Of a stretch of DNA of 64,000 nucleotides, positions 1-64,000 are shown one piece after another. Each line of letters opens with the position of its first letter. The first letter of the stretch is position 1. The notes below the pieces were generated by a model that was given only the letters and a program-made list of their open reading frames with translations, was not told the origin of the DNA and did no database searches. The position numbers and the translations under genes were made by a program. Where the stretch lies: NCBI RefSeq assembly GCF_024298965.1, contig NZ_CP085193.1, forward strand, positions 6,262,001 through 6,326,000, in the 5' to 3' direction. This DNA is from Streptomyces rapamycinicus NRRL 5491 (GTDB lineage: Bacteria; Actinomycetota; Actinomycetes; Streptomycetales; Streptomycetaceae).

Positions 1-236
1 CCTCATAGTGGCGCTGCGCGGCCACGGCGCCCCCAGTGGGATTGGTCGGAATGGTCAGTTGCTTAAGGCAACCATAGAAGAAGTTAGTTGCTACAGGCAA
101 ATGAAAGGGCGGTCTGGGCGGTAAATTGCCGTTAAAGAGTCGGCCTGGAGTCGGTCAAGCGGGGCGGCTGAGGTGCAAGGGGCTGCTGAGACCCGGGGGT
201 GTCCCGGAATCCGCTCGTTCGCTAGGGTCGGGGCTC
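1..236. other. Left edge, no gene seen
   Basis: I see no supported coding region here. A small inverted repeat (GTTGC-N5-GCAAC) sits near 57-71. The AT-richer stretch around 55-130 may hold the promoter of the small membrane protein gene that starts at 237. Confidence 0.4.
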
Positions 237-440
237 ATGGCGAACAACCCCCAGAGCCCCAACGGGAATCAGGACCCGGCCGGCTCCACCCAGATGTTCC
301 GCGCCTTCGTCGACGAGGGCACTCGGCAGCCTCAGACGTCCACCGGATCGGGCGGCGGCGGTTCGCGCGTCGGCCTGATCGTCGGTGTGATCGCGGCGGT
401 CGTGATCGTCGCGGCGGTGGCCTGGCTGGCGCTGGGCTGA
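237..440 (+). CDS. Small single-pass membrane protein
   Basis: This encodes 67 residues with a polar, Gln/Asn/Ser-rich N-terminus (starting MANNPQSP), a short Gly/Ser linker, and one C-terminal hydrophobic helix from about residue 44 to the end. It looks like a tail-anchored membrane protein. I chose the ATG at 237 because the frame upstream to 126 is basic and unlike the hydrophilic/TM design. The ribosome site is weak. The type is common as an uncharacterised gene in Streptomyces; I do not recognise a function. Confidence 0.6.
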   Translation: MANNPQSPNGNQDPAGSTQMFRAFVDEGTRQPQTSTGSGGGGSRVGLIVGVIAAVVIVAAVAWLALG

Positions 441-528
441 GCCACGAAGCCCTGACGCTCACCGCGGGGGTCTGAGCTCCCTCGGGGAGCCCTGAGCTCC
501 CGCGCCCCTTACGGCTGCCGGACCGGCC

Positions 529-1356
529 TTACGGCTTCCAGCTGACCGAGATGTCCTGTGTCTCGATATGCATGCCCAGCGGCACCCGCCAGTCGTCCAC
601 GCACACCGTCCAGGTCTTCTCCTTCTTCTGCCCCGCGCCGATCGGCGCGGGCAGCTCTTCCTTGGACTCCAGCGTGGCCCAGTCGATGCCGAGCGCGTCG
701 ATCACATGCGTCCCGAAGGTGACGGTGCCCGAGGCGACCGGCGCTCCTCCGGTGTTACGGAACTCGACCTTCACCTTCTCGCACCAGCGCTCATCGGTCG
801 CCGTGCGCTCCGGCTTGCCGACCTTGAGGGCGGCCGGTCCGGTGGGCGCGGGGGTGCCGGAGGGGTCCGAACCGGAGCCGGAGGGCGAGGGCTCGCCGGG
901 TTCGTCGCCCTTGGGGCCGTCGTCGCCCTTGGGGCCGTCGTCCGTACGCCCCGGGGTCCCGGGGCCGCCCTTCCCGTCGCCCGGGCCGCCTGAGCCGTCC
1001 GTACGGCCGGGGGCCTTCGCGGATGCCGAGGGCGCCCGCGAGGCCGGTCCGTCCGATCCGCCGTCCGTGGTGGCCTCGGGTCCGGCCGCGCCCCGATCGC
1101 GCTTCCCGTCCGTGCCGCCCTTACCGTCGCCATCGTTGTCCGCGCCGTCCTCGTCCAGGGGCACGAGGTCGACGTCGCCCTTGGGCGGCACGGCGCTCGC
1201 GGCCCGCCGGCCATCGGGTCCGGCCGCTCCGGCGGCCACATAGCCGTCGCCGCCACCGCCGCAGCCGCTGAGGAGTGCCCCCAGGCACAGCGCGGCCGCC
1301 GAGGAGGCGATCGCCGTGCCTCGGCGGCCCGTTGTCCGGCTCCATGCGTATCGCAT
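529..1356 (-). CDS. Putative lipoprotein with Gly/Asp/Pro-rich linker
   Basis: A 275-residue exported protein. The N-terminus is a basic, hydrophobic signal ending in a lipobox (LLSGC, Cys about residue 32), so it should be a lipid-anchored surface protein. Residues about 35-175 are low complexity, rich in Gly, Asp, Lys, Ser and Pro, with repeated DDGPKGD-type units, a flexible spacer. The last 100 residues form a compact beta-rich domain containing two Cys (ERWCEKV and WTVCVDD) that could form a disulfide. This resembles small immunoglobulin-like extracellular domains of actinobacterial lipoproteins. The next gene upstream is the divergently spaced sigma factor on the same strand. Function unknown. 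Confidence 0.8.
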   Translation of the reverse strand: MRYAWSRTTGRRGTAIASSAAALCLGALLSGCGGGGDGYVAAGAAGPDGRRAASAVPPKGDVDLVPLDEDGADNDGDGKGGTDGKRDRGAAGPEATTDGGSDGPASRAPSASAKAPGRTDGSGGPGDGKGGPGTPGRTDDGPKGDDGPKGDEPGEPSPSGSGSDPSGTPAPTGPAALKVGKPERTATDERWCEKVKVEFRNTGGAPVASGTVTFGTHVIDALGIDWATLESKEELPAPIGAGQKKEKTWTVCVDDWRVPLGMHIETQDISVSWKP

Positions 1357-1422
1357 CGGGCCAGTGTGGCTGACGGCCCGTCAGGTGTACAGGGATCCGG
1401 CAGGGGACCGGCCAGTGGCGGC

Positions 1423-2253
1423 TCAGTCCGAGATCAGGCCCTCGCGCAGCTGGGCCAGGGTCCGGGTGAGCAGCCGGGAGACGTGCATCTGGGAGATCCC
1501 GACCTCTTCGCCGATTTGCGACTGCGTCATATTGGCGAAGAAGCGCAGCATGATGATCTGGCGCTCCCGCGGCGGCAGTTTGGCCAGCAGGGGCTTGAGC
1601 GACTCGCGGTACTCCACGCCCTCCAGCGCGCTGTCCTCGTACCCCAGCCGGTCGGCGAGCGACCCCTCGCCGCCGTCGTCCTCGGGGGACGGGGAGTCCA
1701 GCGAGCTGGCCGTGTAGGCATTGCCCACCGCGAGCCCGTCGACCACGTCCTCCTCGGAGACGCCCAGCGCCGTGGCGAGCTCGGTGACGGTCGGGGAGCG
1801 GTCGAGCTTCTGTGACAGCTCGTCACTGGCCTTGGTGAGGGCCAGGCGCAGCTCCTGGAGCCGCCGCGGGACCCGCACCGACCAACTGGTGTCGCGGAAG
1901 AACCGCTTGATCTCGCCCACGACGGTCGGCATGGCGAACGTCGGGAACTCCACGCCGCGTTCGCAGTCGAAGCGGTCGATCGCCTTGATCAGGCCGATGG
2001 TGCCGACCTGGACGATGTCCTCCATCGGCTCGTTACGGCTGCGGAACCGGGCCGCGGCGTAACGGACGAGCGGGAGGTTCAGCTCGATGAGGGTGTCACG
2101 GACATAGCCGGCTTCCGCACTGTCCTTGTCGAGTGTGGCGAGCCGCAGGAAGAGGGAGCGGGAGAGGGTGCGGGTGTCGATGGCGTCGCAGTCGTCAGGC
2201 ATGAGCGGTGCGTCGTTGTTGAGCACCTTCGAGCTGCCCAGTTCTACGGACAT
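1423..2253 (-). CDS. RNA polymerase sigma factor, SigB/SigF/SigG subfamily
   Basis: A 276-residue group 3 sigma factor. Region 2 contains [20 protein letters not shown] and [16 protein letters not shown], with [22 protein letters not shown] following (core binding and -10 recognition). Region 3 lies in the middle, and region 4 ends in the helix-turn-helix [20 protein letters not shown]. The start ATG at 2253 is preceded by a GGGGGTGG ribosome site; a longer frame upstream reads as non-coding. It lies beside a close paralogue at 2442-3269. The pair looks like the sigN-sigF locus that I recall lying near tadA and upp in S. coelicolor, where SigF acts in late sporulation. Which paralogue corresponds to which is inference. 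Confidence 0.93.
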   Translation of the reverse strand: MSVELGSSKVLNNDAPLMPDDCDAIDTRTLSRSLFLRLATLDKDSAEAGYVRDTLIELNLPLVRYAAARFRSRNEPMEDIVQVGTIGLIKAIDRFDCERGVEFPTFAMPTVVGEIKRFFRDTSWSVRVPRRLQELRLALTKASDELSQKLDRSPTVTELATALGVSEEDVVDGLAVGNAYTASSLDSPSPEDDGGEGSLADRLGYEDSALEGVEYRESLKPLLAKLPPRERQIIMLRFFANMTQSQIGEEVGISQMHVSRLLTRTLAQLREGLISD

Positions 2254-2441
2254 GCCACCCCCTAGAGGTCGCGGACGGATCCCAGCTGCGCGGTTCGCGT
2301 CCGACGCAGCCTCCCCCTGAATACCGGAGGTCGGGCCGCGGCAAACGCGGTTCCTGCAGAATGTCACATGTCGGCAACACGCTGTAGCGCCATGTCGACA
2401 TTACAGCCTTGAGGCCTCTGGGCGGAGGTCCCTCGCAAGGA

Positions 2442-3269
2442 TCAGGACTCGATCCGGTTCGCGGATCTCAGCCGGGCGAAGCTCCGGGACAGCAGCCGGG
2501 ACACATGCATCTGGGAGACGCCGAGCTCGGCGCTGATCTGCGATTGCGTCAAGTTGCTGTAGTAACGGAGCAAAAGGATACGCTGTTCGCGCTCGGGCAG
2601 TTGTACGAGCAGATGGCGCACCAGATCGCGGTGCTCGACTCCGGCGAGCGCGGGATCCTCGTAGCCGAGCCGGTCGACAAGACCGGGCAGTCCGTCGCCC
2701 TCCTGGGCGGCCTCCAGGGAGGTGGCGTGGTACGAGCGGCCCGCCTCGATGCAGGCCAGCACCTCCTCCTCGCTGAGCTTGAGCCGTTCGGCGATCTCGG
2801 CCGTCGTCGGGGAGCGGCCGTGCAGCACGGTCAGATCCTCGGTCGCGCCGTTGACCTGTACCCATAGCTCGTGCAACCGGCGCGGGACGTGGACGGTGCG
2901 GACGTTGTCGCGGAAGTAGCGCTTGATCTCGCCCACGACGGTCGGCATGGCGAAGGTCGGGAACTGCACCCCGCGGTCCGGGTCGAACCGGTCGATCGCG
3001 TTGATCAGGCCGATGGTGCCGACCTGGATCACGTCCTCCATGGGCTCGTTGCGGCTGCGGAAGCGGGCCGCGGCGTAGCGGACCAGCGGCAGATTGGCCT
3101 CGATGAGCGCGGCGCGCACGCGGGCGTGCTCGGGGGTTCCGGGGGTGAGGCCCGAGAGCTCGGCGAAGAGCACCTGGGTGAGCGCTCTGGCGTCAGCCCC
3201 GCGGCTTCTGCCGCTTTCGCTGCCGCCATCGCCCTGGGGCGGGGTTCTGGGCGCGGTACGAGCCGACAC
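2442..3269 (-). CDS. RNA polymerase sigma factor, SigF-like (SigB family)
   Basis: A 275-residue paralogue of the neighbouring sigma factor, with the same regions 2 to 4: [20 protein letters not shown], the [15 protein letters not shown] core-binding helix, [17 protein letters not shown], and a C-terminal [23 protein letters not shown]. The start is GTG at 3269, with AAGGGGTGG upstream. The N-terminal 30 residues are Ser/Gly/Arg-rich and unlike those of the paralogue. No anti-sigma or anti-anti-sigma gene is adjacent, so control of activity is likely exercised by factors elsewhere. By gene order this copy would match sigF if the locus is colinear with S. coelicolor, but I have not verified that. 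Confidence 0.93.
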
Positions 3270-3438
3270 GGGTCACGCCACCCCTTCACGATGTTCTCAC
3301 CCGGCAAAAGCGGTCATAGCATCACAAGACATGTGCACTGTGTGCAAGCACCGCTTTACCACGTGTTGGTGGAGAAATCGCCCGATAAGGAGCCGAGGGG
3401 AGCGTGGGTTCGAGGGCGGGAACGGGAAGCGCGCGAGG

Positions 3439-3603
3439 CTAGTTGGTCAGTTCCGTCATGAACTCGCCGACGCTCTTGGCGGCGTCCGATATGCCCTCGA
3501 AACCGACCTGGACGAGGTCGGCTGCCCGGGCCGGCGTCTTGATGATCGTGTACAGCACGAAGACGATCAGCATATAGAGCACGATTTTCTTCGCCTGGGC
3601 CAT
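3439..3603 (-). CDS. Small conserved Streptomyces membrane protein
   Basis: A 54-residue protein: a basic start (MAQAKKIV), one hydrophobic helix over residues about 6-20, then an amphipathic segment (DLVQVGFEGISDAAKSVGEF). The start at ATG 3603 is set by GGGGAGAGG eight bases upstream. It follows the sigma gene on the same strand after about 170 bases and is divergent from the phosphofructokinase gene. I recall near-identical short proteins at this locus in other Streptomyces; the function is unknown. Confidence 0.75.
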   Translation of the reverse strand: MAQAKKIVLYMLIVFVLYTIIKTPARAADLVQVGFEGISDAAKSVGEFMTELTN

Positions 3604-3835
3604 CTGTGCTGCCTCTCCCCGCTGTGCCCTTGTGCAGTTGCGAGAGTCTATCCACACCTCTGGCGCATCAGTCGTATCAGTCGGATGAACGGACCGGTGT
3701 TGTGGGGACACCCCTACGCCGCTGTGGGCACCGCGCTACATATGGGTGGATTCTGGAGAAAGAGGGGGGTGGCAAGAGTGGCGCCGGAAGGAGCGGCGAC
3801 GGCAGCGGCTCGCGCCGCCGGCGGAGGGAGCGGAG

Positions 3836-4861
3836 ATGCGTGTCGGTGTGCTGACCGGCGGCGGTGACTGCCCCGGGCTCAACGCCGCGATCCGCGGCAT
3901 CGTCCGGAAGGGCGTGGAGGTCCACGGCTTCGAGTTCGTCGGAGTGCGGGACGGCTGGCGCGGCGCGCTCGAAGGAGCCATCGTGCCGCTGGACGTCCCG
4001 GCCGTGCGCGGCATCCTGCCGCGCGGCGGCACCATCCTCGGCTCCTCCCGGACCAACCCCCTGGCCGGCGAGGACGGGGTCGACCGGGTGCGGGAGACAC
4101 TCGCCGAGTACGAGGTGGACGCGCTCATCGCGATCGGCGGCGAGGACACGCTCGGGGTCGCCGCGGCGCTGGCGGGCGAGGGCATCCAGGTGGTCGGGGT
4201 GCCCAAGACGATCGACAACGATGTGGCGGGCACCGACTACACCTTCGGCTTCGACACCGCCGTCAATATCGCCACCGAGGCGATCGACCGGCTGCACACC
4301 ACCGCCGAGTCCCACACCCGCACCCTGGTCGTCGAGGTCATGGGGCGGCACTCCGGCTGGATCGCCCTCCACTCGGGCATAGCGGGCGGTGCCAACGTCA
4401 TCCTGATCCCCGAGCAGCCCTTCGACATCGACCAGGTCTGCGCCTGGGTGGAGAACCGCTTCACGATCAGATATGCGCCGATCGTGGTGGTCGCGGAGGG
4501 GGCCGTGCCGAAGGAGGGCCAGATGGTGGTCAAGGACTCCAGCCTGGACGAGTTCGGCCATGTCCGGCTGTCCGGTATCGGCGAGTGGCTGTCCCACGAG
4601 ATCGCCGATCACACCGGCAAGGAGGCCCGCACCACGGTCCTGGGCCATATCCAGCGCGGTGGGACGCCCAGCGCCTTCGACCGCTGGCTGGCCACCCGCT
4701 TCGGGCTGCGCGCGATCGACACGGTCAAGGACCGGGACTTCGGCACGATGGTGGCGCTGCGCGGCACGGACATCGTGCGGATACCGCTCGCGGAGGCCAC
4801 GGTGGGCACCAAGGGCGTCGATCCCGCGCTGTACTCGGAATTCGGGGTGTTCTTCGGCTGA
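3836..4861 (+). CDS. pfkA: 6-phosphofructokinase with PPi-type active-site residues
   Basis: A 341-residue group III phosphofructokinase converting fructose 6-phosphate to fructose 1,6-bisphosphate in glycolysis. It shows the N-terminal GGGDCPGLN nucleotide loop, the catalytic PKTIDNDV loop (residues 123-130), MGRHSGWIAL, and ILGHIQRGGTP near the end. The start ATG is set by GGAGGGAGCGGAG. Residue 104 is Asp (GGEDTLG) and 124 is Lys. In E. coli numbering these are Gly104 and Gly124 in ATP enzymes, while Asp104/Lys124 is the signature of PPi-dependent enzymes such as that of Amycolatopsis methanolica. The ATP-dependent Streptomyces homologue I recall has GGEGTL. PPi dependence is therefore predicted but unproved. 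It is divergent from the small membrane protein gene. Confidence 0.95.
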   Translation: MRVGVLTGGGDCPGLNAAIRGIVRKGVEVHGFEFVGVRDGWRGALEGAIVPLDVPAVRGILPRGGTILGSSRTNPLAGEDGVDRVRETLAEYEVDALIAIGGEDTLGVAAALAGEGIQVVGVPKTIDNDVAGTDYTFGFDTAVNIATEAIDRLHTTAESHTRTLVVEVMGRHSGWIALHSGIAGGANVILIPEQPFDIDQVCAWVENRFTIRYAPIVVVAEGAVPKEGQMVVKDSSLDEFGHVRLSGIGEWLSHEIADHTGKEARTTVLGHIQRGGTPSAFDRWLATRFGLRAIDTVKDRDFGTMVALRGTDIVRIPLAEATVGTKGVDPALYSEFGVFFG

Positions 4862-5018
4862 GCGCCTGCGGGGTGCGGTATGCGGGGCGCGGGCGCGGGG
4901 TGCGGTGTGCGGGGACGCGGGAGGTGGCTCAGGGCTCAGGTGCGCGGGGAGGCGGGCTCAGGGTTCCGGGCGTGCGGGAGGGCGGGCTCAGGGCTCCGTC
5001 GTGCGGGAGGGCGGCGGC

Positions 5019-5903
5019 TCAGGGGCCGGGGTGCGGTACGACCGTCACCGGGCAGTGGGCGTGGTGCAGCACCGCATGGGCCACCGGCCCCAGCCGCAGC
5101 TGGGTGGGCCGGGTGGCCGTACGGCGCCCGATCACCAGCAGCCCGGCCCGCTCCGAGGCTCTGACCAGTGCCTCCGCCGGATTGAGCAGAACGACATCCG
5201 GCACCACGGTGACCTCGGGGCAGCCCTCCCGCCACGGCCGCAGGGCGTCGGAGACCACCTGGCTCTCCTGGTCCTCCCACATCGCGCGGTCCTCCTCCAG
5301 CACCGTGAGCATCCAGGCCGACGGGGAGGCCGGGGGCAGCGCCCAGGCGTGCACCACCCGCAGCGGGACGCCCCGCTCCTGGGCGGCGCGGAACGCGAAG
5401 GCGGCCGGCGCCTCCGCCGGGGCGTGCGCGTCGAAGCCGAGCTGCACCTCGTCCGCGTCCGTACCGTCCCACCCGGCACCCGTACGGCGCTCATCCGGCA
5501 CCGTGACGACGGGGCAGTCCGCCATCGCCGCCACCCGCAGGGCCACGGAGCCCACCGCCAGCCCCTCGAAGCCGCCCCAGCCCCGGGCCCCGACCACCAG
5601 CAGCCCGGCGCTCGCGGCGGCCGTGAGCAGGGCCTCGGCCGGTTCGGCGGCGGTGTGCTCACCGTCGATCCCGAGCTCCGGAAGGCGCGCCCGGAAGTCG
5701 GCCACGGTCTGCCCGAGCATCTGCTCGCCCACGTTCTGCCAGGCGTCCACCCCGGGCACCGGCGAGACCCTGCGCGGCAGCGGCGGACAGGCGTGCACGA
5801 GGCGCAGCGCGACCCCGCGCCGCGCCGCCTCCCGCGCGGCCCACTCGGCCGCCGTAAGGCTGCGCCGGGAGCCGTCGACCCCCGCCACGACAGGGCCGCT
5901 CAT
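5019..5903 (-). CDS. Universal stress protein, tandem Usp domains
   Basis: A 294-residue cytoplasmic protein with two UspA-type domains. Domain 1 (about 1-150) begins VVAGVDGSRRSLTAAEWA and ends with the ATP-loop-like GARGWGGFEGLAVGSVA. Domain 2 (about 151-294) ends IGRRTATRPTQLRLGPVAHAVL, then HCPVTVV. Such tandem USPs are typical of actinobacterial dormancy and redox-stress responses; ligand binding is not provable here. The ATG at 5903 has GAGGAGG upstream. The 157 bases between its stop and pfkA are G-rich low-complexity repeats without a gene. Confidence 0.9.
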   Translation of the reverse strand: MSGPVVAGVDGSRRSLTAAEWAAREAARRGVALRLVHACPPLPRRVSPVPGVDAWQNVGEQMLGQTVADFRARLPELGIDGEHTAAEPAEALLTAAASAGLLVVGARGWGGFEGLAVGSVALRVAAMADCPVVTVPDERRTGAGWDGTDADEVQLGFDAHAPAEAPAAFAFRAAQERGVPLRVVHAWALPPASPSAWMLTVLEEDRAMWEDQESQVVSDALRPWREGCPEVTVVPDVVLLNPAEALVRASERAGLLVIGRRTATRPTQLRLGPVAHAVLHHAHCPVTVVPHPGP

Positions 5904-6233
5904 CGGGTCCTCCTCGGCTGCCGTCCGTCACTCGGATCCGTCACTGAGGTCCGTATCTCCGGTCCGTTCCGCTGCCAACTGGAGCACGTCCGTTTAGTCT
6001 AGATACGCGGCGAAGATCCGACATGGTCGGAGGATCCGCCGCGCACAGACCGCGAGGGGTAGTGACCGCCCCCGGCCCGGGTGTACCCCGGACCGGGGGC
6101 GGTTCTGCGAGTGGCGACGGGCAAACGCGGCCCAAGCCCCCCAAAAGTGGGGTGAGATGTCAAGGTTTCGGGGGAAGCGGGGGTGTGCGGAGCGAGCGCA
6201 GGATGGGGGGCGAGGTAAGGGAAGGAGAGGGAA
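5904..6233. other. Intergenic region with hairpin
   Basis: No gene is supported here. It separates the USP start (minus strand) from the DUF6777 gene (plus strand) and contains the strong inverted repeat described separately at 6065-6103. Promoters for both neighbours must lie here, but I see no convincing -35/-10 pair. Confidence 0.4.
6065..6103. terminator. GC-rich hairpin
   Basis: A near-perfect inverted repeat: an outer 11-bp stem (ACCGCCCCCGG/CCGGGGGCGGT), one mismatch, then a further 5-bp stem around a four-base loop. There is no U tract. It lies between divergent genes rather than at a gene end, so it could equally be an operator or a block to transcription arriving from outside. Confidence 0.5.
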
Positions 6234-7601
6234 ATGCGCTCAATCTCATGGCACCTCACCTCGCGTCGTTCAGCATTCGTCGTCGGTTTCGTCGTCGTGG
6301 TCGCCGTCGTGGTGGTCCTTGGGATGGTCTCCTCCTCCGAAAAGGCATCCGGGAAAGCCACCAAAGAGGCGCCGGGAGAAGCCCCCGGATATGCCTCGAC
6401 GGTCGAATACCGGCGGGAACCCGTCGGAAAGACCTCGGTCCCCGCGTTCACCTCCTCCGTGGGCCGGGACCGCAAACACGTGGTCTCGCCCTCCAACGGA
6501 GGCCGTGCCTTCCGCGGCGACACCCCCGGTCTCTACGCCGGGGTCCGGAACCGGCAGCCCTGTGACCGGCAGGGCTTGCTCCACGACCTCGACGCCGACA
6601 AGCAGAGGGGCGCCGCCTGGAGCAAGGTCCAGCACATATCGCCCGACGGTATCCCCGATTTCGTCAACAGGCTCACGAGCGTCACCCTGCGCTCCGACAC
6701 CTACGCGAAGACCTACGGCTACCGCGGTGGGGTGAAGCCGGTGTCCGCCGTTCTCCAGGCCGGAACGGCGGTTTTCGTCGATGAGCGCGGTCTGCCCGTC
6801 GTGAAGTGCGACTCCGGAAATCCCGTAAGGGTCTCGGCCCCGCCGCGCAACACCAAGCCGACCTTCACCGGGCCCGAGTGGAACGGTTTCTCCCGGAGCA
6901 CGGTGACCGTCATCCGACCGGCCACGAAGAACGCCAAGCACCTCGTCCTGGTGGGCATCGGCAAGGCCGAACTGCTGAAGCGCCCGCTCGGTGACGGCGA
7001 CGGCAGCGGCGACCCGCGGGACACCGTGCTGGCCCGCGCCGACTACCCCTCGTTCCTGGCGATGCCGGGCGAGCAGCACGCCCCGCGGCTGCGGGAGGCG
7101 CCTAAGGTCACCATGAAGCCGTCGGACCGGTTCACCCCGCTGGAGACCGAGCGCCCGTCCGGGACCCCCTCGCAGCAGTCGCAGCCCTCCGACGAGCCGA
7201 CGGATCCGAACCAGCAGCAGCCGCAGGACCAGCCCTCGGACCCGGGCCAGCAGCAGCCGCAGGACCAGCCGTCGGATCCCGGTCAGCAGCAGCCGCAGGA
7301 CCAGCCGTCGGATCCCGGTCAGCAGCAGCCGCAGGACCAGCCGTCGGACCCGGGCCAGCAGCAGCAGCCGCAGCCGCAGCCCCCTCCGAACCAGCCGCCC
7401 CCCAACCAGCCGCCGCCGAACCCGCCTCCGCCGCCCCAGCCCCCTCCGAACCAGCCCCCTCCGAACCAGCCCCCGCCCAACCAGCCGCCCCCGAACCAGC
7501 CCCCGCCCCAGCAGCCCCCGAACCAGCCCCCGCCCCAGCAGCCCCAGCCCGACCCCAACCAGCAACAGCCCCCGCAGCAGCCGCCCCCGTCCGGCCCCTG
7601 A
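6234..7601 (+). CDS. DUF6777-type secreted/membrane-anchored protein with Pro/Gln repeat tail
   Basis: A 455-residue protein. One N-terminal hydrophobic segment (about residues 13-30) acts as signal anchor. Residues about 95-200 carry the pattern I associate with DUF6777: PGLYAGVRNRQPCD, then SVTLRSDTYAKTYGYRGG, then AVLQAGTAVFVDERGLPVVKCDSGNP, with two conserved Cys. From about residue 320 the protein becomes a low-complexity tail: four near-identical 12-residue QQQPQDQPSDPG units, then PPPNQP repeats. The tail probably spans or binds the cell wall. The ATG follows GGAGAGG. The next gene is an ion channel 98 bases downstream. Function unknown. Confidence 0.85.
   Translation: MRSISWHLTSRRSAFVVGFVVVVAVVVVLGMVSSSEKASGKATKEAPGEAPGYASTVEYRREPVGKTSVPAFTSSVGRDRKHVVSPSNGGRAFRGDTPGLYAGVRNRQPCDRQGLLHDLDADKQRGAAWSKVQHISPDGIPDFVNRLTSVTLRSDTYAKTYGYRGGVKPVSAVLQAGTAVFVDERGLPVVKCDSGNPVRVSAPPRNTKPTFTGPEWNGFSRSTVTVIRPATKNAKHLVLVGIGKAELLKRPLGDGDGSGDPRDTVLARADYPSFLAMPGEQHAPRLREAPKVTMKPSDRFTPLETERPSGTPSQQSQPSDEPTDPNQQQPQDQPSDPGQQQPQDQPSDPGQQQPQDQPSDPGQQQPQDQPSDPGQQQQPQPQPPPNQPPPNQPPPNPPPPPQPPPNQPPPNQPPPNQPPPNQPPPQQPPNQPPPQQPQPDPNQQQPPQQPPPSGP
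7200..7590 (+). repeat. In-frame tandem repeats encoding QQQPQDQPSDPG and PPPNQP
   Basis: Four 36-bp units coding for QQQPQDQPSDPG (about 7209-7355) are followed by roughly 200 bp of shorter, irregular 15-18 bp units coding for PPPNQP or PPPQQP. The units keep the reading frame, so copy number can vary without breaking the protein. Confidence 0.85.
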
Positions 7602-7699
7602 CCACCGGGGCCACCCCGGCCCCGGCCCGGCCGTGACGGCGTCCGTTCGGCGCAACCGAACGGACGCCGGGCGCGCTCCGCGCACCGCCCGGCGGCAGC

Positions 7700-8257
7700 A
7701 TGGTGACCATGGTTCTGCCCGCGTTCCTGACCAGGACGATCAGGCTGCTGCTCGGCCGCGCGGACCGGCCGCTGCACACCCAGGCGGCCGTCGTGGCCAC
7801 GCTCGTCCTCGGCGTGACCATGCTGCTCGGCTCGTACGCCGCCGTAGCGGCCGAGCGCGGCGCCCCCTCGGCGAACCTCACCAGCTACCCCAAGGCCCTG
7901 TGGTGGTCGGTCGAAACCGCGACCACGGTCGGCTACGGCGACTTCTACCCGGTCACGCTCTGGGGGCGGCTGATCGCCTGCGTGGTGATGTTCGTCGGCA
8001 TCACGGCCTACGGCATGATCACCGCGGCCATCGCCGCCTGGTTCGTCGGCCGCGAACAGAAGCGGCAGCACCGCTTGACCCAGGGGGCCCATGACCGCCT
8101 CCTCGGCGGTGAGCGGCGGCTCTCGGCGGACGCCGAGGCGCTGTACGCACGCTTCGACCGCCTGGAGGGGATGATCGCCTCGCGCGGCGGACGGCACGGC
8201 GGTGGCGACGATCTCACACGCGGCTACGGGGAACCCCGACCGGGAGAACGGAGCTGA
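7700..8257 (+). CDS. Two-TM potassium channel family protein
   Basis: A 185-residue inner-membrane channel subunit. TM1 is about residues 28-48, followed by a pore helix and the selectivity filter TTVGYGD (about residues 74-80), then TM2 (about 88-112). The filter is the canonical K+ channel sequence, so a tetrameric K+ channel is expected. The C-terminal 70 residues are hydrophilic and helical (ADAEALYARFDRLEGMI, possible coiled coil) with no RCK/TrkA domain visible, unlike Kch/MthK types. It starts 98 bases after the DUF6777 gene and may be co-transcribed. It ends before the bidirectional terminator at 8314. Confidence 0.92.
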   Translation: MVTMVLPAFLTRTIRLLLGRADRPLHTQAAVVATLVLGVTMLLGSYAAVAAERGAPSANLTSYPKALWWSVETATTVGYGDFYPVTLWGRLIACVVMFVGITAYGMITAAIAAWFVGREQKRQHRLTQGAHDRLLGGERRLSADAEALYARFDRLEGMIASRGGRHGGGDDLTRGYGEPRPGERS

Positions 8258-8313
8258 GGCCCGTGCCCCCGCCGAAGCGAACCGCTCAGAAAGTCGTTGC
8301 CGTACCGCAAGGC

Positions 8314-8348
8314 AAGAGCGCCTGCGGAAATCTTCCGTAGGCGCTCTT
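8314..8348. terminator. Bidirectional terminator hairpin
   Basis: A 16-bp stem with one mismatch (AAGAGCGCCTgCGGAA against TTCCGtAGGCGCTCTT) and a three-base loop. It lies between the converging channel gene and CPBP protease gene, so it can end both transcripts. Confidence 0.85.
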
Positions 8349-8390
8349 CGGATCGGTGGCCGGGGTCCGTGGCCGCGACGGCCGCGGTGG

Positions 8391-9314
8391 TCAGGAGAAT
8401 GCGGACGTCCTCGCGGACTGGAGCTGGCGGCGGGTGTAGAGGCGGCCTCGACGCTTGGCCATGCTCAGGAATATGACCGTGGGGACGGCGCAGACGAGGA
8501 TGGCGAAGACACTGGCGTCCGGACCGAAGCCGCCTCCGCTGATCACGTCGGGGCCGGACAGCACGCCGTGGACCAGGCCGCCGGGCAAGTCCTCGTTGCC
8601 GGAGGCCGTGATGCCGAAGATGCCACTCTGGGCGAAGTTCCAGGCGAAGTGCAGGCCGATCGGCAGCCACAGGGTGCGGGTGGCCGCGTAGGCTGCGCCG
8701 AGCATCAGGCCGGCCTCGATGGCGATGGCCAGCGAGCCCCACACGGTGGCACCGGGGTTGACCAGGTGAATGGCTCCGAACAGCAGGCCCGAGATGGCCA
8801 ACGCACCCCGCGTACCGGCGAGATCCTCGACGAGACGGAAGACGGTGCCGCGGAAGAGGAGTTCCTCGACGACCGCGACCCCCGCCATCATCCCGAAAAG
8901 GGTCACCGCGCCGCCGACGGACACCCCGCCCTTCGTGCTGTATCCGCCGAACAGGGCGATCAACGCGAACGTCGCGACGAAGAGCCCGAGGCCGACGGGG
9001 ATGCCGATGCGTAGGCCGGACCCGGCCACGGTGGTGTCCAGGTCGGACGCGGGGCGCTGTTCGAGGAACCGTACCGCCGCCGCGTAGACCGTCAGGGCGA
9101 TCACCACGGCCGCCGCGCCGAACAGCAGGGACAGCACCGGGTTGTCGCCCGCCACGCCCCTCATCCCCGCAGCGAATCCCGTCACCAGGACGAACAGCAC
9201 CACCATCACCGCAAGCCGCACCCCGGTCGGCCACACCCGGCGCGTTGGCTCGAACGGTGACTGCGAGAACTGGCGCTTCACCCACTGCGCTGCCTGTGCG
9301 TTCCAGAGCGACAT
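8391..9314 (-). CDS. CPBP family intramembrane metalloprotease
   Basis: A 307-residue multi-pass membrane protein with the CPBP (Rce1-like) motifs: motif 1 EELLFRG (Glu150-Glu151, then Arg), motif 2 FGAIH, and motif 3 HFAWNF, supplying the Glu/His metal and catalytic residues. About eight hydrophobic segments are visible. In bacteria such proteins act in bacteriocin immunity or protein maturation; the substrate here is unknown. The start ATG at 9314 has a purine-rich GAGGGAGTAG stretch upstream. It converges with the ion channel gene. A second CPBP member lies at 49191-50087. Confidence 0.92.
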   Translation of the reverse strand: MSLWNAQAAQWVKRQFSQSPFEPTRRVWPTGVRLAVMVVLFVLVTGFAAGMRGVAGDNPVLSLLFGAAAVVIALTVYAAAVRFLEQRPASDLDTTVAGSGLRIGIPVGLGLFVATFALIALFGGYSTKGGVSVGGAVTLFGMMAGVAVVEELLFRGTVFRLVEDLAGTRGALAISGLLFGAIHLVNPGATVWGSLAIAIEAGLMLGAAYAATRTLWLPIGLHFAWNFAQSGIFGITASGNEDLPGGLVHGVLSGPDVISGGGFGPDASVFAILVCAVPTVIFLSMAKRRGRLYTRRQLQSARTSAFS

Positions 9315-9587
9315 GACACTACTCCCTCGTTGACCAGCGGCCCGGCCGCCCCTGCATCGATGGGAACGCTATGAGCAGGGGGCACCCTGGAACGTGCCCC
9401 CGAGGTGGACAATCGCGTGTAGCTCGCACGGGGGACAACGGGAGAGGTGCGCCAGGACGGTTCAGCCCTGCGCGGTGACCGGGCCCACCCGGCGGGCGAG
9501 CACAAGTCGAGCCGTACGTCCATCCCAAGGGGCCTTCCACGGCGCTGTTCGGAAACGAGCACACCGTTGATCCCGCGAACGGGCGGC

Positions 9588-10787
9588 TCACCAGTAGGCG
9601 CGGTCGTCCCAGGGCTCGAACCCCGCGCATTCGACGGGGTCGTCGTCCTCGTCCAGCGCTGCCAGCCCCGCGGTGGCGAAGGTGCCGCGCTGCCAGGCGA
9701 GGAGCGCGTCGACGAGGCCGCGGTCCCACGGCCGGTCCTGCCGGGCGTGGCGGGGCCAGACGATGAGGGGCCAGCCGTCGGGGTCGTCGCCGTCGGTGAT
9801 CCAGCCCAGGTAGTCGCCGTCGATGGAGTTGGCGAAGGGCAGAAAGCCGCCGGGCTCGGGCCACCTCGCGAGGGGAAAGTCCTCCGGGTACTCCTCCTTG
9901 AGCTGCCCGTAGCCGTCCAGGGTGGACTCGACGTGCCGGACGAAGCCCAGGCCGGCCGGGCGCAGCGGGGTGTGGAAGCGCAGCCAGCCGCTCCAGCACC
10001 CGGCGCCGTACAGGTCCAGGAGGGCCAGGTATTCCCGTGGCAGCCGCGTGCCCAGCTCCTCGAAGAGCCCCTCCCAGGTGCCGCCGCCCAGGTACGGCGC
10101 TTCGGGGGGCGGGGACAGCAGGCGCAGGGCATCCAGCCCGGTGCCGGTTTCCAGGGCGGCGTGGCGTTCGGCGTCGGTGAGGCGGGGAACCGTGGGCTCG
10201 GGCGGCGTCCAGGGCCCGGCCTCCGGCAGAAAGGCGGTGCGGGCGACGGTGCCGGGCAGCGGGCCCATCAAGGGGCCGGGCGGGGAGGGGAGTTCCCAGG
10301 TCTCACGGACCATGTGCCGCAGGTAGCCGGTGAGTGTGAGGTCGTACCGGTGCCAGGGGAGGAGGCCGCTGCCGGGGACGGGCCCCGCGTGGAGGACGAC
10401 CACGGTCCACTCGTTGGGATCCTCTGAGACGGAGGTGTCCCAGAACAGCACGTCGCTCCCGCGGGTTTCGCCCCAGGCGAGGAGTCCGCCGGGGGCCGGG
10501 TGGAAGGCCGGCCGCTCCGACTCCGGCAGCTCGCGGCTCTCGATACGGGCCTCGCGGTGCGTGTCGCGCAGCCAGTTCCCGTAGTCGAAACGTTCCGCCT
10601 GGACGCACGGCACGTGGATCCATACGAACTCGCCGAAGTCCAGTGGCCCGTAGGCGTCGGCCAACCGCTTGTAGTCGTCCGGCAGCGCCACCCCCAGCCA
10701 CGCCTCGACCGCTGCCCAGTCGACGGGGAGCGACGCGGGCGGCCGCTCCGGGCCGGGGGTGGTGAACGCGGCGATGTCCAAGGTCAC
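9588..10787 (-). CDS. SUKH (SMI1/KNR4) family protein, probably two domains
   Basis: A 399-residue soluble protein. The N-terminal half has the SMI1/KNR4 pattern (VEAWLGVALPDDYKRLADAYGPLDFG, then a Trp/Phe-rich core). The second half repeats it from about residue 235 (WEGLFEELGTRLPREYLALLDLYGAG, later PFANSIDGDYLGWITDGDDPDGWPLI). SUKH proteins are often immunity proteins against polymorphic toxins, but many Streptomyces copies stand alone, and no toxin gene is adjacent here. The start GTG at 10787 is supported by GGAGG. Residues 170-230 form a Pro-rich linker. Confidence 0.85.
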   Translation of the reverse strand: MTLDIAAFTTPGPERPPASLPVDWAAVEAWLGVALPDDYKRLADAYGPLDFGEFVWIHVPCVQAERFDYGNWLRDTHREARIESRELPESERPAFHPAPGGLLAWGETRGSDVLFWDTSVSEDPNEWTVVVLHAGPVPGSGLLPWHRYDLTLTGYLRHMVRETWELPSPPGPLMGPLPGTVARTAFLPEAGPWTPPEPTVPRLTDAERHAALETGTGLDALRLLSPPPEAPYLGGGTWEGLFEELGTRLPREYLALLDLYGAGCWSGWLRFHTPLRPAGLGFVRHVESTLDGYGQLKEEYPEDFPLARWPEPGGFLPFANSIDGDYLGWITDGDDPDGWPLIVWPRHARQDRPWDRGLVDALLAWQRGTFATAGLAALDEDDDPVECAGFEPWDDRAYW

Positions 10788-10865
10788 GTGTGGTCCTCCG
10801 GATCGGATGGTCGGACCTACATCGTCGCTGTTCCGCGGTGTTACGCGGTTACGCGTCCGACCGGA

Positions 10866-11126
10866 CTACGGGGCGGTACCGTTCTTGTCCGCCCCGCCCC
10901 GCCCCGCCCCGCCCCGCCCAGCCCAGCCATCGAGGTCGCGCCCGCCCGCGCTGTTGGCGGCGACGGCTCGTTTCAACAGCACGGGATCGGCCAGGGTATC
11001 GGGGTGGCGCAGCATGGACTGGACGTCGCCGAACGCCGGCGCGAGGCGTCGACCACCAGTCCCCGCCCCGGCGGGCGGCTCGGCCGCCACGAGCCGCTCA
11101 GACACGGAAACTGTCGACTCGGACAT
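10866..11126 (-). CDS. Hypothetical 86-residue protein (weak)
   Basis: This is an open frame of 86 residues, ATG at 11126, with a modest purine-rich ribosome site (GGTAGG). Its middle (FGDVQSMLRHPDTLADPVLLKRAVAAN) looks protein-like, but the C-terminus is encoded by a CCCCG pentamer repeat (about 10891-10919) that gives a Gly/Arg/Ala tail. It lies upstream of, and on the same strand as, the SUKH gene. It may be a remnant or spurious. Outside it, the 360 bases between the SUKH start and the hydrolase gene show nothing else. Confidence 0.3.
   Translation of the reverse strand: MSESTVSVSERLVAAEPPAGAGTGGRRLAPAFGDVQSMLRHPDTLADPVLLKRAVAANSAGGRDLDGWAGRGGAGRGGADKNGTAP
10891..10919. repeat. (GCCCC)n pentanucleotide repeat
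   Basis: About six uninterrupted copies of the pentamer GCCCC, followed by degenerate copies. This is a simple repeat likely to vary in length between strains. Confidence 0.9.
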
Positions 11127-11148
11127 GGATGTACCTACCGGGGATCTC

Positions 11149-12713
11149 TCAACTCGTGTGGCTGGGCGGGCTGTCAGGCTTCGCCGGGCAGGCGAGGTCC
11201 TGCGCCGGGCGCTGTCCGCCGGTCAGGAATGCCGTCACCGCGTCGTTCGCGCACGTGTTGGGGCCGTATGGATAGACGCCGTGTCCGCCCTGGTCGGCCG
11301 TCACCATCGTGGCCCGCTTCCCGAAGGCCCGCCGCAGCTTCTTGGCGCCGGCCAGCGGTGTCCCCGGGTCGCGCTCGTTCTGCACCATGAGCACGTTCGA
11401 CGGGCCCCGGCCGCCGATGCGCACCGGCGGCTCGACCCGCTCGTCCGGCCAGAACGCGCACGGTCCGATGCTTGCCGCGGACCCGCCCAGCATCGGGTAC
11501 CTCAGCCGGTCGACCGCGACATCGCGCTGATACTCCCGGACCGTGCCCGGCCAGCGCGAATCACCACACATGACATAAAACCGGGCGGCCATGAAGTTCT
11601 CCATGCCCTCCATCGACGGCGGGGTGTCGGGCGGCAGCGGCCGATCCTTGTCGAGCGCCTGCCACATCTCGGCCACCAAGGGCATGGACGCGTCGCTGTA
11701 GAGGCGGTCAAAGGTGATTCCGCGGACAACGTCGCGTCGATGCCCCGGACCGGCTTCGCCTCCAGTCGCTTCGCGAGCTCGAAGAACTTCGCGGTCACCT
11801 GCTCCGGTGTGGTGCCCAGACCGTACTCGGGGTGCGCGGCCGCGAACGCCGCGAAGTCCGGGAACCGGTCCTCCATTCCACGGGCGAGCGACCGCATGGC
11901 CGTGACGTCGTAACCGCCGGGGCTCAGGTTGCTGTCGAGCACGATCCGGTCGCTGCGCCCCGGGAACAGCGTCGTGTACACCGCGCCGAGGTAGGAGCCG
12001 TAGGACCCACCGAGGTAGGAGAGCTTCGGCTCGCCCAGCACCGTCCGGATCCGGTCCATGTCGCGCGCGGTGTTCGCGGTGGTGGTGTGCGGCAGCATCC
12101 ACGCCGTCCGCGAGGTGGCGCACTGCTTGGCGACGGTCCGCGCGTTCCCCGCCGCCCGCGCGACATCGGCCGCGGTGTGCGCGTACGGCGGCAAGTTGCC
12201 GCGGTTCCGCTGTTCCGGCGTCAGGTCGCAGGTCACCGGCGTGCTGCGGCCGACACCGCGCGGGTCGAAGCCGATCACGTCGTAGGAGTCCAGCACCTTC
12301 TGCGGCAGCTTCGAGGCGGCGAGGACGGCCGGGTAGCCGAGCCCTGTGATGCCGGGGCCGCCTGGATTGGTCAGCAGCACACCGCGGCGTTGCGAGGGGT
12401 TTTTGCTCGCCAGCCGGGAGATCGCGATCTCTATCTGACGGCCGTCGGGATCGCGGTAGTCCAGCGGGACTTTCAGCGTCGAGCACTCGAGACGGGGTGA
12501 GTCGGCCTTACGAGATGAGTCGGTCTTACGGGATGAGTCGGCCTTGCGGGATGAGTCGGCCTTCTCCGAGCACGGGCCCCACCGCACGGTCTCCGGCGTC
12601 GCCGCCGCCGTGTCCGGCGTCGCCACCGACACTTCCGGAATCACGGTCAGCGCCACCGCGGTCGCCGCCACCGTGGTCGCGGCGAGGGCGAGGGACAAGG
12701 TTTTTCTGCGCAT
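11149..12713 (-). pseudogene. Alpha/beta hydrolase, tripeptidyl aminopeptidase-like, frameshifted
   Basis: This is a secreted serine peptidase-like gene split over two frames. The first frame (12713 down to 11502) gives a signal peptide, the oxyanion region NPGGPG, DPRGVG, and the nucleophile elbow GGSYGSYLG. It becomes Arg-rich nonsense after KRLEAKPVRGID. The correct continuation (VVRGITFDRLYSDASMPL to the TAP-like C-terminal domain with the His in DQGGHGVYPYG) is in the neighbouring frame, ending at 11149. The switch near 11725-11750 fits loss of one base. Residues after the signal contain four KADSSR-type repeats. Together the parts make a full-length, about 520-residue member of the actinobacterial SlpD/E-TAP family. 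It is either a real loss-of-function mutation or a sequencing error. Confidence 0.85.
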
Positions 12714-12878
12714 CTGATGTCTTCCTGAGGGGGCGGGAGGAGGTACGGGGGCGTACGAGGGCGTACGGGGCGCCGAAAGTCGTGGGCGGCCGGGCCGAGC
12801 GCGTGGACGGCGGGTGCTCTCCCCGGGCGCGCCGGCGCATCTGCCGCAGGTGTGGGTCCGTCGTGTCCCGGATGGGCG

Positions 12879-13154
12879 TCAGGTCGTTCCCCGGTCGCGG
12901 ATTCCTCCGGAGTTTCCGGGCCGCTCGGCGGTCGGTTCCTTGCGCGTGTGTGCCCAGCCACCGGACACCATGGCGACGAGCGCGATGAATCCGAGGACGA
13001 TCATCTGGCCGGTGAGGCCGCCGGGAACCCCGTTGAGGATGCCCCACAGCGGCTCGGAGTCCGGGTTGAGCAAAGCGCGGATCATCGCTTGGGCGGCCAG
13101 GACTGTGATGACCATCCCGACTGCCTCAAGGGCCACATAGCCACCCTTGCGCAT
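12879..13154 (-). CDS. Small two-TM membrane protein
   Basis: A 91-residue protein with two hydrophobic segments (about residues 6-22 and 42-62) separated by a short Pro/Gly loop (NPDSEPLWGILNGVPGG), and a charged C-terminal tail. I chose the ATG at 13154 because the longer frame begins with Arg/Pro-rich, non-membrane sequence; the ribosome site (GAAGAAA) is weak. It lies between the broken hydrolase and a divergent two-component system. I do not recognise the family. Confidence 0.6.
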   Translation of the reverse strand: MRKGGYVALEAVGMVITVLAAQAMIRALLNPDSEPLWGILNGVPGGLTGQMIVLGFIALVAMVSGGWAHTRKEPTAERPGNSGGIRDRGTT

Positions 13155-13343
13155 CGCGTTTCTTCGTCTGGTGTTCGGTCGTCTCGGCACGGACACGAGT
13201 CTGTTCGGGCGGCCCGGCAGGCACATCGGCCCGGCGGCTCGCATCGCCTTCGACCGAGGACGAGGTGGTGATCCGACCTTGGTCGAGGGCGCATCATCCC
13301 GCGGCCCGACTCATCGGCCGCACGGTGTCGCGATACTGGCCAG

Positions 13344-14525
13344 GTGAACACGGACGTCGCGCCACGGCTGGGGTGGTGGCAGCAGGCATGGCGGCTGGGT
13401 GCGGCCGCGGCAGTGGGTATACCGCTCTGGCTCTCCATCGGTGTGGTGGCGCAGGGGCAGACGGGTGAAACGGGCTCGTGGTTCCTCATCGGTGATCCGC
13501 TGGTGGCTCTCGGCTGCCTGACGGCGCTTCTGTGGCGGCGGCGGTTCCCGCTCGCCGTCGCCATGACGGTCGCGATCGCCTCGACCGCGTCGGCACTCGC
13601 CACCGGCGCCGCGTGTCTTGGGCTGGTTTCGCTCTCCACGCGTCGCCGTCCGGTGGAGAGCGGGGTCGTCGGGCTGGCCTTGGTGACCGCGTCGCAATTC
13701 ACCGGCGGGCTCTACCCGGTCCAGCGCTCGCCCGGCTCGTGGTGGCTCGAACTCACGCTCCCGGCACTGACCGCGGGCATCGCGGTGGCCATGGGCATGG
13801 CCATCGGCGCGCGCCGCGTCGAATTGCGGTCCTTGCGGGACCGGGCGGAGAGCGCGGAACGGGAACAGACCGCACGAGCGGCGCAGGCACGGGCCCTGGA
13901 ACGGAACCGGATCGCCCGCGAGATGCACGACGTACTCGCGCACCGGATCTCCCTGGTCGCCATGCAGGCCGGAGTGCTGGACCACCGCGGCAACCTCACA
14001 GCCGAGGAGAACCGGGTGCTGGTCCGCGGCATCGCCGACGGCTCCCACCAAGCCCTGGAAGAACTACGGGACGTCCTCGGGGTGCTCCGGGCCGACGCGG
14101 CCCGCCCGGAACCACCCCAGCCCTCCCTCGACCGCATCCCCGACCTGGTGGCCGACGCGCGCACATCCGGACTGGACGTCACGCTCACCACCACCGTGGC
14201 GGGAACACCGTCCGACGCCATCGGACGCACCTGCTACCGGATCGTCCAGGAAGGCCTGACCAACGCCGCCAAACACGCCCCCGGCGCACGCGTACACATC
14301 ACCCTCGAAGGAACAGCGGGCGACAACCTCGACGTCAGCGTCCACAACTCGCCATCCACCAGGGCGACCGCACCACCACCGACATCGGGATTCGGCCTGC
14401 TCGGCCTCACCGAACGCATCACCCTCGCCGGCGGAGAACTCGACCACCACCCCACACCCGACAACGGGTACCTCCTCACCGCGCGACTACCGTGGCCGAA
14501 CCCCACCCACGAAAAGAGAGCATGA
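13344..14525 (+). CDS. Two-component sensor histidine kinase, NarL-type (HisKA_3)
   Basis: A 393-residue membrane kinase. The N-terminus has four to five TM segments (residues about 15-160) without a large sensor domain. A short coiled coil follows, then the dimerisation/phosphoacceptor motif ERNRIAREMHDVLAHRISLV (His about 197), and an HATPase with the N box (QEGLTNAAKHAP) and a G box (GFGLLGLTERI). The start is GTG at 13344. Its stop abuts the start of the response regulator gene, so the two form an operon and presumably a cognate pair. The signal and target are unknown; divergent genes upstream are a candidate target. Confidence 0.93.
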   Translation: MNTDVAPRLGWWQQAWRLGAAAAVGIPLWLSIGVVAQGQTGETGSWFLIGDPLVALGCLTALLWRRRFPLAVAMTVAIASTASALATGAACLGLVSLSTRRRPVESGVVGLALVTASQFTGGLYPVQRSPGSWWLELTLPALTAGIAVAMGMAIGARRVELRSLRDRAESAEREQTARAAQARALERNRIAREMHDVLAHRISLVAMQAGVLDHRGNLTAEENRVLVRGIADGSHQALEELRDVLGVLRADAARPEPPQPSLDRIPDLVADARTSGLDVTLTTTVAGTPSDAIGRTCYRIVQEGLTNAAKHAPGARVHITLEGTAGDNLDVSVHNSPSTRATAPPPTSGFGLLGLTERITLAGGELDHHPTPDNGYLLTARLPWPNPTHEKRA

Positions 14526-15203
14526 GTGGATACCGAGCGGGAGCCGGTGCGCGTCGTCATCGTCGACGACGACCAACTGGTGCGCATGGCGCTGCGCCTC
14601 GTCATCGACGGTGAACCGGACCTGACCGTCGTCGCGGAGGCGGCCGACGGGGACGCCGCGATCACCGTGGTGGACGAGCAGCGGCCGGACGTCGTCCTGA
14701 TGGACGTGCGGATGCCCGGCCGCGACGGTCTCAGCACGACCCAGGAACTCCTCACCCGACCGGCGCCGCCGCGGGTGCTCATGCTGACCACATTCGACTC
14801 CGACGATCTGGTGCTCGGCGCACTGCGCGCCGGAGCACTCGGGTTCGTCCTCAAGGACACCCCGCCGGCGCGGATTCTCGACGCGGTGCGGATCGTCGCG
14901 GACGGCGACCCCGTGCTGTCTCCAGCGGCCACGGCGCGGGTGATCGCCGCGGCCACCAGCCCGCAGTCCGCTCACGCTCGCGACTCGTCCCGCGGGGCCG
15001 CGCGGAAACAGCTGTCCACACTGACGGAACGAGAACTCGACACCGCTCGGGCCATCGCGGACGGACTGGGCAACCCGGAGATCGCCGAGCGGCTGCACAT
15101 CAGCGTCGCGACCGTAAAGGCGCACATCGGCAGCCTGTTCGCCAAGCTGGCGGTCGACAACCGGGTGCAGATCGCACTCCTGGTCCGCGACGCGGAGGAA
15201 TGA
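14526..15203 (+). CDS. Response regulator, NarL/FixJ family
   Basis: A 225-residue DNA-binding regulator. The receiver domain (residues about 8-125) has the acidic pocket VDDD, the phosphoacceptor Asp in DVVLMDVRMPG, and the Lys in GFVLKDT. The C-terminal LuxR-type HTH (LTERELDTARAIADGLGNPEIAERLHISVATVKAHIGSLF) binds DNA. It starts at GTG 14526, immediately after the kinase stop, so translation is probably coupled. It is the cognate partner of the upstream kinase. Confidence 0.94.
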   Translation: MDTEREPVRVVIVDDDQLVRMALRLVIDGEPDLTVVAEAADGDAAITVVDEQRPDVVLMDVRMPGRDGLSTTQELLTRPAPPRVLMLTTFDSDDLVLGALRAGALGFVLKDTPPARILDAVRIVADGDPVLSPAATARVIAAATSPQSAHARDSSRGAARKQLSTLTERELDTARAIADGLGNPEIAERLHISVATVKAHIGSLFAKLAVDNRVQIALLVRDAEE

Positions 15204-15339
15204 CCGGCCCGGCGCGGCGGGCGGTACCGGCACGGCCGCGCTCGCCCAAACAATCTGCGTACGGGGTGCGGCCGTCGATTTGTTCGATCCTGAAGCCGTT
15301 TCGGCATATGCCGTGACGGCCGTGGCTACCATGAGCCTC

Positions 15340-16218
15340 ATGGACCTCGACATGCGCCGGGTGCGCTACTTCGTGGCCGTGGCAGAAGAGTGCAGCTTCG
15401 TGCGGGCAGCGAGCCGCCTGTACATGACTCAGCCGGCACTCAGCCGCCAGATCCGGGCGCTGGAGGAGGATCTGGGCGTGGTCCTCTTCCTGCGCGACCG
15501 GCAGGGCACTGTACTGACGCGGGCGGGGCACCAATTGCTGGAGGACGCCCGGCCGATGCTGGCGATGTCACAGGCGGTGCAGCAGCGGGTCCGGACGGCG
15601 AGCCGGGAGGTGAACCACTTCACCATCGGCTTCATGCCGGGTGTCATCGTCACACCCATCGTGCGGGAGTTCGCCCGGATGGCGCCGCAACTCGACATCG
15701 AGGTCGTGCACACCTCGATCACCGACCAGGTCGACTTCCTGCTCGACGGGCGGGTCGACGTCTGCTACGTACGGCTGCCGCTGCCCGAGGCCATGTTCGA
15801 GGTGGTCCCGCTCTTCCCGGAGCCCCGTGTGGTGGCGCTGTCCACCGCGCATCCGCTCGCGCAACTCAAGGCGGTGCATGTCGAGGACCTGTATGACACG
15901 ATCCTGTTGCAGGATCCGCGGGACGTCCCGGAATGGCGCGGGCGAGTCCCGCGCGATCCGGTCGCGCCGCAGGCGGACACCGGACGGTTCCCGGTGACGA
16001 TCGAGGAGTGCCTGGAGGCCGTCGCTTCCGGCGCCGGATGCTACGTCATGCCGGCCGGCATGGCCGGCTTCTACCGCCGTGACGACGTGACCTGCCTGAC
16101 GCTGGAGGGCGTCGCCCCGCGCACGGTCGCCCTGGCTTACACCAAGCACCGGACCATGCCCGAGCTGCACCAGTTCGCTGAGCTCTCCCGTCGCATGCTC
16201 GGCCCGGACCCCGACTGA
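15340..16218 (+). CDS. LysR family transcriptional regulator
   Basis: A regulator of about 292 residues. The N-terminal winged HTH (MRRVRYFVAVAEECSFVRAASRLYMTQPALSRQIRALEEDLGVVLFLRD) is typical of LysR proteins. The rest is a periplasmic-binding-like effector domain (from about HFTIGFMPGVIV). Possible starts are ATG 15331, 15340 and 15352; none has a strong ribosome site, so I use 15340. LysR proteins usually regulate a divergent neighbour, but here the nearest gene upstream runs in the same direction. The convergent SnoaL-like gene downstream is the other candidate partner. Confidence 0.92.
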   Translation: MDLDMRRVRYFVAVAEECSFVRAASRLYMTQPALSRQIRALEEDLGVVLFLRDRQGTVLTRAGHQLLEDARPMLAMSQAVQQRVRTASREVNHFTIGFMPGVIVTPIVREFARMAPQLDIEVVHTSITDQVDFLLDGRVDVCYVRLPLPEAMFEVVPLFPEPRVVALSTAHPLAQLKAVHVEDLYDTILLQDPRDVPEWRGRVPRDPVAPQADTGRFPVTIEECLEAVASGAGCYVMPAGMAGFYRRDDVTCLTLEGVAPRTVALAYTKHRTMPELHQFAELSRRMLGPDPD

Positions 16219-16223
16219 CATCC

Positions 16224-16270
16224 GGTACCGGCGGCCCGGCGGCATGCGGGGCCCGCGCGCCGCCGGTACC
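16224..16270. terminator. Terminator hairpin between convergent genes
   Basis: A perfect 12-bp inverted repeat (GGTACCGGCGGC/GCCGCCGGTACC) with a 23-base GC-rich loop that can itself fold. It lies between the LysR gene and the convergent SnoaL-like gene. Confidence 0.75.
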
Positions 16271-16314
16271 GAGAGCCCAGCGGCGCGGTGCCGCCCGACC
16301 GGATCGCCGACCGT

Positions 16315-16746
16315 TCAGCCCAGGGACGGCATGAGGCCGGTCTGCATGAGGAAGCCCGCGAAATTCCAGTAGTCGCGGTTCTCAGTGATGAGCTCGTTGG
16401 CCCGCACACCGATGGTGACGCCGGGGCATTCGAACCGCTTCCCGGTGGCCGGTATCCCGAGTTCGAAGTCGGAGCGGTCGTGCGTGCCGGAAAGGACCCA
16501 TTCGAACGAGTAGGAGTCGCCCGACTCCACGACCTTTCCCAGGGTGAAGAAGTAATCACTGGAAAAGCTCGCGTCCATTCTGTCGATCAACGCCTTGGCC
16601 GCCTGCTTGCCCTTGAAGGTGCCACCGAAAGCGGTATCGACGACCTGGATGTTCTCGCTCATCATGTCGACGACTGCCTGCGAGTCGTGCCTGTTGCAGG
16701 CATCGACATAGCTTTTCACCCAGGAGGGCGGGTTCTGCTCGTTCAT
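16315..16746 (-). CDS. SnoaL-like/NTF2-fold protein
   Basis: A 143-residue protein of the NTF2-like superfamily: an N-terminal helix (WVKSYVDACNRHDSQAVVDMM), then a curved sheet with GTFKGKQAAKALIDRM and EWVLSGTHDRSDFELGIPATGKRF. The segment FELGIPATGKRFECPGVTI is the polyketide-cyclase/ester-cyclase SnoaL pattern. Catalytic use of the pocket is not certain; some members are enzymes, others ligand-binding. The ATG at 16746 has AGGAAA upstream. It is convergent with the LysR gene. Confidence 0.85.
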   Translation of the reverse strand: MNEQNPPSWVKSYVDACNRHDSQAVVDMMSENIQVVDTAFGGTFKGKQAAKALIDRMDASFSSDYFFTLGKVVESGDSYSFEWVLSGTHDRSDFELGIPATGKRFECPGVTIGVRANELITENRDYWNFAGFLMQTGLMPSLG

Positions 16747-17134
16747 GGGTTTCCTAACCGGTCTCAATCGGATGCGACGGCGCGCATGGCGAGGCACATA
16801 AACGCCCGACGGTACGGAGTGGCCTTATGGCTGGTCCGTTCCGGGAGGGGCAAATATTTGCGTACTGATTGTTGAGCAGGCGGAGCCCGCGCCGCCAATG
16901 CCGAATCGGGCCGTCCTGATGCCGCATCGGCATGTTGGGAGTTCGCAGTCGGGATCTCGGCGCACTCGCCGTACTGAAGTGTCCGTTCGGCTACGGCCGC
17001 GGACCCGCCGTCGGTACCGGGCCGGCGTTCGCGGTTGTCGGCGCCGGGCCCCGCTCATAGCGGCGGCGTCCGTTCGTCCGCCACGTTCCACCGCCTTCGT
17101 CGACCCGACTGGTGGACGCGCTCCGGCACGCAAA
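16747..17134. other. Intergenic region, no gene seen
   Basis: About 390 bases between the SnoaL-like start and the tRNA terminator. I see no coding frame with Streptomyces-like codon use. It contains the promoter region of the SnoaL-like gene and otherwise unremarkable sequence. Confidence 0.5.
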
Positions 17135-17172
17135 ACACCCCCTGCCCTGCGTTTCCGCAGTTCAGGGGGTGT
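17135..17172 (-). terminator. Terminator of tRNA-Ser(CGA)
   Basis: An inverted repeat ACACCCCCTG/CAGGGGGTGT with an 18-base loop that includes the smaller pair CTGCG/CGCAG. It lies six bases beyond the tRNA 3' end on the minus strand, with a short A run on the plus strand (U run in the transcript). Confidence 0.8.
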
Positions 17173-17177
17173 AAGAG

Positions 17178-17264
17178 CGGTAGCGGTGGGATTTGAACCC
17201 ACGGAGGAGTTGCCCCCTCACGCGCTTTCGAGGCGCGCTCCTTCGGCCGCTCGGACACGCTACC
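17178..17264 (-). tRNA. tRNA-Ser(CGA)
   Basis: An 87-base type II tRNA read on the minus strand. The acceptor stem pairs GGTAGCG with CGCTACC, with G as discriminator. The anticodon arm is CGCGC-CTCGAAA-GCGCG, so the anticodon is CGA, reading UCG. The long variable arm GAGGGGGCAACTCCTC and the T loop TTCAAAT confirm serine type. CCA is not encoded. Confidence 0.95.
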
Positions 17265-17333
17265 GAGGGAGAGCCTAGCGGACGGGTGGCCGGGAACCGA
17301 AATCGGTTCCGGGACCGGCCCGCGCGGCGGGGT

Positions 17334-17834
17334 TCAGGGCTTGCGGAAGAAGGCGGTCAGGGGGGCCGCGCAGGCCTCCGCCAGGACGCCCGCGATGACC
17401 TCGGGGCGGTGGTTGAGGCGGCGGTCGCGGACGACGTCCCAGAGGGAGCCGACCGCGCCGGCCTTCTCGTCCACGGCGCCGTAGACCAGCCGGTCAAGGC
17501 GGGACAGGACGATCGCGCCGGCGCACATCGTGCACGGCTCCAGGGTGACCACCAGGGTGCAGCCGGTCAGCCGCCAGCCGCCGAGGTGCTGGGCGGCGGC
17601 TCGGAGGGCGAGGACCTCGGCGTGGGCCGTGGGGTCGCCGTGGGCCTCGCGCTCGTTGCGGCCGCGCCCGAGTACCGCGCCGTCCGGGCCCAGCACGACG
17701 GCGCCGACCGGCACGTCTCCCGTCTCGGGCGCCCGCACCGCCTCCTCCAGCGCCAGGCGCATCGGTTCGCGCCAGGGGTCGCGCAGGGGGTCGGGGTCGG
17801 GGCCGGGCAGGAGGCCGGTCAGCGGATCGGTCAT
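17334..17834 (-). CDS. tadA: tRNA adenosine(34) deaminase
   Basis: A 166-residue zinc deaminase that converts A34 to inosine in tRNA-Arg(ACG). It has the cytidine-deaminase fold motifs HAEV (His zinc ligand plus catalytic Glu) at about residue 71 and PCTMC (two Cys zinc ligands) at about residue 99. The first 22 residues are an extra Pro/Asp-rich extension; an internal ATG (MRLALEEAV) is an alternative start. It lies 69 bases beyond tRNA-Ser and 18 bases after the tadA-associated gene, with which it probably forms an operon. Confidence 0.96.
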   Translation of the reverse strand: MTDPLTGLLPGPDPDPLRDPWREPMRLALEEAVRAPETGDVPVGAVVLGPDGAVLGRGRNEREAHGDPTAHAEVLALRAAAQHLGGWRLTGCTLVVTLEPCTMCAGAIVLSRLDRLVYGAVDEKAGAVGSLWDVVRDRRLNHRPEVIAGVLAEACAAPLTAFFRKP

Positions 17835-17852
17835 GACATCAGTGTGCGGCGG

Positions 17853-18368
17853 TCAGCGCACCGCCTCCAGCCCCTCCATGCTGCATCCGAGCATCTCGGC
17901 GATCGATTCGAGGGCGTCCCCGTCGAGTGCCTTCAGCTCCTTCTCGTCCATACCGAGGTCGGCCAGGATGTCGGCGTCGCCGAGCGGGCCGATCGGGACC
18001 GGGGCGTCGTCCGCGTCCTCGTCGTCCCGGTCCGGCTCGCCGTCCTCGGTGCCGTCCAGGTCGACCAGGCTGTCCAGATCGTCGTCGGGGTCCCGGCCGA
18101 GCAGCTCGTCGGTGAGCATCGAGCCGTACGAGGTGCGGGCGGCCGCTGCCGCGTCCGATACGTAGATGTGCGGGTCGTCCTCGCCGTCCACGCGGACGAC
18201 GCCGAACCACGCGTCTTCGTGCTCGATGAAGGCCAGTACCGTGTCGTCGTCCTTGGAGGCCAGACGGGCCAGTTCGATCAAGTCCGTCAGGGTTTCCACG
18301 TCATCGAGCTCTGTGTCGCTCGCTTCCCACCCTTCTGCGGTGCGCGCGAGCAATGCGGCGAAGTACAC
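17853..18368 (-). CDS. tRNA adenosine deaminase-associated protein
   Basis: A 171-residue acidic protein matching the actinobacterial family always found next to tadA. The N-terminus (VYFAALLARTAEGWEASDTELDDVETL) and a central FIEHEDAWFGVVRVDGEDDPHIYVSD segment are characteristic; the rest is Asp/Glu-rich with a helical C-terminus. I chose GTG at 18368 because GGGAGAG lies five bases upstream; ATG 18389 is the alternative. The family's role is not established; its invariant pairing suggests assistance to TadA. Confidence 0.9.
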   Translation of the reverse strand: MYFAALLARTAEGWEASDTELDDVETLTDLIELARLASKDDDTVLAFIEHEDAWFGVVRVDGEDDPHIYVSDAAAAARTSYGSMLTDELLGRDPDDDLDSLVDLDGTEDGEPDRDDEDADDAPVPIGPLGDADILADLGMDEKELKALDGDALESIAEMLGCSMEGLEAVR

Positions 18369-18570
18369 CGTGACTCTCCCACTGGTCATAGGCGTGCCGG
18401 GGGCGGGCGGGACAGTGTCCCGCCCCAATCGGAATCGTGGCAGAAACCGTCGCTTCGCGAGAGGTCTTCCACGCTGCGTCGTGCACCAGTCCAAAGAGAT
18501 GTGGCTCACGCGGACGGAATCGAAACGCGCGGAAACCGTCTCCGGCGGTTCGGCGGAAGCTCACCCGAGC

Positions 18571-18738
18571 TCACCAGGAGAACGTCCGCATGTGTATCGC
18601 GCGGCGCATCCGGGCCGCGCGGGCCTGCCGGGGACGCACCTGGTCCCGTACCGCCCGGGCCTCGTTCAGCGCGCGCAGGAAGCGGTCGCGACGGCGGCGG
18701 CGGTCCGCGGCGGTTTCCCTCGCGGTCGCGTCGGCCAT
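18571..18738 (-). CDS. Small Arg-rich protein
   Basis: A 55-residue, very basic protein ([20 protein letters not shown], then repeated Arg/Ala helices ending MRTFSW). It is supported by an ATG at 18738 with GAGGAG upstream. It is too short for most ORF callers; I recall a similar small gene at the tadA-upp locus of other Streptomyces. It may bind nucleic acid, but this is only suggested by its charge. Confidence 0.6.
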
Positions 18739-18916
18739 GGTCACTCACTCCTCGGGGCCGAGGTATCGCCCGGCGGGGGCCCGAGCGCTGTTGCCCACTT
18801 TCCCCCGAATCAGAGGTTTGATGCCAGTACGGTGGCAGACGGTCGAGCGCGGGGAGGCGCACCGAGGGCGTCACCGGCGGGAGCCGGGCTCCGGGGGCTC
18901 GGTTAGTGTCGTTGCC

Positions 18917-19552
18917 ATGCGGATCCACGTCGTCGACCACCCGCTGGTGGCGCACAAACTCACCACGCTGCGCGACAAGCGCACCGACTCCCCCACCTTC
19001 CGGCGGCTCGCCGACGAACTGGTGACCCTGCTCGCGTACGAGGCCACGCGCGATGTGCGCACCGAGCAGGTCGACATCGAGACCCCGGTGACGGCCACGA
19101 CCGGGGTACGGCTGTCCCATCCGCGCCCCATGGTCGTGCCGATCCTGCGGGCCGGTCTCGGGATGCTCGACGGCATGGTGCGGCTGCTGCCCACCGCCGA
19201 GGTCGGCTTCCTGGGCATGATCCGCGACGAGGAGACGCTCCAGGCGTCCACCTACGCCACCCGGATGCCCGAGGACCTCTCCGGCCGTCAGGTCTACGTC
19301 CTGGACCCGATGCTCGCCACCGGCGGGACGCTCGTCGCGGCGATCAGGGAGCTGATATCGCGGGGCGCCGACGATGTGACCGCGCTGTGTCTGCTGGCGG
19401 CGCCCCAGGGCGTCGAGCTCATGGAGCGCGAACTCGCCGGGGCGCCGGTGACGGTGGTCACCTCGTCCGTCGACGAGCGGCTCAACGAGCAGGGGTACAT
19501 CGTGCCGGGGCTCGGCGACGCGGGCGACCGGATGTACGGGGCCGCGGGCTGA
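18917..19552 (+). CDS. upp: Uracil phosphoribosyltransferase
   Basis: A 211-residue enzyme of pyrimidine salvage: uracil + PRPP to UMP + PPi. It shows [18 protein letters not shown], the PRPP-binding loop [17 protein letters not shown], and the uracil-binding C-terminus [16 protein letters not shown] chose the ATG at 18917 because it begins the conserved [20 protein letters not shown]. No ribosome site precedes it, but TAGTGT lies about eight bases upstream; it could serve as a -10 element, giving a leaderless message (inference). Confidence 0.97.
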
Positions 19553-19576
19553 GCCCCTCAACGGCCCCTCAACGGC

Positions 19577-20260
19577 TCAGCGGCAGGGCGATCCGGAGGG
19601 CGCGGGCGAGGGCTTGGCCAGGGCGGCCAGCGCCTTGTCCGCGTCCTTCTGCTCGACCAGGTCCTTGAAACCGTTGCCGATGATCAGGTCGATGTCCTTG
19701 CCGTCGCGCGCGTCGTTCTTGGTCTGGGCACCGGCGAGTTGCGTGCCGAGCACGTTGAAGGCCCCGTCGCCGGCGCCGGGGGCGCCGAGCAGCATCCCGG
19801 TGGCCTTGACCTTCTTGTCGTACCGGGTCGGGGCGTTGCCCACCTTCCCGATCTTGAAGCCGCGCTTCTCCAGCTCCTTGGCGGTGTCCTTGGCGAGGCC
19901 GGAGCGCGTGGTCGCGTTGTAGACGTTGACGGTGATCTGGGAGGGCTTCGGCAGCCTCCCGCCCGTACGGCCGCCCTGGCCGCTGTCGGACCGGCCGGAC
20001 TTGGCGTTCTCGTCGGGGTGCTTGCCGCCGCGCTCGCACTCGCCGGTGCCGTGCGCCGCGCGGACCTTCTGGCCGCCGCTGTCGCCGGAGAAGACGTCGA
20101 TGAGCTGAAGTGTTCCCCACCCGACCAGGCCGAGCGCCAGGACCGAGCCGAAGGCGGTGAACATCAGCCGCCGACGGTTCCGGGGCCGGCTCATCCGCGG
20201 GTAGCGATCGCCCGTAATGCGGTACTTTCCGCCCATGCCGGGAGGGGTCAGCATGCTCAT
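19577..20260 (-). CDS. LytR C-terminal domain membrane protein
   Basis: A 227-residue type II membrane protein. The cytoplasmic start (about 1-30) is basic, one TM lies at about residues 32-52, a Gly/Ser/Lys-rich linker follows, and the extracellular LytR_C domain begins at about residue 108 (ITVNVYNATTRSGLAKDTAKELEKRGFKIGKVGNAP) and ends before a short Pro/Ser tail. The domain accompanies LytR-CpsA-Psr enzymes that attach glycopolymers to peptidoglycan, but this protein lacks the catalytic LCP domain. It converges with upp. Confidence 0.9.
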   Translation of the reverse strand: MSMLTPPGMGGKYRITGDRYPRMSRPRNRRRLMFTAFGSVLALGLVGWGTLQLIDVFSGDSGGQKVRAAHGTGECERGGKHPDENAKSGRSDSGQGGRTGGRLPKPSQITVNVYNATTRSGLAKDTAKELEKRGFKIGKVGNAPTRYDKKVKATGMLLGAPGAGDGAFNVLGTQLAGAQTKNDARDGKDIDLIIGNGFKDLVEQKDADKALAALAKPSPAPSGSPCR

Positions 20261-20392
20261 GTGCGCAGCGTAGTGCGGCCAGGTGGCGATGCCTACTAAA
20301 TGATCAATGGTTGGTGCTCAGACCAACCCGAAAGGGTCAACAGAGATCGGAAGTCGATCAACGGCGATCGGTCACCGGGGGCGGGGGCGCGG

Positions 20393-20692
20393 TCAGCCCT
20401 CGAGCTCCAGAACGCGCGCGTGCAGCACCTGGCGCTGCTGGAGCGCGGCGCGCACCGCCCGGTGCAGCCCGTCCTCCAGATAGAGGTCGCCCTGCCATTT
20501 CACGACATGGGCGAAGAGGTCCCCGTAGAACGTGGAGTCCTCGGCGAGCAGCGTCTCCAGGTCGAGCTGCTGCTTCGTCGTGACCAACTGGTCAAGACGT
20601 ACCGGGCGTGGGGCGACATCCGCCCACTGGCGGGTGGATTCCCGGCCGTGGTCGGGATAGGGCCGACCGTTTCCGATGCGCTTGAAGATCAC
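20393..20692 (-). CDS. Conserved actinobacterial protein (VapB-like annotation family)
   Basis: A 99-residue protein starting GTG: MIFKRIGNGRPYPDHGRESTRQW, then LVTTKQQLDLETLLAEDSTFYGDLFAHVVKWQGDLYLEDGLHRAV and a helical C-terminus. I recall this as one of the most conserved small proteins next to the LytR_C gene in Streptomyces, often named a VapB-family antitoxin. No toxin partner is adjacent, and the central DGLHRAVRAAL segment looks more like a ParB/Srx-type fold. Function uncertain. Confidence 0.8.
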   Translation of the reverse strand: MIFKRIGNGRPYPDHGRESTRQWADVAPRPVRLDQLVTTKQQLDLETLLAEDSTFYGDLFAHVVKWQGDLYLEDGLHRAVRAALQQRQVLHARVLELEG

Positions 20693-20895
20693 ACGGAAAG
20701 CCTACCGGGCAAGCCCCTCCCGGCGCAGCCAAGGCGCCCGAGTGCCGGGCCGGAGCCGGGTCCGGCCGCACTCGGAAAATTGGAAAAAATGCGCGAAAGG
20801 GGCTAGGCGCTCATGGGTGCCCGGAGTAACGTAAATAACAGCCTGCGGGGCGAGCGAGGGAGCTCGACCGGAGAGGCGCTCACGACAGAGGACGC

Positions 20896-21006
20896 AAGTC
20901 CCCCGAGAGGGTGTCTTCTAGATGGCCGGGCTGAGAGGCTCGAAGGTCGGGGAGACCTGAGAGCGACCTCCAACACCTGATACGGACAATGCCGCCGAAG
21001 GGAGCC
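20896..21006 (+). promoter_or_regulatory. TPP riboswitch-like element
   Basis: Read on the plus strand, this leader carries the conserved THI-box blocks in the right order: GGGTG (about 20908), GGGCTGAGA (CTGAGA at 20931-20936), an extensible hairpin (AGGTC/GACCT), ACCTGAT (20975-20981), AATGCC (20988-20993), and GAAGGGA (20997-21003). The P5 stem CGG/CCG fits. The P3 stem before CTGAGA is weakly paired, which lowers my confidence. It ends 40 bases before the ATG of the NAD(P)-binding/DUF2867-type gene, so it would control that gene in response to thiamine pyrophosphate. Confidence 0.6.
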
Positions 21007-21045
21007 CACCTCGCAGGTTTTGTCCTGCCCGCGCACCATGGCCTC

Positions 21046-22626
21046 ATGGCTGTTCCCCAGCGCCCGCCGGGCCCACACGGCGCGCCGGAGCCGCGCCGCT
21101 GTCTGGTCACCGGCGCCACCGGCTATATCGGCGGCAGGCTGGTGCCCGAGTTGCTGGCCGCGGGGCATCAGGTGCGGTGCGTGGCCCGCTCGCCCGAGAA
21201 GCTGCGCGACCAGCCCTGGGCGGGGCGGGTGGAGACCGTACGCGGCGATGTGACCGACGAGGAGTCCGTGCGCGCCGCCATGGAGGGCGTGGACGTCGCG
21301 TACTACCTGGTCCACGCGCTGGGCACCGGATCCGGCTTCGAGGAGACCGACCGCCGCGCCGCCCGGATCTTCGGCGAACGGGCCCGGGCCGCGGGGGTGC
21401 GCCGGATCGTCTACCTCGGCGGGCTGACCCCGGAGGGCGTCCCCGAGCGCGAGCTCTCGCCCCATCTGCGGTCCCGGGCCGAGGTGGGCCGGGTGCTGCT
21501 GGACTCCGGGGTGCCGACGGCCGTGCTGCGGGCCGGGGTGATCATCGGTTCGGGCTCGGCCTCGTTCGAGATGCTGCGCTATCTGACCGAGCGGCTGCCG
21601 GCGATGGTGACGCCCCGCTGGGTGCGCACCCGCACCCAGCCGATCGCCGTCCGCGATGTGCTGCGGCTGCTGGTGGGCTGCGCCACACTGCCGGACGAGG
21701 TGCACCGGGCCTTCGACATCGGCGGCCCCGACGTCCTCACCTACCGCGCCATGATGCGGCGGTACGCGCGGGTGACCGGGTTGCGGCGGCGGCTGATCGT
21801 GCCGGTGCCGGTGCTCACCCCCGGTCTTTCCAGTCTGTGGGTCGGCCTGGTCACCCCGGTACCCGGCGCCATCGCCCGCCCGCTGGTGGAGTCGCTGCGC
21901 CATGAAGTGGTCTGCGCCGAACGGGACATCACCCGCTATGTGCCGGACCCGCCGGGCGGGCCGCTCGGCGTGGACCGGGCGCTGGAGCTGGCCCTGCGGC
22001 GGATCCGCGACGCGGAGGTGGCCACCCGCTGGTCCTCCGCCGCCACCCCCGGCGCCCCCAGCGATCCGCTGCCCACCGACCCCGACTGGTCGGGCGGCAG
22101 CCTCTACCAGGACCGCCGCGAGCGCGCGGTGGACGCCTCGCCGGGGGACGTCTGGCGGGTGGTGGAGGGGATCGGCGGGGAGAACGGGTGGTACTCGCTG
22201 CCGCTCGCCTGGGTGCTGCGCGGCTGGATCGACACCCTGGCGGGCGGCGTCGGGCTGCGCCGGGGCCGCCGGGACGCGGCGCGGCTCAGAGTGGGGGACA
22301 GCCTCGACTTCTGGCGGGTGGAGGAGGTCCTGCCGCCCCGGCTGCTGCGGCTGCGCGCCGAGATGCGGCTGCCGGGCCTGGCCTGGCTGGAGATGGTGGT
22401 CGACCGGGACGCGCAGGGCGGGACGGTGTACCGGCAGCGGGCGCTGTTCCATCCGCGCGGCCTCGCCGGGCATCTGTACTGGTGGTCGGTCGCGCCATTC
22501 CACGCGCTCGTCTTCGGCGGTATGGCCCGGAACATCGCCGCCCGGGCCGAGAGGGGCGAGGCCGGGACGGGCAGGGGCGGGAAGGACGCGGCCGGGACGA
22601 GAGCGTCCGCGTTCCGCGCCCGGTGA
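21046..22626 (+). CDS. NAD(P)-binding SDR (NmrA-like) fused to a DUF2867-type domain
   Basis: A 526-residue two-domain protein. The N-terminal half is an atypical extended SDR/NmrA-like Rossmann domain: CLVTGATGYIGGRLVPELLAAGHQV (residues about 18-42), then DVTDEESVRAAMEGVDVAYYLVHAL. The C-terminal 200 residues (from RRERAVDASPGDVWRVVEGIGGENGWYS) are a SRPBCC-like DUF2867 domain. I chose the ATG at 21046 because an upstream in-frame ATG (20989) is the AATGCC block of the TPP-riboswitch-like leader. The last 25 residues are Gly/Arg-rich. Substrate unknown; the leader suggests a link to thiamine (inference). It converges with the P450 gene. Confidence 0.88.
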   Translation: MAVPQRPPGPHGAPEPRRCLVTGATGYIGGRLVPELLAAGHQVRCVARSPEKLRDQPWAGRVETVRGDVTDEESVRAAMEGVDVAYYLVHALGTGSGFEETDRRAARIFGERARAAGVRRIVYLGGLTPEGVPERELSPHLRSRAEVGRVLLDSGVPTAVLRAGVIIGSGSASFEMLRYLTERLPAMVTPRWVRTRTQPIAVRDVLRLLVGCATLPDEVHRAFDIGGPDVLTYRAMMRRYARVTGLRRRLIVPVPVLTPGLSSLWVGLVTPVPGAIARPLVESLRHEVVCAERDITRYVPDPPGGPLGVDRALELALRRIRDAEVATRWSSAATPGAPSDPLPTDPDWSGGSLYQDRRERAVDASPGDVWRVVEGIGGENGWYSLPLAWVLRGWIDTLAGGVGLRRGRRDAARLRVGDSLDFWRVEEVLPPRLLRLRAEMRLPGLAWLEMVVDRDAQGGTVYRQRALFHPRGLAGHLYWWSVAPFHALVFGGMARNIAARAERGEAGTGRGGKDAAGTRASAFRAR

Positions 22627-22659
22627 GCCCCGCCGGTGCGGTGCTGCCGAACCCCGCCG

Positions 22660-23973
22660 TCACCGGGACCCGTTCGGGGACCCGTTCGCGGATCGTTTCG
22701 CGGATCGGTTCGCAGACCGGTCCGCGGATCGGTTCGGCCGCAGCCCCTCGAAGGCGAGCGGCAGATGCCGTGGCCCGCGCAGCACCGCGTTGCGCCGATA
22801 GGTCGGCGGGTCCTCCAGCAGCCGGGGCCCGTCCAGCCGGCGGGCCAGCTCGGTCAGCGCGATCTGCGCCTCCAGCCGGGCCAGCGGGGCGCCGAAACAG
22901 CTGTGGACGCCGCTGCCGAAGCCGAGGTGCTGGTTGTCCCGGCGCTGCGGATCGAACCGGTCGGGGTCGGGGAAGCGCTGCGGATCGCGGTTGCCCGAGG
23001 CCAGCAGCAGCCACACGGACGCCCCCTGGGGGATGGTCACGCCCGCGATGTCGATCTCCGAGAGCGGGGTGCGCCGGGGAAGCATCTGCACCGGCGGATC
23101 GAACCGCAGCAGCTCCTCCACCAGCGGGACGACCAGATGGGGATCCTTGCGCAGCCGGGCGAGCACGTCGGGGTTGCGCAGCAGGGTCAGCATCCCGTTG
23201 GTGATCAGGTTGACGGTGGTCTCGTGCCCCGCCACCAGCAGCAGCGCCGCGGTGCTCAGCAGCTCCACCCGGCTCATCCGCCCCTCCGGGCCGTCCCCGC
23301 CGACCAGGGCCGAGAGCATGTCGTCGCCGGGTGCGCGGCGGCGCTCCTCGATCAGCTCGGACAGATACGTCGCCAGTTCCGTACGGGCCTGCCGGGTGAT
23401 CCGCCGCCGCTCGGCGGCGTCCGCCTCCGGGCCGGGGTCCGGACTGGCGGCGAGGGTGTCGGCCCAGGCGTGGAAGCGCGGCTCGTCCTCCCGTGGCACC
23501 CCGAGCAGCCGGGAGATCACGGTCACCGGGAAGGGGTAGGAGAAGTGGTCGACGAGATCGATCCGGTCCCGCCCCGCGAAGCCGTCGATCAGCTCGCCGA
23601 CGATACGGGTGAGTTCACCGCGCATCTCGTGGAGCCGGCGCGGGGTGTGCGGCGGGCCGAAGGGCGCCGTCGCGAGCCGGCGCAGCCGGTCGTGCTCGGG
23701 CGGGTCCAGCCTCAGGAAGCTGGGCGGCAGCCCCGGGTCGTCGTCCTCCTCGGGCAGCTCCGAGGCGGCCCGGGGGTCCAGGTTGCGCGCGTCGGAGCTG
23801 AGCCGGGGGTCGTGCAGCAGACCGTGGATCTCCCAGTAGGTGGAGACGATGTACGGCCCCTCCTCGTCGTGCACCACGGGCGTCTTGCGCAGCTCGGCGT
23901 AGATCGGGTACGGGTCGGCTCGATGGGCGTAGTCGGTGATCTGCCGTACGAGCGAGCCTTGCGTCTGCGTCAT
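22660..23973 (-). CDS. Cytochrome P450
   Basis: A 437-residue bacterial class I P450. The I-helix oxygen-binding motif is LLLVAGHETTVNL, the K-helix ExxR lies in VEELLRFDPPVQMLPRRT, and the haem loop is FGSGVHSCFGAPLARLE with the axial Cys (about residue 355). The start ATG at 23973 opens MTQTQGSLVRQITDYAHRAD, with GAAGGA upstream; a much longer frame upstream is an artefact of high GC. The last 25 residues (RSADRSANRSAKRSANGS) are a repeat-encoded tail absent from typical P450s. No ferredoxin gene is adjacent. Substrate unknown. Confidence 0.96.
   Translation of the reverse strand: MTQTQGSLVRQITDYAHRADPYPIYAELRKTPVVHDEEGPYIVSTYWEIHGLLHDPRLSSDARNLDPRAASELPEEDDDPGLPPSFLRLDPPEHDRLRRLATAPFGPPHTPRRLHEMRGELTRIVGELIDGFAGRDRIDLVDHFSYPFPVTVISRLLGVPREDEPRFHAWADTLAASPDPGPEADAAERRRITRQARTELATYLSELIEERRRAPGDDMLSALVGGDGPEGRMSRVELLSTAALLLVAGHETTVNLITNGMLTLLRNPDVLARLRKDPHLVVPLVEELLRFDPPVQMLPRRTPLSEIDIAGVTIPQGASVWLLLASGNRDPQRFPDPDRFDPQRRDNQHLGFGSGVHSCFGAPLARLEAQIALTELARRLDGPRLLEDPPTYRRNAVLRGPRHLPLAFEGLRPNRSADRSANRSAKRSANGSPNGSR
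22662..22745 (-). repeat. Short tandem repeat encoding the P450 C-terminal tail
   Basis: A chain of degenerate 12-15 bp units (variants of GACCGGTTCGCG/GATCGGTTCGC) spans the end of the P450 gene. It produces the RS(A/D)NRSA-like tail just after the conserved C-terminus of the enzyme. The repeat has probably extended the protein. Confidence 0.6.
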
Positions 23974-24135
23974 GGCTGAGTGCGTTCCTTCGTCGGGGTC
24001 GTCCCCCTGCTCAGCATCGGTGAGGCGGCCCGGGCCCGCGCGTACAGCCGGGCAAAGGGGCGAACGCGCGAGCGTGGCCCGCTCGCTACGATGGAGCGCC
24101 GCACGCCGGGCGCGTGCGGTGGGGAAGGAGACGGT

Positions 24136-24549
24136 GTGACGGACCACGACCGGACCGGCGGGCCCGGCTGGCCCCGCCGCCCCCGTCGGCGTGGCCAGGG
24201 CGAGCTGGAGGCGCAGGTGCTCGCGGCGCTGAGCCGGGCGCCGGGGCCGGTGACCGCCGCATGGGTGCAGGAGCGGATCGAGGGCGAGCTCGCCTACACC
24301 ACGGTCATGACCATCCTGTCCCGGCTGCACGCCAAACAGGCCGTGACCCGTGAGCGCGCGGGCCGCTCCTTCGTCTGGCGCGCGGCGTCGGACGAGGCGG
24401 GGCTCGCGGCGCTGCGGATGCGCCGGGTGCTGGACGGCCAGGACGACCGCGAGGCGGTCCTGGCCAGCTTTGTGACCGGGCTGACCCAGGACGACGAGCG
24501 GCTGCTGCGCGACCTGCTGAGCGACGTGGCGGAGGAGCCGGAGGACTGA
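24136..24549 (+). CDS. BlaI/MecI family transcriptional repressor
   Basis: A 137-residue winged-helix repressor: GELEAQVLAALSRAPGPVTAAWVQERIEGELAYTTVMTILSRLHAKQAVTRERAGRSFVW is the BlaI/MecI DNA-binding domain, and the C-terminal half (RMRRVLDGQDDREAVLASF) is the dimerisation part. The GTG at 24136 has GGAG upstream. Its stop lies three bases before the M56 peptidase gene, so the two form an operon. The pair resembles BlaI-BlaR1, but no beta-lactamase gene is nearby. Confidence 0.92.
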   Translation: MTDHDRTGGPGWPRRPRRRGQGELEAQVLAALSRAPGPVTAAWVQERIEGELAYTTVMTILSRLHAKQAVTRERAGRSFVWRAASDEAGLAALRMRRVLDGQDDREAVLASFVTGLTQDDERLLRDLLSDVAEEPED

Positions 24550-24552
24550 CCG

Positions 24553-25500
24553 ATGGGCGTCTTCGTCTTCCTCCCGCTGGTTCTGCCCCTGACGGCGCTG
24601 CCGATCGCGCGGCTCGCCGAGCAACATCTCCATCCGCGCACCGCCACCCGGCTGCTGACGCTCGTCGGCACCGTGCTCGCGGTGTGCTCCACGCTGTGCC
24701 TGGGGCTGCTGATGGTCGTCGGCACGGCGCAACTGCCCGGTAACCCGCTGCCGGACAGCTGGTCGGACCCCGAGGTACGGGCGGCGGTGCCCTTCGACGT
24801 GGTGGCCGGGAAGGCGGCGATCGGCGCGCTGGCGGCGGTGGCCGCCTCCTGCGCCGCCACCTGTCTGCGTCATGGCCGGGTGCGGCGGGACGCCCGGCTC
24901 GCGCTCGCCGGACTGCCGGAGTCGCCGGTCGCGGTGCTGCCGGACGACAAGGCGTACGCGTACGCCCTGCCCGGGACCTCGGGGCGAGCCGGGAAGCCGG
25001 GCCGGATCGTCGTCTCCACCGGGATGCTGGACAGCCTTGAGCCCCGCGAGCGGCGGGCCCTGATCGCGCATGAGCGCGCCCATCTGACCGCGCACCACCA
25101 CCGCTATCTGCTGGGCGCACAGCTCGCCGCGCGGGCCAACCCGCTGCTGCGGCCGCTGCGGGCCGCGGTGGACTACTGCGCCGAGCGCTGGGCGGACGAG
25201 GAGGCGGCCCAGGAGGTCGGCGACCGCCGGGTCACGGCGCGGGCGGTCGGCAAGGCCGCCCTGGTCTCCCGGGGCACGCCGGGGTCGGCGCTCGCCGGGT
25301 TCGCCGCGCCGGGGCCGGTGCCGCGCAGGGTCGCGGCGCTGCTGGAGCCGGTGCCGCCGTCCCGGCGCTGGCCGCCGACGTGGACGGCGGCGGGGCTGGC
25401 CCTGTGGATCGCGGCGGTGGGCACCGCCGCGTCCGCGCTGTCCTCGGCGAACGCGGCGGTCGCCCTGGTCCTCGTCCTGCACGCCGCGACCCCGCTGTAG
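24553..25500 (+). CDS. M56 family peptidase (BlaR1-type membrane metalloprotease)
   Basis: A 315-residue membrane protein with two N-terminal TM segments (about residues 5-22, 33-57), one at about 85-100, and a final TM pair. The zinc site is HERAH (RRALIAHERAHLTAHHH, about residue 177), with a downstream Glu in YCAERWADEEA. It lacks the extracellular penicillin-binding sensor domain of true BlaR1, so it is the short actinobacterial type. It is predicted to cleave or inactivate the BlaI partner in response to an unknown signal. Confidence 0.92.
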   Translation: MGVFVFLPLVLPLTALPIARLAEQHLHPRTATRLLTLVGTVLAVCSTLCLGLLMVVGTAQLPGNPLPDSWSDPEVRAAVPFDVVAGKAAIGALAAVAASCAATCLRHGRVRRDARLALAGLPESPVAVLPDDKAYAYALPGTSGRAGKPGRIVVSTGMLDSLEPRERRALIAHERAHLTAHHHRYLLGAQLAARANPLLRPLRAAVDYCAERWADEEAAQEVGDRRVTARAVGKAALVSRGTPGSALAGFAAPGPVPRRVAALLEPVPPSRRWPPTWTAAGLALWIAAVGTAASALSSANAAVALVLVLHAATPL

Positions 25501-25588
25501 CTCCAGGCCGCGCCCTTACGGTTGGCGGGGCGGCCGTAAGGCAGCGGCTCGCGCCTTACGGTTTGCGCCCTACGGCTTTCGCCTCGCC

Positions 25589-26044
25589 TTACAGGTCGAA
25601 CTCGGCCGGCGGGAGCTCCAGCGTGAAGCACGCCTCGCGGACCATGGCCTGCTCGGTCTTGTCGAAGTCGCCGTCCGCGCCACCGATGACGATGCCGATC
25701 TGGATCACGGCGCGTGCCTCGGCGGGCTTCTTCTTGGCCTTGGCGACCTCTTGCATCACGCTCACCTTGCCGAAGTCGAAGTCCGCGGTGAGCTTGTTGA
25801 CGTAGTCGTTGAAGCGGCGCTGCAGATCGTCGGCCGGGAAGTTCTGCAGCACCTCGTTGGAGGCGATCAGCTGGGCGACGCGCTGCCGCTCGGACGGGTC
25901 GACCGAGCCGTCCGCCGCCGCCACCAGGGCACACATCGCCATGCTCGCGTCGCGGAAGGCGCCGCTCTTCAAGTCGTTCTTCTTCGAGACGAGCTGAGTC
26001 TGCATCGTCTGGGCGGACTCCCTGATGCGGTCCCACAGGGCCAT
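25589..26044 (-). CDS. TerB family tellurite resistance protein
   Basis: A 151-residue TerB-fold protein (all helical): MALWDRIRESAQTMQTQL, then AMCALVAAADGSVDPSERQRVAQLIAS and the paired metal-binding helices GGADGDFDKTEQAMVREAC. Acidic residues in the ADGS and GDFD loops probably coordinate Ca2+ or Mg2+. A GTG six bases upstream (26050) is better placed to the GGAG and could be the true start. There is no TerC or TerD gene adjacent. The role in Streptomyces is in stress or development rather than proven tellurite resistance. Confidence 0.9.
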   Translation of the reverse strand: MALWDRIRESAQTMQTQLVSKKNDLKSGAFRDASMAMCALVAAADGSVDPSERQRVAQLIASNEVLQNFPADDLQRRFNDYVNKLTADFDFGKVSVMQEVAKAKKKPAEARAVIQIGIVIGGADGDFDKTEQAMVREACFTLELPPAEFDL

Positions 26045-26050
26045 GGCCAC

Positions 26051-26359
26051 TCACACTCCATAGGGTCGTTAGGATCTACAGTTGTGTAGAAGCTAGCAGG
26101 CTGGGTCGGTCAAGGCCGGGCGGATCGGCCCCTCTTCATCACTCTGTGAACTGATCGGAGAGGTAAAGAAGTTCCCAAGTTGAGGAGGTGACGGATGCGC
26201 TGGGCTGGGCGTAAACCCTTGTACGCGAGAGCTGAGCCTTTTGGGGCGCGAACTCGGGAGCGCCACTATGGTGCGTGGAATGTTCCACTCCACAACCCTC
26301 CGCCGAAATCTGGAAAGAGGCTGGATTTTCCCCGCAGGTTCCACGGGAGGGCGTATGTG
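26051..26359. promoter_or_regulatory. Upstream region of acyltransferase with two palindromes
   Basis: This stretch separates the TerB gene from the divergent acyltransferase. It contains CTACA-N4-TGTAG near 26077, a textbook ribosome site AGGAGGTGA before an ATG at 26195, and the palindrome GTGGAA-TG-TTCCAC at 26275-26288. The frame from 26195 runs into the acyltransferase, but its codons end in A/T far more often than in neighbouring genes, so I treat it as non-coding leader. Confidence 0.45.
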
Positions 26360-27454
26360 ATGAACGTCTCGCACTTACTGCCGACACGGCCCGCGCGGCG
26401 CGCACCGGCGGCCCCGCCCCCCAAGGCGGCACCGGCTCCGCCCTCCGCGCCGAAACAACGTGACGCGTTCTTCGACAACGCCAAATATCTGGCGATCGTG
26501 CTGGTCGCGATGGGGCATGCGTGGGAGCCCCTGCGAGGCGGCAGCAGAGCGGCAGCCGCGCTCTATATGACCGTCTACACGTTCCATATGCCGGCGTTCA
26601 TTCTCATCTCCGGGTACTTCTCGCGGAATTTCGATCTCCGGCCGGACCGGCTCAAACGGCTGATCACGGGGGTCGCCGTGCCGTACGTCCTCTTCGAGGT
26701 CGCGTACACCTTCTTCAAACGGTGGGCGGACGACGATCCGTCCTATCCGGTCAGTCTGCTCGACCCCTGGTATCTGACCTGGTTTCTGATCGCGCTCTTC
26801 GTCTGGCGGCTGACCACGCCGCTGTGGCGGATCGCGCGGTGGCCGGTGGCGCTGGCCCTCACCATCGCCGCGCTCGCCGCCTGTTCACCGAACATCGGTG
26901 ACGACCTCGATCTGCAGCGGGTGCTGCAGTTCCTGCCCTTCTTCGTGCTGGGGCTGCACCTGCGGCCCGAGCACTTCCGGATGATGCGGCGGCGCGAGGT
27001 CAGATGGCTGTCGGTGCCGGTGGTCGCGGCCGCCGTGGTCTTCGCCTACTGGGCCGTGCCGCGGATGAACCCGGCGTGGTTCTACCGCCGGGACAGCGCG
27101 CAGGAACTCGGTGCGCCCTGGTGGGTCGGGACGGTCATGACGTTCGCCCTCTTCGGCTGCTCCATGGTGCTCACCGTGTGCTTCCTCGCCTGGGTGCCCC
27201 GGCGCCGGATGTGGTTCACGGTGCTCGGCGCCGGGACGCTGTACGGCTATCTGCTGCACGGCTTCCTCGCCAAGGGCTCCCGCTTCTGGGACTGGTACGA
27301 CCACCCGTGGCTGCACCGGCCGCTGGGGGAGATCGCGGTGACGGCGGTGGCGGTGGCCGTGGTGACGGCCTTGTGCGCGCCGCCCGTACAGCGGGCGTTC
27401 CGGTTCGCGATGGAGCCGCGGATGGAGTGGGCCTTCCGGAGACGCGACGGATGA
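26360..27454 (+). CDS. Membrane acyltransferase (acyltransferase 3 family)
   Basis: A 364-residue integral membrane protein with about ten TM segments. The N-terminal part (about residues 1-32) is a Pro/Ala-rich cytoplasmic extension. The motif FFDNAKYLAIVLVAMGHAWEP contains the His conserved in the family, and FHMPAFILISGYFSRNF follows. These enzymes O-acylate sugars, peptidoglycan or lipids. I chose the ATG at 26360 (GGGAGG nine bases upstream); ATG 26195, in the same frame and with a perfect ribosome site, is an alternative that would add 55 residues. Confidence 0.88.
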   Translation: MNVSHLLPTRPARRAPAAPPPKAAPAPPSAPKQRDAFFDNAKYLAIVLVAMGHAWEPLRGGSRAAAALYMTVYTFHMPAFILISGYFSRNFDLRPDRLKRLITGVAVPYVLFEVAYTFFKRWADDDPSYPVSLLDPWYLTWFLIALFVWRLTTPLWRIARWPVALALTIAALAACSPNIGDDLDLQRVLQFLPFFVLGLHLRPEHFRMMRRREVRWLSVPVVAAAVVFAYWAVPRMNPAWFYRRDSAQELGAPWWVGTVMTFALFGCSMVLTVCFLAWVPRRRMWFTVLGAGTLYGYLLHGFLAKGSRFWDWYDHPWLHRPLGEIAVTAVAVAVVTALCAPPVQRAFRFAMEPRMEWAFRRRDG

Positions 27455-27482
27455 TCGGCGGGCGCCGGTCACGGGAGTGCAC

Positions 27483-30040
<2,558 letters not shown>

Positions 30041-30097
30041 GGACCTCCGTAAGGGCCCGGGAAGCACCGTAAGGACTTCGGGAACGAGACCTCGGCC

Positions 30098-30140
30098 CGG
30101 CCGCCCCGCCTTTGTCCGCCGGGACAAGGCGGGGCGGCCG
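30098..30140 (+). terminator. Terminator after geosmin synthase
   Basis: A long stem: 20 bases (CGGCCGCCCCGCCTTTGTCC) pair with 19 bases (30122-30140) leaving a single bulged T, around a four-base loop. It lies 58 bases beyond the geosmin synthase stop. Three copies of the octamer CCGTAAGG lie between the gene and the hairpin. Confidence 0.85.
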
Positions 30141-30222
30141 CTTGTTGGCCGTCCGGCACGATGCCCGGCGCACGGGGCGGCCTGTTGAATGCCGCGCAGT
30201 CCCCTCGCGCCCTGGAGGTACC

Positions 30223-30522
30223 GTGTCGGCCGCAGCTGAAGATCCCGGCAGCCCGGGCCCCGGCCCGGACCCCGGCGTCGCCCCCGCTTCCGCCTCCGCC
30301 TCCGCCGGGAGAAGAACGCTCCTCCTGCTGCCCGCCATCCCCGCGCTGGCCCTCCTCGCCTCCGTATGGCTGCCGTTCGTCAACGCCGAGCGGCTCTGGT
30401 TCGGGATGCCGTCGCTGTACGTCTGGATCTGCGCCTGGGTGCTCGCGCTCACCCCCGCACTCGCCGCCGTCGAATGGGGCCTGTGGCGCCCCCGCGAGCG
30501 GGCGGGCGGTGAGCGGCGGTGA
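30223..30522 (+). CDS. DUF3311 small membrane protein
   Basis: A 99-residue protein: an Ala/Ser/Pro-rich start, then two TM segments (LLLPAIPALALLASVWLPFVN and a second at YVWICAWVLALTPALAAVEW). The DUF3311 family nearly always precedes a sodium:solute symporter, as here, and is thought to be an accessory subunit. The GTG at 30223 follows GGAGG. Its stop overlaps the symporter start by four bases (GTGA), so translation is coupled. Confidence 0.88.
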   Translation: MSAAAEDPGSPGPGPDPGVAPASASASAGRRTLLLLPAIPALALLASVWLPFVNAERLWFGMPSLYVWICAWVLALTPALAAVEWGLWRPRERAGGERR

Positions 30523-32066
30523 GCGTCGTCCTCGCGGTCTCCCTGCTGGGCATGTGCGCCCTCGCCCTGTGCGGTTTCCTGGGCCGGACCGGCCGCACCA
30601 CCGATCTCGCCGAATGGGCCGTGGGGCAGCGGAACTTCGGCACCCTCGCGATGTGGTTCCTGCAAGCGGGCGAGGTGTTCACCACCTTCAGCTTCCTCGG
30701 CGTCGCCGGGGTCGCGTACGCGGGCGGCAACGCGGCCACGTACGCGATGGTCTACCTGGCCCTGGCCTTCCTCCTGCTCTACTTCATCCAGCCCAGGCTG
30801 TGGCGGCTGGGCGAGCGGCACGGCTATCTGACCCAGGCCGACTACTTCACCCAGCGGTACGGCAGCCCGCTGTACGGCAAGGTCGTCGCCGTCATCGGCC
30901 TGGTCTTCCTGATCCCGTACCTCCAGCTCCAGATCACCGGGCTGGGCATGGTCGTCGGGCTGGTCACCGGCAGTACGGCCTCCGGGCGGCTGAGCATGGT
31001 GCTGGCCTCCGTGCTGACGGCGGCGTTCGTGCTGTGGTCGGGCATCCGGGGGCTCAAGAACAGCGCGTACTTCAAGGACGTGCTGACCCTCGGCGTCATG
31101 CTCGTCCTGGCCATCGCCGTCCCGCTGCACTACACCGGCGGTCTGGGCGAGGTGTTCCGGCAGGTGCACGAGGTCCAGCCGCAGATGCTGACCGTGCACT
31201 CCGGGGAGCGCGACCGGATGTGGTGGACGACCAGCGTGCTGACCTCGGCGCTCGCGGGCGGGCTGATGGCCACGCCGCACCACTGGCCGCCGCTGATGGC
31301 GGCGGGCGGGCCGAGGGCCATCCGCACCAACAACGTCTTCATGCCGCTCTACCAGATCGCGCTGATGGTCCCGATCACCATCGGGTTCACCGGGATGCTG
31401 GTGGCCCGGCCGGGCGGGGACGGGGCCGGGGACCCGGACGGGATTCTGCTGACGCTCGCCCAGGGCGCCCTGCCGGGCTGGGCCACCGGGCTGGTCGTGG
31501 TCGCCGCGGCGGCGTCCGCGATGGTGCCGGCCGGGGCGATGTGCGTCGGCATCTCGACCCTGGTGGCGCGGAACCTGCTGCCCGCCCGCCGGGAGGCGGC
31601 CCGGATGGTGGTCAACCACAGCGTGGTCGTCCTGGCCATCGGGCTCGCGCTCACCCTCGGCATCCTGCGGCCGGGGCTGCTGGCCGACCTCCAGCTGCTC
31701 ACGGTGAGCGGCTTCATCCAGATCGTGCCGGGGCTGCTGGCGGCGATCGGCCGCCGGCGGCTGCTGACCGCCCCGGGGGCGCTGGCGGGCCTGGTGACCG
31801 GTGAGGCGGTGGTGACCTGGCTGACCCTGGCCGAGGTGGAGACCCACCATGTGAACGCGGGCCTGGTCGCGCTGGCGGTCAATGTGCTGGTGGCGGCCGC
31901 CGTGACGGCGCTCTTCCGCCGCCCGGCCGCTTCCCCAACCATGGATTCCGCCCCTGGGGCCCATGAGGACGGTGGGCTCCGTAAGGACAGCGGGCCCCGC
32001 GAGGACCCTGGTCCGAAGACCCGGACCAGCGCAGCGATGACCATCGAGGAAGGCGAGCGACCGTGA
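30519..32066 (+). CDS. Sodium:solute symporter (SSS family)
   Basis: A 515-residue transporter with about 13 TM segments: MSVVLAVSLLGMCALALCGF, then the family stretch EVFTTFSFLGVAGVAYAGGNAATYAMVY, and SGIRGLKNSAYFKDVLTLGVML. The last 50 residues are a hydrophilic tail with GLRKDSGPREDPGP-type repeats. It imports an organic solute with Na+; the adjacent amidase and PucR and IclR regulators suggest an amide, ureide or amino acid. It overlaps both neighbours by four bases, forming a three-gene coupled operon. Confidence 0.93.
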   Translation: MSVVLAVSLLGMCALALCGFLGRTGRTTDLAEWAVGQRNFGTLAMWFLQAGEVFTTFSFLGVAGVAYAGGNAATYAMVYLALAFLLLYFIQPRLWRLGERHGYLTQADYFTQRYGSPLYGKVVAVIGLVFLIPYLQLQITGLGMVVGLVTGSTASGRLSMVLASVLTAAFVLWSGIRGLKNSAYFKDVLTLGVMLVLAIAVPLHYTGGLGEVFRQVHEVQPQMLTVHSGERDRMWWTTSVLTSALAGGLMATPHHWPPLMAAGGPRAIRTNNVFMPLYQIALMVPITIGFTGMLVARPGGDGAGDPDGILLTLAQGALPGWATGLVVVAAAASAMVPAGAMCVGISTLVARNLLPARREAARMVVNHSVVVLAIGLALTLGILRPGLLADLQLLTVSGFIQIVPGLLAAIGRRRLLTAPGALAGLVTGEAVVTWLTLAEVETHHVNAGLVALAVNVLVAAAVTALFRRPAASPTMDSAPGAHEDGGLRKDSGPREDPGPKTRTSAAMTIEEGERP

Positions 32067-33487
32067 CGACGACGGATGACGATCTCTGCTTCAGGACCGC
32101 ACTGGACCTCAGCGCGCTGCTGCGCTCCCGCGAGCTGTCCGCGCGCGAGCTGCTCGAGGCCCATCTGGCCCGTATCGAACGGGTCAACCCGGCCGTCAAC
32201 GCGATCGTCACCCTCGTCGCGGACCGCGCCCGCGAGGCCGCCCGGCAGGCCGATGAGCGGATCGCGGCGGGTGAGGAGCCCGGGCCGCTGCACGGGCTGC
32301 CCATCGCCCACAAGGACCTCCACAACACCGCGGGCATCCGCACCAGCCATGGCTCGCCGCTCGCCGACGGCGTGCCCGACCAGGACGATCTGCTGATCGA
32401 GCGGATACGGGCCGCCGGGGCGATCACCCTCGGCAAGACCAACGTGCCCGAGTTCGGGGCCGGTTCGCACACCTTCAACCCCATATTCGGCGCCACCCAC
32501 AACCCGCACGACCTGGGCCGCAGCGCGGGCGGCAGCAGCGGGGGCGCGGCGGCCGCGCTGGCCTCCGGCATGGTCCCGATCGCGGACGGCAGCGACACCG
32601 GCGGCTCGCTGCGCAACCCGGCCTCGTTCTGCAATGTCGTCGGGCTGCGCCCATCGCCCGGGCGCGTCCCCAACTGGCCCTCCCTCACCGCCTGGGGCAC
32701 CCTCGGCGTCAAGGGGCCGATGGCCCGTACCGTGGCCGACACCGCCCTGCTGCTGTCCGCCATCGCCGGGCCCGACGCGCGGTCGCCGATCGCCCTGGAG
32801 GAGCCCGGCGCCCGCTTCGCCCGCCCCCTGGACCGCGATCTGACGGGGCTGCGGGTGGCCTGGTCGCCGGATCTCGGGGGACTGGTGCCGGTCGAGCCCG
32901 AGGTGGCCGCGGTGGTCGAGTCGGCGGCGGAGGTCTTCACCGGCCTCGGCTGTGCCGTGGAGCGGGCCTGCCCGGACCTGACCGAGGCCGAGGAGGTCTT
33001 CCGTACGCTGCGCGCCTCGGCCTTCGAGGTCGCCTTCGGCGCGCTCATGGACCGCCACCCCGACGGGCTGAAGCGGGCGATCCGGGAGAACGCCGAGGAG
33101 GGGCGCAAGCTCACCGGGCCGGACGTCGGCCGCGCGGAGGTGCTGCACACCCTGCTCTACCACCGCGTCCGGGAGTTCTTCGGCCGCTATGACGTGCTGC
33201 TGCTGCCGGTGAGCCAGGTGGCGCCGTTCGACGTGGGTATCGAGTACCCGACCGAGATCGCCGGGGTGGCCATGGACGACTATCTGGACTGGATGCGCTC
33301 GGCGTATCTGATCAGCTCGACCGGCAGCCCCGCGCTGTCCGTACCGGCCGGGTTCACGCCCGGCGGGCTCCCCGTCGGGGTGCAGATCGTCGGGCCGCAC
33401 CGGGCGGACTTCGCGGTCCTCCAGGTCGGCCACGCCTTCGAGCGGGCCACCGGGCACTGGCGGCGGCGCCCGGCGGGGATCGAGTAG
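32063..33487 (+). CDS. Amidase (amidase signature family)
   Basis: A 474-residue amidohydrolase with the Ser-cisSer-Lys triad: Lys in LPIAHKDLHNTAG (about residue 82), cis-Ser in GRSAGGSSGGAAAALASG (about 158), and nucleophile Ser in DGSDTGGSLRNPASFC (about 182). It is translationally coupled to the symporter (GTGA overlap), implying that the imported compound is an amide that it hydrolyses. The substrate is not deducible from sequence; homologues include enantioselective and aliphatic amidases. Confidence 0.95.
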   Translation: MTTTDDDLCFRTALDLSALLRSRELSARELLEAHLARIERVNPAVNAIVTLVADRAREAARQADERIAAGEEPGPLHGLPIAHKDLHNTAGIRTSHGSPLADGVPDQDDLLIERIRAAGAITLGKTNVPEFGAGSHTFNPIFGATHNPHDLGRSAGGSSGGAAAALASGMVPIADGSDTGGSLRNPASFCNVVGLRPSPGRVPNWPSLTAWGTLGVKGPMARTVADTALLLSAIAGPDARSPIALEEPGARFARPLDRDLTGLRVAWSPDLGGLVPVEPEVAAVVESAAEVFTGLGCAVERACPDLTEAEEVFRTLRASAFEVAFGALMDRHPDGLKRAIRENAEEGRKLTGPDVGRAEVLHTLLYHRVREFFGRYDVLLLPVSQVAPFDVGIEYPTEIAGVAMDDYLDWMRSAYLISSTGSPALSVPAGFTPGGLPVGVQIVGPHRADFAVLQVGHAFERATGHWRRRPAGIE

Positions 33488-33567
33488 CGCACACCCCTGG
33501 ATAATCCGTGCCTTCGAGCATCAGAGTGAACGGGTCCGGGTAGTGCCCCCGGGGACCATTGGCGCTG

Positions 33568-34905
33568 ATGAGCGGAGGAGCCTTGTACGACGACTCCTCG
33601 TACGACGACGCCTCGTACGACGACGCCTCGTACGACGACGCCTCGGACGGGCTGCTTTCGCTGGCCACCAGGGCCGCCGGGCTGGCCGGCGGCCCGGTCA
33701 CCATTGAGGACGACGCGTCCGAGCTGATCACCTACTCCCCCGGCCAGGAGAACTCCGACGACGCGCGCATCGCCACGATCCTCAGCCGCCGGGTGCCCGA
33801 CCGGTACCGCACCCTGCTGCGCACCGAGCATCTGGACGAGCGGCTGGCGGGCTCCTCCGGCCCGTTCTACGCGGATCTGCGCGGTGCCGGGATCCTGCCG
33901 CGCGCGATCATGCCGATCCGGGCCGGTGACACGGCCATCGGCTCCATCTGGGCGATCGTGCCCTCCTCGCCGTCCCCGGAGCAGCGGGCCGCTCTGGAGG
34001 AGTCGGCCGCGTTGCTCGCGCCCCTGCTCGCCCGGCAGGCCGAACGGCGGCTGGCCGCGGACGCGCGGCGGACCGCCGCCGTACGGGCGCTGCTCCGCGG
34101 CGGGGACGAGGCCGTCGAGACGGCCCGTGAGCTTCCGCTGGGGCCGGGACCGCTGGCCGTGGTCGCCGTACGCCCGCTGCCGTCGGCGCTCGCGCCCGGC
34201 CCCGGTCCGTACGACGGTCGGTGTCACGGCGCGTACGACAACCCGTACGCCAACCCTTACGACGATTCGTACGCCGGTTTGTGCGCGGGCCCGGGCGGCC
34301 CGCCCGGCGATCCGCTGCGCCGGGCCCTCGCCGACCTCGACCGCAGGCTCTCCGCGTTCCAGCCCGGTGGGCTCAGCGCGGAGATCGACGGTGTGGGCTA
34401 TGCCGTGGTGCCGGTCGGCGACGAACAGCGGCTGCTGCGGGCCGTGGGGGAGCTGCCGGAGGTGGCGGCCGGCGTCGGCCGCACCGTCCCGGGGCCCGGT
34501 CGGCTCGGCCGCTCACGCGCCGACGCCGAACTGGTGGTCCGGCTGCTCACCCGGCTCGGCGCGACGCGGGAACGCACCGCCCATATCCGCGACGTCCAGC
34601 TGGACGCCCTGCTCATGCGGACCGTGGACCTGGCCGTCGAGGCGGGCCACGATCCGCTGGGCGCGCTCGCGGAGCTGGAGGAGTACGACCGCAGGCGCGG
34701 CACTTCACTGCTGGACAGCGTGGACCGCTATCTGGCTGCCGGAGAGGACGCCCGGCTGGCGGCCCGTCAGCTGCACGTCCACCCCAACACCCTGCGCTAC
34801 CGGCTGCGGCGGGCGCAGGAGATCACCGGGCTCGATCTGAGCGACCCCGCCGCCGCGTTCGACATCCGGCTGAGGCTGCGGCTGCGCGCGCTGCGTCTGC
34901 CGTAG
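33568..34905 (+). CDS. PucR/CdaR family transcriptional regulator
   Basis: A 445-residue regulator with a GAF-like sensor half (DGLLSLATRAAGLAGGPVTIEDDASELITYS, then IMPIRAGDTAIGSIWAIV) and a C-terminal PucR HTH (LDSVDRYLAAGEDARLAARQLHVHPNTLRYRLRRAQEITG). The N-terminus has four YDDAS repeats encoded by a 15-bp tandem repeat; a second Tyr/Asp/Asn-rich insertion (GAYDNPYANPYDDSYAG) interrupts the middle. ATG 33568 and TTG 33583 (with GGAGGAG just upstream) are competing starts; TTG would remove five residues. It lies 80 bases after the amidase and probably senses the catabolic substrate. Confidence 0.92.
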   Translation: MSGGALYDDSSYDDASYDDASYDDASDGLLSLATRAAGLAGGPVTIEDDASELITYSPGQENSDDARIATILSRRVPDRYRTLLRTEHLDERLAGSSGPFYADLRGAGILPRAIMPIRAGDTAIGSIWAIVPSSPSPEQRAALEESAALLAPLLARQAERRLAADARRTAAVRALLRGGDEAVETARELPLGPGPLAVVAVRPLPSALAPGPGPYDGRCHGAYDNPYANPYDDSYAGLCAGPGGPPGDPLRRALADLDRRLSAFQPGGLSAEIDGVGYAVVPVGDEQRLLRAVGELPEVAAGVGRTVPGPGRLGRSRADAELVVRLLTRLGATRERTAHIRDVQLDALLMRTVDLAVEAGHDPLGALAELEEYDRRRGTSLLDSVDRYLAAGEDARLAARQLHVHPNTLRYRLRRAQEITGLDLSDPAAAFDIRLRLRLRALRLP

Positions 34906-34973
34906 GCCCTGACCAGCGGAGCTCATGGAGTGTGAGGGAGCGTCCGACGGATCTTGACGCCTGCGGCGGGCTG

Positions 34974-35102
34974 CTTTCCCCTCCCCGCCCCTTCCCTCAA
35001 CTGGGGCTCCGCCCCAGACCCCGGGGTAGGTCCAGGGGCGGAGCCCCTGCCACGGGGCGGAGCCGCATATCGATGTTGTGGGAAGGGGCGGGAGGGGGAA
35101 AG
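34974..35102. repeat. 129-bp palindromic element with terminal inverted repeats (MITE-like)
   Basis: The ends are 23-base imperfect inverted repeats (34974-34996 begins CTTTCCCCTCCCC; 35080-35102 is its complement, 21 of 23 matching). Inside lie two back-to-back hairpins CTGGGGCtccGCCCCAG and CAGGGGCggaGCCCCTG. It fits the dispersed intergenic repeats of Streptomyces and may act as a terminator for the PucR gene. The right arm recurs near 44690. Confidence 0.7.
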
Positions 35103-35144
35103 ATCCACCGGCCGGCGCCTGGGCCATGACCGGCCGGCCCGGCC

Positions 35145-35307
35145 GCTCCACGGCGGACCGTCTGCCTCCGGCGCTCCACGGCGGACCGTCTGCCTCCGGC
35201 GCTCCACGGCGGACCGTCTGCCTCCGGCGCTCCACGGTGGACCGTCTGTCCCTGGCGCCCGGCGGACCCGTCAGCCCCCGGCGCCCGGCGGACCGTCAGC
35301 CCCCGGC
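35145..35307. repeat. 28-bp tandem repeat array
   Basis: Four 28-bp units (35145-35256; three nearly identical, the fourth diverged), each beginning GCTCCACGGCGGACCGTC, followed by two shortened, diverged units of about 25 bases. No palindrome dominates the unit, and the copies are contiguous, so this is not a CRISPR array. It lies in the 546-base gap before the FAD oxidoreductase gene, with no supported gene. Confidence 0.9.
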
Positions 35308-35451
35308 GACAAGACTCCGTTGCTCCTGGCGGCAAGCCTCCGTTTGTCCCCGGCGACAAGGCCGGGCCGTGCGCTCTCGGCCTCCGGGCCAGTGCGGTGC
35401 CCGGCCCCCTCCCCCGATGATGGCGTTTCACCCATGGGAAGGAGCGCATCC

Positions 35452-36720
35452 GTGCCCACTGCCACCGGTCCGTCCCGCCCACCGCGCAGCGCCGTCGTCA
35501 TCGGCGCGGGCATGGTCGGCCTCGCCACCGCCTGGTCGCTGCGGAACCACGGCGTCGAGGTCACCGTCGTGGAACGGCGCCACCCCGCGGCCGGGGCGTC
35601 CTGGGGGAACGCCGGCTGGCTGTCCCCGGCCCTGACGCTGCCGCTGCCCGAACCGGCGGCGCTCCGCTACGGGCTGCGCAGCCTGGTCTCCCCCGAGTCG
35701 CCCGTCTACATCCCGCCCCGGCCCGACCCCCGGCTCGCCCGCTTCCTGCTCACCTTCACCCGGAACTGCACCCCGCGCCGCTGGCGGGTCCTGGCCGCCA
35801 CCTTCGCCACGCTGAACCGCCATGCGCTGGACGCGTACGACGCGCTCGCGGCGGACGGCGTCGCCGAGCCGACCCGGCCCGCCGAACCCTGTCTGATCGC
35901 GTTCCGCACCCCGGCCGAGCGCGCCGCGATGGTCGAGGAGTTGGAGCACGCCCGCGCGGCCGGTTTCACGATCGCGTACGAGCGGATCGACGGGGACCGG
36001 GCCCGTGCGCTGGAGCCCGCGCTGGGCGACGGCATCGGCGCGGCCGTGGAACTCCACGGCCAGCGCTATCTCAACCCCGGGAACTTCGTCCGCGCCCTCG
36101 CCGACGCGGTGCGCAAGCGTGGCGGCGAGATCCTGGAGCGGACGGAGGTGTCCGGTATCCGGGACCTCGGGCGAGCGGGCGTGGCCGTCACCACCTCGGG
36201 AGGCGAACTCCGCGCGGACGTCGCCGTCGTGGCCACCGGCGCCTGGCTGGATCCGCTGGTCCGCCCGTTCGGGGTCCGGGTGCCGGTCCAGGCCGGACGC
36301 GGCTACAGCTTCAGCGTCCCGGCCGAGGGCGCCCCCACCCGTCCCACCTATCTGGCCGCCCAGAAGGTCGTCTGCACCCCGCTGGGCGAGGGCCGGGTGC
36401 GGGTCGCCGGAATGATGGAGCTGGCCCCCGCGGACCGGCCGGTGGACCCGCGCCGCATACGGGCGATCATCGCGGCGGCCCGTCCGCTGCTACGGGGCAT
36501 CGACTGGGAGGCCCGTACGGACACCTGGGTCGGCGCCCGTCCCTGCACCCCGGACGGACTGCCGCTGATCGGCCCGACCGGCTCGCCGCGCATCTACGTC
36601 AACGGCGGCCACGGCATGTGGGGCGTGGCCCTCGGCCCGCTCAGCGGACGGCTGCTGGCCGACGCCATCGCCACCGGCACCTCCCCGGCCGAACTGGCCC
36701 CGCTGCACCCGCTGCGCTGA
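35452..36720 (+). CDS. FAD-dependent oxidoreductase, D-amino acid dehydrogenase-like (DadA/DAO family)
   Basis: A 422-residue flavoprotein. The N-terminal dinucleotide fold is SAVVIGAGMVGLATAWSLRNHGVEVTVVER, followed by the DadA-type ASWGNAGWLSPALTLPLPEP. The C-terminal part ARPCTPDGLPLIGPT and YVNGGHGMWGVALGPLSGRLLA is the flavin-binding end of the DAO superfamily. The substrate is likely a D-amino acid or other amine; quinone or O2 would be acceptor. I chose the GTG at 35452 because GGAAGGAG lies seven bases upstream. It is separated from the PucR gene by repeats but shares direction. Confidence 0.9.
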   Translation: MPTATGPSRPPRSAVVIGAGMVGLATAWSLRNHGVEVTVVERRHPAAGASWGNAGWLSPALTLPLPEPAALRYGLRSLVSPESPVYIPPRPDPRLARFLLTFTRNCTPRRWRVLAATFATLNRHALDAYDALAADGVAEPTRPAEPCLIAFRTPAERAAMVEELEHARAAGFTIAYERIDGDRARALEPALGDGIGAAVELHGQRYLNPGNFVRALADAVRKRGGEILERTEVSGIRDLGRAGVAVTTSGGELRADVAVVATGAWLDPLVRPFGVRVPVQAGRGYSFSVPAEGAPTRPTYLAAQKVVCTPLGEGRVRVAGMMELAPADRPVDPRRIRAIIAAARPLLRGIDWEARTDTWVGARPCTPDGLPLIGPTGSPRIYVNGGHGMWGVALGPLSGRLLADAIATGTSPAELAPLHPLR

Positions 36721-36814
36721 GCGGATCCTCGCTCCCCGCCCGCTCATGTTTCGGCTCGGCGGTCCCGGAAACCCGCCGTGGTGCGCGACGCGACAACGTC
36801 GAGAGGAGTCACCG

Positions 36815-37273
36815 ATGAGCACCGTGCGGGAGTCCGTCGAGGTTGGGGTTCCGCTCCACACCGCGTACAACCAGTGGACCCAGTTCACCGAGTTCCCGAG
36901 GTTCATGGAAGGCGTGGACCAGGTCACCCAGGTGGACGATCGCCATAACCACTGGGCGACCTCCATTGCCGGTGTGCACCGGGAGTTCGACACCGAGATC
37001 GTGGATCAGCTTCCCGATGAGCGCATCGCCTGGCGCACCACCTCCGGTGATGTCCAGCAGCAGGGTCTGGTCACCTTCGAGCCGGTGGACGAGCGCCACA
37101 CCCGGGTCAATCTGGCCCTGGTCTTCGAGCCGAGCGGGATGGCGGAGAAGGCCGCGGACATGACCGGGACGCTCGACCGGCGGGTGAAGGGGGACCTGCG
37201 GAGGTTCAAGGACTTCATCGAGCACCGTGGTGAGGCGGAAGGTGCCTGGCGCGGCCGGATCTCCCCCGGCTGA
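36815..37273 (+). CDS. SRPBCC family protein
   Basis: A 152-residue START/Bet v1-fold protein: MSTVRESVEVGVPLHTAYNQWTQFTEFPRFMEGVDQV, then ATSIAGVHREFDTEIVDQLPDERIAWRTTSGD, and a C-terminal helix LRRFKDFIEH. These bind hydrophobic ligands; catalysis is not indicated. The ATG at 36815 follows GAGAGGAG. It is followed by a strong terminator, so it is the last gene of its transcript. Confidence 0.9.
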   Translation: MSTVRESVEVGVPLHTAYNQWTQFTEFPRFMEGVDQVTQVDDRHNHWATSIAGVHREFDTEIVDQLPDERIAWRTTSGDVQQQGLVTFEPVDERHTRVNLALVFEPSGMAEKAADMTGTLDRRVKGDLRRFKDFIEHRGEAEGAWRGRISPG

Positions 37274-37344
37274 CCGCACCGCACCGAACCGAACCGATCC
37301 ATAAGCCCGCGAGGGCACGTCCGCGAGGACGAATCCGCAAGTCC

Positions 37345-37379
37345 GTGAGGGCGCCGACCGCACCGGTCGGCGCCCTCAC
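37345..37379 (+). terminator. Strong terminator after SRPBCC gene
   Basis: A perfect 15-bp stem (GTGAGGGCGCCGACC against its complement) with a five-base loop, 71 bases beyond the SRPBCC stop. Confidence 0.9.
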
Positions 37380-37454
37380 GCGCGTCTCCGTGGAGATCGG
37401 ATCCAGCGAGATCAGATCTTGCTCATCCGGTCATACCGGGAGCAAGCTGGAGGT

Positions 37455-38234
37455 ATGGGTGCTCAAACGGTGCCTACGCTGATCTCATCCGTTCAGCGGG
37501 CTTTCCGGCTGATGGAGGCAGTGGGCGCGCACGAGGGCGGTGCGCCGGCCAAGCGGCTCGCCCGGGAGACCGGGTTGCCGCTGGCGACCACGTACCACCT
37601 GCTGCGGACGATGGCCCACGAAGGCTATCTGTCCCGGCTGGACGACGGCGGCTTCGTGATCGGGGACAAGCTGCGCGCCCTCGAGTCCGGCAGCCGTGAG
37701 CAGGCGATGCTCGCCCGGGTCCGGCCCGCCCTGGCCGCGCTGCGCGACGAGCTCTCCGCCGCCGCGTATCTCACCTTCTACGACGAGGGCGAGATCCGGG
37801 TCGCGGACATCGTCGATGGCCCGCAGGCGCCCCGGGTCGATCTGTGGGTGGGGTGCGAGGACGCCGGGCACGCCACCGCGCTGGGCAAGTGCGTGCTGCG
37901 CGAGCTGGACGACGAGGCCCGCCACGACTATCTCTCCCGCCATCCGCTCGTCGATCTCACCCCGCGCACCGTCACCCGCTCCGACGACCTGCTGCGCCGC
38001 CTGGACTCCCCGACTGGAAGTCCCCTGGTCGCGGACCTGGAGGAGTACGCCCTGGGCACGGTCTGCTTCGCGGTGCCGGTCTACTACGGGGACCGGCTCG
38101 GCTCGCTCGGGATCTCGCTGCGGGCGGACCGGCTGGCCCGGCTGGCGGAGCTGGATCCGCACCGTGAGCTGTTCCGGACCCGCCTGGTGCCGACGGCGAG
38201 CCGGGTGAGCAGGAACCTCTCGCTCACTATCTGA
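37455..38234 (+). CDS. IclR family transcriptional regulator
   Basis: A 259-residue regulator. The N-terminal winged HTH is SSVQRAFRLMEAVGAHEGGAPAKRLARETGLPLATTYHLLRTMAHEGYL; the C-terminal effector domain contains GHATALGKCVLRELD and the VCFAVPVYYGDRLGSLGISL block. The ATG at 37455 has GGAGG unusually close (one base between); no better start is seen, and an upstream in-frame TTG at 37419 is possible. IclR proteins often control catabolic genes, so it may regulate the preceding cluster. Confidence 0.9.
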   Translation: MGAQTVPTLISSVQRAFRLMEAVGAHEGGAPAKRLARETGLPLATTYHLLRTMAHEGYLSRLDDGGFVIGDKLRALESGSREQAMLARVRPALAALRDELSAAAYLTFYDEGEIRVADIVDGPQAPRVDLWVGCEDAGHATALGKCVLRELDDEARHDYLSRHPLVDLTPRTVTRSDDLLRRLDSPTGSPLVADLEEYALGTVCFAVPVYYGDRLGSLGISLRADRLARLAELDPHRELFRTRLVPTASRVSRNLSLTI

Positions 38235-38391
38235 AAACGCGGGCCTTGCCGAATCTATCGAATCGCTGTTTCTCTGGATGAAGCGGACATCCCCGGCGCC
38301 ATCCCTGGCGTCGCCCGTCATCACCCCCCGGCACCACCCCGGCACCCCCGGTATCACTTGCCCCCGTGGAGAGAGAGCAGCGAAGCAGGTC

Positions 38392-39507
38392 ATGTTCCCG
38401 GCCCGACTCCGCCCGTACGACCCGGACCAACCGGACAGCACTGGGCTCATGGCCCCCGCGGTCCCCGTCATCATCATCTGTGGTGTGGCCCTGCTCGCCC
38501 TCGTGACCTCGGAGGGGCTGGCCTGGCTGCCACTGCTCGCCGTCGGGCCGGCGCTCGCCGCCGCCCATTGCGGACCGCATGGAGTGATCCGGATCGGGGT
38601 GCTCGCCGTGGCGGTGGGCGCGCTGCTGGGCACCCAGGGCGACGAATCGGTGCGCACCCAGGCGATCATGCTGGCCACGCCCGCCGCCGTGGCCCTGGCG
38701 AGCTGTGGGGCCAGCGCCCTGCGCAGACGCCGTGAGCAGGTCCTCGCCGCCGTCCGCTCGGTCGCCGAGGCCGCCCAGAACGCCCTGCTCACACCGGTGC
38801 CCGCCCGGGTCGGCCAGTTCCAGGTGGCGGTCCGCTACAGCGCCGCCGCCGCGGAGGCACGGGTGGGGGGCGACCTCTATGCCCTGCTGCCCACCCCGCA
38901 CGGAGTGCGGCTGATCGTCGGCGACGTACGCGGCAAGGGGCTGCCCGCGGTGAGCACCGCCGCCCTGGTGCTCGGCGTCTTCCGCGAGGCCGCCTACGAC
39001 GAGCCGAACCTGCTCGACGTCGTCGCCAGGATCGAGCGCAGCCTGTCCCGCAACCTGGCGCCCGACGACTTCGTCACCGCCGTGGTCGCCGGATACCCCA
39101 GTGAGGGCCGTATGGAACTCGTCAACTGCGGACACGCCCCGCCGCTGCTGGTCGGCGAGACCGGGATCATCGCCGTCGAGCCCACCCGCCCGGCCCCGCC
39201 GCTCGGCCTGGCCTCCCTGGGCGGCGAACTGCCGAGCCTCCAGGTGGTGCCGTTCGCCGAGGGCGACCAACTGCTGCTCTACACCGACGGGGTCATCGAG
39301 GCGCGGGACCGCGGCCGGGAGTACTTCCCGCTGCTGGAACGGGTGCCGCGGCACATCTGCGACGAGCCGTCCCGCACCCTCGCCTCGCTCCACGACGAAC
39401 TGCTGTCCCATGTGGGCGGCCGGCTCCACGACGACGCGGCGCTGCTGCTGCTCCGCAAGCCGGTGCTGGGCGCGGTGCGCAGGGCGGTGGACCTGCCGTC
39501 GGCGTGA
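38392..39507 (+). CDS. Membrane PP2C/SpoIIE-type serine phosphatase
   Basis: A 371-residue protein with an N-terminal membrane domain (about four TM helices, residues about 18-105) and a C-terminal SpoIIE/PP2C phosphatase: VRYSAAAAEARVGGDLYALLPTPHGVRLIVGDVRGKGLPAVSTA, NCGHAPPLLV, and LLLYTDGVIEARD, with the metal-binding Asp residues. Such enzymes dephosphorylate anti-anti-sigma factors and so could act on SigF-family control. The start is uncertain; ATG 38392 precedes MFPARLRPYDPDQPD, and the longer frame from 38278 reads as non-coding. Confidence 0.9.
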   Translation: MFPARLRPYDPDQPDSTGLMAPAVPVIIICGVALLALVTSEGLAWLPLLAVGPALAAAHCGPHGVIRIGVLAVAVGALLGTQGDESVRTQAIMLATPAAVALASCGASALRRRREQVLAAVRSVAEAAQNALLTPVPARVGQFQVAVRYSAAAAEARVGGDLYALLPTPHGVRLIVGDVRGKGLPAVSTAALVLGVFREAAYDEPNLLDVVARIERSLSRNLAPDDFVTAVVAGYPSEGRMELVNCGHAPPLLVGETGIIAVEPTRPAPPLGLASLGGELPSLQVVPFAEGDQLLLYTDGVIEARDRGREYFPLLERVPRHICDEPSRTLASLHDELLSHVGGRLHDDAALLLLRKPVLGAVRRAVDLPSA

Positions 39508-39571
39508 GCGGATGTGCCGTCGGCGTGACCCCTGGTCCGTATGACCCGCTCAGCGCCTCCGGCGGATCGGC

Positions 39572-41224
<1,653 letters not shown>

Positions 41225-41286
41225 CTAGCGTTCTTCGTGACCGGCGGACCCGTTTGATCCGCCCGGCGTGACGGAGGGGCGGAGAG

Positions 41287-42063
41287 ATGAACCGGCACTG
41301 GCGCGGCCGTACGGCGGCCATCGCGGAGCGGACGGGGACCTGGCACCACGCGCTGACCCTGGACGGGGTCACCCGGGAGTACCAGCCGGGGCCCGTGGCG
41401 CTGCACCCCATCCATCTGACGGTGCCGCGCGGACGGTTCCTCGCGGTGATGGGCCCCTCGGGATGCGGGAAGTCGACCCTGCTGCAGTGCGCCGCCGGGC
41501 TGGACCGGCCGACGGCGGGCACGGTGCGCATCGGCGGCACGGAACTGTCCTCGCTGACCGAGGCGGCCCTGACCCGGCTGCGGCGGGAGCGGATCGGCTT
41601 CGTCTTCCAGGCGCACCACCTGGTGCCGTCGCTGAGCGTGGCGGAGAACGTCTCCCTGCCGCTGATGCTCGGCGGCCACAGCGTCGACGGCCGGGACCTG
41701 CGGGCCCTCGCCGCGGTCGGGCTGGCGGACCGGGGCGGCGCCATGCCGTACGAACTGTCCGGTGGGCAGAGCCAGCGGGTGGCGATCGCCCGCGCGCTGG
41801 TCACCTCGCCCGACATCGTCTTCGCCGACGAGCCGACCGGGGCGCTCGACCCCGCCGCCGCCGAGGAGGTGCTGACACTGCTGCGGCAGGCCGTCGACCG
41901 TGACGGCCATACGGTCGTCATGGTCACCCACGACCCGTTCGCCGCCGCCTGGGCCGACGAGGCGCTGTTCCTGATGCGGGGAAAGCTGGCCTGGCGGCAG
42001 GAGCGGCCGGAGGCGGCCGACATCCGCCGCGTCCTCAAGGACCTGGGAGGGCGGACGGTATGA
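41287..42063 (+). CDS. ABC transporter ATP-binding protein (MacB/LolD type)
   Basis: A 258-residue ATPase: Walker [10 protein letters not shown] (residues 56-64), signature [15 protein letters not shown] (about 157), Walker [12 protein letters not shown], and H loop VMVTHD. The sequence type ([31 protein letters not shown]) belongs to the MacB/LolD group that pairs with FtsX-fold permeases. The ATG follows GGAGGGGCGGAGAG. Its stop overlaps the permease start (ATGA). Confidence 0.95.
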
Positions 42064-44597
42064 AGGTGGCCGCCCTGTTGGCCGCGCGCGCCACTCGTGC
42101 CCACCGTAAGGCGTGGATCGCGGTCTTCGCCGCGCTCGCCCTCACCTCCCTGCTGCTCGGCGCCTTCGGGCTGACCCTCGTCTCGGCCTGGAGCGCGCAT
42201 CCACGGGTGGAGCGGTACGCCGCTGCCGATCTCGTCGTGGCCGGCGACCAGACCACCCGCTTCAGCGCGACGTCCCTGGGCGAGCGCGAGACCGCGAGCG
42301 CCGGGCTCACCGAGCGGGTCCGGATCCCCCGGACGGCGCTGAGCGCGGTGCGAGGGGTGCCCGGGGTGCGGACGGCCGTCCCCGACGTGGAATTCCCGGT
42401 GGGCCTCGCGGACCGGTCCGCCACCGGCCACCCCTGGGAGACCGCCCGCCTGGCGCCGTACGCGCTGCGGACGGGACGCGCCCCGGAGCGGGCGGACGAG
42501 GTGGTGGTGGGCGCCGGGGCGGGTCGCCCCGGCGGGCGGCTGACGCTGCGTGTGGGCGGCCGGGACGCGGCGTACACCGTCGTGGGCGTCGCCGACGGCC
42601 CCCGTACGGCCGTGTGGTTCACCGGCGCCGAGGCTCGGCGCCTGTCCGGAAACCCGGAAGCCCTGGACGCCATCGGGGTCGTCGCCCGACCCGGCACGGA
42701 CCGGGCGGAGCTGGCCGGGCGAGTGCGGAAGGCCCTGGACACGGCCGGTGTCACCGACGTCGGGCACCGCGCGGACGGCGACCCGGCCGCCGTGCGCGTC
42801 CTGACCGGAAGCGAGCGCGGCGAGGCCGAGTTCCTGGCCGCCGCGCCCGCCCGTGGCGAACTGCTGGCGGCGCTCGGCTCCGTGGCCGGAGCCGTCGTCC
42901 TCGTGGCGCTGCTCGTCGTGTCCTCGACCATCGTCCAGGCGCTGCGGCAGCGCTCCCACGAACTGGGCCTGTTGCGGGCGGTCGGCGCCACACCCTGGCA
43001 GTTGCGCGGTGCGGTGGGCCGGGAGGTGGGGCGGGTCGCGGCCTGGGCGGCGCTGGTGGGCGCGGCCGGGGCGGTCCCCGCGTACCTGGGGCTGCGCGCG
43101 CTGCTGGCCGCGCGGGGCGCGCTGCCCACCGGGCTCGAGCTGACGCTGCCCCCGCTGCTGTGGCCCGCGCCCCTGGTCACCGCAGCCGTCACCGTCCTGG
43201 TGGCCGGGACCGCGGCGCTCGTCGGCTGCTCCAGGACCGCCGCGGCGCGCCCGGCGGAGGTGCTGCGCGAACGGGCGCCCGGCAGGGCGCGGGGCATCAC
43301 CGGGCTGGTGCTGCTGGGCGTGGGCGCGAGTTCGGCCGGAACGGCCGCCCTTCAGCAGGGCGCGACCGCGGCGGCCGCGGCCGGTGCGGCGGCGGTGACG
43401 ATGGTGATCGCCTGTGCGGTGCTGGGGCCGTGGATCGCCGAGGGGGCGATGCGGCTGCTCGGCGCCCCACTGCGGCTGTTCGGCCCCGGCGGCCGCCTCG
43501 CGGCCGCCAACTGCGCCGCGTCCGCCCACCGGCTGGGCGCGGCGATCACCCCGATCGTGCTGGTCACCGCCTTCGCCGCGGTCCAGCTCTCCGGGGGCGC
43601 AACGATGACCCACGCGGGGGACGCCCAGGCCCGCCAGGTGCTGCGCGCCGACTTGGCGGTGCGCGCGGACGGCGGCCTTACGGCCGGTGCGGTGGAGCGG
43701 ATCCGCGAGCTCCCCGGGGTGCGGGCGGCGACGGAGGCCGTCCCCGGCACGGTGCTGCTGGCGCGGAGCCAACTCGGCTCGCCCGAACTCGAACGGCTGC
43801 CCGTCTTCGGCGTCACCCCGGAGCGGCTGACGCGCACCCTCGACCCGGGCGTGCGGAACGGGGACCTCGCCCGGCTGCGGCCCGGCACGATCGCCGTCGG
43901 CGCCGACCGGGCCGACGCCCTCGGCGCCCGGCCCGGCTCCACGGTGACCCTGCGGTTCGGGGACGGCCAGGAAGCGCGGCTGCGGGTCGTGGCGACGTAC
44001 GAACGCGCCATCGCGCTCGGGGACTTCCTCCTCTCCCGCGATGAGCTCCTGCGCCACACATCGATGCCCGACGCGGGGCGGATCCTCGTCGCGACCGCGC
44101 CCGATGCCGACCGTAAGGTGCTCACCAAGGCGCTGGCGCGGGCGGTTCCCGGGGCCCGGGTGGAGCGGGACCCGGCGCCGGTAAGGGGCGAGGCGGCGGG
44201 CCAGGCGCTGGCCGAGGTGGTGTCGGTGGCGGTGGTCGCGGCCATCGGCGCCTTCACGGTGATCGCCGTCCTCAGCACCCTCGCCCTCATCGCCACCGGA
44301 CGCCGCCCCGAACTGCGCCTGCTGCGGCTCGCGGGCGCGGGCCGCCGCCAACTGCGCCGGATGCTGCGCCTGGAGGCGGCGGCCACGGTGGTGACCGGCC
44401 TGGTGGTGGGTGCGGCCGTGGCATCCGTACCGCTCCTGGCCTTCAGCGCGGCCACGGCGGGCACGCTGCCGTACCTGCCGCCGGTGCAGGCGGTGGCGAT
44501 CGTCTCGGTGGTCGTGACCACGGCGGCGGCGGGCTCACTGCCACCGGTATGGCCAACGCTGCGGGGACGGTACGTTCCCAGCCCCTCCGGCGACTGA
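42060..44597 (+). CDS. ABC transporter permease, FtsX-like, two FtsX domains
   Basis: An 845-residue integral membrane protein with an N-terminal TM and a large extracellular region, three TM segments (about 275-395), a connector with three further TM, a second extracellular region, and three C-terminal TM. The duplicated [19 protein letters not shown] and [19 protein letters not shown] loops mark two FtsX domains. These export lipids, peptides or antimicrobials. The last residues (PSPSGD) are encoded inside the first copy of the CAGCCCCTCCGGC repeat. The neighbouring two-component system, transcribed towards it, is a likely controller. Confidence 0.94.
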
Positions 44598-44715
44598 TTT
44601 TCAGCCCCTCCGGCAGTTAACCTTCAGCCCCTCCGGCGATTGAGGAGCGGAGCCCCGGCGGGGTGAGGGGGCGGAGCCCCCTCTTTCGGGAAGGGGCGGG
44701 GCGGGGAAAGCCACG
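44579..44715. repeat. Streptomyces intergenic repeat with CAGCCCCTCCGGC triplet
   Basis: Three direct copies of CAGCCCCTCCGGC start at 44579, 44602 and 44625 (23-bp spacing). After them come GGAGCGGAGCCCCGGCGGGG and a hairpin GAGGGGGCggaGCCCCCTC, then a right arm GGGAAGGGGCGGGGCGGGG that matches the terminal repeat of the 34974 element. The first copy overlaps the permease stop. It is likely a terminator between the convergent permease and response regulator genes. Confidence 0.75.
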
Positions 44716-44768
44716 GCTCACGCGGCCGCGAACGCCGCCGGGGCCGAGGCCCCGCACCGGGCTCGGCC

Positions 44769-45446
44769 CTACCGCCTGTCCGCCGACTCCCCCGTGCCCG
44801 CCGCGCCCTTGTTGAGATACGCGAGGACCGCCAGCACCCGCCGGTGCCCGCTGTCGCTCGGCGGCAGGCCCAGCTTGGCGAAGACATTGCCGATGTGCTT
44901 GCTGACCGCGCGATCCGAGACCACCAGCGTCCGGGCGATGGTGGCGTTGTCCCGGCCCTCCGCCATCAGGTGCAGCACTTCGCGTTCGCGCGGCGTCAAG
45001 GAGTCCACCGGATCGTCCCGGCGCCGGGTCATCAGCTCCTTGACCACCTCCGGGTCCAGCGCCGTACCGCCCGCGACCACCCGTTCCAGCGCGTCCAGGA
45101 ACTCCTCGACCCGCCCCACCCGGTCCTTCAGCAGATAGCCGAGCCCGCTCGCGCCGTCGGCCAGCAACTCGGCCGCGTAGGTCTCCTCGACGTACTGCGA
45201 GAGCACAAGTACCGGCAGGCCGGGCATCTCCCGCCGTGCCGCGAGCGCCGCGCGCAGCCCCTCGTCGCGGAAGCCCGGCGGCATGCGGACGTCGAGCACG
45301 GCCGCGTCCGGGCGGTGTTCGAGGAGGGCGGGCAGCACCTCGGGGCCGCTGGAGGCGACGGCCACCACCTCGTGACCGGCGGAGTTCAGCAGCAGGACCA
45401 TGCCCTCCCTCAGCAGAGCGTTGTCCTCGGCGATCACCACACGCAC
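44769..45446 (-). CDS. Response regulator, NarL/FixJ family
   Basis: A 225-residue DNA-binding regulator: receiver domain with the acidic pair in MRVVIAEDNALLREGM, phosphoacceptor Asp in DAAVLDVRMPPG, Lys in GLGYLLKDRVG, and LuxR HTH LTPREREVLHLMAEGRDNATIARTLVVSDRAVSKHIGNVF. It overlaps the 3' end of the kinase gene by 13 bases, so the pair is translationally coupled. It points towards the ABC exporter. Confidence 0.95.
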   Translation of the reverse strand: MRVVIAEDNALLREGMVLLLNSAGHEVVAVASSGPEVLPALLEHRPDAAVLDVRMPPGFRDEGLRAALAARREMPGLPVLVLSQYVEETYAAELLADGASGLGYLLKDRVGRVEEFLDALERVVAGGTALDPEVVKELMTRRRDDPVDSLTPREREVLHLMAEGRDNATIARTLVVSDRAVSKHIGNVFAKLGLPPSDSGHRRVLAVLAYLNKGAAGTGESADRR

Positions 45447-46600
45447 GGCAGCTCCACTTCGATCAGCGTCGGCCCCCCGACGGGGCTGGTCATCTCCACG
45501 GTCCCGTCGAGCGCCGCGACCCGGCGCCGCATGCCGAGCAGCCCGCTGCCGCCCGAGGGATCGGCCCCGCCCCGCCCCTCGTCCCGTACCGAGACCCTCA
45601 ACCTATCGGGCATCCGGACGAGGCCGACCGACGCCTGCCGCGCCCCGCTGTGCTTGGCCGCGTTGGTCAGCGCCTCCGCGATCACGAAGTACGCGGCCGC
45701 CTCGACCGCCGCCGGGGCGCGGGGCCCGTCCTCCACCCCGTCGTCCCGTACGGACACCTCGAGCCCGCTGCCCGCCGCGAGCGCCCGTACGGCGCCCACG
45801 AGTCCGCGGTCGGTGAGGATCGGCGGATGGATGCCGCGCACGACATGGCGCAGCTCGGTGAGGGCCTCCTCCGCCTGGTCCTGCGCGTCCGCCAGCAGCT
45901 TGTGCGCCGCGTCGGGGTCCTTCTCGTACGCGCGCCGGGCCAGCCCCACCCGCATCGAGAGCGCCACCAGGCGCGCCTGCGCACCGTCGTGCAGGTCCCG
46001 CTCGATGCGCCGCAGTTCCGCCCCGTGCGCGGCGACGGCGCCCGCCCGGGTCTCGGACAGCTCCTCCACCCGCTCGGCGAGCCGGGCACTGCGCAGCGCC
46101 TCCGGCGACGGCAGCAGCAGCGCCCGCGACCACGCCGCGTCGAGGTCTACGAGCCGCTCGACCAACGGCAGCACCACGGCCCGTTGCTTCAGCAGCCCGC
46201 ACCACACCCCGTCGAAGAGCAGCCCGATCACCCAGACCGGCATCGCACCGCAGGCCAGCAGCCAGCCGTAACCCGCGTGGGCCACCAGCCAGCGCAGATC
46301 GCGGTACGTGGCCGGATCCCCGACCGCCGCCCGCGCCCGCGTGAACGCCTCCCCGTTCAGCGGCCGGTACGCCTCGGGCACCGGCTCCCCGGTCCAGGCA
46401 CCCACCAGCCGACGCTTGTACCCGGCCGTCCTGCGCAGCAGCAGCACCGACTCGGGCAGCACCCCCGCCCCCACGACGGTGGCCATCGCCACGGCGGCGA
46501 AGATCACCACCCCGATGGACAAGTACGAGGCCAGGGCCAGCCCGGCCGCTCGCAGCAACTCGACCGAGGCCCACCCCGCCCGCCGCACCGTCTCCCGCAT
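45434..46600 (-). CDS. Two-component sensor histidine kinase (DegS-like, HisKA_3)
   Basis: A 388-residue membrane kinase. The N-terminal membrane part has two TM before about residue 55 and another pair at about 95-130 (sensor region short, DUF-like). The phosphoacceptor motif is ELRRIERDLHDGAQARLVALSMRVGLA (His about 205), then HATPase boxes FVIAEALTNAAKHS and GSGLLGMRRRVAALDG. It is cognate with the overlapping response regulator. Confidence 0.95.
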   Translation of the reverse strand: MRETVRRAGWASVELLRAAGLALASYLSIGVVIFAAVAMATVVGAGVLPESVLLLRRTAGYKRRLVGAWTGEPVPEAYRPLNGEAFTRARAAVGDPATYRDLRWLVAHAGYGWLLACGAMPVWVIGLLFDGVWCGLLKQRAVVLPLVERLVDLDAAWSRALLLPSPEALRSARLAERVEELSETRAGAVAAHGAELRRIERDLHDGAQARLVALSMRVGLARRAYEKDPDAAHKLLADAQDQAEEALTELRHVVRGIHPPILTDRGLVGAVRALAAGSGLEVSVRDDGVEDGPRAPAAVEAAAYFVIAEALTNAAKHSGARQASVGLVRMPDRLRVSVRDEGRGGADPSGGSGLLGMRRRVAALDGTVEMTSPVGGPTLIEVELPCVW

Positions 46601-46831
46601 GGCCGTCAGGCTAAGCGACGGGCTGGGCCCACGGGAGCGGAGTGCGCCGTCCGGTAGGTGAATCGGTAGGGGTGTAGTCCGCTACACCCCGGATCCGGGG
46701 GCGCGGCCCATCGAGGCGGCGGCGCGAACCCGGAATCGTAGACCTCAGCAAACGAACCCCCGAACCCCCCGAACCCGCGAACCCCAGACCACCCACCGGC
46801 CCGCCAAGGGCCCCTCCGAAAGGAACCCCTC

Positions 46832-46999
46832 ATGAAGTCCCTGCTCTGGCTGGTCCTGGCCATCGCCGCCATCGTCAACGTCGCCTCCAGCTTCGCCTTC
46901 GACGGCGTCGAGCAGATCCTGGTCAGCAGCGTCACGGGCCTCGCCGCGATCACCACCGCCACGGCCCTCTACCTGACCCGCGACCGCCGCACCGCCTGA
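46832..46999 (+). CDS. Small two-TM protein (55 aa)
   Basis: A 55-residue protein: MKSLLWLVLAIAAIVNVASS as first hydrophobic segment, a short loop FAFDGVEQIL, then VSSVTGLAAITTATALYLT and a basic tail. The ATG at 46832 follows GAAAGGA. It is divergent from the kinase gene, so it may be the target of the adjacent two-component system. Confidence 0.7.
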   Translation: MKSLLWLVLAIAAIVNVASSFAFDGVEQILVSSVTGLAAITTATALYLTRDRRTA

Positions 47000-47016
47000 A
47001 CGGGTGCACCCGGCAC

Positions 47017-47448
47017 CTATCTCACCTCGGACATCCCCCGCCACCACCGACTGTCCGGAGCGTCCACGCGAACGGTCCTGGCCCTCGCCGTGATCCTGGC
47101 GTCGAGGGCCCAGACGAGCACCCGCAGCTCGCGCGCGCTCTTCTTGGGCAGGGCGTGGAGCGCGGTCTCGAGGAAGTCGCGAAAAGATCCGGGATCGCAG
47201 CCACACTCGTACAGCTCGCACCGAGGCCCCCAGGAAGCGTCGGTCACACCTCTGAGGGGACCGTGGGCCAGGGCCCTCCAGTGCCAGAAGGCTTCCTCGA
47301 TCGCCTCGGGCCAGAAGCGGGTGCGCTCGAGCCGACGCAGATCGGCGGCGCAGGCCCCCGAGAGCCGGTCGATCGGCGGATACCGCCGACGCCTCAGGAG
47401 ACGGACCGGAATGTCGCCCCGCAGGGCTGATGGGCGCCTACGCGGCAT
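47017..47448 (-). CDS. Hypothetical protein (143 aa)
   Basis: A 143-residue protein of unknown family, basic at the N-terminus (MPRRRPSALRGDIPVRLLRRRRY). The middle, RTRFWPEAIEEAFWHWRALAHGPLRG, is helical, followed by a Cys pair (CELYECGCDPGSFRDFLETAL) and LPKKSARELRVLVWALDARI. I recall similar short Streptomyces proteins but no function. The start has AAAGGG just upstream. Confidence 0.65.
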   Translation of the reverse strand: MPRRRPSALRGDIPVRLLRRRRYPPIDRLSGACAADLRRLERTRFWPEAIEEAFWHWRALAHGPLRGVTDASWGPRCELYECGCDPGSFRDFLETALHALPKKSARELRVLVWALDARITARARTVRVDAPDSRWWRGMSEVR

Positions 47449-47538
47449 GGCCCTTTCGACAGTTGGTCATGCGGATCAACGTACCGTCCCCGAAGGGCGG
47501 CCGACCAAGCGTTTTTCGGGGGTACGCGCCCGGGCGGC

Positions 47539-48102
47539 TCAGGCCCCGGCCGCCCCCGCGTCGGCGTCGGTCCCGGCGGGATCGTCGGGTACGAGCACGA
47601 AGCTGATGATGTGGCGGGTGCGGCCGTCACCCGGAGTGGTCTGGGCGCGGCGGGCCACGGCGGCTTCGATTTCTTCGACGAGTTCGGCGAATTCCTCGTC
47701 GGTCAGCCATACCGCGCCCTGCCGGTAGACGACACCTTCGCGGGCCGGATCGGCGTCGTCGCGGGAGAGATAGCGGTCGAAGTCGGCCATCAGGGCTCCG
47801 GTGAACACGGTGAACGCCTGCCGGTGATCGTCCTTGGTCATGGCGGTACGGGCGTCGGCGTCCACGACGGCCTTGTCCTGGCGTACCCGGTAGCTGCGTT
47901 CGACGGTGCCGCGAACCTGCCTTTCGTGGACCACTTCCAGGATGCCCGCCTGGGTGAGAGTCGCGATGTGCCGGTACATCGTGGCCGGCGGAACGTCGGG
48001 CAGCCGGTCGCGCAGCTGTGCGGTGGTCAGCTCGTCGGCCCCGACCAGGGCTTGCAGGATGCGCATCCGGACGGGGTGGAGGAGAAGGTTCGCGGTTGGC
48101 AT
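47539..48102 (-). CDS. Winged-helix transcriptional regulator (ArsR/YdfF-like)
   Basis: A 187-residue regulator. The N-terminal HTH is PVRMRILQALVGADELTTAQLRDRLPDVPPATMYRHIATLTQAGILEVV; the C-terminal part (FTGALMADFDRYLSRDDADPAREGV, then TDEEFAELVEEIEAAVARRA) is helical and may sense a ligand. ATG 48102 is chosen; a longer frame upstream would cross the operator. It is divergent from the alpha/beta hydrolase, and GTTCTC-N6-GAGAAC lies between them, so autoregulation plus control of the hydrolase is likely. Confidence 0.88.
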   Translation of the reverse strand: MPTANLLLHPVRMRILQALVGADELTTAQLRDRLPDVPPATMYRHIATLTQAGILEVVHERQVRGTVERSYRVRQDKAVVDADARTAMTKDDHRQAFTVFTGALMADFDRYLSRDDADPAREGVVYRQGAVWLTDEEFAELVEEIEAAVARRAQTTPGDGRTRHIISFVLVPDDPAGTDADAGAAGA

Positions 48103-48129
48103 GACTTCAATGCTCTCACATCTGATAAC

Positions 48130-48147
48130 GTTCTCGTAGTTGAGAAC
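48130..48147. promoter_or_regulatory. Inverted-repeat operator GTTCTC-N6-GAGAAC
   Basis: A perfect 6-bp inverted repeat in the 46-base space between the two divergent start codons. It is the obvious binding site for the winged-helix regulator. The right arm ends one base before the ATG of the hydrolase, so a bound repressor would block that gene's start directly. Confidence 0.7.
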
Positions 48148-48148
48148 A

Positions 48149-49111
48149 ATGAGAGGCGGAGCCTTGCCCGAGATCGACATGACGGTCACCGCGGAGGACG
48201 GGACCCCCTTGGCCGGCACCCTGACCCTGCCCGCCGGCCCCGGCCCGCACCCCGCCGTCCTGCTCCTGCACGGCTCCGGCCCCCTGGACCGCGAAGGCAA
48301 CACCCGTAAGGTCCAGATGAACCTCGGCCGACCACTGGCCGCCGCCCTCGCGGCGGAGGGTCTCGCCGTGCTGCGCTACGACCGGCGCGGCGCCGGTGCC
48401 ACCCCCGGCGCCTGGCGGGCGACCGGCTTCACCGACAACTACAAGGACGCGGCCGCCGCCCTGCGCGCCCTGGCCGAGCACCCCGCCGTACGCCCCGACA
48501 CCGTCGGCGTCATCGGCCACAGCGAAGGCGCCCTGCATGCCATGAGCCTCGCCGCGCGCCAAGACGTGGGGGCGGTTGTGCTGCTGGCCGGTTATGCCCG
48601 CCCGGGCGAGGAGGCCCTGCGCTGGCAGGCCCGCTCGATCATCCAGGGCATGCCCGCCCCCGTCCGCCTCCTGCGCCGCCCCCTGGGGGCCTTGGGAAAC
48701 CGGGCCCTCGCCCGGATCAAGAGGACCCGCACGGACGTGGCACGCGTCGCCGGATTCCCGGTCAACGCCCGCTGGATGCGCGAGAACCTCGCCCACGACA
48801 CCCGTGACGACCTGACCGCCGTCCACGCGCCCGTCCTGGCCGTCACCGGCGCCAAGGACCTCCAAGTGGACCCCGCCGACCTGGACGAGATGCACCGCCT
48901 GGTGCCGGGCGGGGCCGAGATCCACCGCATCCCCGACCTCACGCACATCCTGCGCCGCGACCCCGGCCGCCACACCCTCCGCGCCTACCGCCGACTCCTG
49001 CGCGACCCGGTCGACCCCGGCCTCCTGAACCTCATCACCGCGTGGCTCGCCCGCCAACTGGGCGCGGCCTCCGGGCAGATGCGCGCCGAAGGGCGAACGC
49101 TCCCCTCCTGA
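48149..49111 (+). CDS. Alpha/beta hydrolase (dienelactone hydrolase-like)
   Basis: A 320-residue soluble hydrolase: oxyanion loop LLLHGSGPLDREGN, then RYDRRGAGATPG, nucleophile GHSEGALHAMSL (Ser in GHSEG, about residue 130), acid Asp probably in VLAVTGAKDLQVDP, and His in PDLTHILRRDPG. The start is uncertain: TTG 48140, ATG 48149 and TTG 48164 are in frame; GAGAGG precedes the last. Function is not fixed; homologues include esterases. It is divergent from the winged-helix regulator. Confidence 0.9.
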   Translation: MRGGALPEIDMTVTAEDGTPLAGTLTLPAGPGPHPAVLLLHGSGPLDREGNTRKVQMNLGRPLAAALAAEGLAVLRYDRRGAGATPGAWRATGFTDNYKDAAAALRALAEHPAVRPDTVGVIGHSEGALHAMSLAARQDVGAVVLLAGYARPGEEALRWQARSIIQGMPAPVRLLRRPLGALGNRALARIKRTRTDVARVAGFPVNARWMRENLAHDTRDDLTAVHAPVLAVTGAKDLQVDPADLDEMHRLVPGGAEIHRIPDLTHILRRDPGRHTLRAYRRLLRDPVDPGLLNLITAWLARQLGAASGQMRAEGRTLPS

Positions 49112-49190
49112 CCCCGGCGCCCGCCCGCGCGAGCGCCCACCCGCGCGTACGCAAGACAACCAACGGACACCCGACACCGGAAGCTTTGGC

Positions 49191-50087
49191 ATGCCTACAT
49201 CAATTTTCTCGACACCCTCCACACCCTCCGCACCCTCCACAGCCCTCTCCGCCCCCAATCGCCACCGAAGCGACCTGACCCTTTTCATGGTCATCGCCTT
49301 CGGCGTGAGCTGGGCGTCCTGGTTCACGGCGGTCGGGCTCGGCGGATCGGCGACGCAGGCCCCCACGGTCCTGCCCTACCTCTTCGGCGCGTTCGGCCCG
49401 TTGATAGGCGCCCTGGTGATCCGGGTCCGCCGTGGCCGCCGCGGCGAGCCCGCCCCCGAGCATGTGGTCCGGTTCCGGCGGACCACCCTGTTCTGGGCGC
49501 CACTGCTCCTGGCGCTGGCCTCGGCGACCGTGCTGTCGGCCGCACTGCTGGCGCACGCGGCGAGCGGCCCCGCACTGAGCTGGGACGACGCGAAGGAAGT
49601 GATGCAGGACGCCGGCGGGCCCGCGGCGTTCCTCGTCAGCATGGTGATCTCCGGCCCGCTGTCCGAGGAGCCGGGCTGGCGCGGCACCGCCTACCCGAGG
49701 ATGCGCGCGTCGATGGGGCGCTTCCGGGTCGGCCTGGTGCTGGGCGTCATCTGGGCCGTATGGCACCTGCCGCTGTTCTTCATCGACGGAACCGTCCAGA
49801 ACGAACTGGGCCTGAAGTCCCCCAGCGGCGTGCTCTTCGCCGTCAGCGCCATCCCAATGGCCATGCTCACCGCCTGCGCCTACGAACGCGCCGGCGTCGT
49901 CGCGTCGATCGCGGTGCATTTCGCGGTCAACACGACGATGGTCCTACTGGACGTCAAGGCCCCCGTCACCCAGGCCATGATCATCGGAGTCCAGGCCATC
50001 CTGGCAACCCTCCTCCTGACCACCAACCGCCCCACCAACAAGCCCGCCACGTTGATCCCCACCCTCACCGATCACGGGGCTCACTGA
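49191..50087 (+). CDS. CPBP family intramembrane metalloprotease
   Basis: A 298-residue multi-pass protein: a Ser/Thr/Pro-rich N-terminal tail, then about eight TM. Motif 1 is SEEPGWRG (Glu-Glu then Arg), motif 2 VIWAVWHLPLF and motif 3 VHFAVNTT. This is the EEPGWRG-type CPBP subgroup, different from the EELLFRG copy at 8391. It is the last chromosomal gene before the att site of the integrated element, which starts 80 bases downstream. Confidence 0.92.
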   Translation: MPTSIFSTPSTPSAPSTALSAPNRHRSDLTLFMVIAFGVSWASWFTAVGLGGSATQAPTVLPYLFGAFGPLIGALVIRVRRGRRGEPAPEHVVRFRRTTLFWAPLLLALASATVLSAALLAHAASGPALSWDDAKEVMQDAGGPAAFLVSMVISGPLSEEPGWRGTAYPRMRASMGRFRVGLVLGVIWAVWHLPLFFIDGTVQNELGLKSPSGVLFAVSAIPMAMLTACAYERAGVVASIAVHFAVNTTMVLLDVKAPVTQAMIIGVQAILATLLLTTNRPTNKPATLIPTLTDHGAH

Positions 50088-50167
50088 CCCCGGCCCGAGA
50101 CGAAAGACCACGAAGGGCCCGGACCGATACCCGGTCCGGGCCCTTCGATTGCCCTCGCGGGCGGAGG

Positions 50168-50220
50168 CGGAGGATACGAGATTCGAACTCGTGAGGGGTT
50201 GCCCCCAACACGCTTTCCAA
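50168..50220 (-). other. att site: 3' fragment of tRNA-Ser(GGA)
   Basis: Read on the minus strand, this is the 3' part of a tRNA-Ser: anticodon loop with GGA (TTGGAAA), 3' side of the anticodon stem, variable arm, T arm with TTCGAAT, and acceptor ATCCTCC plus G. The 5' half is missing: after 50220 the sequence no longer matches a tRNA. This is the classic footprint of site-specific integration by an AICE; the complete tRNA should be regenerated at the far end of the element, beyond this window. Confidence 0.85.
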
Positions 50221-50456
50221 CTGTCCGCATGACTGTACGGGGGCGTCCGTGGGCGTTCACGCAGCAGCTCAGAGGGGGCGCGCGTACGTCGGCGAACGGT
50301 GGTGTACGTCAGCGCACTGGACAAAGACCAGGACAACGGGCGGTGCCTGAGCGGAACGGGGGAGGCAAGCCATCGGCCGGTCGCACGGGGCGTGGGAAGC
50401 TGGAGGATGTGAGGCGCCACCGGGACGCCGGTGAGGTCAAGGAAAGGGGAAGCCAC

Positions 50457-50909
50457 GTGCCGCAGCGCAGTCCGCGAGGTACGTACCTGGAGGTCTCGGA
50501 AGCTCTCCGCGAGAGGATCAGGAAGGGCGAGATCACAGAAGCGTTGCCGTCTCAGGCAGCGCTCATGAGTGAGTACAGCTTGAGCCGCAGCACCATCGAA
50601 CGGGCTCTTGCTGCCCTCAAGGCTGACGGCGTAATCGAGTCCGTACAGGGCGCCGGGTGGTACGTCGCGGGGAGCGGCGACCGCCGGCCGTTGGTCGAGA
50701 AGGTGACCGACCTGTTGCGGGCCGATGGGGTCAAGGTCGGCGACCGCTTCCCCACCGAGAAGGAGCTGTGCGACCGGTTCGGGGCGTCGCGGACTGCCGT
50801 CCGTTCCGCCATCGCGCAGATGGAAGGGCAAGGGCTCATCGGCAAGGGTGCGGCGCGAGGGCGGGAAGTCCGAGCGTTGCCAGTTGGACAGGGGACCCAG
50901 ACGGCATGA
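50457..50909 (+). CDS. GntR-family regulator with two winged-helix domains (KorSA-like)
   Basis: A 150-residue regulator made almost entirely of two winged HTH units: residues about 6-70 (TYLEVSEALRERIRKGEITEALPSQAALMSEYSLSRSTIERALAALKADGVIE) and about 75-145 (PLVEKVTDLLRADGVKVGDRFPTEKELCDRFGASRTAVRSAIAQMEGQGLI). No ligand domain follows. The GTG at 50457 follows AAGGGGAAG. Such proteins repress transfer genes in AICEs. Its stop overlaps the phosphotransferase gene (ATGA). Confidence 0.88.
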   Translation: MPQRSPRGTYLEVSEALRERIRKGEITEALPSQAALMSEYSLSRSTIERALAALKADGVIESVQGAGWYVAGSGDRRPLVEKVTDLLRADGVKVGDRFPTEKELCDRFGASRTAVRSAIAQMEGQGLIGKGAARGREVRALPVGQGTQTA

Positions 50910-51808
50910 CGACGACCGAGCTCACCGAGTTCGACGCGGACGCGGCAGGGGCCATTCTGCGTAAGGCGTGCGAGGTTGCCGACGTGGACCCGGACGGAAT
51001 TGAGATGCTGCGATTCGGGGACCACGCGGTATTTCGAATTGACGGCGGTCGGATCGTCTCGCGGGTGGGGCGAAGTTCCGACCGACTTCCCTCTGTGCAA
51101 AGGGAAGTAGCGGTGGCGGGATGGCTCGCCGCTGAGGGATATCCGGCGGCACGACTTGTCACAGCAGCAACACAGCCGGTCGTCGTTCAGGGCCATCCGG
51201 TTACGTTCTGGGAAGGTCTCGCCGACGGAGAAAAGTACGCGAGTACGGGCGAGATGGGTGTACTACTGAGGCAGCTTCACGAATTGGAACCGCCGCATTT
51301 TTCTCTCCCGCCTCTTCAGCCTTTCGACAAGGTTGCGCAGCGTCTGAGTCGTGCCGCTATCCCGGATGCAACCCGCACTTTCCTCCGGTCCATGGCGGAC
51401 GATTTGGAAGCGGAGTACAGTCGTCTCCGGTTCGCGCTTCCGGTGGGGCATCTGCACGGTGACTTCAATGTCGGCAACGTCTTGCGTGACGAGACCAGCC
51501 ACCCCAAGGTCATCGACTTGGACGGGTTCGTCACAGGCCCGCGAGAGTGGGACCTTATGCAGACAGCCATGTACTACGACAGCTTCGGTTGGCATACAGA
51601 AGCCGAGTACGCCGATTTTGTCGCCGGATACGGGTTCGACGTACGGGAATGGTCCGGGTACGCCGTCCTACGCAGCATCCGCGAATTGCTGATGGTTACA
51701 TGGCTCTCGCAGAATGCTGGTACTGATTCGCGTGCAGCGGATGAAGTCGAGAAGCGGGTGGAAACCCTCCGGTCGGGTGGCTCTCGCCGAAATTGGGCGC
51801 CTTTCTAG
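50906..51808 (+). CDS. Aminoglycoside phosphotransferase family protein
   Basis: A 300-residue kinase-fold protein. The Brenner motif HLHGDFNVGNVLRDE holds the catalytic Asp and Asn, followed by VIDLDGFVTGPREWD (metal-binding Asp). The N-terminal ATP lobe is typical (FGDHAVFRIDGGRIVSRVGR, then VQREVAVAGWLAAEGY). The phospho-acceptor is unknown; resistance to an aminoglycoside is possible but not implied. It is translationally coupled to the GntR gene, and its base composition is lower in GC than the core genes. Confidence 0.88.
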   Translation: MTTTELTEFDADAAGAILRKACEVADVDPDGIEMLRFGDHAVFRIDGGRIVSRVGRSSDRLPSVQREVAVAGWLAAEGYPAARLVTAATQPVVVQGHPVTFWEGLADGEKYASTGEMGVLLRQLHELEPPHFSLPPLQPFDKVAQRLSRAAIPDATRTFLRSMADDLEAEYSRLRFALPVGHLHGDFNVGNVLRDETSHPKVIDLDGFVTGPREWDLMQTAMYYDSFGWHTEAEYADFVAGYGFDVREWSGYAVLRSIRELLMVTWLSQNAGTDSRAADEVEKRVETLRSGGSRRNWAPF

Positions 51809-51813
51809 GCGCG

Positions 51814-53187
51814 TCAACCGGCCTGCTGCCAGAGGCGGAAGCCACGGGCCTTTTCCTCGAATTCGCGAAAGTCTGTGGCCCGCCTCATTCCATCCGTGAC
51901 TCGCCCCTGGAACTCCCGTACGTACTCAATGCAGCGCGCAGACTTCAAGCCCTCACCAAGTTGTAGCGCGTTCAGCGCAATGCTGAAACCCTGGCCGATC
52001 TCCCCTTGGTTGATGTACGACTCAGCCTGAACCATCGTCGCAAAGAAGTCGCTGCGATTGTTCAGGCCATCGCCGAAGATGGAGCCCGTGCCCCGTTCCG
52101 CGGCTTCGGCGGAGCGGCCCAGGTCGCGGAAGCAGTGACCTATCTCGGCTGCAAGCTCTACTTCGTCGAAATACGCGATGTACGGCGGGTCGCTGTCTGC
52201 TGTCCGTTGGCCCAGCCTGCGTTCCGCCTCCGCAAGGGCGAGGTCACAGCCTCGCTCGTCCCCGAGACGGGCGAGGGCCCGTGCCTCCATCGCATGGAAC
52301 TGGGCGTCCATCGTGGGCCCAAGGACGCCGGCGGGGCCCGTGTACGCAGCACGGGCGAGGGTGGCCGCGTCCTGGTATCTCCCCAGGAACGTGGCCTGAT
52401 GGCTCATTGCGGACAGGACACTCCCGCCGAGAAGTCTGTCACCGGCCGCTTGCGTCATGCGTAGAGCCTGGATGAGGTAGCGCTGAGCAATCCCGTGTAG
52501 GCCGCTGTCGTACGACATCCAACCGGCGAGTAGGAGAGCTTCGGCGACAGCCGAATGCAGTTCTTTGCCTATGGCGTCGGAGTACTTCCCATCAAGCATC
52601 GGACGGACATCCGTATGCAGGTACTGGATCAGGGCCCGTCGCGCGTGACCGCCACCGAACTTTCCGTCAAGCATGCTGAACGCGTCGGCTGTCGAGCGCA
52701 CCATGTCCACGTCCACGACGCCGACCGCGCGGTTTCCCAAACGCGTGAGTTCACCGTCCGGAGGGGCGACGATCCAACGCAGGGAAGCGGTGTTCCAGGC
52801 TGCGGAGTCCGGCTGTGCTCGTACCAGCGCCTGGGCGTCGGCGAGGTCGGCCCGCCAGAGGTCAGTCACGGTCTTGACCGTGCTCTCCGGCTTGTCCGCG
52901 AAGTTAAGACCAAGCTCCGGCTGTACGGCGGAGACCGCCGCGTTGCCCATCCCGATGTCATCGATCGTGAGTTGGCGGCCCACCTTGCGCCCCACGGCGT
53001 CGGCGATGAACTGGGGCAAGTTGCCGCGCGGTATGGAGCCCTTGAGCCATCTGGTGACGTACGTGTGGTCACAGGTGATGACCTCGCCTGACCGGGCAGC
53101 AGCAGCGACCACCGCGCGGGCAAGGGACTTGTGCGAGAAGTCGCCTTCCTGCATGAGCGCGGCCAGTCTGGCGTTCTGGTCTGCCAT
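51814..53187 (-). CDS. Large TPR-containing transcriptional regulator (helix-turn-helix/Rgg-like)
   Basis: A 457-residue protein. The N-terminal about 75 residues form an HTH of the Streptomyces type (ARLAALMQEGDFSHKSLARAVVAAAARSG, then YVTRWLKGSIPRGNLPQFIADAVGRKVG). The rest is helical TPR-like repeat sequence (ALLLAGWMSYDSGLHGIAQRYLIQALRMTQAAGD, MDAQFHAMEARALARLGD, MVQAESYINQGEIGQGFSIAL), the arrangement of peptide-sensing regulators. It is convergent with the phosphotransferase gene, six bases apart. It may control element genes, and a TGCAC-rich stretch lies before its start. Confidence 0.88.
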   Translation of the reverse strand: MADQNARLAALMQEGDFSHKSLARAVVAAAARSGEVITCDHTYVTRWLKGSIPRGNLPQFIADAVGRKVGRQLTIDDIGMGNAAVSAVQPELGLNFADKPESTVKTVTDLWRADLADAQALVRAQPDSAAWNTASLRWIVAPPDGELTRLGNRAVGVVDVDMVRSTADAFSMLDGKFGGGHARRALIQYLHTDVRPMLDGKYSDAIGKELHSAVAEALLLAGWMSYDSGLHGIAQRYLIQALRMTQAAGDRLLGGSVLSAMSHQATFLGRYQDAATLARAAYTGPAGVLGPTMDAQFHAMEARALARLGDERGCDLALAEAERRLGQRTADSDPPYIAYFDEVELAAEIGHCFRDLGRSAEAAERGTGSIFGDGLNNRSDFFATMVQAESYINQGEIGQGFSIALNALQLGEGLKSARCIEYVREFQGRVTDGMRRATDFREFEEKARGFRLWQQAG

Positions 53188-53254
53188 TGGACCCCCAGAG
53201 AGTGACCGTCGTGCCAGCTTGACTCATCGTCACTCTACGCAGGTCAGGGCGGGG

Positions 53255-53303
53255 GTGCAGCGACTTTGCACGTAGGAGTGCACGACTGCACCCCCAAGTG
53301 CAC
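53255..53303. promoter_or_regulatory. TGCAC-rich cluster upstream of the TPR regulator
   Basis: Five TGCA-centred words (GTGCA at 53255, TGCAC at 53267, GTGCAC at 53278, TGCAC at 53287 and GTGCAC at 53298) crowd a 49-base stretch upstream of the divergent TPR-regulator start. Regular spacing of about 10-12 bases puts them on one face of the helix. This looks like an operator for a multimeric regulator. Confidence 0.45.
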
Positions 53304-53675
53304 GCTCCCGAAGTTGCTTCCGCTTGGCGACAGTTGAATCACCACCGCACGGGAAGCAGGCCGGCGGTTCCGAGTCGAAAGCCATGGGTTGACGGCGCGG
53401 AATCCTTCTGCCACCGTAAGTGGTAGGTAATACACACCACGCAAGCCGGTGGATGTGTATGCCGTGCAGGCACACAGGGCGGAGGACGCTGCAAGACCGC
53501 CCGCTAAGGCCCAGGTGAAACAGGGTTTCGGCCCGTACTGGGGAGGTGGCCCGGCGACCGCGAGCAACGGCCGGAGAGTGGGGACGCGGTCCCCCTTGCA
53601 GTGCAAACACCCATGTCCACGGGGACTTCGTCCCCTCGCCAGATAGGAGTGCCTGGTGAATCAACGCCATATCGG

Positions 53676-53708
53676 GGCGCCGCCGTGACGGACCGGCACG
53701 GCGGCGCC
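53676..53708 (+). terminator. Perfect 12-bp hairpin overlapping a mini-ORF stop
   Basis: GGCGCCGCCGTG and its exact complement enclose a nine-base loop. It overlaps the stop codon of a ten-codon leader-like ORF. It lies 216 bases before the coupled gene set at 53925. Confidence 0.7.
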
Positions 53709-53857
53709 TGTACGTGATCCCGGTCCGCTTCTTCCTGGTACCGCAGCGGTTTGCGCTGCGGCCGGCTGCCTCTTCCGCCCGTCCGGCCCCGTGCACATGC
53801 GGTCGTCGTACGGGCGGGGGTGCGGGGAGCCGGGCATGCCGGACTCCGGGCGGCGGG

Positions 53858-53885
53858 CGGCGCCGGTGTTGCAGCACCGGCGCCG
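53858..53885 (+). terminator. Terminator hairpin with T run
   Basis: CGGCGCCGGTG and CACCGGCGCCG form a perfect 11-bp stem with six-base loop, followed by CTGTTTTGGG. It looks like an intrinsic terminator placed 40 bases before the ATG at 53925, so something transcribed from upstream ends or is attenuated here. Confidence 0.75.
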
Positions 53886-53924
53886 CTGTTTTGGGTCCGT
53901 TTCCATCTGAGAGGAGCACGTCCC

Positions 53925-54224
53925 ATGAAGTGCATCGTTGCTGGTCATGAGGCCGTTACCGCGAAGGATTTCGCGGAGTTGGCGTTCGGTATCGACTTGG
54001 AGCTGTTCACCGGTCCGGCCGCGGAGACCGACGAGGACCGTAGGGCGCGTCTGGACGTGGCCCGTGCGGTGCTCGCGGAGCTGCGTGAGTCGGACCCGGT
54101 GGCAGCGGCGTACGCGGCGGCGCTGCTGCGCACCGGTCCGATGAAGGGCAGGCGGCCGGCCGGTCGGCACCCGCGCCGGACGCCGGTGCGGCGCCCCGCG
54201 GTGCGGACGGCGGTGGCGGCATGA
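53925..54224 (+). CDS. Small AICE protein, unknown function
   Basis: A 99-residue protein: acidic helical front (TAKDFAELAFGIDLELFTGPAAETDEDRRARLDVARAVLAELRES), followed by a very basic tail (KGRRPAGRHPRRTPVRRPAVR). The tail suggests nucleic-acid binding. The ATG follows GAGAGGAG. It opens a row of four genes that overlap by four bases or less. I do not recognise the family. Confidence 0.65.
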   Translation: MKCIVAGHEAVTAKDFAELAFGIDLELFTGPAAETDEDRRARLDVARAVLAELRESDPVAAAYAAALLRTGPMKGRRPAGRHPRRTPVRRPAVRTAVAA

Positions 54225-54550
54225 GCGAGGGTCTGGTGTTTGACGACCTGGTCGTGCCGCTGCGCACGCTGCGTCTGCTGGCTGCGGACTTCGGGCACCT
54301 TCCGGCGCCGACCGTGAGCGTCTCGCCCATCTACCCGAAGCGGTTGGAGCTGTCGCTCCACTCCGATCTTCCCGGTTTCGAGGCGTGGCGCGAGGCACTG
54401 GGCATCGCGCCGGAGGACGTGAGCCACCGGGTACAGCGTGACGGACGTACCCAGGTCCTGCGCACCGCCACCGCCTACGCGGGCGCTGAGCTGGAGCTGG
54501 TCGGCTACGGCGACGTTCCCGCCCCGGCGCCGGTGGGGAGTGCGGCATGA
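54221..54550 (+). CDS. Small AICE protein, unknown function
   Basis: A 109-residue acidic protein. The core LVFDDLVVPLRTLRLLAADFGHLPAPTVSVSPIYPKRLELSLHSDLPGFEAWREALGI alternates strand and helix. Overlaps the previous and next genes by four bases each (ATGA), so all are translationally coupled. I see no catalytic motif; it may be a partner of the PAPS-reductase-like protein. Confidence 0.65.
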   Translation: MSEGLVFDDLVVPLRTLRLLAADFGHLPAPTVSVSPIYPKRLELSLHSDLPGFEAWREALGIAPEDVSHRVQRDGRTQVLRTATAYAGAELELVGYGDVPAPAPVGSAA

Positions 54551-55494
54551 GCGGGTCGCCGACTCCCCGACTGCGGGTGCTCTCGCTGGGCGCTGGGGTG
54601 CAGTCCACCACGCTGTTGTTGCTGGCCGCGGAAGGCCGGTTGCCGAAGTGGGATGCCGCGATCTTCTCGGACACCGGATGGGAACCGGCCCGCGTCTACG
54701 AGCACTTGGACCGGCTGGAGCGTGAGGTGGCCCAGCCTGCTGGGATCCCCGTTCACCGCGTTCGTGTGGAGGGCGGCAATGCCCAGCGGGTGAGCGGCAA
54801 TCTGCGCGCTGACTCCCTCAACCCTGGCTCGTTCGTCCGCATCCCGGTCTTCGTCATCGACCGTGCTGGGGAGCGGGCCGCGATGGTGCGGCGCCAGTGC
54901 ACCGAGGAATACAAGGTCAAGCCCATCAAGGCCAAGGTGCGGGCCATGCTTGGCTACCCGCACCCCAAGCCTGTGCCGCGCGGGGTGTTCGTTGAGCAGG
55001 CCATCGGCATCAGCCGCGATGAGTTCGAGCGGGCCAAGGACGCGTCTGTGCGCTATCTGCGCAACGTCTTCCCTCTGCTCGACTTGGACGACGCCGCCGA
55101 CGGCCGGGCGGGGTGGACTCGGAACGACTGCCTGCGCTACCTGCGTTCGCACGGGTGGGGCGAGACGCCGAAGTCGGCGTGTATCGGCTGCCCGTTCCAC
55201 GGCAACCGGCAGTGGCGTGAGCTGCGGGATCACCATCCCGAGGAGTGGGCGGACGCGGTCGACTTCGACCGGCAGCTTCGCCGGACACAGCTTCGGGGCA
55301 TCAAGGCGGCGCCGTACCTGCACCGCAGCCTGCTGCCGCTCGATCAGGCTCCGATCGACCGTGTGACCCGTAATGAGTGGGCCGACCGGCAGGGTGACCT
55401 GTTCGACGCCGTCGCCGACCAGGAAGCCGAGGATGGTGCCGCGCTGGGCTGTTCGCCGTGGTCCTGCCGCGGCAGCGGCCCGGAGGCCGCGTGA
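54547..55494 (+). CDS. PAPS reductase-like adenine nucleotide alpha-hydrolase (PP-loop ATPase)
   Basis: A 315-residue protein of the PAPS reductase/ATP-pyrophosphatase (HUP) superfamily. The PP-loop is SLGAGVQSTTLLLL (residues 13-26, a GAGVQS variant of SGGxDS), followed by AAIFSDTGWEP. A Cys lies in VRRQCTEEYKVKPI (C118), and the C-terminal part carries CIGCPFHGNRQW (C212, C215), resembling cysteine motifs in related enzymes that bind metal or FeS. True sulfate-assimilation enzymes have KRT...ECG(L/I)H tails, absent here. Homologues occur in phages and DNA-modification (DndC-like) loci; the reaction here is unknown. Confidence 0.85.
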   Translation: MSGSPTPRLRVLSLGAGVQSTTLLLLAAEGRLPKWDAAIFSDTGWEPARVYEHLDRLEREVAQPAGIPVHRVRVEGGNAQRVSGNLRADSLNPGSFVRIPVFVIDRAGERAAMVRRQCTEEYKVKPIKAKVRAMLGYPHPKPVPRGVFVEQAIGISRDEFERAKDASVRYLRNVFPLLDLDDAADGRAGWTRNDCLRYLRSHGWGETPKSACIGCPFHGNRQWRELRDHHPEEWADAVDFDRQLRRTQLRGIKAAPYLHRSLLPLDQAPIDRVTRNEWADRQGDLFDAVADQEAEDGAALGCSPWSCRGSGPEAA

Positions 55495-55877
55495 TGTCCG
55501 CCGTGTTCGGCCGGTGCTACGACCCGACCGGCGCCTTGCACGGCGTGCCTACTTACCCGTGGCGCCTGGCTCCCGACGGGTTGGCCACCCGCCGACAGCT
55601 CCGTGCCCGGGGCTCACGGCCTGGCGGTCAGCCGATCGCGGCGCAGGTGATGCGGGTCAACCGCCGCACGGGGGAGGTGCGGGTGGCCTACCTCTACCGC
55701 GTCGACCGGGCCAAGCCGGTCCGTCCGATGACCTCCCGCAAGTGGGGCGCGCTCGCGCTGGCGATGCTCGCCCGCCGCACCTGCCCCCGCTGCCGGCTGG
55801 ACGTCGGCTACTGCATACCGCGCTCGCGCGGCATCTGCGGGGTGTGCATCGCCACCGAGGAACAGGCCACCACCTAA
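55494..55877 (+). CDS. RRQRL-motif zinc-binding protein
   Basis: A 127-residue protein of a family common in actinobacterial conjugative elements. The characteristic stretch is TYPWRLAPDGLATRRQLRARGSRPGGQPIAAQVM (here RRQLR), and a C-terminal zinc ribbon has CPRCRLDVGYC then CGVC. It overlaps the PAPS-reductase-like gene by one base (TGATG), so the two are coupled. The zinc ribbon suggests nucleic-acid binding. Function not established. Confidence 0.8.
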   Translation: MSAVFGRCYDPTGALHGVPTYPWRLAPDGLATRRQLRARGSRPGGQPIAAQVMRVNRRTGEVRVAYLYRVDRAKPVRPMTSRKWGALALAMLARRTCPRCRLDVGYCIPRSRGICGVCIATEEQATT

Positions 55878-55902
55878 CCCCTTCGAGAACCAGGAGCTCC
55901 CC

Positions 55903-56979
55903 ATGAGCGACACCCCGGAAAGGTCCCTGTCCAGGGGACAGACGATCGTTTTGTGCGCCGCTGCGGTGCCCATGGTCGCCTTCGGCGGTCTGGGCGCGGT
56001 CGGCACCTACAGCAACATCACATCCGTGTTCCACCGGTCGGCCACCGCGCTGGGCGTGGTCGCGGCCGGCGAGGGCGCGACGCTGGTCCTGGCGCTGGTC
56101 CTGGTCGGTTTGACCATGCTGGGGCAGTCCGCTCCGGCGGCCGTGCGGATCGGGCTGTGGACGCTGCCGGCGGTGGCCTCGGTGACCGGCGCCGCGGTCG
56201 CGAAGACCGTGACGGAGGCGGTGGTGTTCGCCGTCACCCCTATGGCCATGTGCGTCTCCGCGGAAGGCATGGGTCTGCTGGCCCGCCGGATCGTGGTCTA
56301 CCGCACGGGCGTGGATGCCGAAGCGCAGCGCCGGAACGCGGCCGTGATGCAGCGGCTGGCCTACCACCGCGCCCGTGCCGCCAACCACCCCGACGAGAAA
56401 GCGCGTAACGGCTCGGAGCTGGAGTCGTGGAAGCTGGCGAAGAAGGTCGGTGCGGGGGATGCCCTGCTCGGGGCGAACCTGGTCGATGTCCAGCGCGGGC
56501 GGATGACGACCGGCGCGGACGCCGCTCTTGCAGGCATGTTCGCCCTGCCCGTCACACCCTCTGCCCACGGCGTCACGGACGCTCCGGCCCCGCACGCGGT
56601 CGAGGGCGCGGACGAGGCGGGCGTCACGCCCCCCGTCACGGGCGTCACACCCCCCGTGACGGATGAAGGCACGCAGGTCACACCCGAAAAAGAGCCCGTG
56701 CCGTCGCAGCCCGTCACGCCCGTGACGCCCCCGCCGGAGACGCCCGTGACGCTGGAGGAGATCGCGGCCGTGGCGGGCGTGCCCACGCCGGTGGTGGGGG
56801 AGCCGCTGAGTGATGCGCAGCTCGTGGTCGTCCTGCGGCACCTGCGCTACACCGACGACCCGCCGCTGTCCTACCGCCAGGCCGTGGCCGCCTTCCGCGA
56901 GGCCGGTTTCGTCGGCGGGGAGCAGCGGGTGCGCCTGGCGTGGGGCTCGCTGATGTCCCATGAGGAATCCGGCGCCTGA
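55903..56979 (+). CDS. AICE membrane protein (SpdB-like, DUF2637-type layout)
   Basis: A 358-residue protein with four TM segments in residues about 15-130 (IVLCAAAVPMVAFGGLGAVGTY, ATLVLALVLVGLTMLG, GLWTLPAVASVTGAAVAKT, AVVFAVTPMAMCVSAEGMG), a helical cytoplasmic part, then a Val-Thr-Pro repeat linker (GVTPPVTGVTPPVT) and a C-terminal HTH-like helix bundle (LSDAQLVVVLRHLRYTDDPPLSYRQAVAAFREAGFVGGEQRVRLAW). The linker is encoded by repeated GTCAC/GTGAC words. It is probably a spread or transfer component working with TraB. Confidence 0.8.
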   Translation: MSDTPERSLSRGQTIVLCAAAVPMVAFGGLGAVGTYSNITSVFHRSATALGVVAAGEGATLVLALVLVGLTMLGQSAPAAVRIGLWTLPAVASVTGAAVAKTVTEAVVFAVTPMAMCVSAEGMGLLARRIVVYRTGVDAEAQRRNAAVMQRLAYHRARAANHPDEKARNGSELESWKLAKKVGAGDALLGANLVDVQRGRMTTGADAALAGMFALPVTPSAHGVTDAPAPHAVEGADEAGVTPPVTGVTPPVTDEGTQVTPEKEPVPSQPVTPVTPPPETPVTLEEIAAVAGVPTPVVGEPLSDAQLVVVLRHLRYTDDPPLSYRQAVAAFREAGFVGGEQRVRLAWGSLMSHEESGA

Positions 56980-57000
56980 CCAGTGTCCGGCACCACCAAT

Positions 57001-57033
57001 GAGGGCCAGCCCACGGGAATTGGGCTGGCCCTC
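57001..57033 (+). terminator. Terminator after SpdB-like gene
   Basis: A perfect 12-bp stem (GAGGGCCAGCCC and its complement GGGCTGGCCCTC) with a nine-base loop, 21 bases beyond the stop at 56979. Confidence 0.9.
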
Positions 57034-57209
57034 GTTGCGACTGCCGGAAGCAGTCGACCGCACCAGTGAAGCAGACCCGGTGAGCCCCGGCGAGCGGCAC
57101 CGTCGCAGACCCGGAGAGCAGACCCGGCGCGCTGACCTCCACACGGACGCGGCCCACCAAGAGGCCGCGCGCCGCCCGATCAAACTCGATTCGACCAGGA
57201 GAGTCGCCC

Positions 57210-57461
57210 GTGACCACCCAGGCTCAGCAGACCACCGGCCCGGCCGCTCAGCAGCAGGGCTCGCACCACTTCGTCCTGACCCTCCAGGAGCCGCACGGTG
57301 GGGGCTTCATCAGCGCGACGTTCACCAACACCATCACGCCTCGCCCCGGCACCACCCGGGCTGACATCTACGAGGCACTGCGCGAGCAGGTCACCCGCGC
57401 GAACCCGGAGCTGGCGAACGCCAACGTCATGTTCTTCTCGCTGGAGCCCAACGGGCTCTGA
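57210..57461 (+). CDS. Small AICE protein (83 aa)
   Basis: An 83-residue protein with a Gln/Thr-rich start and the core HHFVLTLQEPHGGGFISATFTNTITPRPGTTRADIYEALREQVTRANPELANANVMFF. It looks like a small alpha/beta fold. Similar proteins occur beside spread genes of Streptomyces AICEs, as I recall; no role is known. Its GTG follows AGGAGA. Confidence 0.7.
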   Translation: MTTQAQQTTGPAAQQQGSHHFVLTLQEPHGGGFISATFTNTITPRPGTTRADIYEALREQVTRANPELANANVMFFSLEPNGL

Positions 57462-57548
57462 GCAGCAAGTTTCAGCAGTGCCCGGACGCGGCCGGCCAAA
57501 GCGTGCGTCCGGGCGCTGCTCTCCCTTCAGACAAGGAGTGCTGTCAGC

Positions 57549-59138
57549 ATGACCGACACCAGCACCGAAGCGGTAGCGGCCCCCCAGGCCGCTCCCGCGC
57601 CGCCGGTCGAGAAACCGCCCGAGCCGGCATCCGCCCCGGCCCCCACTCCGGCCGCGTCCGAGGTGGAGCACACCCCGGGCGGGTGGCCGGTGGTGCCGCT
57701 GGCTACGACCGGCGCGAACACCACGATCGGCGCGGTCGCGTCCGCCGGCCTGGTCGGCGGACCGGTCGGCGCCATGGTCGCCGCCACCGGCGCCGTGGTC
57801 CTGGCCACGGTGGCCGCCGCCCGCTCCCGCAAACCCAACCCCCGCCGGAACGCCCGGCGGACCGCCGCCCGCGCCGCCGGCCGTAGCGCTGCCCGCAGCG
57901 CGGGCCTGCACCGTAGCGGCGCGTTCGGTGGTGGCCGGACGGGAAGCCGTTCGGGTGGCTCTCGTGCGGGCCGCGCGGGCGGTATGCCGGGCCGGAACCG
58001 ATCCGGCAACCGTCCCGCTGCTCGCCACGATGGTGCGTCCACCAGCGGCAGGACACTCGGCAAGGCCGGACACGGCGCGTCCAAGCACTCGCCCGGCGGC
58101 ACGAGGAAGAGCGCTGGCAGGGTCGGGCAGATACGGGGTCTGCGGGCCTCGCAGCAGGCCGCGGCCGGATCCCGCGCGGACCAGCGGGCGCAGACCACCG
58201 CGGCCCGCCGCGCGGTCGCCGACGCCCGCCGCAACGCCAAAGCCGCCGCCGGCAACAACCGGCTGAGCAAGCGCGGGAGTTCCGGCGGTGGCCTGCTGGG
58301 CGGCGCCGTCCGCAAGGCCCGTGCCGGACGGGATGCGGCCATCGACAAGAACCGGGCCCGGCGCGATGCCAAGACCGGCGCCGATGTGGCGGCGCAGCGG
58401 GCGGCGGTCCGCAAGGCCCCGGCCCGGAAGGCGGCCCGGAGGGCGCTTCGGCGATCCGCGGCCCGCTTCCACGGGCGCCGCCTGATGGCGGCCCTGCTCG
58501 CCCTGCCCACAGGTCTGCTGGGCTGCCTGACCACTCCGATCGGGCGCAAGTTCGATATCCCGTGGCTGATGTACCCCGGGCGCCGCCTGTACTGGCGGAT
58601 GGTCCGCACGGCCGCCGAGCAGCGCGCGGCACGGGACGAGACCACCCGCCAGAACCTGCGTGAGCAGGAGGAGGCCGCCGACGCGGAGGCCGCCGAGGAC
58701 GGCACGGAAGACGTCGCGGACAGCGTGGAGCGGCCCGCGGCCAAGGTCCCCACCGGCACCACACCCCAGACCCAGGTGAGTGAAGGAGAGCACGTGTCCG
58801 GTTTCCAGTTCGAAGAGACCGCGGCCGAGATGGAACAGGCCGCCAACTCCTACGACCCCGACAACGCCATGGAGATCCTGGCCATGGTCGAGGGGCTCCC
58901 GGCCGCGCTGACCAGCGTGGCCAACGTGATGAAGATCCTCGCCGAGCGCTCCGACAGCGAGTTCCCGCTGGAGAAGGAAGTCGCGTCCGGCTTCAACGAC
59001 ATCTTCGGCGCCCTGATGAGCACCGTCGCCGTCGCCGAGGACATGGGCCCGCTGTTCCGGCAGGTCCACGCCCAGGACATCGCCCGCCACGAGGACCCCC
59101 GCAACGGCCACCAGGCCGAGAAGGGCTGGAACGTCTGA
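57549..59138 (+). CDS. AICE transfer-associated protein with Arg/Ala-rich domain
   Basis: A 529-residue protein. It begins with a Pro/Ala-rich segment, one hydrophobic stretch (GANTTIGAVASAGLVGGPVGAMVAATGAVVLATVAA), a long Arg/Ala/Gly-rich central part (residues about 95-305, strongly basic, likely DNA- or membrane-binding), another short hydrophobic stretch (MAALLALPTGLLGCLTTPIG), and an acidic helical C-terminus (from about 360). It ends two bases before the traB-like gene, so the two are probably cotranslated. It resembles large spread proteins of AICEs. Confidence 0.8.
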   Translation: MTDTSTEAVAAPQAAPAPPVEKPPEPASAPAPTPAASEVEHTPGGWPVVPLATTGANTTIGAVASAGLVGGPVGAMVAATGAVVLATVAAARSRKPNPRRNARRTAARAAGRSAARSAGLHRSGAFGGGRTGSRSGGSRAGRAGGMPGRNRSGNRPAARHDGASTSGRTLGKAGHGASKHSPGGTRKSAGRVGQIRGLRASQQAAAGSRADQRAQTTAARRAVADARRNAKAAAGNNRLSKRGSSGGGLLGGAVRKARAGRDAAIDKNRARRDAKTGADVAAQRAAVRKAPARKAARRALRRSAARFHGRRLMAALLALPTGLLGCLTTPIGRKFDIPWLMYPGRRLYWRMVRTAAEQRAARDETTRQNLREQEEAADAEAAEDGTEDVADSVERPAAKVPTGTTPQTQVSEGEHVSGFQFEETAAEMEQAANSYDPDNAMEILAMVEGLPAALTSVANVMKILAERSDSEFPLEKEVASGFNDIFGALMSTVAVAEDMGPLFRQVHAQDIARHEDPRNGHQAEKGWNV

Positions 59139-59139
59139 C

Positions 59140-61257
59140 ATGAGCGCCACCGCCACCGCCAAACAGCACAGCAGTGGCCCGGTGCTGGACTGGGCTGCCG
59201 GTCACGGACCCGTGACCGGCGCCCTGTCCGCGACCACCGGAGCCTTCGCCGTCGCCACCACCGGCGCCGCCACCTCCATGCCCCCCACCTGGGCACTCGC
59301 AGTCGGCGCCGCCGGCGCCCTCGGGCACACCGTCGTGGGCTTGCGGGTACGCAACGCCGGCCGCACCCTGGCCACCCGCGCCGCCTCCTGGCTCGTCGGC
59401 GCCGGCTGGACCACATGGGCCATGACCCACGGCCCCCTCACCTGGACCGCACTCGGGTCCCTGGCCACGATCGGGGTCGGGATCGGGGCCGCCGCACGGT
59501 CCACCGCCCTGTTCGAGGAGGCCCGCGAGGAGGAAGCCATCGCGGCCGAGCAGCGCCAGATCGCCCAAGAACTCTCCGCGGAGCGCCGGGAGATCGCCGC
59601 GGAATGGGTGGAGCGGATCCGGCGGATCTGCAACATCACCGTGCGCGTGCTCGGCGTGGAGAAGTGGGAGACCGGCGCCGGCTACTCCCTGGACCTGGAA
59701 CCGCAGGGCGGCATCACCTACGACCGCATCGCCCAGTACTCCGTGCAGCTCTCCGCAGATGCCCGGCTGCCGCATGGCTGCACCGCCACCGCCGCCCCCG
59801 GCATCCACCAGGGCCGGACCATCATGGACGTGACCACCGTCAACGTCCTGGAAGAGGAGCGCACCTACCCGGCCGACTACGGGCCGCTGTCGGTGATGAC
59901 GGGCATCCCGTGGGGCTACCGCACGAACGCCGAGCAGATCCGCGCGTACCTGCGGGAACAGTGCGCGCTGGTCGTCGGCCCGACCGGATCGGGCAAGACC
60001 AACATGGTCCACGCGATCCTCGCCGGATTCGCCCGCGCCGAAGACATGCTGACCTGGGTGATCGACCTCAACGCCGGGTCGGCGGGCCTGCCCTGGGTCC
60101 TGCCCGCCCTCAACGGCGAGATCAGCCACCCCGAGGGCAGGACGGTCCGGCCGGGGGTGGACTGGCTCGCCGGTACCTACGAGGAAGCCGTGACCATGCT
60201 GGACGCGGCGGTACGGGTCGCCAAGCAGCGCAAGATGGGCTACCAGGACCTGCTCGCCAAGGCGAACACGGACCTGCTGCCGATCAGCCCGGCCATCCCT
60301 CAGATCATGCTGGTGATCGATGAGGGCGCTGAGATCCTGGCCAGCGCCGACCGGCGGATGCGCAAGCTCGGCGAGAAGATCCTGGAAGTCATCCGGATCG
60401 CCCGCGCCATGGGCCTGCGCACCGTGCTGACCGCGCTCGGAGCCACCGGCAGCGTCCTGGGCAACCTGATGATCCGCCGGGAAGCCAAGGTCCGCGTCGC
60501 CCTCACCGGCGGCGAGACCGAGGGCATGGACCTGAGCAAGATGTTCCCCGGCACCCGCGGCCTGCGCGTGGACCAAGCCCCCTACAAGGGCTCAGGGTTC
60601 ATGGGCACCCCGGAGTCCCCGGCCGCGCTGTTCAAAACCTGGCGCGTCCTGCCGAACCAGATCAGGGAGATCATCGCCGCCACATCCGACCGGCACCCCG
60701 TCCTGGACGACCTGTCGGCCAAGGCAGCCGGGCCCGCCTACGCCCGCCGCTGGGACGCCGACCGCATCGGATGGATGCGCGACCACACCCCCGGCACCGA
60801 TGAGGGCACCGACAACGCTCCTGCCGGGGCGGGGCTGAATCTGTCCGCGCTGCAAGGCGAGCAGGACAGTGGGCAGGACTCGTCGGAGAACGAGATGCTG
60901 CGCCGTTTCCGGGCCGAGATCGATGCCCAGTTCGCCACCGCCCCCGACCCAAACGCCCCCGACTCGGACGCTCCCCCGGCCGAGGCGGGTGGGCTGAGGC
61001 TGTCCGCGCTGCGGGGTGAGCAGGACAGCCCGGCGCAGCGGGAAGCGCTCGCGCTGCTGCTCGCCGCTGGCACCGAGGGCACCGGAGCATCTGCCATCGC
61101 CCGCGCGCTCGCCGACACCCACGGCACGACCCGTCAGACGGTCGTCGGCTGGCTCAAGACCTGGGTGGAGAACGGCACTGCCGTACGAGTCGGGGAGGGC
61201 ACCAAGGCCCGCTACGTCCACCGCCAACACGCCCCCGGACAGCCCCCCGAGAACTGA
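59140..61257 (+). CDS. traB: FtsK/TraB-type double-stranded DNA translocase
   Basis: A 705-residue conjugation ATPase that in Streptomyces pumps double-stranded plasmid DNA between hyphae. Two TM segments lie at residues about 51-70 and 82-118. The motor has Walker A GPTGSGKT (280-287), Walker B MLVIDEGAE (390-398), and an FtsK-like core. The C-terminal part holds a Gly/Asp linker with two similar LxLSALxGEQDS segments, and a winged-helix-like end (GASAIARALADTHGTTRQTVVGWLKTWVENGTAVRVG) expected to read the clt repeats. It is followed at once by a GACAAG array. Confidence 0.94.
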   Translation: MSATATAKQHSSGPVLDWAAGHGPVTGALSATTGAFAVATTGAATSMPPTWALAVGAAGALGHTVVGLRVRNAGRTLATRAASWLVGAGWTTWAMTHGPLTWTALGSLATIGVGIGAAARSTALFEEAREEEAIAAEQRQIAQELSAERREIAAEWVERIRRICNITVRVLGVEKWETGAGYSLDLEPQGGITYDRIAQYSVQLSADARLPHGCTATAAPGIHQGRTIMDVTTVNVLEEERTYPADYGPLSVMTGIPWGYRTNAEQIRAYLREQCALVVGPTGSGKTNMVHAILAGFARAEDMLTWVIDLNAGSAGLPWVLPALNGEISHPEGRTVRPGVDWLAGTYEEAVTMLDAAVRVAKQRKMGYQDLLAKANTDLLPISPAIPQIMLVIDEGAEILASADRRMRKLGEKILEVIRIARAMGLRTVLTALGATGSVLGNLMIRREAKVRVALTGGETEGMDLSKMFPGTRGLRVDQAPYKGSGFMGTPESPAALFKTWRVLPNQIREIIAATSDRHPVLDDLSAKAAGPAYARRWDADRIGWMRDHTPGTDEGTDNAPAGAGLNLSALQGEQDSGQDSSENEMLRRFRAEIDAQFATAPDPNAPDSDAPPAEAGGLRLSALRGEQDSPAQREALALLLAAGTEGTGASAIARALADTHGTTRQTVVGWLKTWVENGTAVRVGEGTKARYVHRQHAPGQPPEN

Positions 61258-61341
61258 TCGCTTGTCGCCTGTCGGCACCCACCGAACAACAGGCCCCAGG
61301 GACGGGCCAGGGGGCTCGGAAACGGCTTGTGACCTGCAAGG

Positions 61342-61408
61342 CGACAAGCGACAAGACAAGACAAGCGACAAGCAAGACGACAAGCCACACGACAAGAAAG
61401 ACGACAAG
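61342..61408 (+). repeat. GACAAG repeat array, candidate clt/TRS site
   Basis: Eight copies of GACAAG in 67 bases: six are CGACAAG, at 61342, 61349, 61366, 61378, 61390 and 61402, and two overlap at 61355 and 61360. An inverted CTTGTC lies at 61261. It starts 85 bases behind the traB-like stop. TraB proteins of Streptomyces elements recognise short repeated TRS motifs located beside traB, so this array is a good candidate for the transfer locus. Confidence 0.7.
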
Positions 61409-61479
61409 CACACCACCCACCGCACGGGCCCGCGCCACCTATCGGCGCGGGCCCGCGGCACACCCTGAGGGAGCCAGAA

Positions 61480-61794
61480 ATGAGCCAGCACACCCCGCCC
61501 GGCCAGATGGCCCCGCACATCCCCGCCGACGTCTTCCAGCGCGCGCAGGCCACCGGACAGCCGGTCGTCATCGTCGTCAACGACACCACCCCGCCCGGCT
61601 TCCCGTGGCAGCGCGTCCTGATCCCGTTCGCCATCGCCGGAGCGGTCGTCGCCGGCGGCTGGGGACTGGCCGCCGCCCTGTGCTGGCTGCTCGACGTCGC
61701 CACCCACACCGCGACCGCCATCGCCGGAGCCACCGCCGGACCCCTCGGCGTCGGCGGCATCACCCTCAAGCTCTTCCAGCCCAAGAACAAGTAG
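61480..61794 (+). CDS. Small membrane protein of the transfer region (SpdA/SpdC-like)
   Basis: A 104-residue protein with two hydrophobic stretches (residues about 45-67 and 70-95): WQRVLIPFAIAGAVVAGGWGLAAALCWLL and THTATAIAGATAGPLGVGGITL. The N-terminus is Pro/Gln-rich. The ATG follows GAGGGAG. Small two-TM proteins in this position of AICEs aid intramycelial spread. It ends 14 bases before the DpdA-like gene. Confidence 0.75.
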   Translation: MSQHTPPGQMAPHIPADVFQRAQATGQPVVIVVNDTTPPGFPWQRVLIPFAIAGAVVAGGWGLAAALCWLLDVATHTATAIAGATAGPLGVGGITLKLFQPKNK

Positions 61795-61808
61795 ACGGGC
61801 GTTGATCG

Positions 61809-62603
61809 ATGCGGTTCTACCTGACCACCCACAAGCGACACTGGGTGCGCTTAACCGAGGTGCCGCTGTTCCTGAAGTCGGAGCACTTCGTGAAGGCGGT
61901 CAAGCTCGACCCCGCTCACGGCCCGTACGCGGTGGACTCCGGTGGCTTCTCGGAGCTCCAGCGTCATGGCCGCTGGACCCGTGGCCCGCGTCAGTACGTC
62001 GATGATCTGCGCCGCATCCGGGAGTGCGTGGGCCCGTTCGACTGGGCCGCTCCGCAGGACTGGATGTGCGAGCCGATCATGGTCCAGGGCGGCACGGTCG
62101 GCGGACAGCGCTTCGTCGGCACCCACCTGAGCATCGCGGAGCATCAGCGCCGCACCGTGGCCAACTACCTGGAGCTCCGGGAACTGGCGCCGGACCTGCC
62201 GATCGTGCCCGTGCTCCAGGGCTGGGATCTCCCAGACTACGAACGGTGCGTGGCCCTGTATGAGCGGGCCGGGGTCGACCTGACCCGGGAACCCACCGTC
62301 GGACTTGGCTCCGTCTGCCGACGGCAAGCCACCCGCGAAGCCGTCGCCATCGTCACCACCCTCGCCGGACACGGGCTGAAGCTGCATGGCTTCGGCTTCA
62401 AGACCATCGGCCTACAGCGAGTCGGCCACCTGATGGCCTCCGCCGACTCCGCCGCATGGAGCTACCACGCCCGCAAGCGCCCGCCCATGCCCGGCCACAC
62501 CCACAAGAACTGCGCCAACTGCCTGCCCTACGCGCTGGCCTGGCGCCTGCGCGTGCTCGCCGCGCTTCCCGGCTGGCAACAGCCCCTGCTCAACGCGGCC
62601 TAA
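61809..62603 (+). CDS. DpdA-like 7-deazapurine DNA-guanine transglycosylase family protein
   Basis: A 264-residue TGT-fold protein. YAVDSGGFSELQRHGRW (D43-F47) corresponds to the TGT DSGGFQ motif that holds the catalytic Asp; PVLQGWDLPDYERCVALYERAGVDL, TVGLGSVCRRQATREAVAIV and LKLHGFGFKTIGL follow the barrel. A His/Cys cluster HTHKNCANC (230-238) may bind zinc. DpdA enzymes exchange guanine in DNA for preQ0-type bases. The canonical system needs further dpd genes, not seen here. Codon 15 is TTA (61851-61853), the only in-frame TTA I found, so translation should need the bldA tRNA. DNA rather than tRNA as substrate is inference. Confidence 0.8.
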   Translation: MRFYLTTHKRHWVRLTEVPLFLKSEHFVKAVKLDPAHGPYAVDSGGFSELQRHGRWTRGPRQYVDDLRRIRECVGPFDWAAPQDWMCEPIMVQGGTVGGQRFVGTHLSIAEHQRRTVANYLELRELAPDLPIVPVLQGWDLPDYERCVALYERAGVDLTREPTVGLGSVCRRQATREAVAIVTTLAGHGLKLHGFGFKTIGLQRVGHLMASADSAAWSYHARKRPPMPGHTHKNCANCLPYALAWRLRVLAALPGWQQPLLNAA

Positions 62604-62626
62604 CCCACATCCAAGGAGAGATCAGC

Positions 62627-63073
62627 ATGTCGTTCGGAGAGACCACGATCACCATCATCGGCAACCTGACCGCCGACCCCGAGCTGAAGTTCACCGACAA
62701 CGGATCGGCGCTGGCGAAGTTCACCGTCGCCTCCACCCCGCGCACCTTCGACAAGGACTCCGGTCAGTGGCGCGACGGCACCTCCACCTTCTTCCGCTGC
62801 GCCGCCTGGCGCTCCCTGGCCGAGCACGTCGCCGAGAGCCTGACCAAGGGTTCCCGCGTGGTGCTCTCCGGCCGGATCCGTCAGCACAACTGGCAGACCC
62901 CGGAGGGTGAGAACCGGTCCATGCTCGCCGTCGAGGTGGACGACATCGGCGCCTCCCTCCGCTTCACCACCGTCGACATCAACGGCAAGCGCACCAACGG
63001 CCCCGCCCGCTCCGACTCCCCGTGGAACACCTCGGGCAACCCCGCGGAGCCGGGCAACGAGCCGCCGTTCTAA
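62627..63073 (+). CDS. ssb: Single-stranded DNA-binding protein
   Basis: A 148-residue OB-fold protein. The core GETTITIIGNLTADPELKFTDNGSALAKFTVAST, then DGTSTFFRCAAWRSLAEHVAESLTKGSRVVLSGRI, is standard SSB. The tail is short and ends in EPGNEPPF, with terminal PPF resembling the acidic tip that recruits partners. The ATG follows AAGGAGAG. It belongs to the element, so is a second SSB beside the chromosomal one. It follows the DpdA-like gene after 23 bases. Confidence 0.96.
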   Translation: MSFGETTITIIGNLTADPELKFTDNGSALAKFTVASTPRTFDKDSGQWRDGTSTFFRCAAWRSLAEHVAESLTKGSRVVLSGRIRQHNWQTPEGENRSMLAVEVDDIGASLRFTTVDINGKRTNGPARSDSPWNTSGNPAEPGNEPPF

Positions 63074-63079
63074 CTGCGC

Positions 63080-63124
63080 CCGGGGCGACCGCCCGATCTC
63101 GCCAAAGACACGCGGTCGCCCCGG
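63080..63124 (+). terminator. Terminator after ssb
   Basis: A perfect 12-bp stem (CCGGGGCGACCG and CGGTCGCCCCGG) with a 21-base loop, directly behind the ssb stop. The methyltransferase gene begins 40 bases later. Confidence 0.8.
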
Positions 63125-63163
63125 CCAACCAGTCCACAACCAACCTGTTGGAGGCACCCCAGC

Positions 63164-64000
63164 ATGACCCGCCACCCCACCGAGCCGCCGGAGGGCGGCA
63201 ACATCAGCCTGTGCACCGGATCCGGTGCGCTGGACCTGGCCGTGGAAGCCGTCACCGGCCTGCCCACGGTCATCGTCGGCGAAAAGGACCCGGCCGCCTC
63301 CCGGCTGCTGGCCACCCGCCTGCCCCACGCCCGGAACCTGGGTGACATCACGGCCGTCGACTGGCCGACGCTTTCCGCGGCGCTGCCGCGCCCGGCGGCA
63401 CTGACCGCCGGCTTTCCCTGCCAGGACATCTCCAACGCCGGACCTCGGGGAGGGATCGCCGGTGACCGCTCAGGACTGTGGAAAACCATCGCCCACGCCA
63501 TTCGCCATCTTCGACCCCGAATCGTCTTCCTGGAAAACGTCGCAGCCCTCCGAAGCCGCGGACTCGACGTCGTCGCAGCCGACCTGGCCGCGTGCGGGTA
63601 CGACGCACGGTGGATGTGCCTACGCGCTGGAGATCCCGAAATCGGAGCCTGCCACCGCCGAGACCGCTGGTTCGCCATCGCCTATCCCGCTGCTGAAGAC
63701 CCCCACATCCCAGCTGGGACGCAACGGCGGACCCCAGCACCCGGACAAACGCAAAGCGGGCGGACACGGGCCCACGCTGGAGGACGAAGTGGTCTTCTTG
63801 CTGCCCCCGACGGACGCATGAGCCTGCTGCCCACCCCCGCCGCCGCCGACGGAACCGGCGGCCCCGGAACCTCCCCCAAACGGCAGGGCGGCATGAACCT
63901 GCGCACCGCCGTCACCCTCCTGCCCACCCCCGCCGCACGCGACTGGAAGTCCGGCGCCTCCAACCTGATGGAGGCCAACTCCCGCCCGCTGAACGAAGTG
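63164..64000 (+). CDS. C5-cytosine DNA methyltransferase, 3' end beyond window
   Basis: At least 279 codons, open to the window edge (no stop). Motif I is ISLCTGSGALDLA (residues 14-26), motif IV GFPCQDISNAG (catalytic Cys86), motif VI FLENVAALRSRG (Glu124), motif VIII HRRDR (164-168). After this the sequence becomes Arg/Pro/Gly-rich and then reads LLPTPAAADGTGG and LLPTPAARDWKSG, the repeat-like target-recognition sequence common in phage methyltransferases. A second coding-looking frame overlaps it (63462-63821). The ATG at 63164 has GGAGG 11 bases upstream. Confidence 0.88.
   Translation, partial: MTRHPTEPPEGGNISLCTGSGALDLAVEAVTGLPTVIVGEKDPAASRLLATRLPHARNLGDITAVDWPTLSAALPRPAALTAGFPCQDISNAGPRGGIAGDRSGLWKTIAHAIRHLRPRIVFLENVAALRSRGLDVVAADLAACGYDARWMCLRAGDPEIGACHRRDRWFAIAYPAAEDPHIPAGTQRRTPAPGQTQSGRTRAHAGGRSGLLAAPDGRMSLLPTPAAADGTGGPGTSPKRQGGMNLRTAVTLLPTPAARDWKSGASNLMEANSRPLNEV
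63462..63821 (+). CDS. Overlapping frame inside the methyltransferase gene
   Basis: An open frame of 119 codons lying entirely within the methyltransferase gene, shifted by one base. Its product looks real: PFAIFDPESSSWKTSQPS and TWPRAGTTHGGCAYALEIPKS, then PLLKTPTSQLGRNGG and a PDKRKAGGHGPTLEDEVVFLL end. This is a sequence style I recall from separate phage genes next to methyltransferases. By hand count its codons end in G/C about as often as the methyltransferase codons or more. The stop (TGA, 63819-63821) overlaps an ATG in the methyltransferase frame that starts MSLLPTP. Either dual coding or a frame accident. Confidence 0.5.
   Translation: MTAQDCGKPSPTPFAIFDPESSSWKTSQPSEAADSTSSQPTWPRAGTTHGGCAYALEIPKSEPATAETAGSPSPIPLLKTPTSQLGRNGGPQHPDKRKAGGHGPTLEDEVVFLLPPTDA

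Follow-up and report, generated by a model that had tools for sequence, protein, structure and literature searches.

The AICE studied here carries genes for a PP-loop ATPase, a zinc protein, a DpdA-like transglycosylase, an SSB and a C5 cytosine methyltransferase around its transfer genes, which raises the question of whether they act together to mark DNA before transfer. According to the available sections of PMC9513070, TraB moves double-stranded DNA, and the original prediction had proposed a self-modification kit of thio, deazapurine and methyl type that would protect such DNA from restriction.

Limits and gene organization of the element

The window, i.e. the whole 64-kb stretch of DNA that was analyzed, contains the left end of an 18.8 kb element inserted in a tRNA-Ser gene, whose right end lies 5 kb beyond the window end. 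Exact 55-bp direct repeats flank it: attL (50166..50220), formed by the 3' part of tRNA-Ser(GGA), and the identical attR (68915-68969 in continued window numbering; L010:4915-4969). Together with a tyrosine integrase (PF00589, E 3e-19), these repeats indicate site-specific integration. The replication module consists of a Prim-Pol (PF09250, E 7e-47) followed by a DUF3631 protein, RepAM (PF12307, E 1e-59). The FtsK/SpoIIIE-like translocase TraB (59140..61257, + strand) stays below the cut-off of Pfam PF01580 (14.8 of 24 bits), and is assigned by its match to PHROG 31069 (E 1e-91). Judged by these predicted genes and by both ends, the element is an AICE; the element that had been proposed is therefore real, but larger than described.

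At the left end there is a GntR-type regulator (50199..50909, + strand; PF00392, E 1.3e-25; true start uncertain), whose gene is overlapped by the frame of a phosphotransferase-like cargo protein of the APH family (50657..51808, + strand; PF01636, E 1.3e-19; start uncertain), followed by an NsdA-family regulator on the - strand (51814..53187; NF053720, E 6e-125). An APH-family gene and an NsdA homologue are also found together in the DpdA loci L239 and L274. The next genes, all on the + strand, encode the small conserved proteins hypA (53925..54224) and hypB (54221..54550), the PP-loop ATPase (54547..55494; PHROG 424, E 2e-52), an RRQRL-motif zinc-binding protein (55458..55877; NF041638, E 3e-43), a membrane-type protein (55903..56979; PHROG 16651, E 2e-55) which by its position we take to be Spd-like, and a large basic protein of the transfer block (57549..59138), homologues of which adjoin TraB in other loci. 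Downstream of traB are tmS (61480..61794, + strand), whose product matches no Pfam family and looks by eye like a small protein of membrane type, dpdA (61809..62603, + strand), an SSB gene (62627..63073, + strand; PF00436, E 7e-28) and a C5 cytosine methyltransferase gene (63164..64000, + strand, running on to 64441 past the window end; 425 aa; PF00145, E 6e-27, with its motifs). DpdA, SSB and methyltransferase thus sit between the transfer genes and Prim-Pol. The PP-loop, DpdA-like, SSB and C5 methyltransferase assignments of the original prediction were all borne out by these matches and by the structure comparisons given below. No cognate restriction endonuclease was recognized beside the methyltransferase among the element proteins scanned, several element ORFs matching no family.

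A second, related element is present in the same genome, partly 87-93% identical, whose ends were not located since no clear repeat was found. It has copies of hypA, hypB and the membrane-type protein, as well as the zinc protein and the C5 methyltransferase, and lacks the PP-loop ATPase, DpdA and SSB.

DpdA is a recurrent gene of AICEs

The DpdA-like protein belongs to family PF23859 (E 7e-75; 252 bits against a curated cut-off of 27), and the best Foldseek match of its predicted fold is 7ui4, a solved DNA preQ0 insertase. Sequence searches of the PDB with DpdA or the PP-loop protein found no meaningful relative, but fold comparison did. Residues D43, D84, Q137, D213, C235 and C238 are invariant in 38 relatives, C235 not being present in every one of a separate set of 20 relatives; the protein therefore combines a TGT-type fold with a conserved catalytic Asp and zinc-site residues. 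Across 406 pairs from 29 genes, dN/dS had a median of 0.23 and a maximum of 0.58, computed over the gene as a whole and with hosts with and without preQ0 genes pooled, and by this measure dpdA is under purifying selection.

Of the 41 close loci, 40 have Prim-Pol 3' of dpdA and in the same orientation, and in 39 of the 41 it follows within 1.6 kb; the median gap over the 40 loci is 288 bp. DpdA is a recurrent AICE gene. A C5 methyltransferase match was found in only three of the 41 loci. The family comprises 4243 proteins at E ≤ 0.001, 120 of them listed. The phage proteins among the matches listed are nearly all from mycobacteriophages, mostly 44-49% identical; Orion is not among them.

Supply of 7-deazaguanine in the hosts

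DpdA in this host could use preQ0 made elsewhere on the chromosome, where C1:9870566-9874197 encodes homologues of QueE, QueD, FolE and QueC, i.e. preQ0 synthesis genes. The supply survey covered 35 of the 37 genomes with DpdA, leaving out G165 and G170, which have weak DpdA fragments. In 23 of the 35 neither QueC, nor a QueE match below 1e-50, nor a Vut_1 (YhhQ-type) transporter was found, and bacterial TGT was found in none of the 35, so most DpdA genomes lack a known DpdA substrate. QueE matches of lesser strength in five genomes (E 6e-6 to 1e-4; G331, G159, G050, G215 and G155) were not accepted as sources; with them, G159 and G215 would leave the group of 23. In G155, QueC matches weakly and the matching sequence contains an internal stop. 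Host preQ0 genes were also tried as a predictor of DpdA elements and rejected, QueC being present in 3 of the 37 DpdA genomes and 20 of the 306 others (p 0.73).

Two explanations of this scarcity have to be weighed, both of which we consider unlikely. According to the first, DpdA awaits its substrate, being mostly idle or swapping guanine for guanine, and becomes active only after the element has arrived in a cell with synthesis or uptake of a 7-deazaguanine. The 23 hosts without visible source agree with it, as does mycobacteriophage Orion, which has DpdA alone and whose DNA is reported without 7-deazaguanine in the available sections of PMC6884629; M. smegmatis has no preQ0 genes according to the same sections. 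A second DpdA class that brings its own upstream YhhQ-like gene also favors it (8 of 39 lower-identity named loci and 16 of 80 viral loci, the viral PP-loop and VUT neighbor counts being without proper control because the viral-contig SSB scan meant as background gave 8 loci at 38% identity). The dN/dS value and the intact active-site residues suggest, against this explanation, that the enzyme is in regular use. According to the second, the base inserted by the AICE DpdA is another one, or is a 7-deazaguanine taken up by an unrecognized importer, and not host-made preQ0. Purifying selection over the whole gene while most surveyed hosts lack a known route speaks for it, and the available part of a preprint (PMC11888242) suggests that there may be other families of transporters, YhhQ being found in about 9% of dpd islands; however, this analysis revealed neither a candidate base nor an importer, and the fold class of DpdA is that of preQ0/preQ1 enzymes.

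The PP-loop ATPase is probably separate cargo

By structure comparison the PP-loop protein has a PAPS-reductase/sulfur-transferase fold, and PADLOC gave a weak, partial match to SspD (E 6e-11). PADLOC was run on 10 element proteins and recognized no partner from the Dnd or Ssp systems among them. The fold and the partial SspD match are the basis of a putative thio role. Following the name PptA from the PDB sequence search into the literature yielded nothing relevant.

In a sample of 343 genomes of the genus Streptomyces, with about 6 to 13 candidates scored per genome so that counts are lower bounds, PP-loop and DpdA genes lie at most 15 kb apart in two genomes (G000 and G333), a count that may miss cases on draft contigs or beyond the candidates scored. 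A PP-loop match anywhere in the genome occurs in 12 of the 37 DpdA genomes and in 91 of the 306 others (Fisher p 0.71), and this survey rules out that PP-loop and DpdA generally occur as a pair. Of the 80 named DpdA loci (the best 80 of 114, partially overlapping L081-L120, several sharing a genome and some on short contigs), two contain the PP-loop, as do three of 80 viral DpdA loci; viral contigs scanned with the PP-loop protein gave two loci only. In 11 wide loci of the 53-59% identical PP-loop class (the ten best-scoring plus the second G333 copy), a TraG/TraD-type coupling protein was found in 10, and methyltransferase matches lie near the PP-loop in four, as well as in L121 and L278. Because of the rare co-location with DpdA and the frequent coupling protein, our best explanation takes the PP-loop ATPase as independent of DpdA and in general not required by it; it is probably separate cargo of conjugative elements, an adenylating sulfur- or amide-transfer enzyme. 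That it belongs instead to ordinary sulfur metabolism, as a PAPS/APS-reductase-like auxiliary without a DNA target, is on balance doubtful, since the recurrent proximity to coupling proteins would be unusual for a housekeeping gene and methyltransferase matches recur nearby.

These data also bear on the coordinated anti-restriction kit of PP-loop, zinc protein, DpdA and methyltransferase, which we now consider very improbable. All four genes are on the same strand of one element, Allokutzneria L278 has partial methyltransferase matches, PP-loop and DpdA in succession, an Embleya plasmid shows a methyltransferase, an HTH gene, PP-loop, a VUT gene and DpdA, and the SspD match would fit the thio part. 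Against this, the set is split in the sister element, PP-loop and DpdA are seldom co-located, and no Dnd or Ssp partner was recognized among the proteins scanned. The zinc protein, which had been thought to be coupled to the PP-loop ATPase, is ruled out as its partner: it is kept in the sister element without PP-loop and is a general AICE backbone gene. The expected co-occurrence of the whole set across elements was thus contradicted by the genus survey, the few DpdA loci with C5 methyltransferase and the sister element; of the self-modification proposal, the coordinated part falls, while a version with single, exchangeable genes is plausible.

The slot upstream of Prim-Pol

The slot was examined over about 1.4 kb upstream of Prim-Pol in 30 loci, own locus included, which were chosen for their similarity to ours and are no random sample. 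A methyltransferase or DpdA was found there in 11 of them. Our methyltransferase type occurs in four (one weak), a second type in five, DpdA in two and SSB in seven, and 19 of the 30 show no recognized modifying gene. The second methyltransferase sequence type matches PHROG 363 in five of five, the same PHROG family as ours, and no Pfam family in the two of two scanned.

We give about even chances to the explanation that this AICE has a one-directional gene block with base-modifying genes in exchangeable positions that mark DNA before double-stranded transfer. Expression of the slot genes would accompany excision and replication of the element, the double-stranded circle moved by TraB would already carry 5-methylcytosine and, where available, 7-deazaguanine, and DNA so marked would better survive the restriction enzymes of the recipient. 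As far as gene order and content tell, replication-linked, swappable base-marking genes may protect double-stranded DNA during transfer.

In the available sections of PMC6884629, phage DNA with a high content of 7-deazaguanines was resistant to several restriction enzymes, and DpdA of phage 9g by itself introduced dPreQ0 at a low level into plasmid DNA of E. coli; however, EcoRI resistance of E. coli plasmids came from dG+ and not from low dPreQ0, which, with the Orion DNA lacking 7-deazaguanine, counts against marking. Further points against it are the DpdA hosts without substrate source and the missing association of QueC with DpdA, the majority of slots without recognized modifying gene, the missing Pfam match of the second methyltransferase type, and the often decaying cargo of AICEs (PMC9513070, available sections).

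A narrower proposal, that Streptomyces AICEs reserve the position between transfer genes and Prim-Pol as a dedicated slot for DNA marking, appears distinctly unlikely. In such a slot, two cytosine methyltransferase types or guanine exchange by DpdA would replace one another and mark DNA while it is copied, DpdA using 7-deazaguanine from the secondary metabolism of the donor or its neighbors, or a different base.

Comparison with known systems and significance

The AICEs with Prim-Pol and RepAM of Ghinet et al. 2011 (PMC3218068) share with ours a tyrosine integrase adjoining a tRNA gene, Prim-Pol followed by DUF3631 and an FtsK-like transfer protein; the available sections of that paper name no DNA base-modification gene, whereas ours has DpdA, SSB and a C5 methyltransferase between the modules. 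Like DpdA-only phages such as Orion (Hutinet et al. 2019, PMC6884629, available sections), our element carries DpdA and no genes for preQ0 synthesis, but it is conjugative and not a virus, and its host, unlike M. smegmatis, has its own preQ0 genes. Dpd genomic islands (dpdA-K) share the TGT-fold DpdA; in contrast, no dpdB-K homologue was recognized among our element proteins scanned, the neighbors of dpdA are tmS and SSB, and our DpdA has 264 aa compared with 413 residues in 7ui4. With Dnd/Ssp phosphorothioation the element shares a PP-loop ATPase, but none of the partners was recognized among the 10 proteins scanned.

DpdA has so far been studied in phages and genomic islands, and here it is recurrent, and by dN/dS under purifying selection, in conjugative elements that move double-stranded DNA. 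Were the dedicated slot true, antibiotic-type nucleoside metabolism would be tied to conjugation success. If DpdA marks element DNA, this would be a concrete answer to how double-stranded DNA passes restriction; otherwise, this large family, whose hosts in this survey mostly lack recognized 7-deazaguanine metabolism, would point to a new substrate or reaction.

Boundaries and gene order of the element

The window covers bases 6262001-6326000 of a 12.47-Mb genome that consists of a single contig. An exact 55-bp repeat, found at 50166-50220 and, with window numbering carried on beyond its end, at 68915-68969, corresponds to the 3′ portion of a tRNA-Ser(GGA) gene. The right copy adjoins the end of a tyrosine integrase gene, and on the basis of this repeat pair and integrase the AICE measures about 18.8 kb. 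The original prediction, which placed an element at 53925, was right about the AICE itself; by the repeats, its true start lies 3.8 kb further left and its end 5 kb past the window. From 53925 onward, all named genes show the same direction, in the order hypA, hypB, PP-loop ATPase, zinc protein, membrane-type protein, basic protein, FtsK-like translocase, small membrane-type protein, DpdA, SSB, C5 methyltransferase, Prim-Pol, DUF3631 and integrase. By published criteria (PMC3218068), an AICE has an integrase, a replication protein of the Prim-Pol or RepAM (DUF3631) kind, and an FtsK-like transfer protein. The left part (50657-53187) contains opposed genes for an APH-family kinase and an NsdA-family regulator, which are found together again in two other DpdA loci (L239 and L274).

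Comparison with the sister element

The sister element of the same genome was traced from about C1:7136266 down to its own integrase at 7121862. It aligns with the AICE in blocks of 93% identity over 685 columns, 89% over 2004, 92% over 290 and 88% over 1531; the translocase gene is alignable over just 238 columns (74%), and the part from Prim-Pol to integrase gave no alignment at the setting used. It carries genes for the zinc protein and for the 425-aa methyltransferase. The PP-loop gene is absent, with hypB leading directly into the zinc gene, and DpdA and SSB are also absent, their place being occupied by a gene resembling the kinase part of polynucleotide kinase-phosphatase (TIGR04075, E 6e-32; PF13671). 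Therefore, the zinc protein belongs to the backbone, while the PP-loop gene and DpdA-SSB are separable cargo in two places. The coupling of the zinc protein to the PP-loop ATPase, as previously proposed, does not hold, since the sister element keeps the former without the latter.

Distribution of the PP-loop ATPase and DpdA

Among 343 Streptomyces genomes, own genome counted, matches were found to DpdA in 37, to the PP-loop ATPase in 103, to the zinc family in 213 and to the AICE's Prim-Pol (E ≤ 1e-40) in 139. Among the candidates scored per genome, DpdA and PP-loop lie within 15 kb of each other only in G000 and G333, and a PP-loop match anywhere occurs in 12/37 DpdA genomes versus 91/306 others (p 0.71), which argues against the expectation that these genes travel as one set across elements. 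Some exceptions favor a link. The Embleya plasmid (L121:2627-8738) shows on one strand, consecutively, a methyltransferase, an HTH gene, PP-loop, a VUT (YhhQ-like/Vut_1) transporter and DpdA, with an additional methyltransferase two genes ahead of the row; Allokutzneria (L278:7639-10810) shows partial methyltransferase matches, PP-loop and DpdA close by on one strand. In these rare loci the proposed kit is nearly contiguous. A distant PP-loop gene is also present in 3 of 80 viral DpdA loci.

Other conjugative elements house PP-loop relatives of the 53-59% class. A TraG/TraD-type coupling protein (two of these proteins were covered by the Pfam check) is encoded within the stretch in 10 of 11 wide loci, and its gene is joined directly to the PP-loop gene in five of the 11, a conjugation-linked arrangement. 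In L101, L102, L104, L105 and L108, the two genes overlap or lie a few bases apart, and four of these five loci have a DnaB-like gene nearby.

The 80 named genome loci for DpdA, the best of 114, include 41 with a protein at least 70% identical to that of the AICE. Prim-Pol was found in 40 of these 41, at a median gap of 288 bp, and in 39 it lies no more than 1.6 kb downstream of dpdA and on its strand. Of the 41 loci, 31 also have the zinc protein, nine SSB, three a C5 methyltransferase match and one PP-loop; VUT and Que genes are found in none of the 41. The 39 more distant loci show VUT upstream of dpdA in eight and Prim-Pol in 13, and of the 80 viral loci, 16 have VUT ahead of dpdA and five have a QueC match within the stretch. 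DpdA is under purifying selection (median dN/dS 0.23, maximum 0.58; 29 genes, 406 pairs, hosts pooled).

DpdA genes of a second class, whose proteins share about 50-55% identity with that of the AICE, are immediately preceded by a YhhQ/VUT-like transporter gene (L116, L118, L264, L271, L272, L275, L277, L281, L288 and L290; plasmids L121 and L122; genomes G331, G050, G096, G224, G186 and G333). At the six G loci, 39 to 111 bp separate the VUT and DpdA match edges. The two genes are likely a salvage-and-insert pair, an association not new in kind because some phages carry YhhQ (PMC6884629); YhhQ is also reported in about 9% of dpd islands (GATOR-GC, PMC11888242). G069 shows distant DpdA copies with equal scores and opposite orientation near both main-contig ends (C1:20595-21305 and 9598416-9599126), as expected for terminal inverted repeats.

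Genes upstream of Prim-Pol

The slot between the transfer genes and Prim-Pol was compared in the 30 Prim-Pol loci most like that of the AICE, own included. Four loci (one of them weakly) have the AICE's methyltransferase type there, five have a second sequence type, two DpdA and seven SSB; a methyltransferase or DpdA lies just upstream of Prim-Pol in 11 loci, and 14 have no methyltransferase, DpdA or SSB there. Both methyltransferase types (5/5 of the second) have PHROG 363 as best match and are therefore branches of one family; two second-type proteins scanned against Pfam gave no match.

Possible supply of 7-deazaguanine

The AICE host genome has homologues of QueE, QueD, FolE and QueC, which could supply the DpdA substrate, grouped at C1:9870566-9874197, and the region resembles a biosynthetic gene cluster. 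Their proteins exceed the Pfam cut-offs for radical SAM, PTPS, GTP cyclohydrolase I and QueC; the NCBIfam equivalogs were best or near best yet under cut-off for QueE (102/206 bits), QueD (83/89) and QueC (137/150), and the FolE homologue is over a subfamily cut-off. On these scores, the AICE host probably, though not certainly, has preQ0 available. Around the Que genes (L080:2324-16119), SARP-like regulators, a methyltransferase, and oxygenase-like and ATP-grasp-like genes were recognized by eye, and this may be a 7-deazapurine natural product cluster.

Host preQ0 genes are not the rule among DpdA genomes. QueC (E ≤ 1e-30) occurs in 23/343 Streptomyces genomes and in 3/37 DpdA genomes, one weak (p 0.73). 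Within the 35 DpdA genomes checked, a QueE homologue (E below 1e-50) was found in six, a Vut_1 match in seven and bacterial TGT in none (control genomes matched 14/14, 10 over cut-off), and 23 have neither QueC nor Vut_1 nor QueE at this threshold. As described for phages (Hutinet et al. 2019, PMC6884629), Orion, with DpdA alone and a host without preQ0 genes, showed no 7-deazaguanine; phage 9g DpdA alone put dPreQ0 into plasmid DNA of E. coli at a low level that conferred no EcoRI resistance, and 7-deazaguanine-rich phage DNA resisted several, not all, restriction enzymes.

Discussion

The individual parts of this system are already known. A search of open-licence literature by title and abstract start found no description of DpdA on AICEs, and the recurrence of a solo DpdA next to the replication genes of AICEs, mostly in hosts that lack a recognised source of its substrate, seems undescribed in the literature searched. 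Transfer by TraB is described as moving double-stranded DNA (PMC9513070, PMC3218068), and the slot genes most likely mark the AICE's double-stranded DNA around replication, ahead of this transfer. The predicted C5 methyltransferase, if expressed, likely methylates DNA, and DpdA likely exchanges guanine only where a 7-deazaguanine exists. Such marks may protect AICE DNA in transfer, and we consider the explanation as a whole, replication-linked marking with this possible protection, about evenly poised between right and wrong.
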